This document shows, one piece after another, positions 1-14,311 of a stretch of 14,311 nucleotides of DNA (positions are counted from its first letter, which is position 1; every line of letters starts with the position of its first letter). The notes under the pieces were generated by a model. The model worked only from the letters and a program-made list of their open reading frames with translations. It ran no database searches and was not told the DNA's origin. The DNA is from DASVDK01 sp036562265 [NCBI: Thermodesulfobacteriota bacterium] (lineage in GTDB: Bacteria > DASVDK01): NCBI GenBank assembly GCA_036562265.1, contig DATCKS010000232.1:1-14311 (forward strand), in the 5' to 3' direction. The position numbers and the translations under genes are program-made.

Positions 1-284
1 GGGTGGTGCTCGCCGGCATGAAGCTCCCCGTCAACTACGGCCCGCAGTACCGAAGCGAGTTCGAGGCCATCTACCCCGAGCTCGCGCGCCAGTACGACGT
101 GCCGCTCGTTCCCTTCCTGCTCGAAGGGGTGGGGGGCGTCGCCCGCCTCAACCAGGCGGACGGCATCCATCCCACGGCGGAGGGCCAGCGAATCATCGCC
201 GACCACCTCTGGCCCGTGCTCGCCCCCGTGGTGCGAGAAACCGCGCAGCAGGCCGAGGCCACCGGCCTCACGACCGTCCGCTGA
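1..284 (+). CDS. tesA: TesA-like SGNH/GDSL esterase or thioesterase, 3' fragment
   Basis: Only the last ~93 codons are inside the window; the start and the catalytic Ser block lie upstream. The visible part matches the C-terminal half of TesA / arylesterase lipases. It has a GMKLPVNYG segment, then EFEAIYPELARQYDVPLVPF, and finally DGIHPTAEGQ, which carries the catalytic Asp-x-x-His pair of the SGNH fold (Asp at 159-161, His at 168-170). Family members hydrolyse short-chain esters or acyl-CoAs, usually in the periplasm. The signal peptide expected for this family cannot be checked here. The stop is TGA at 282-284. The gene converges with the aminotransferase, with 92 bases between their stop codons. 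The family is clear; the true substrate cannot be told. Confidence 0.88.
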   Translation, partial: VVLAGMKLPVNYGPQYRSEFEAIYPELARQYDVPLVPFLLEGVGGVARLNQADGIHPTAEGQRIIADHLWPVLAPVVRETAQQAEATGLTTVR

Positions 285-319
285 GACGGGTCGGGCCGCG
301 AGGCGATTCTCCGCCTCGG

Positions 320-368
320 TGGAAAATGGAAAGGCCTGACCCCCTGGAAAATGGAAAGGCCTGACCCC
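320..368. repeat. Two tandem copies of a 24-base repeat, period 25
   Basis: A 24-base unit that starts TGGAAAATGGAAAGG and ends CCTGACCCC occurs at 320-343 and again, identical, at 345-368, with one extra C between copies. It is A-rich compared with the surrounding sequence, so it stands out. The last bases of the second copy form the left arm of the palindrome at 360-381. From memory, similar 'ggggtcaggcctttcc' style units are scattered in many bacterial genomes, often near IS200-like REP-associated transposases. That link was not checked, and no transposase is present here. Confidence 0.85.
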
Positions 369-381
369 ACGTGGAGTCAGG
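360..381 (-). terminator. Intrinsic-terminator-like hairpin after the aminotransferase
   Basis: Bases 360-381 form a near-perfect 22-base palindrome centred on CACGTG. Read as the minus-strand transcript it folds into a 9-bp stem, CCUGACUCC with GGGGUCAGG and an ACGU loop; the only mismatch in the DNA becomes a U-G wobble. It is followed by CCUUUCCAUUUUCC, a moderately U-rich tail supplied by the repeat. The aminotransferase stop codon (377-379) sits in the first arm. On the plus strand the stem has an internal mismatch and no U tract, so the structure favours ending the minus-strand message. Confidence 0.6.
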
Positions 382-1576
382 TGGATACCCGGGCGAGGAG
401 GCGTCGGGTGGCCTCCTCGAAGACGTCGGGCTCGGGGAGGAGGCTGACCACGAGGTAGGCCTCGGAGGGGAAGTCGAAGAAGTAGCCGGGGTGGACGAGG
501 ACGTCGTCCCGGTCGAGGAGCGAGAGGACGAGCGCCTCCTCGCCTTCCCCGCGGGGGACCTGCAGGATCGCGTACCACCCCCCCTCGGCCGGCAGGAGCC
601 GGCAGGGGGAGCCGGGACCGATCCTTCCGGCAAGGCGCGCGCGGTTCGTCGAGACCCGCTCGAGGATCGCTTCACGGATCCGCGGCGCGAGGTCGAGGAG
701 GGCCGGCAGCGCGACCTGGACCGGCGTCGAGACCGAGAGGAACGTGTCGGCCACGAGGTCGAGCCTTTCGAGAGCCGCCGCCACGTGCGCCTCGGAGCCC
801 GAGGCGACGAGCCAGCCGAGCTTGAGCTGCGGCAGCCCGGCCACCTTCGAGAGGCCGTTCAGCGCGAAGGCGAGCGGCGCGTCGCCTGCGGGGAGATCGC
901 CGAGTCCTCCCGCGACCGTCGCGGCCCGCTCCGGGTCGGGTCCGTACGCGAAGTCGGCGAAGACCTCGTCCACGATCAGCGCGAGGCCGCGCGCCGCGCA
1001 GAGCGAGGCGATGGCGGCCGCCTCGCGCCGGGTGAGGAAGGAGCCGGTCGGGTTGTTGGGGCTCACCGCCACCACGGCCCGCGCGCGCGCCTCGTCCCGC
1101 GCCGCGGCCGCGAGCGCGTCGAGGTCGATCCGCCAGGCGTCGCCGTCGAAGCGGATCGGATAGGGGACCGTCCGCACCGGCGAGAGCGCGGCGAGGTGGT
1201 CGAGGAGCGGGTAGCTCGGCGCCGGAACGAGGATGCTGTCGCCGGCGTCGCAGAGAACGGTGAAGAGGAACGAGTAGGCCTCGCTCGTGCTGGCCGTGAG
1301 GACGATTCGCGCCGGGTCGACCGCGGCGCCGCGGGCGGCGTAGTAGCGGGCGACCGCCTCCCGCGCCGGCCACGCCCCCCGCGGTTCGGGCGCGTAGACC
1401 AGCGCCTCGGGGTTCGCGAGCGCGGCAAGGATCGCCTCGCCGGGGTAGGGGAGGCCGCAGCGCGTCGGGTTCGACGCCGTGAGGTCGAGGATGCGCGCTC
1501 CGGCGGCCCGCTTCGCCTCGAGGAGGCGGGCGAGCGCGTTCGGCGCGAGGCTTGCGGCGGTGCGGCGCGAGAACAC
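377..1576 (-). CDS. PLP-dependent class I/II aminotransferase
   Basis: A 399-residue fold-type I aminotransferase, normal length for the family, probably cytosolic. Visible motifs are LDLTASNPTRCG near residue 31 (substrate-loop region), SPNNPTG at 172-178 with the PLP-contacting Asn, VDEVF at 202-206 with the Asp that binds the pyridine nitrogen, and LNGLSKVAG with the Schiff-base Lys at about 244. The Arg that usually holds the substrate carboxylate near the C-terminus is not obvious; that region reads AYLVVSLLPEPD. The start is taken as GTG at 1574-1576 because homologues typically begin MFSxRT...PN. A GTG at 1619-1621 would add 15 Pro/Ala-rich residues. There is no Shine-Dalgarno site; TACACT lies 7 bases upstream, suggesting a leaderless message. 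The gene is divergent from the BI-1 gene. The substrate is unknown. Confidence 0.9.
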   Translation of the reverse strand: MFSRRTAASLAPNALARLLEAKRAAGARILDLTASNPTRCGLPYPGEAILAALANPEALVYAPEPRGAWPAREAVARYYAARGAAVDPARIVLTASTSEAYSFLFTVLCDAGDSILVPAPSYPLLDHLAALSPVRTVPYPIRFDGDAWRIDLDALAAAARDEARARAVVAVSPNNPTGSFLTRREAAAIASLCAARGLALIVDEVFADFAYGPDPERAATVAGGLGDLPAGDAPLAFALNGLSKVAGLPQLKLGWLVASGSEAHVAAALERLDLVADTFLSVSTPVQVALPALLDLAPRIREAILERVSTNRARLAGRIGPGSPCRLLPAEGGWYAILQVPRGEGEEALVLSLLDRDDVLVHPGYFFDFPSEAYLVVSLLPEPDVFEEATRRLLARVST

Positions 1577-1583
1577 GGGCGAA

Positions 1584-1589
1584 AGTGTA
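1584..1589 (-). promoter_or_regulatory. Candidate -10 box for a leaderless aminotransferase mRNA
   Basis: On the minus strand TACACT (TANNNT type) ends 7 bases before the GTG start at 1576, so the predicted transcription start would fall on or next to the start codon. No convincing -35 box is seen 17-18 bp upstream (that stretch reads GCTCGC), and there is no Shine-Dalgarno site. The dehydrogenase start shows the same arrangement. Confidence 0.4.
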
Positions 1590-1648
1590 GCGGCTCGACC
1601 GGCCGGGCGAGCCGGCGACACGCTTGCGCAACCGGAGGCCGCCCGTCC

Positions 1649-1677
1649 TTGACCGGGCCCGAGGTTTGACGTATACC
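1649..1677 (+). promoter_or_regulatory. Sigma70-type promoter of the BI-1 gene
   Basis: TTGACC at 1649-1654 and TATACC at 1672-1677 are separated by exactly 17 bases. Each matches consensus at five or four of six positions, which is notable in such GC-rich DNA. The predicted start of transcription is near 1684, giving a leader of roughly 48 bases before the BI-1 ATG. Confidence 0.7.
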
Positions 1678-1701
1678 GCGAGGACCGGGCCGGACCCGGG
1701 T

Positions 1702-1718
1702 GCGGACCGGCGGTCCGC
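1702..1718 (+). promoter_or_regulatory. Leader hairpin next to the BI-1 ribosome binding site
   Basis: GCGGACC and GGTCCGC (1702-1708 and 1712-1718) form a perfect 7-bp stem with a GGC loop. It ends two bases before the Shine-Dalgarno run GAGGAGG at 1721-1727. The stem leaves the ribosome site itself unpaired, so it may protect the 5' end or set local structure rather than block translation. Function is inferred only. Confidence 0.45.
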
Positions 1719-1731
1719 GCGAGGAGGCGAC

Positions 1732-2460
1732 ATGTCCAGCGATTTCGGGCGCGGACCGGGGACGGGCGAGCAGGTCCTCCGGGCGCCGTACGCGGTCGAG
1801 GCAGCCCAGCGGGCGTTCCTCTGGCGCGTCTACCAGTGGATGGCCGTCGGACTCGGCCTCACCGGGGTCGTCGCCTACTGGGTGGCCGGGTCGGAGGCGG
1901 CGCTGCGCGTCGTCTACGGCACCCCGTTCGTGATGCTCGGCCTCTTCGTCGCCACGCTCGGCCTCGTCTTCTTCATCGGGCGGGCGGCTGCGAGCCTGTC
2001 GCCGGGCCAGACCGGGGCGCTCTTCCTCCTCTACTCCGGTCTCATGGGGGTGCTCCTCTCCTCCGTCTTCGTCCGCTACACGTCGGCGTCGATCGCCTCG
2101 ACGTTCTTCGTCACGGCCGGCACCTTCGGGGTGACGAGCGTCTTCGGGTTCGTGACCAGGCGCGACCTCTCGGGGCTCGGCAGCTTCCTCTTCATGGGGC
2201 TTGTCGGCCTCATCCTCGCGAGCGTCGTGAACTGGTTCCTCATGAGCCCGATGATCACCTGGATCACGACCTACATCGGCGTCGGCATCTTCGTCGGCCT
2301 CACCGCGTACGACACCCAGAGGCTCAAGACGATCGGCGCCACGGCCGACCCCGACGCGGCGGCGACGCAGGCGATTGCCGTCCAGGGAGCGCTCGCGCTC
2401 TACCTCGACTTCGTCAACCTCTTCCTCTTCCTCCTGCGGCTCTTCGGCAACCGCCGGTAG
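1732..2460 (+). CDS. Bax inhibitor-1 / YccA-YbhL family membrane protein
   Basis: A 242-residue polytopic inner-membrane protein. After a short polar N-terminus come about seven hydrophobic segments, roughly residues 36-53, 63-83, 95-113, 122-141, 150-171, 176-193 and 219-238. The C-terminal signature GALALYLDFVNLFLFLLRLF is typical of the BI-1 (UPF0005/TMBIM) family. Asp194 in AYDTQ and Asp226 in YLDFVN match the paired aspartates known as a pH and calcium-leak sensor in Bacillus YetJ. Bacterial members are linked to calcium leak or membrane-protein quality control; the role here is not shown. The ATG at 1732 is chosen over upstream in-frame starts because GAGGAGG lies 4 bases before it and homologues start here. 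It has its own promoter and leader hairpin. The dehydrogenase follows after 59 bases. Confidence 0.93.
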   Translation: MSSDFGRGPGTGEQVLRAPYAVEAAQRAFLWRVYQWMAVGLGLTGVVAYWVAGSEAALRVVYGTPFVMLGLFVATLGLVFFIGRAAASLSPGQTGALFLLYSGLMGVLLSSVFVRYTSASIASTFFVTAGTFGVTSVFGFVTRRDLSGLGSFLFMGLVGLILASVVNWFLMSPMITWITTYIGVGIFVGLTAYDTQRLKTIGATADPDAAATQAIAVQGALALYLDFVNLFLFLLRLFGNRR

Positions 2461-2471
2461 ACGCCGCACGG

Positions 2472-2498
2472 GGCGGCGCGCCGCTCGCACGCGCCGCC
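2472..2498 (+). terminator. GC-only stem-loop after the BI-1 gene
   Basis: GGCGGCGCG (2472-2480) pairs perfectly with CGCGCCGCC (2490-2498), a 9-bp stem with a 9-base loop, 11 bases after the BI-1 stop. There is no U tract, so it is not a classical intrinsic terminator. It may end or stabilise the BI-1 message. Such pairs can also arise by chance in GC-rich DNA. Confidence 0.35.
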
Positions 2499-2507
2499 GC
2501 CGCGTGG

Positions 2508-2513
2508 CACACT
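2508..2513 (+). promoter_or_regulatory. Candidate -10 box for a leaderless dehydrogenase mRNA
   Basis: CACACT ends 6 bases before the ATG at 2520. No Shine-Dalgarno site is present in the 59-base gap. The context ACACTCTCGTC-ATG closely resembles ACACTTTCGCCC-GTG at the aminotransferase start. No clear -35 box was found. Confidence 0.35.
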
Positions 2514-2519
2514 CTCGTC

Positions 2520-3518
2520 ATGCGGGCGTGGGTCGTCGAGCGCACGGGACCGATCGACGGCGGGGCGATCCTCCGGCGCGTCGAGCGCGACGTGCCGCGT
2601 CCGGCCCCCGGCGAGGCGCTCGTTCGGGTGCTCGCCTGCGGCGTCTGCCGGACCGACCTGCACGTGGTCGAGGGCGACCTCGATCTGCCCGCCCTCCCGC
2701 TCGTCCCCGGCCACCAGGCGGTGGGGGAGGTCGTCGAGGCGCCGGCAGGAAGCGGGCTCGCCGCCGGCGACCGCGTCGGGATCCCGTGGCTGCGCTGGAC
2801 GTGTGGCCGCTGCCGGTTCTGCCGCTCGGGCCGCGAGAACCTCTGCCCGGACGCCCGCTTCACCGGCTTCCACGCGGACGGCGGCTACGCCGACTATGCC
2901 ACCGTGCCGGCCGCCTTCGCGCTGCCGTTGCCGGCCGGCCTCGCCCCGGTCGAGGCGGCCCCGCTGCTCTGCGCCGGCGTGATCGGCTTCCGGGCGCTCA
3001 GGCTTTCGGGAATCCGGCCCGGCGGGCGGCTCGGCCTCTACGGCTTCGGCGCCGCCGCGCACCTCGCCGTCCAGGTGGCGCGCCACTGGGGCTGCGAGAC
3101 CTTCGTCTTCACGCGGACGGGCGAGCATGCGGAGCTTGCCCGCTCGCTCGGGGCCGCCTGGGTGGGGCGGTCGGACGAGGCGCCTCCCGCGCCGCTCGAC
3201 GCCGCCGTCGTGTTCGCGCCGGCCGGCGTCGTCGTGCCGTACGCGCTCCGCGCGCTCGACCGCGGCGGCACCGTGGCCATCGCCGGCATCCACATGACGC
3301 CGATCCCGCCGCTCGACTACGACCGCGACCTCTTCCTCGAGCGCACGCTCCGCAGCGTCACGGCCAACACGCGGGAGGACGCCCGCGAGTTCCTCCGCCT
3401 CGCGGCCGAGATCCCCGTACGCACGTCCGTCGAGCGGGTCCCCTTCGACCAGGCCCGCGAGGCGCTCGTCCGTCTCGCGCGCGGCGAGGTGCAGGGGGCC
3501 GCCGTCCTCGAGCTCTAG
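2520..3518 (+). CDS. Zinc-dependent alcohol dehydrogenase (MDR family)
   Basis: A 332-residue medium-chain dehydrogenase, expected to oxidise an alcohol or reduce an aldehyde with NAD(P) in the cytosol. The N-terminal GroES-like domain carries the catalytic zinc ligands Cys40 (ACGVCRTD) and His65 (GHQAVGE), with Cys151 as the probable third ligand. A structural-zinc loop has four cysteines at 95, 98, 101 and 109 (CGRCRFCRSGRENLC). The nucleotide-binding domain follows with a GLYGFGAAAH glycine-rich loop at about 172-181. Length and pattern fit the AdhA-type subgroup of about 330 residues. The ATG at 2520 is the natural start by homology; no ribosome site precedes it. It lies upstream of the IclR operon with that operon's promoter in between, so it is probably a separate unit. 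The physiological substrate is unknown. Confidence 0.92.
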   Translation: MRAWVVERTGPIDGGAILRRVERDVPRPAPGEALVRVLACGVCRTDLHVVEGDLDLPALPLVPGHQAVGEVVEAPAGSGLAAGDRVGIPWLRWTCGRCRFCRSGRENLCPDARFTGFHADGGYADYATVPAAFALPLPAGLAPVEAAPLLCAGVIGFRALRLSGIRPGGRLGLYGFGAAAHLAVQVARHWGCETFVFTRTGEHAELARSLGAAWVGRSDEAPPAPLDAAVVFAPAGVVVPYALRALDRGGTVAIAGIHMTPIPPLDYDRDLFLERTLRSVTANTREDAREFLRLAAEIPVRTSVERVPFDQAREALVRLARGEVQGAAVLEL

Positions 3519-3545
3519 GCGGCCGGCTGGCGCCAGAACGCCGGT

Positions 3546-3574
3546 TTGACGAGCGTCCGGCCGGGCGATAGAGT
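3546..3574 (+). promoter_or_regulatory. Sigma70-type promoter of the IclR-led operon
   Basis: TTGACG at 3546-3551 and TAGAGT at 3569-3574 are exactly 17 bases apart, close to the bacterial consensus. Transcription should begin near 3581. The IclR-type palindrome at 3596-3612 lies just downstream, where a bound repressor would block clearance. This is the only good promoter seen ahead of the ten-gene block. Confidence 0.7.
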
Positions 3575-3595
3575 CTTTCCACGTTGCAAGCGCGT

Positions 3596-3612
3596 GTTTC
3601 GTATAGTGAAAC
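3596..3612 (+). promoter_or_regulatory. Palindromic operator, probably for the adjacent IclR regulator
   Basis: GTTTCGTATAGTGAAAC has perfect 5-base arms, GTTTC and GAAAC, around a 7-base AT-rich centre. The pattern, TTTCxxxxxxxGAAA spaced about one helical turn, is like sites bound by IclR-family dimers. It is AT-rich against a very GC-rich background and starts about 15 bases after the predicted transcription start. Autoregulation of the regulator and the operon behind it is the simple inference. No second copy was seen in the window. Confidence 0.6.
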
Positions 3613-3637
3613 ATCGCCGCGGCGCGCCGCGTACGAC

Positions 3638-4405
3638 GTGGCGGTGCTCGGCAAGGCCCTCGCCATCGTCGAGGCGCTCGTCGACGGCCCCACCCTCGGC
3701 GTGAGCGAACTCAGCGACCGGACCGGCGCGAGCAAGGCGTCGGTGTTCCGCATTCTCGCCACGCTCGAGCGTCGCGGCTACGTCGCGAAGGATCCGGTGA
3801 GCCGCAAGTACCGGCCCGGACCTCGGCTGCTCGCCATCGCGTGCGGGCTCGTGTCCGGGCACGACCTCGTGCAGGGGGCGAGGCCCGTGCTAGCCGCCCT
3901 CCACGCGGAGTTCGACGAGACGGTCAACCTCGGGATCCTCAGCGAGGGGCAGGTGCTGTACCTCGACATCCTCGAGAGCAGTCACGGGCTCCGCATGGCC
4001 GCTCGCGTCGGCAGCCGCCACCCGCTGCACACCACCGCACTCGGCAAGGCGATCCTCGCCTGGCTGCCGGCCGACGAGGCGAGGCGGCTCCTCCCGGAGA
4101 GGCGTTTCGAGCGGCGGACCCCGCGCAGCGTCACCGCGTGGCCGTCGCTCGAGCGGCAACTCGCCGCCTTCCGGAAGCAGGGGTACGCGGTGGACGACGA
4201 GGAGAACGAGGCCGGCGTGCGCTGCGTCGGCGCGCCGATCCTGGACGTTCGCGGCCGGCCCGTGGCGAGCATCAGCGTGGCGGGCCCCGCCTCGCGCCTG
4301 CGCGACGCGACGATCCGCCGGATCGGCCGGCGGCTGGTCGACGCGGCGTCGGCGATCGCGGAGCGGATGGGCTACCGCGCCGGCGGCGGAGCCCGGGTCT
4401 CCTGA
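3638..4405 (+). CDS. IclR-family transcriptional regulator
   Basis: A DNA-binding repressor or activator, 255 residues from this start. The N-terminal winged helix-turn-helix covers about residues 4-60, with LGVSELSDRTGASKASVFRI as the helix-turn-helix and LERRGYVAKDP leading into the wing. The C-terminal IclR effector-binding domain follows, with HTTALGKAILAWL, then YAVDDEENEAGVRCVGAPIL and a DVRGRPVASISVAG core strand, all typical. The start is uncertain. TTG at 3584 adds 18 residues but would put the operator inside the coding sequence; GTG at 3638 or 3644 leaves it in the leader and still gives a complete domain. None has a clear ribosome site. Position at the head of the operon suggests it controls the downstream genes, with a substrate or breakdown product of the pathway as effector (inference). 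Confidence 0.92.
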   Translation: MAVLGKALAIVEALVDGPTLGVSELSDRTGASKASVFRILATLERRGYVAKDPVSRKYRPGPRLLAIACGLVSGHDLVQGARPVLAALHAEFDETVNLGILSEGQVLYLDILESSHGLRMAARVGSRHPLHTTALGKAILAWLPADEARRLLPERRFERRTPRSVTAWPSLERQLAAFRKQGYAVDDEENEAGVRCVGAPILDVRGRPVASISVAGPASRLRDATIRRIGRRLVDAASAIAERMGYRAGGGARVS

Positions 4406-4420
4406 GCGATGAGGGGGCGG

Positions 4421-5920
4421 ATGCGGCTCGCCGTGCTCGGCCTGCACCACGAGACGAACACCTTCGCGCCCACCGCGACCACCTACGAGGACTTCGCCCG
4501 CGCGGGGATCCTGCGCGGCGACGAGATCGTCCGGGCCTACCGCGACTCCCACGCCACGCTCGCCGGCTTCTTCGACGCGGCCGAGCGCCACGGCGCCGAC
4601 TTTGTCCCCCTGCTCTTCGCGACCACGGAGCCCTCGGGCACGATCACGGCCGAGGCGTTCGACCGGATCGTCGGCGAGATGCTCGACCGGCTCGCCTCCG
4701 GCGGGCCGTGGGACGGCGTCCTCCTGGCGCAGCACGGCGCGGCCGTGGCCGAGGGCCACCCCGACGCCGACGGCGAGATCGCCGCGCGCGTCCGCGAGGT
4801 CGTCGGCCCGGCGGTGCCGATCGGTCTCGCCCTCGACATGCACGCCAACGTCTCCCGGCGCATGATCGAGAACGTGACGGCGACGGTTACCTACCGGACC
4901 AACCCGCACCTCGACCCGCGGCCGCGGGGCTTCGAGTGCGCGGAGATCGTCGTCCGGGCCGCGCGCGGCGAGGTGCGCCCGGTGCAGGCGCTCGAGACGC
5001 CGCCCCTCGTCATCAACATCGTCCGGCAGTGCACGGACGAGGAGCCGATGCGGAGCCTCGTAGGCGACGTCGAGTCGGTCATCGGCCGCGCGGGCCTCCT
5101 GTCGGCAAGCCTCGCGGAAGGCTACCCGTACGCCGACGTGCCGGAGATGGGGATGTCGGCCCTCGCGGTGGCCGACGGCGACCCGCTGGCGGCGCGGGAG
5201 GCGGCCCGCTGGCTCGCCCGGCGCGCGTGGGAGCGGCGTGCCGAGATGACCGGCGCCATCGCGTCGCCCGAAGAGGCGCTCCGCCGGGCGGCCGCGGCCC
5301 CGCGGGGTCCGGTCGTGCTCATGGACGTCGGCGACAACATCGGCGGCGGCAGCCCGGCCGACTCCACGGTCCTCCTCGCGACGGCGAGGCGTCTCGGGGT
5401 CCGGGGCCTCCTGCAGACGCTCTACGATCACGAGGCCGTCGCCGCCTGCGCGGCCGCCGGCGTCGGGGCGACGGTGCGGCTGCGCGTCGGGGCGAAGACC
5501 GACGACCGGCATGGCGAGCCGGTCGAGGTCGAGGGGCGGGTGCGGCTCCTCTCCGACGGCCGCTACGAGGATCCGGCGCCGACGCACGGCGGCACCCGCT
5601 TCTTCGACGCCGGGCCGACGGCGGTGCTCGAGACGGACGAGGACCACACGCTCGTCCTCACGAGCCGGCGCGTCGGCAACACGAGCCGCGAGCAGATGTA
5701 CGCGCTCGGCATCAGACCCGAGCGGAAGCGGGTGATCGTGGCGAAGGGGGTGGTGTCGCCCAGGCCGGCCTACGCGCCGATCGCGGCCGAGATCATCCTG
5801 GTCGACACGCCGGGGGTGACGAGCGCCGACCTGAGCCGCTTCCGGTACGAGCGGCGCCGGCGGCCGCTCTACCCGTTCGAGCCGGAAGCGGCCTATCCCG
5901 GCTGTGAGGTCACGCGATGA
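4421..5920 (+). CDS. M81 family metallopeptidase, MlrC (microcystinase C)-like
   Basis: About 499 residues, the normal length for M81/MlrC proteins. The N-terminus MRLAVLGLHHETNTFAP holds the family's H-E-T-N motif. TTEPSG with Glu70 and AQHGA with His105 follow. LALDMHANVS (Asp139, His141) and RTNPHLDPRPRG (His163) give the likely zinc ligands. The C-terminal DUF1485-type domain carries VLMDVGDNIGGGSPADST at about 313-330, a hallmark of the family. MlrC cleaves linearised microcystin, which contains D- and beta-amino acids; the many related proteins act on unknown small peptides or amides. ATG at 4421 is chosen because GAGGGGG (4411-4417) precedes it; ATG at 4409 has no ribosome site and adds four residues. 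It lies 15 bases after the IclR gene and overlaps the next start by ATGA. Confidence 0.9.
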   Translation: MRLAVLGLHHETNTFAPTATTYEDFARAGILRGDEIVRAYRDSHATLAGFFDAAERHGADFVPLLFATTEPSGTITAEAFDRIVGEMLDRLASGGPWDGVLLAQHGAAVAEGHPDADGEIAARVREVVGPAVPIGLALDMHANVSRRMIENVTATVTYRTNPHLDPRPRGFECAEIVVRAARGEVRPVQALETPPLVINIVRQCTDEEPMRSLVGDVESVIGRAGLLSASLAEGYPYADVPEMGMSALAVADGDPLAAREAARWLARRAWERRAEMTGAIASPEEALRRAAAAPRGPVVLMDVGDNIGGGSPADSTVLLATARRLGVRGLLQTLYDHEAVAACAAAGVGATVRLRVGAKTDDRHGEPVEVEGRVRLLSDGRYEDPAPTHGGTRFFDAGPTAVLETDEDHTLVLTSRRVGNTSREQMYALGIRPERKRVIVAKGVVSPRPAYAPIAAEIILVDTPGVTSADLSRFRYERRRRPLYPFEPEAAYPGCEVTR

Positions 5921-6597
5921 CGGACGACATCGGCGCCGCCCCGGGTAGCGCGGCGTACTACGACGCGCTCGCCGCGCGCCTCGGCTCGGCGCTCCTGGCC
6001 GACATCCTCGACGACCTCGGCGTGCGGACGAGCGTCATGCGGCACACGATCCGCCCGCTCTTCGACCGCGCCGTCGCCGTGGGGCGCGCGGCGACGATGC
6101 TCGCGGTCGACGTGTACGAGACGCCGGCAGAGCCCTACCGGCACCTCATGGAGGGGCTCGACGCGCTCGAGCCGGGTGCGGTGGTGGTCGTCACGACCAA
6201 CGGGTCGACGCGGGCGGCCCTGTGGGGGGAACTCCTGTCGACGGCCACCGCAAGCCGCGGCGGCCGCGGCGCGGTGCTCGACGGCCTCGCGCGGGACGCG
6301 CGTCGGATCGAGGCGATGGGGTTTCCCGTCTTCAGCACCGGGCTCTCGCCGGCCGACTCGAAGGGCCGCTGCGAGGTGATCGCGCACGGCGTCACGATCG
6401 AGGCGGGAGGCGTCCGCGTGCGGCCGGGGGACCTGGTCTTCGGAGACCGCGACGGCGTGGTCGTCGTGCCGCAGGAACTCGAGGCCGAGGCGGTCCGGCG
6501 AGCCCTCCGGAAGGCGTCCGAGGAGAACAGGGTCCGCGAGGCGCTCCGCGGCGGGATGCCGGTGACCGAGGCCTTCCGCCGCTACGGCGTGCTCTAG
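5917..6597 (+). CDS. RraA-like aldolase / oxoacid decarboxylase
   Basis: A 226-residue member of the RraA / HMG-CHA aldolase superfamily. The key stretch ALWGELLSTATASRGGRG, then AVLDGLARDARRI, holds the substrate- and metal-binding Arg126-Asp127 pair, 20 residues after Glu105. The C-terminal VRPGDLVFGDRDGVVVVP is also typical. Characterised relatives cleave 4-hydroxy-4-methyl-2-oxoglutarate or 4-carboxy-4-hydroxy-2-oxoadipate to pyruvate with a divalent metal and often decarboxylate oxaloacetate. The RNase E-inhibitor role of E. coli RraA is unlikely in a catabolic operon. It starts with ATG in an ATGA overlap with the MlrC-like gene, so it is translationally coupled. Beside a PLP dehydratase/aldolase and a RidA protein, a job on the resulting 2-oxoacid is plausible (inference). 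Confidence 0.9.
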   Translation: MTDDIGAAPGSAAYYDALAARLGSALLADILDDLGVRTSVMRHTIRPLFDRAVAVGRAATMLAVDVYETPAEPYRHLMEGLDALEPGAVVVVTTNGSTRAALWGELLSTATASRGGRGAVLDGLARDARRIEAMGFPVFSTGLSPADSKGRCEVIAHGVTIEAGGVRVRPGDLVFGDRDGVVVVPQELEAEAVRRALRKASEENRVREALRGGMPVTEAFRRYGVL

Positions 6598-6760
6598 GGC
6601 CCGTCGTACGAAGGCCGGTAAGCGGGAGCCGCCGGGCCGTGCCCGACGACGGCCGGCGACCGTCGAACGACCTGACGACGTGGCGCGGCGGGAGGCCCCT
6701 GGCAGAGCGAGAACACGAGACTTTGCAAACGCAGCCCAGGACGGCGGAGGGAGCGACGAC
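6598..6760 (+). other. 163-base gap inside the operon with alternative hairpins
   Basis: No convincing gene was found here. Two mutually exclusive weak stems can be drawn. One is CGGGC-CGT-GCCCG at 6633-6645, extended by a 4-bp outer helix that ends at 6653. The other is CGACGG with CCGTCG at 6647-6652 and 6660-6665. There is no U tract, and no good -35/-10 pair was seen. The gap ends with the strong Shine-Dalgarno run GGAGGGAG at 6746-6753, seven bases before the RidA ATG. Confidence 0.3.
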
Positions 6761-7162
6761 ATGCCGAAGAGCCAGATCACCACGCGCAAGGCGCCGGCGC
6801 CGATGGGGCCCTACTCCCAGGGCCTGCGCGCGGGCGACTTCGTCTACGTGTCCGGCCAGGGGCCGATCGACCCCGAGACCGGACAGGTCAAGGGGACGAC
6901 CGTCGAGGAGCAGACGGCCGCGACGCTCGACAACGTGAAGGCGATCCTCGAGGCGGCCGGCGCGTCGATGGCCGACGTCGTCAAGACCACCTGTCATCTG
7001 GCCGACCTGTCCCACTTCTCGCGGTTCAACGCGGTCTACGAGCGCTACTTCCCGGAGCCGCGGCCGGTCCGGACGACGGTCGGCAGCCAGCTCCTCGGGA
7101 TCCTGGTCGAGGTGGACGTCGTGGCCTACGTCGGCGCAGACGGCGCGAAGGCCGGTCGATAG
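6761..7162 (+). CDS. RidA family (YjgF/YER057c/UK114) enamine/imine deaminase
   Basis: A 133-residue protein, typical of the trimeric RidA family, which hydrolyses reactive enamine/imine products of PLP enzymes, such as 2-aminoacrylate, to the 2-oxoacid and ammonia. Visible signatures are APAPMGPYSQG at 11-21, VYVSGQGPIDPETG at 28-41, and the active-site RPVRTTVG with Arg104 and ILVEVDVVAYV with Glu117, which match the catalytic Arg and Glu of E. coli RidA. ATG at 6761 is chosen because GGAGGGAG lies seven bases before it and homologues begin MxK..I.T; a longer in-frame extension upstream is low-complexity. It sits three bases before the PLP enzyme gene, the enzyme type whose by-products RidA proteins clear. 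Some Rid subfamilies lack this activity, but the catalytic Arg is kept here. Confidence 0.95.
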   Translation: MPKSQITTRKAPAPMGPYSQGLRAGDFVYVSGQGPIDPETGQVKGTTVEEQTAATLDNVKAILEAAGASMADVVKTTCHLADLSHFSRFNAVYERYFPEPRPVRTTVGSQLLGILVEVDVVAYVGADGAKAGR

Positions 7163-7165
7163 CCG

Positions 7166-8272
7166 ATGTCCGCGCTCTTCCCCGAACTCGACACGCCGGC
7201 CCTGGTCGTCGACCTCGCCGTCATGGAGGCGAACCTCGAGCGCATGGCGGCCGAGGCCCGGCGCCGGGGGGTGCGCCTTCGGCCCCACACCAAGACGCAC
7301 AAGGCGCCCTGGATCGCGAAGCGGCAGCTCGAGTACGGGGCGAGCGGCATCACCGTCGCCAAGCTCGGCGAGGCCGAGGTCATGGTCGCGGCCGGGATCC
7401 GCGACATCCTCGTCGCCTACCCGATCGTCGGCGAGCGCAAGCTCGAGCGGCTCGCGGCGCTTGCCGCCGACGCCGACGTGAAGGTCTCGCTCGACTCGGT
7501 CGAGGCGGCCTATGGGGTGTCGGCGGTCGGCCGCCGGATCGGCCGCCGCGTGCCGATCTACCTGGAGATCGACACCGGCCTCGGCCGGGTCGGGGTCCTG
7601 CCGGGGCAGGAGGCGGTCGAACTCGCGCGGGCGATCGCGCGCCTGCCGGGGGTCGAGATCGTCGCGGTGACGTCCCACGGCGGCCACGTCGGCGCGGCCG
7701 AGAGCGAAGAGGCGCTCGAGGCGGCGTCGCGGGCGCAGGCGCGCGTGCTGGTCGAGACGGCCGAGGCGCTCCGCGCCGCGGGGATCGGGGTCGTCGGCGT
7801 GAGCCCCGGCTCGACCCTCACGGCGCGCTTCGACCTCGACACGCCGGGCGTCACCGAGATCCGCCCCGGGACGTACGTCTTCAACGACGCCAACACCGTG
7901 CGCCGGTGGTCGGCGTCGCTCGAGACCTGCGCCGCGTTCGTCGTCGCCACGGTCGTGTCGAGGCCGGCCTCGGATCGCGCGGTCGTGGACGCGGGAAGCA
8001 AGACCTTCAGTTCGGATCGGCCGGTGGGGGGCGACGAGCACGGCTACGGCATCGTCAAGGGGCGGCCGGGACTGGTGCTCACGAGACTCACCGAGGAGCA
8101 CGGGATGCTGCGGGTCACGGGGGCGGCCTCGGATCTGCGCATCGGCGATCGGCTGGCGATCGTCCCGAACCACATCTGCACCGCCGTGAACCTCGCCGAC
8201 GTGCTCTACGGCGTGCGGGACGGTCGGGTGGTCTCGGAAATCGCGGTAGCCGGTCGCGGGAAGCGGACGTGA
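7166..8272 (+). CDS. Fold-type III PLP enzyme, D-serine dehydratase / D-threonine aldolase family
   Basis: A 368-residue protein with an alanine-racemase-like N-terminal barrel. RPHTKTHK at 39-46 holds the Schiff-base Lys (probably Lys43); EIDTGLGRVGV at 134-144, SHGGH at 170-174 and VSPGSTLTA at 212-220 form the PLP-phosphate and substrate region. The C-terminal metal site VPNHICTAVN gives His336 and Cys338. A His-x-Cys zinc pair is known in chicken D-serine dehydratase, while D-threonine aldolases have His-x-Asp. A dehydratase acting on D-serine or D-3-hydroxyaspartate is thus at least as likely as an aldolase. The cytosolic product would be pyruvate or oxaloacetate plus ammonia, or glycine plus an aldehyde. 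It begins three bases after the RidA stop with little ribosome site, suggesting coupling. Confidence 0.92.
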   Translation: MSALFPELDTPALVVDLAVMEANLERMAAEARRRGVRLRPHTKTHKAPWIAKRQLEYGASGITVAKLGEAEVMVAAGIRDILVAYPIVGERKLERLAALAADADVKVSLDSVEAAYGVSAVGRRIGRRVPIYLEIDTGLGRVGVLPGQEAVELARAIARLPGVEIVAVTSHGGHVGAAESEEALEAASRAQARVLVETAEALRAAGIGVVGVSPGSTLTARFDLDTPGVTEIRPGTYVFNDANTVRRWSASLETCAAFVVATVVSRPASDRAVVDAGSKTFSSDRPVGGDEHGYGIVKGRPGLVLTRLTEEHGMLRVTGAASDLRIGDRLAIVPNHICTAVNLADVLYGVRDGRVVSEIAVAGRGKRT

Positions 8273-8298
8273 ACCGCTGGTCACGGAGGAGGTGTCGT

Positions 8299-9846
8299 AT
8301 GCGGAGGATCGCGATCGGAGCGCTCCTGCTCGCCCTGGGCCTGTCCGTCGTCGGCCCGCGCTGGGCGGACGCGCAGGAGGGGAAGCGGGGAGGGACGCTG
8401 CGCGTGGCGACCATCGGCGAGCCGCCGGGGCTCGACACGATGCTGCCCTACGGCATCCTGGCGCAGCACATCGGCAAGCACGTCTTCGAGAACCTCTTCA
8501 CCTTCGACGCCAACTGGCGTCCGGTGCCGATGCTGGCCGAGAGCTACACGACGAGCGCCGACGGCAAGGTCTACACGATCAGGCTCCGCCGCGGCGTCCG
8601 GTTCCACGACGGGTCGGCCTTCGACGCGGCCGACGTGGTCGCCTCGCTCGAGCGCTGGGTGCAGGTCGAGAGCACGGCCAAGTCGCTCCTGGCGCCGAAC
8701 CTCGAGTCGATCCGGGCGGTCGACCCGCAGACGGTCGAGGTGAAGCTCAAGGCCCCCTCGTGGGTCCTGATCTACATGCTCGCCGCCGACGCGGCGCCCG
8801 TGTACCCGTCGGAGCTGGTGCAGAAGTTCGGCAACCAGCCGATCAAGGAGTACGTCGGCACCGGGCCGTATCGCTTCGTGCAGTGGCTCCCCGACCGGCA
8901 CATCGAGCTGGCCCGCTTCGACGGCTACGCCGCTCGCAACGAGTCGCCGAGCGGCTTCGCCGGCAAGCGGGTCGCCTACCACGACACGATCCGCTTCGTC
9001 CCGGTCCCGGACGTGTCGGTGCGCGTGGCGGGCGTGCAGTCGGGGCAGTACGACGTGGCGCTCGACGTCAACCCCGACATGTACCAGACCCTCAAGGACG
9101 ACCAGCGGGTCCGCTCCCTCCTGATCCGCCCCTTCGGGTGGCCGTTCTTCGCGATGAACAAGGCGCAGGGGCTCTTCGCCGACGTGCGGCTCAGGCGGGC
9201 GTTCCTCGCCGCGCTCGACATGGACCAGCTCATGGCGGCGGGCTTCGGCGACCCGGCGCTCTACGCCGTGAACGGCAGCATCTATCCGAAGGAGATCGCC
9301 GACTGGTACACGACGGCCGGCACCGAGCCGTACAACCAGAAGGCGACGGCCCGCGCGAAGCAGCTCCTCGCGGAGGCCGGGTACGACGGCAAGCCGCTCC
9401 GGATCATCACGAGCCGGCAGTACGACTTCCTCTACAAGATCAGCCTCGTGGCGGCGCAACAGGCGCGCGCGGCCGGCTTCAACGTCGACCTCCAGGTGGT
9501 CGAGTGGGCGACGCTCGTCGAGCGGCGCCAGAAGCCGGATCAGTACGAGATCTTCGTGACGTTCAACTCCATGTCGCCGGCGCCGCCGCTCTACCAGCTC
9601 TGGCTCTTCGAGTTCTGGCCCGGCTGGTGGAAGAACGAGGAGAAGGACCGGCTCCTCGCGCGGTTCGGCGCCGCCACGGACCCTGCTATCCGTGCGGAGA
9701 TCTGGAGGAACATCCAGGCGCTCATCTGGAGCGAGGTGCCGATCGTCAAGGTGGGCGACTTCTTCGGCTACGCCCTCGCGTCGCCGAAGCTCGAGGGCGT
9801 GCAGGAGACCTACACGATGCCCTTCTGGAACACCTGGACCAGGTAG
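8299..9846 (+). CDS. ABC transporter substrate-binding protein, dipeptide/oligopeptide type (SBP_bac_5)
   Basis: A 515-residue exported binding protein, normal length for DppA/OppA-type proteins. The signal peptide is residues 1 to about 25: MRRI, a hydrophobic core IGALLLALGLSVVG, and a likely signal peptidase I cut after ADA; there is no lipobox Cys. The mature start GGTLRVATIGEPPGLD, then RLRRGVRFHDGSAFDAADVVASLERW and YVGTGPYRFVQW are the classical family signatures. It should capture peptides, N-acyl amino acids or similar small amides in the periplasm and deliver them to the two permeases. The ligand cannot be read from the sequence. GGAGGAGG at 8285-8292 lies six bases before the ATG, one of the strongest ribosome sites here, as expected for an abundant component. 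A stem-loop follows the stop. Confidence 0.95.
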   Translation: MRRIAIGALLLALGLSVVGPRWADAQEGKRGGTLRVATIGEPPGLDTMLPYGILAQHIGKHVFENLFTFDANWRPVPMLAESYTTSADGKVYTIRLRRGVRFHDGSAFDAADVVASLERWVQVESTAKSLLAPNLESIRAVDPQTVEVKLKAPSWVLIYMLAADAAPVYPSELVQKFGNQPIKEYVGTGPYRFVQWLPDRHIELARFDGYAARNESPSGFAGKRVAYHDTIRFVPVPDVSVRVAGVQSGQYDVALDVNPDMYQTLKDDQRVRSLLIRPFGWPFFAMNKAQGLFADVRLRRAFLAALDMDQLMAAGFGDPALYAVNGSIYPKEIADWYTTAGTEPYNQKATARAKQLLAEAGYDGKPLRIITSRQYDFLYKISLVAAQQARAAGFNVDLQVVEWATLVERRQKPDQYEIFVTFNSMSPAPPLYQLWLFEFWPGWWKNEEKDRLLARFGAATDPAIRAEIWRNIQALIWSEVPIVKVGDFFGYALASPKLEGVQETYTMPFWNTWTR

Positions 9847-9863
9847 GGCCGAGTGAGTGGCGT

Positions 9864-9890
9864 CGGGGGCCGGCCTCTGGCCGGCCCCCG
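9864..9890 (+). promoter_or_regulatory. 12-bp intergenic stem-loop between binding protein and permease
   Basis: CGGGGGCCGGCC (9864-9875) pairs perfectly with GGCCGGCCCCCG (9879-9890) around a TCT loop, inside the 63-base gap. It starts 17 bases after the stop of the binding-protein gene. There is no U tract, so full termination is unlikely. Stem-loops at this place in ABC operons are known to stabilise the upstream message or cause partial termination, so that more binding protein than permease is made. Confidence 0.7.
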
Positions 9891-9909
9891 CGCCCGACCC
9901 GAGGGCGGC

Positions 9910-10857
9910 ATGTCCCGATACGTTCTCCGGCGACTCCTCTCCGCGGTGCCCGTCGTCGTGCTGGTCGCGGTCATCGTCTTCGTCGCGGTCCAGCTCGCCC
10001 CGGGCGATCCGGTGCTCGTGATGCTCGGCTCGGACGCGCGCCCCGAGGTGATCGAGTCGATGCGGCGCGACCTCGGGCTCGACCGGCCGATCCACGTCCA
10101 GTTCCTCGCCTGGGTGGGGCGCGCCCTCACCGGGGACCTCGGGCGCTCGCTCTTCCTCGACCGGCCGGTGACCACGGCCATCGCCGAGCGGCTCGAGCCG
10201 ACGGTGCTCCTGACCTTCGGCGCGGTGGCGGTGGCGATCGCGATCGGCGTGCCGGCCGGCATCCTCTCCGCCGTCCGCAAGGGGGGCCTCGTCGACCAGG
10301 CCTTCATGCTCCTCGCCCTCTCGGGCGTCTCGGTTCCCGAGTTCTGGCTCGCCCTGAACCTCGTCGTCGTCTTCGGCGTCGACCTCCGCTGGTTCCCGGT
10401 CGCGGGCTACGTGCCGATCGCCGAAGGGGGCCTCCTCGCGGCGCTCCGGTGCCTCGTCATGCCGGCCTTCGCCGTCGGCTTCGTCCAGTCGGCCTTGATC
10501 GCCCGGATGACGCGGGGGGCGATGATCGAGGTGCTCTCGCAGGACTACGTCCGCACGGCGCGGGCCAAGGGGGTCAGCGCGTTCGGCGTCGTCGCGAAGC
10601 ACGCGTTCCGCAACGTCCTGGTCTCGGTCGTCACGGTCGTCGGCCTCGTCTTCGCCCTGGCGCTCGGCGGCGCCATCGTGGTCGAGACGGTGTTCAACAT
10701 CCCGGGGATCGGGCGCCTGCTCGTCGAGTCGGTGCTCAGGCGCGACTACACCCTGATCCAGGGGGTGGTCCTCTACATCGCCGTCGCCTACGTCCTCTTC
10801 AACCTGCTGGTCGACGTGCTCTACGTCTACATCGACCCGCGCGTGAGGTACGGATGA
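9910..10857 (+). CDS. ABC transporter permease, DppB/OppB type
   Basis: A 315-residue inner-membrane permease. It opens with the family-typical MSRYVLRRLLSAVPVVVLV and first membrane segment, then LAPGDPV and MRRDLGLDRPIHVQFLAWVG in the external region. About five further membrane segments follow. The EAA loop that contacts the ATPase is YVRTARAKGVSAFGVVAKHA, at about 213-232, and NIPGIGRLLVESVLRRDY follows. It forms the channel with the DppC-like partner. ATG at 9910 is chosen because GAGGG lies four bases before it and homologues begin here; an in-frame upstream extension would run through the stem-loop. It overlaps the next gene by ATGA. No ATP-binding subunit is encoded in the window. Confidence 0.95.
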   Translation: MSRYVLRRLLSAVPVVVLVAVIVFVAVQLAPGDPVLVMLGSDARPEVIESMRRDLGLDRPIHVQFLAWVGRALTGDLGRSLFLDRPVTTAIAERLEPTVLLTFGAVAVAIAIGVPAGILSAVRKGGLVDQAFMLLALSGVSVPEFWLALNLVVVFGVDLRWFPVAGYVPIAEGGLLAALRCLVMPAFAVGFVQSALIARMTRGAMIEVLSQDYVRTARAKGVSAFGVVAKHAFRNVLVSVVTVVGLVFALALGGAIVVETVFNIPGIGRLLVESVLRRDYTLIQGVVLYIAVAYVLFNLLVDVLYVYIDPRVRYG

Positions 10858-11705
10858 CGGGCCGGGCCGCGGCCGTGATGGGCGCCCTCGGCAGGCGGCC
10901 GAGCAGCCTCGTGGGGAGCGTCGCGGTCCTCGTGATGCTCGTCGTCGCGCTCGCCGCCCCCTGGCTGCCGATCCCGGGGCCGAACGACCTCGACGTGGTG
11001 AACCGCCTCAAGGCGCCCGGCGCGGGCCACTGGTTCGGCACCGACGACCTCGGCCGCGACGTGCTCTCCCGCGTGGTGTACGGCGCCAGGGTGTCGCTCC
11101 TCGTCGGCTTCCTCGTGAGCGGGTTCGCGCTGGTGGCGGGCGGCCTCGTCGGGCTCGTGGGGGGCTACTACTCCCGCCTGGACAACGTGCTCATGCGGCT
11201 CATGGACGGGTTCATGGCGTTCCCGAACATCGTCCTCGCGATCCTGCTCATGGCGATGCTCGGCGCGAGCGTCACCGGCATCGTCGTGGCGCTCGGCATC
11301 ACCTACGCCCCGCGGATGGCGCGCGTCGTGCGGAGCGCCGTGCTCGTCGTCCGGGAGGCGACCTACGTCGAGTCGGCGAGGGCCATCGGCTCGACCGACC
11401 GGAGCATCATCGCCCGCTACGTGACGCCGAACTGCATCTCGCCCATCGTCGTGCAGTGGACGTTCATCTTCGCCTACGCGATCCTCGGCGAGGCGAGCCT
11501 CTCCTTCCTCGGCATCGGTGTGCCGCCCGAGGTGCCGACCTGGGGGACGATCCTCAGCGAGGGGCGGGCGTACATCGGCCGGGCGCTCTGGATGACCCTC
11601 TTCCCCGGGCTCGCCATCTTCTGGACCGTGCTCGGGCTCAACCTCCTCGGAGACGGCGTGCGCGACTCGCTCGATCCCTACATGCGCAAGGCGGTTGGGC
11701 TGTGA
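10854..11705 (+). CDS. ABC transporter permease, DppC/OppC type
   Basis: A 283-residue inner-membrane permease and partner of the DppB-like protein. The N-terminal segment LVGSVAVLVMLVVALAAPWL is followed by the very typical HWFGTDDLGRDVLSRVVYGARVS region at about 59-81. Further membrane segments and the EAA loop YVESARAIGSTDRSIIARYV (171-190) follow, then LGEASLSFLGIGVPP at 211-225 and PTWGTILSEGR. The C-terminus GLNLLGDGVRDSLDP is the family hallmark. The start ATG overlaps the previous stop (ATGA), and the stop overlaps the next GTG start (GTGA), so translation of three genes is coupled. As with its partner, the substrate follows from the operon context, not from the sequence. Confidence 0.95.
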   Translation: MTGRAAAVMGALGRRPSSLVGSVAVLVMLVVALAAPWLPIPGPNDLDVVNRLKAPGAGHWFGTDDLGRDVLSRVVYGARVSLLVGFLVSGFALVAGGLVGLVGGYYSRLDNVLMRLMDGFMAFPNIVLAILLMAMLGASVTGIVVALGITYAPRMARVVRSAVLVVREATYVESARAIGSTDRSIIARYVTPNCISPIVVQWTFIFAYAILGEASLSFLGIGVPPEVPTWGTILSEGRAYIGRALWMTLFPGLAIFWTVLGLNLLGDGVRDSLDPYMRKAVGL

Positions 11706-13288
11706 CGACCACCCTCGTACGCGGCGCGACCGTGGTCGACGGAACGGGGTCGCCGCCCCGGCGAGCCGACATCCTCGTCCGCGGCGACCGGATCGCCGAC
11801 GTGGGGCTCTGGGAGCGGGTGGAGGCGGGGAGCGTCGTCGATGCCGACGGCCTCGTCGCCACGCCCGGCTTCATCGACACCCACTTCCATGGCGACCTCT
11901 CCCTCTTCGCCGACCCGATCCACGCCTGTACGCTCAGGCAGGGCGTGACGACGGTGATCCTCGGCCAGGACGGGCTCTCGTACGCGCCGCTCGGCCCGGC
12001 CAACCTCGACCTCTGGCGCCGGTACCTCGTCGGCCTCAACGGCAAGCCGGACGTCGAGGCGCGCTGGTCGTCGGTCGCCGAGTACCGGCGCGCGCTCGAC
12101 CGCCGCGTGGCGGTGAACACCGCGTACGCCGTCCCGCACGCGGCGCTCAGGCTCGAGACGGTGGGGTTCCGGAACGTGCCGCTCGAGGGCGCCATGCTCG
12201 ACCGCGCGCGGGCGCTCCTCGAGCGCGGCTTCGAGGAGGGCGCCGTCGCCTTCTCGACCGGCCTCAGCTACTTCCCGAACGCGTACGCCGACACGCGCGA
12301 ACTCGTCGCGCTCTGCCGCGTGGCGGCCCATGCGGGGCGGCCCTACGTCACGCACGTCCGCACCGTCTTCGACGTCCCGCCGGCCGACTGGCTCCTCGCG
12401 GGCCTCGAGGAGGCGCTCGAGATCGGCCGGCAGAGCGGCGTCGCGGTCCACGTCTCCCACTTCGGCCCCAAGCCGTGGCGCTACGAGAGCCCCGACGCGC
12501 TCACCGCGCCGGTGGACCGGGCGAAGGCGGACGGCGTGGACGTCACGCTCGAGCTCTACCCGTACCCGGCGGGGAACACGTTCGCGCTCATCTACCTGCC
12601 GCCCTTCGCGCACGAGGGGGGGCCGGACGCGCTCCTCGCCCGGATCCGCTCGGGCGAGCGCCGCAAGGAGATGCTCGCCGGCATCGAGGCCAACACCATA
12701 CGCCCGCACGGCGCGACGCTGGCCTACCTCCCGAGCGGCCGCAACCGGCGGTACCTCGGCCGGACGATCGACGAGGTGGCGCGCGACCGCGGCCTGTCGG
12801 TGGCCGAGGCGGTCCTCGCCCTGCTCGACGAGGAGGACCTCGCGGTCGGGTGCCGCGACGCCGTGCCGCCGATGGACGACGGGTGGCGGCGCTTCGACGC
12901 GGAGCTGATGCACCTCCTCGCGCGGGGCGACTACACGATCGGCAGCGACGCCATCCCGGCGGCCGAGTTCCCGCACCCGCGCACGTACGGCGCCTTCCCC
13001 CGCGTGCTGCGGGTGGGACGGGAGACGGGCGGGCTGCCGCTCGAGCGTCTGGTGCACCTCATGACCGGCCTGCCGGCCGCGCGGTTCGGCCTCACGGGGC
13101 GTGGCCGCATCGCGCCGGGGGCCTTCGCCGACCTCGTCCTCCTCGAGGCGGATCGCGTCGCCGATCGATCGACCTACGACGAGCCGACGGCCGCGCCGGT
13201 CGGCGTGCGGCACGTCATGGTGAACGGCGAGTGGGTCCTGCGCGACGGCGAGCCGACCGGACGCCGGCCGGGCCGGAGCGTGCCGTGA
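11702..13288 (+). CDS. D-aminoacylase family amidohydrolase (N-acyl-D-amino-acid deacylase)
   Basis: A 528-residue amidohydrolase with an N-terminal beta-sandwich part (TLVRGATVVDGTG), a TIM barrel and a C-terminal GRIAPGAFADLVLLE segment. Metal ligands read as HFH (His61, His63), His218 in VTHVRT, His253 in VSHFG and Asp416 in IGSDAIP. PHPRTYGAFPRVL at 425-437 is typical of the D-aminoacylase group. Where Alcaligenes D-aminoacylase has its metal-bridging Cys in GNCG, this protein has GQDG (Asp90). Family members remove acyl groups from N-acyl-D-amino acids; related ones act on other N-acyl or cyclic amides. The GTG start at 11702 overlaps the permease stop (GTGA), and the stop overlaps the M20 start the same way. 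No signal peptide is seen, so it should act in the cytosol after import. Confidence 0.9.
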   Translation: MTTTLVRGATVVDGTGSPPRRADILVRGDRIADVGLWERVEAGSVVDADGLVATPGFIDTHFHGDLSLFADPIHACTLRQGVTTVILGQDGLSYAPLGPANLDLWRRYLVGLNGKPDVEARWSSVAEYRRALDRRVAVNTAYAVPHAALRLETVGFRNVPLEGAMLDRARALLERGFEEGAVAFSTGLSYFPNAYADTRELVALCRVAAHAGRPYVTHVRTVFDVPPADWLLAGLEEALEIGRQSGVAVHVSHFGPKPWRYESPDALTAPVDRAKADGVDVTLELYPYPAGNTFALIYLPPFAHEGGPDALLARIRSGERRKEMLAGIEANTIRPHGATLAYLPSGRNRRYLGRTIDEVARDRGLSVAEAVLALLDEEDLAVGCRDAVPPMDDGWRRFDAELMHLLARGDYTIGSDAIPAAEFPHPRTYGAFPRVLRVGRETGGLPLERLVHLMTGLPAARFGLTGRGRIAPGAFADLVLLEADRVADRSTYDEPTAAPVGVRHVMVNGEWVLRDGEPTGRRPGRSVP

Positions 13289-14311
13289 GGCCCGAGGCGA
13301 TCCTCGCGGGGATCGACGCCCGTCGCGAGGAACTGCTCGATCTGCTCGACCGCCTCGTCCGGACGCCGAGCATCAACCCGGGCGGCGACGAGCGGGCGGT
13401 GGCCGACCTCCTCGGCGGCTACCTGCGGTCGGTCGGACTCGGCGACCAGCGGGTCCTCGCGAAGGCGCCCGAGCGGCCGAACCTCGTCGTCCGCCTCCGC
13501 GGGCGAAAGCCGGGCCCGGTCCTCATGCTCTCCGGCCACATGGACACCAAGCCGGTCGGCGAGGACGTGGCGCACCTCTGGCGGACCGATCCCTTCACCC
13601 CGGTCCTCGTGGACGGACGTCTCTACGGCCTCGGCACGGCCGACATGAAGGGGGCGGTGGCCGCCATGGCGGTGGCGGCCGCGGTCCTCGCCGAGGCGGA
13701 CGCCCCTCTCGCCGGCGACCTCTTGCTCGTCTTCACGGCGGACGAGGAGGCCGGCGGCCGGCTCGGGGCGCGCTACCTGTCGGAGGAGACCGACCTTGCG
13801 GCCGACGTGGGGCTCGTCGGCGAGCCGTGCGGGGTCGCGCGCGACTGGGAGACGCTCTGCCTCGCCGCGCGCGCCACGCTCGGCTTCCGGACGCGCGTCC
13901 ACGGGACGCAGGCCCACAGCAGCCTCTCGGACCGGCTGCCGGTCACGAACGCGGTGCAGAAGATGGCCCGGGTGCTCGACCGGATGGCGCGCGAGTTCCG
14001 GGTCGAGATGCCGCCGCACCCCTACTATCCCGCCGGGGTCACGCACAACATCGGCGTCACCGTCGACGGCGGCGTCTTCTACGGCGTCGTGCCGGGTCTG
14101 GCGGAGTTCCGATCCGATCTCAGGCTGCCGCCCGGGATCACGGTCGCCGAGGCGTGGCGGCAGGTGAACGCCTTCGTCGAGCGGCTGAGGCGCGAGGACC
14201 CGGGGCTCGGGATCGACCTCGTGCGAGACCTCCCCGCAGGAGCGGAGGACGACGTCCCGATCCCGGAGGTGCCGCCCGACGAGCCGCTCGTCCGATCGGT
14301 CCGGAAGGCCG
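13285..14311 (+). CDS. M20 family metallopeptidase (ArgE/DapE-like), cut by window end
   Basis: The first 342 residues of a zinc amidase/peptidase; the stop is beyond the window, and a family length near 400 implies about 50-80 residues are missing. Visible active-site parts are LSGHMDTKP with His85 and Asp87, GTADMKGA with the bridging Asp120, TADEEAGG with catalytic Glu154 and metal-binding Glu155, and VGEP with Glu180. GTQAHSS with His211 marks the dimerisation (lid) domain. Relatives remove acyl groups from amino acids or cleave dipeptides (ArgE, DapE, carboxypeptidase G2, peptidase V); the exact substrate is not clear. GTG at 13285 is in a GTGA overlap with the D-aminoacylase stop and gives the expected N-terminus. 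It likely completes the hydrolytic set of the operon. Confidence 0.93.
   Translation, partial: MRPEAILAGIDARREELLDLLDRLVRTPSINPGGDERAVADLLGGYLRSVGLGDQRVLAKAPERPNLVVRLRGRKPGPVLMLSGHMDTKPVGEDVAHLWRTDPFTPVLVDGRLYGLGTADMKGAVAAMAVAAAVLAEADAPLAGDLLLVFTADEEAGGRLGARYLSEETDLAADVGLVGEPCGVARDWETLCLAARATLGFRTRVHGTQAHSSLSDRLPVTNAVQKMARVLDRMAREFRVEMPPHPYYPAGVTHNIGVTVDGGVFYGVVPGLAEFRSDLRLPPGITVAEAWRQVNAFVERLRREDPGLGIDLVRDLPAGAEDDVPIPEVPPDEPLVRSVRKA

Follow-up and report, generated by a model that had tools for sequence, protein, structure and literature searches.

The window, as the whole stretch of 14,311 nucleotides analysed here is called, contains ten co-directional genes on the + strand, which encode in order an IclR-family regulator, an M81/MlrC-family metallo-amidase, an RraA-like protein, a RidA deaminase, a fold-III PLP enzyme, an ABC substrate-binding protein (SBP), two ABC permeases, a D-aminoacylase-like amidohydrolase and an M20 deacylase. 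With starts taken at 3638 (IclR), 6761 (RidA), 8299 (SBP) and 9910 (first permease) the successive intergenic gaps are 3, -4, 163, 3, 26, 63, -4, -4 and -4 bases. A sigma-70-like promoter, TTGACG-N17-TAGAGT, lies on the + strand at 3546..3574 and is the sole such site in 3400-14311, where 0.2 would be expected. Just downstream, at 3595..3613 on the same strand, is a perfect palindrome, TGTTTC-N7-GAAACA, the single match in the window at two or fewer mismatches (shuffle mean 0.02; present in 4/200 shuffles), which from its position is likely to be the IclR operator. The first-pass annotation had described one promoter/operator followed by nine or more co-directional genes, and this was borne out, but the 163-base interval that it gave as the only large gap is accompanied by those of 26 and 63 bases. 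The palindrome falls within the longest IclR frame, which begins at TTG 3584, and the true start is therefore probably GTG 3638. The sequence GTTTC-N7-GAAAC occurred at six places in five other loci, a raw count from which no conserved operator is claimed. The M20 gene extends past the end of the window and none of the genes seen encodes an ABC ATPase, so the operon is probably cut.

The regulator (3638..4405) matches PF01614 (161.5 bits) and PF09339 (53 bits) and has BhcR as its top NCBIfam match at 217.8 bits, missing the cut-off of 350, while the best NCBIfam match of the fold-III PLP enzyme (7166..8272; PF01168 and PF14031) is BhcC, at 205 bits against a cut-off of 690 that is also missed. 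These top matches would suit a D-3-hydroxyaspartate route like the beta-hydroxyaspartate cycle, in which the PLP enzyme would be an aldolase of the BhcC type and the regulator would be BhcR. However, fold-III proteins of other clusters also match BhcC below the cut-off (L095 199, L128 210, L130 188 and L126 78 bits), and no BhcB- or BhcD-type match was found in the ten proteins scanned, among the matches listed (the best 25 for two proteins). The metal motif of the PLP enzyme, PNHICT, is moreover of the H-x-C form, which it has in common with D-hydroxyaspartate dehydratase, whereas two D-threonine aldolases have H-x-D. The BhcC identity was dropped and the route as a whole is considered very improbable. 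An enzyme for D-beta-hydroxy amino acids of fold III had been proposed from the first, and the family, which is also that of D-hydroxyaspartate dehydratase and D-serine dehydratase, has held; the H-x-C motif suggests a dehydratase and not an aldolase, although the overall score is higher with D-threonine aldolase (208 bits) than with the dehydratase (182 bits). H-x-C was present in 90/96 fold-III frames, a few genes being counted twice, and a query with the enzyme in the phylum of G018 gave matches in 2/148 genomes at E 1e-85.

The RidA enamine/imine deaminase (6761..7162, scanned from 6680) scored 134.1 bits with TIGR00004, above the cut-off of 106.25, and has R104 within RTTV. The RraA-like protein (5917..6597; PF03737, 120.9 bits) is proposed to be a 2-keto-3-deoxy acid aldolase. 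It came far from reaching the cut-offs of the HMG and CHA aldolase equivalog models (96/179 and 87/304.5 bits), and its residues E105-X20-R126-D127 can be set beside what we take to be the RraA-fold aldolase motif, an Arg-Asp pair with an acid 21 residues earlier, the known aldolase presumably having Asp where the window protein has Glu105. The transporter comprises an SBP_bac_5 binding protein (8299..9846; PF00496, 249 bits) and permeases of the DppB type (9910..10857) and DppC type (10854..11705), both with PF00528; peptides are the usual cargo of this family of binding proteins.

Three of the genes encode amide hydrolases. The D-aminoacylase-like protein (11702..13288; PF07969, 106 bits) matched the structures of N-acyl-D-glutamate deacylase (3gip, 234 bits), D-aminoacylase (1m7j, 227 bits) and PpOngB (9kb1, 182 bits). 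Its identification as a D-aminoacylase stood as far as the HxH, His220, His250 and Asp366 positions, residues whose roles in 1m7j we take as given and which are kept in THFHGD, VTHVRT, VSH and GSD, but not at Cys96, presumably the bridging metal ligand of 1m7j, where GQDG replaces GNCG and Asp stands instead of Cys. The M20 ArgE/DapE-like deacylase (13285..14311, cut by the window end) has PF01546 at 79.5 bits and TIGR01910 at 160.5 bits, short of the cut-off of 217.6. The M81 protein (4409..5920) has both Pfam domains of the microcystinase MlrC (PF07364, 325 bits; PF07171, 181 bits) and a D-x-H...H metal pattern from position 143, the zinc residues of which are those given for MlrC in the available part of a study in which that enzyme cleaves an acyl-Glu amide (PMC4810221). 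It differs from MlrC in its context of amino-acid amide catabolism and in scoring 165.7 bits against an NCBIfam cut-off of 999, and its identity as a microcystinase was dropped on that score.

A described system with which the operon can be compared is the ong pathway for oxidised chitin (GlcNAc1A). According to the available part of its description, a D-aminoacylase-family enzyme deacetylates GlcNAc1A, a fold-III enzyme yields KDG and ammonia, a RidA protein is essential for growth, and OngC is also active on D-Ser and D-Thr (PMC9537276). As in the window, a hydrolase of the D-aminoacylase family (OngB), a fold-III PLP deaminase (OngC) and RidA (OngD) are encoded together, and the N-acyl D-amino acid logic is common to both. 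As far as that source goes, ong has RpiR, a sodium symporter (SSS), GH20 and KdgK, whereas IclR, an ABC transporter, M81, M20 and RraA are encoded in the window, whose D-aminoacylase-like hydrolase is without the Cys ligand of the D-aminoacylase family. No KDG kinase, GH20, RpiR or SSS symporter was found among the 14 window genes scanned. As read here, the operon would work like the ong pathway without being a member of it.

The gene-neighbourhood search that the first-pass annotation had suggested has now been run and found the exact ten-gene set only in this window (among the matches listed; closer relatives may exist), but related blocks recur in several phyla. A related transporter is present on plasmids of Azospirillum brasilense (L095) and A. 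thermophilum (L114), accompanied by IclR, D-aminoacylase, RidA and a PLP enzyme of the family found in the window. They have seven of its ten kinds of gene and gave the closest transporter match among the loci compared, with 42% identity of the SBP to the A. brasilense protein and 53% and 55% identity of the DppB-type and DppC-type permeases to those of Azospirillum. These clusters differ in having two ATPase genes and no M81, RraA or M20 annotated in the stretches seen, and the L095 hydrolase has Cys where that of the window has Asp. A Paenibacillus cluster (L002) has IclR, a D-aminoacylase-like protein with Asp (46%), a PLP enzyme, RidA and M81; it differs in having a class-III aminotransferase, SDR, SGL and glycerate kinase. 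Upstream, its genes encode other ABC permeases and a regulator of the AraC type, and none in the cluster is labelled RraA, M20 or SBP. Literature searches found no characterisation of either the Azospirillum or the Paenibacillus cluster. Five rhizobial plasmid loci (L111, L112, L113, L115 and L116), four of them with IclR, combine a related transporter and RidA with another amidohydrolase and a PLP enzyme of the class-V fold; in L111, the sole one scanned, the amidohydrolase is PRK09237 (427 bits, cut-off 371) and the PLP enzyme reaches 314 bits with the DgaE family TIGR01437, under the cut-off of 385.3. Two alphaproteobacterial MAG loci (L077 and L080) also group a D-aminoacylase-like gene with those for RidA and a PLP enzyme.

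Counts near versus far from the PLP gene in 80 loci were 21 vs 3 for RidA, 15 vs 0 for M81, 15 vs 4 for M20 and 13 vs 1 for D-aminoacylase-like genes. There was no enrichment of IclR (4 vs 5), SBP (0 vs 2), PermB (0 vs 3) or PermC (2 vs 3) in these loci, and in none of the 80 did the PLP gene have an RraA-like gene close by. In an alphaproteobacterial class draw of 190 genomes only one contig among the matches listed for 48 PLP places had M81 within ~10 kb, and of 15 D-aminoacylase-like places only that in the seed genome (G021) adjoined a PLP gene. A census of 79/92 immediate unlabelled PLP neighbours, from which 13 near-duplicates or short frames were omitted, was mixed with no dominant family, short-chain dehydrogenases accounting for 7/79. 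Such mixed neighbours, the rarity of the links to M81 and D-aminoacylase in one class, the many different contexts in which M81 genes were found and the presence of three amidase folds in one operon would suit broad scavenging of mixed amides, each hydrolase having its own unrelated substrate with no single pathway across all the genes. Sets of hydrolase, RidA and PLP enzyme nevertheless recur with a related transporter, and scavenging of this kind is thought rather improbable.

From the gene content and order, the motifs and the recurring neighbourhoods we infer, by a slight preference, an IclR-regulated operon for catabolism of an N-acylated D-beta-hydroxy-alpha-amino acid, the candidates being N-acetylglucosaminate or another 2-amino-2-deoxy aldonate, or a relative with a shorter chain. 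The ABC system would import the N-acyl compound, one or more of the D-aminoacylase-like, M81 and M20 enzymes would cut the amide, and the fold-III enzyme would dehydrate the freed D-beta-hydroxy amino acid to an enamine/imine, the hydrolysis of which to ammonia and a 2-keto-3-deoxy acid would be aided by RidA; the RraA-like protein would cleave the keto acid into pyruvate plus an aldehyde. IclR would act at the palindrome that follows the promoter. Two findings weaken this reading somewhat: neither IclR nor ABC genes are enriched around the PLP gene, and D-aminoacylase and PLP genes were rarely linked in the class draw.

A D-peptide route, possibly for D-seryl or D-threonyl peptides, would use the same steps differently, with DppA-type import, cleavage by the three hydrolases and conversion of D-Ser or D-Thr by the PLP enzyme and RidA to pyruvate or 2-oxobutyrate, the RraA-like protein serving elsewhere. 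It accords with the dipeptide/oligopeptide type of the transporter, with the D-Ser and D-Thr activity given for OngC in the source above, and with M81 genes whose neighbour is D-serine ammonia-lyase (L118; 437 bits, cut-off 246) or, in L120 and L123, an M55 gene together with a permease annotated for D,D-dipeptides, the L120 M55 protein scoring 184 bits to the D-aminopeptidase DppA, cut-off 430. Such a route needs no aldolase, yet genes of the DHDPS, KDG-kinase-like or DgaE type are present in relatives. Each of the three acidobacterial M81 genes that are closest, two of which are near-identical, lies within ~1.2 kb of a DHDPS-family gene, the order in L097 being PALP-SDR-RidA-M81-DHDPS; in L099 an RraA-like gene (90 bits) is 2.3 kb from M81, and genes like KDG kinase are present in clusters of Phaeobacter and Paracoccus. 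Together with the RraA-like gene of the window these relatives point to a longer-chain D-beta-hydroxy amino acid rather than D-peptides generally, and the peptide route is judged unlikely, if less so than scavenging. The sequence of uptake, amide hydrolysis and D-amino acid breakdown put forward originally thus remains the best reading, related blocks recurring, with D-peptides in general less favoured as its object. If the N-acyl D-beta-hydroxy amino acid reading is right it provides a route for N-acyl D-hydroxy-amino acids that can be tested, and suggests that a single scheme, in which an amide hydrolase and a PLP lyase are followed by RidA and a keto-acid aldolase or kinase, has been assembled more than once from unrelated enzymes.

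In alphaproteobacterial clusters with M81, RidA, RpiR and usually a PLP enzyme, M81 occupies the position that the D-aminoacylase has in ong; as MlrC cuts an acyl-Glu amide, M81 may therefore be a family of N-acyl-D-amino-acid amidases. A tentative extension, put at a little short of even, is that M81 is fundamentally a family of such amidases, a good number of which act on 2-amino-sugar acids, and that it substitutes for D-aminoacylase in ong-like pathways, that MlrC was recruited from it to cleave microcystin by the same reaction, and that the window is a form joining both hydrolases and a non-phosphorylating RraA aldolase. If true, this would give a testable general function to a widespread family for which the microcystin-degradation step was the sole activity found described. 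M81 occurs in at least 66/190 genomes of the one alphaproteobacterial class draw. One 53% match to M81 was found among those listed for 190 genomes of the class of G021; the closest M81 of the loci compared, that of L105 (53%), has no PLP gene labelled near it. No near relative was found in 149 genomes of the phylum of G001 at E 1e-100, a search that had no positive control, and 4/247 genomes of Acidobacteriota had one at E 1e-80. The best matches of an aminotransferase gene at 377-1621 of the window, too distant at 57% at most to place the host lineage, are in Acidobacteriota (247 genomes).

Ten genes, all on the + strand, extend from 3638 to the end of the window and encode an IclR regulator, an M81 protein (the MlrC microcystinase family), an RraA-like protein, RidA, a fold-III PLP enzyme, an ABC substrate-binding protein (SBP), two permeases, a D-aminoacylase-like protein and an M20 protein, the last truncated by the window end. 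With a sole promoter-like site (3546-3574; 0.2 expected) followed by a palindrome, TGTTTC-N7-GAAACA (3595-3613; 0.02 expected), the co-directional operon behind one promoter/operator proposed in the first-pass annotation was upheld. Its account of the spacing was right about the 163-base gap and the 4-base overlaps but not in making that gap the only larger one, the distances in gene order being 3, -4, 163, 3, 26, 63, -4, -4 and -4. No ABC ATPase gene was found among the operon genes within the window, which ends inside M20. Upstream lie the end of a GDSL-hydrolase gene, a convergent class I/II aminotransferase gene, a Bax1-I family gene and a zinc-type alcohol dehydrogenase gene. The last (2499-3518), on the same strand just 5' of the promoter-like site, may handle an aldehyde product, since the M81 gene of an alphaproteobacterial MAG (L105) also adjoins a zinc-type dehydrogenase, together with an SBP-labelled gene. 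Two identical 24-base copies (320-343 and 345-368; none expected) between the GDSL-hydrolase end and the aminotransferase may be an intergenic repeat element.

The operon is read, with confidence slightly better than even, as a route for N-acyl D-hydroxy-amino acids that would work like ong, the oxidised-chitin pathway outlined in PMC9537276, without being a member of it. IclR, the ABC transporter, M81, M20 and RraA set the window apart from ong, and the ong markers KdgK, GH20 and RpiR were not seen in the window. Titles and abstract openings in the open-licence PMC literature yielded neither a description of such an operon nor a non-microcystin M81 activity; the M81 link is the part of the finding worth testing.

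The fold-III PLP protein matched best a D-threonine aldolase (4v15, 208 bits), followed by a second (7dib, 186), D-threo-3-hydroxyaspartate dehydratase (3wqc, 182), D-serine dehydratase (3anu, 157) and D-3-hydroxyaspartate aldolase (6qkb, 155). Its metal site reads PNHICT; in a comparison of 3wqc with 4v15 and 7dib, the dehydratase has H-x-C and both D-threonine aldolases H-x-D. H-x-C occurs in 90 of 96 fold-III frames of the loci compared (a few being one gene fetched twice, e.g. L089 and L100) and H-x-D in one (a second copy, L046); five, among them the short frame of L062, showed neither. Because of H-x-C in the window and in those 90 frames, a dehydratase is preferred to an aldolase as the predicted activity. 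RidA scored above its family cut-off, and its presence would fit an enamine or imine product of the PLP enzyme.

A search with the PLP protein supplied 80 loci in which the surroundings of the PLP gene were compared, near meaning same-strand genes up to 4 kb away (563 kb) and far either strand at 6-10 kb (448 kb), with profiles built from matches in these same loci. Near and far counts were 21 and 3 for RidA, 15 and 0 for M81, 15 and 4 for M20, and 13 and 1 for D-aminoacylase-like genes, a label that takes in weak amidohydrolase matches (e.g. L020), whereas they were 4 and 5 for IclR, 2 and 3 for PermC, 0 and 3 for PermB (DppC- and DppB-type permeases) and 0 and 2 for SBP. Hydrolases and RidA are therefore enriched around the PLP gene, unlike the regulator and transporter. 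Paenibacillaceae account for every one of the 15 M81 cases, which therefore count as roughly one lineage; an RraA-like gene was near PLP in none of the 80 loci. D-aminoacylase-like, RidA and PLP genes stood together in L077 and L080. In L062 (8779-10945) a creatininase-family gene directly precedes RidA and then the fold-III gene, its frame being short by comparison with relatives; the creatininase is yet another amidase fold beside RidA-PLP. Counts from 190 genomes of the class of the seed genome, G021, spoke against the generality of the PLP-hydrolase linkage. PLP places numbered 48, and 66 of the genomes had M81; among the rows listed PLP and M81 lay within ~10 kb on one contig (G698 C18, which also carries an Amidase gene and related permeases), and of 15 D-aminoacylase-like places one, in G021 itself, adjoined a listed PLP place.

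Among the loci compared, the window SBP was closest to that of Azospirillum brasilense L095 (42%; next best 30%), and the permeases were 53% and 55% identical to those of L095. There the order is a divergent IclR, SBP, two permeases, D-aminoacylase, RidA, a fold-III PLP gene annotated as alanine racemase, and two ATPases; A. thermophilum L114 has the same order, its PLP gene annotated in two pieces. A plasmid collection gave at least 40 SBP matches, those listed having 42-45.5% identity. Six of the 40 listed were viewed, and by annotation all carried SBP, two permeases, an amidohydrolase, RidA and a PLP enzyme, with IclR in five (L115 was without it). The PLP enzyme was annotated as aminotransferase class V-fold in five, L114 being the exception. 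Because it is fold-III in L095 and L114 and class V-fold in the five others, a similar transporter, RidA and regulator would thus be paired with two unrelated PLP enzymes, both from D-hydroxy-amino-acid-deaminating families.

The nearest M81 relative found (53%) is that of L105, which has no PLP label near it and pairs with the window in a tree of 42 proteins (support 100/99; the window row is compositionally biased). Next come three acidobacterial proteins (47-48%, two near-identical), each with a DHDPS-family gene within ~1.2 kb; L097 has the order PALP, SDR, RidA, M81, DHDPS. In L099 (M81 38%), an RraA-like gene (90 bits) lies ~2.3 kb 5' of M81 in the same orientation. The window, L105, these relatives and Paenibacillus proteins form one group of 21 rows (97/98). 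A second, separate group was viewed in eight plasmid regions, L091-L093 found via the PLP search, and so chosen knowing a PLP gene, and L126-L130 via M81 similarity. RidA and RpiR were present in all eight. Fold-III was strong in six and weak in L126, and the L129 stretch bore no fold-III label. KDG-kinase-like genes in L091 (172 bits) and L092 (239 bits) fell below cut-offs of 400, GH20 was annotated in L129 and L130 with no NCBIfam match, and neither annotation nor profile gave a D-aminoacylase gene in any of the eight. The arrangement is similar to ong, with M81 where ong has OngB, its D-aminoacylase-family member. Beside the annotated GH20 lies a second, very divergent M81 gene (L129 1797-3233, L130 1996-3429), and on the tree the pair stands apart on a long branch of its own.

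Nine further M81 regions, from at least 40 matches listed, held ABC genes (8/9), M20 or amidohydrolase (4/9), D-serine ammonia-lyase (1/9) and M55 (2/9), L124 having none of these. The M55 gene (6068-6892 in both L120 and L123) and M81 are divergently oriented there, and an ABC permease annotated as D,D-dipeptide type lies close by. The Glu of the Adda-Glu bond of microcystins is D-Glu. According to excerpts of PMC4810221, MlrC cleaves solely the Adda-Glu bond in linear microcystins, and because of this cut and the M81 contexts an N-acyl-D-amino-acid amidase is a possible common denominator of M81. The window M81 retains the D-x-H...H pattern, which according to PMC4810221 binds zinc in 3IUU and is indispensable to MlrC.

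R126-D127 of the RraA-like protein is preceded, at a distance of 21 residues, by an acidic residue (Glu); excerpted accounts describe the RraA-family FlDet as a dehydratase/decarboxylase of a 2-keto-3-deoxy sugar diacid (PMC8563752) and pyruvate aldolase activity as thought to hold for most RraA homologues (PMC5065237). Of the motif positions of the 1m7j family, the D-aminoacylase-like protein retains HxH, both later His and the Asp. It has Asp at the position of Cys96, a metal ligand in that family, a variant common to the window, L002, L007, L106 and L107 and absent from Azospirillum L095. L106 (9184-10764) and L107 (8985-10610), with Asp for Cys, also lack the first later metal His, and each adjoins an SBP-labelled gene.
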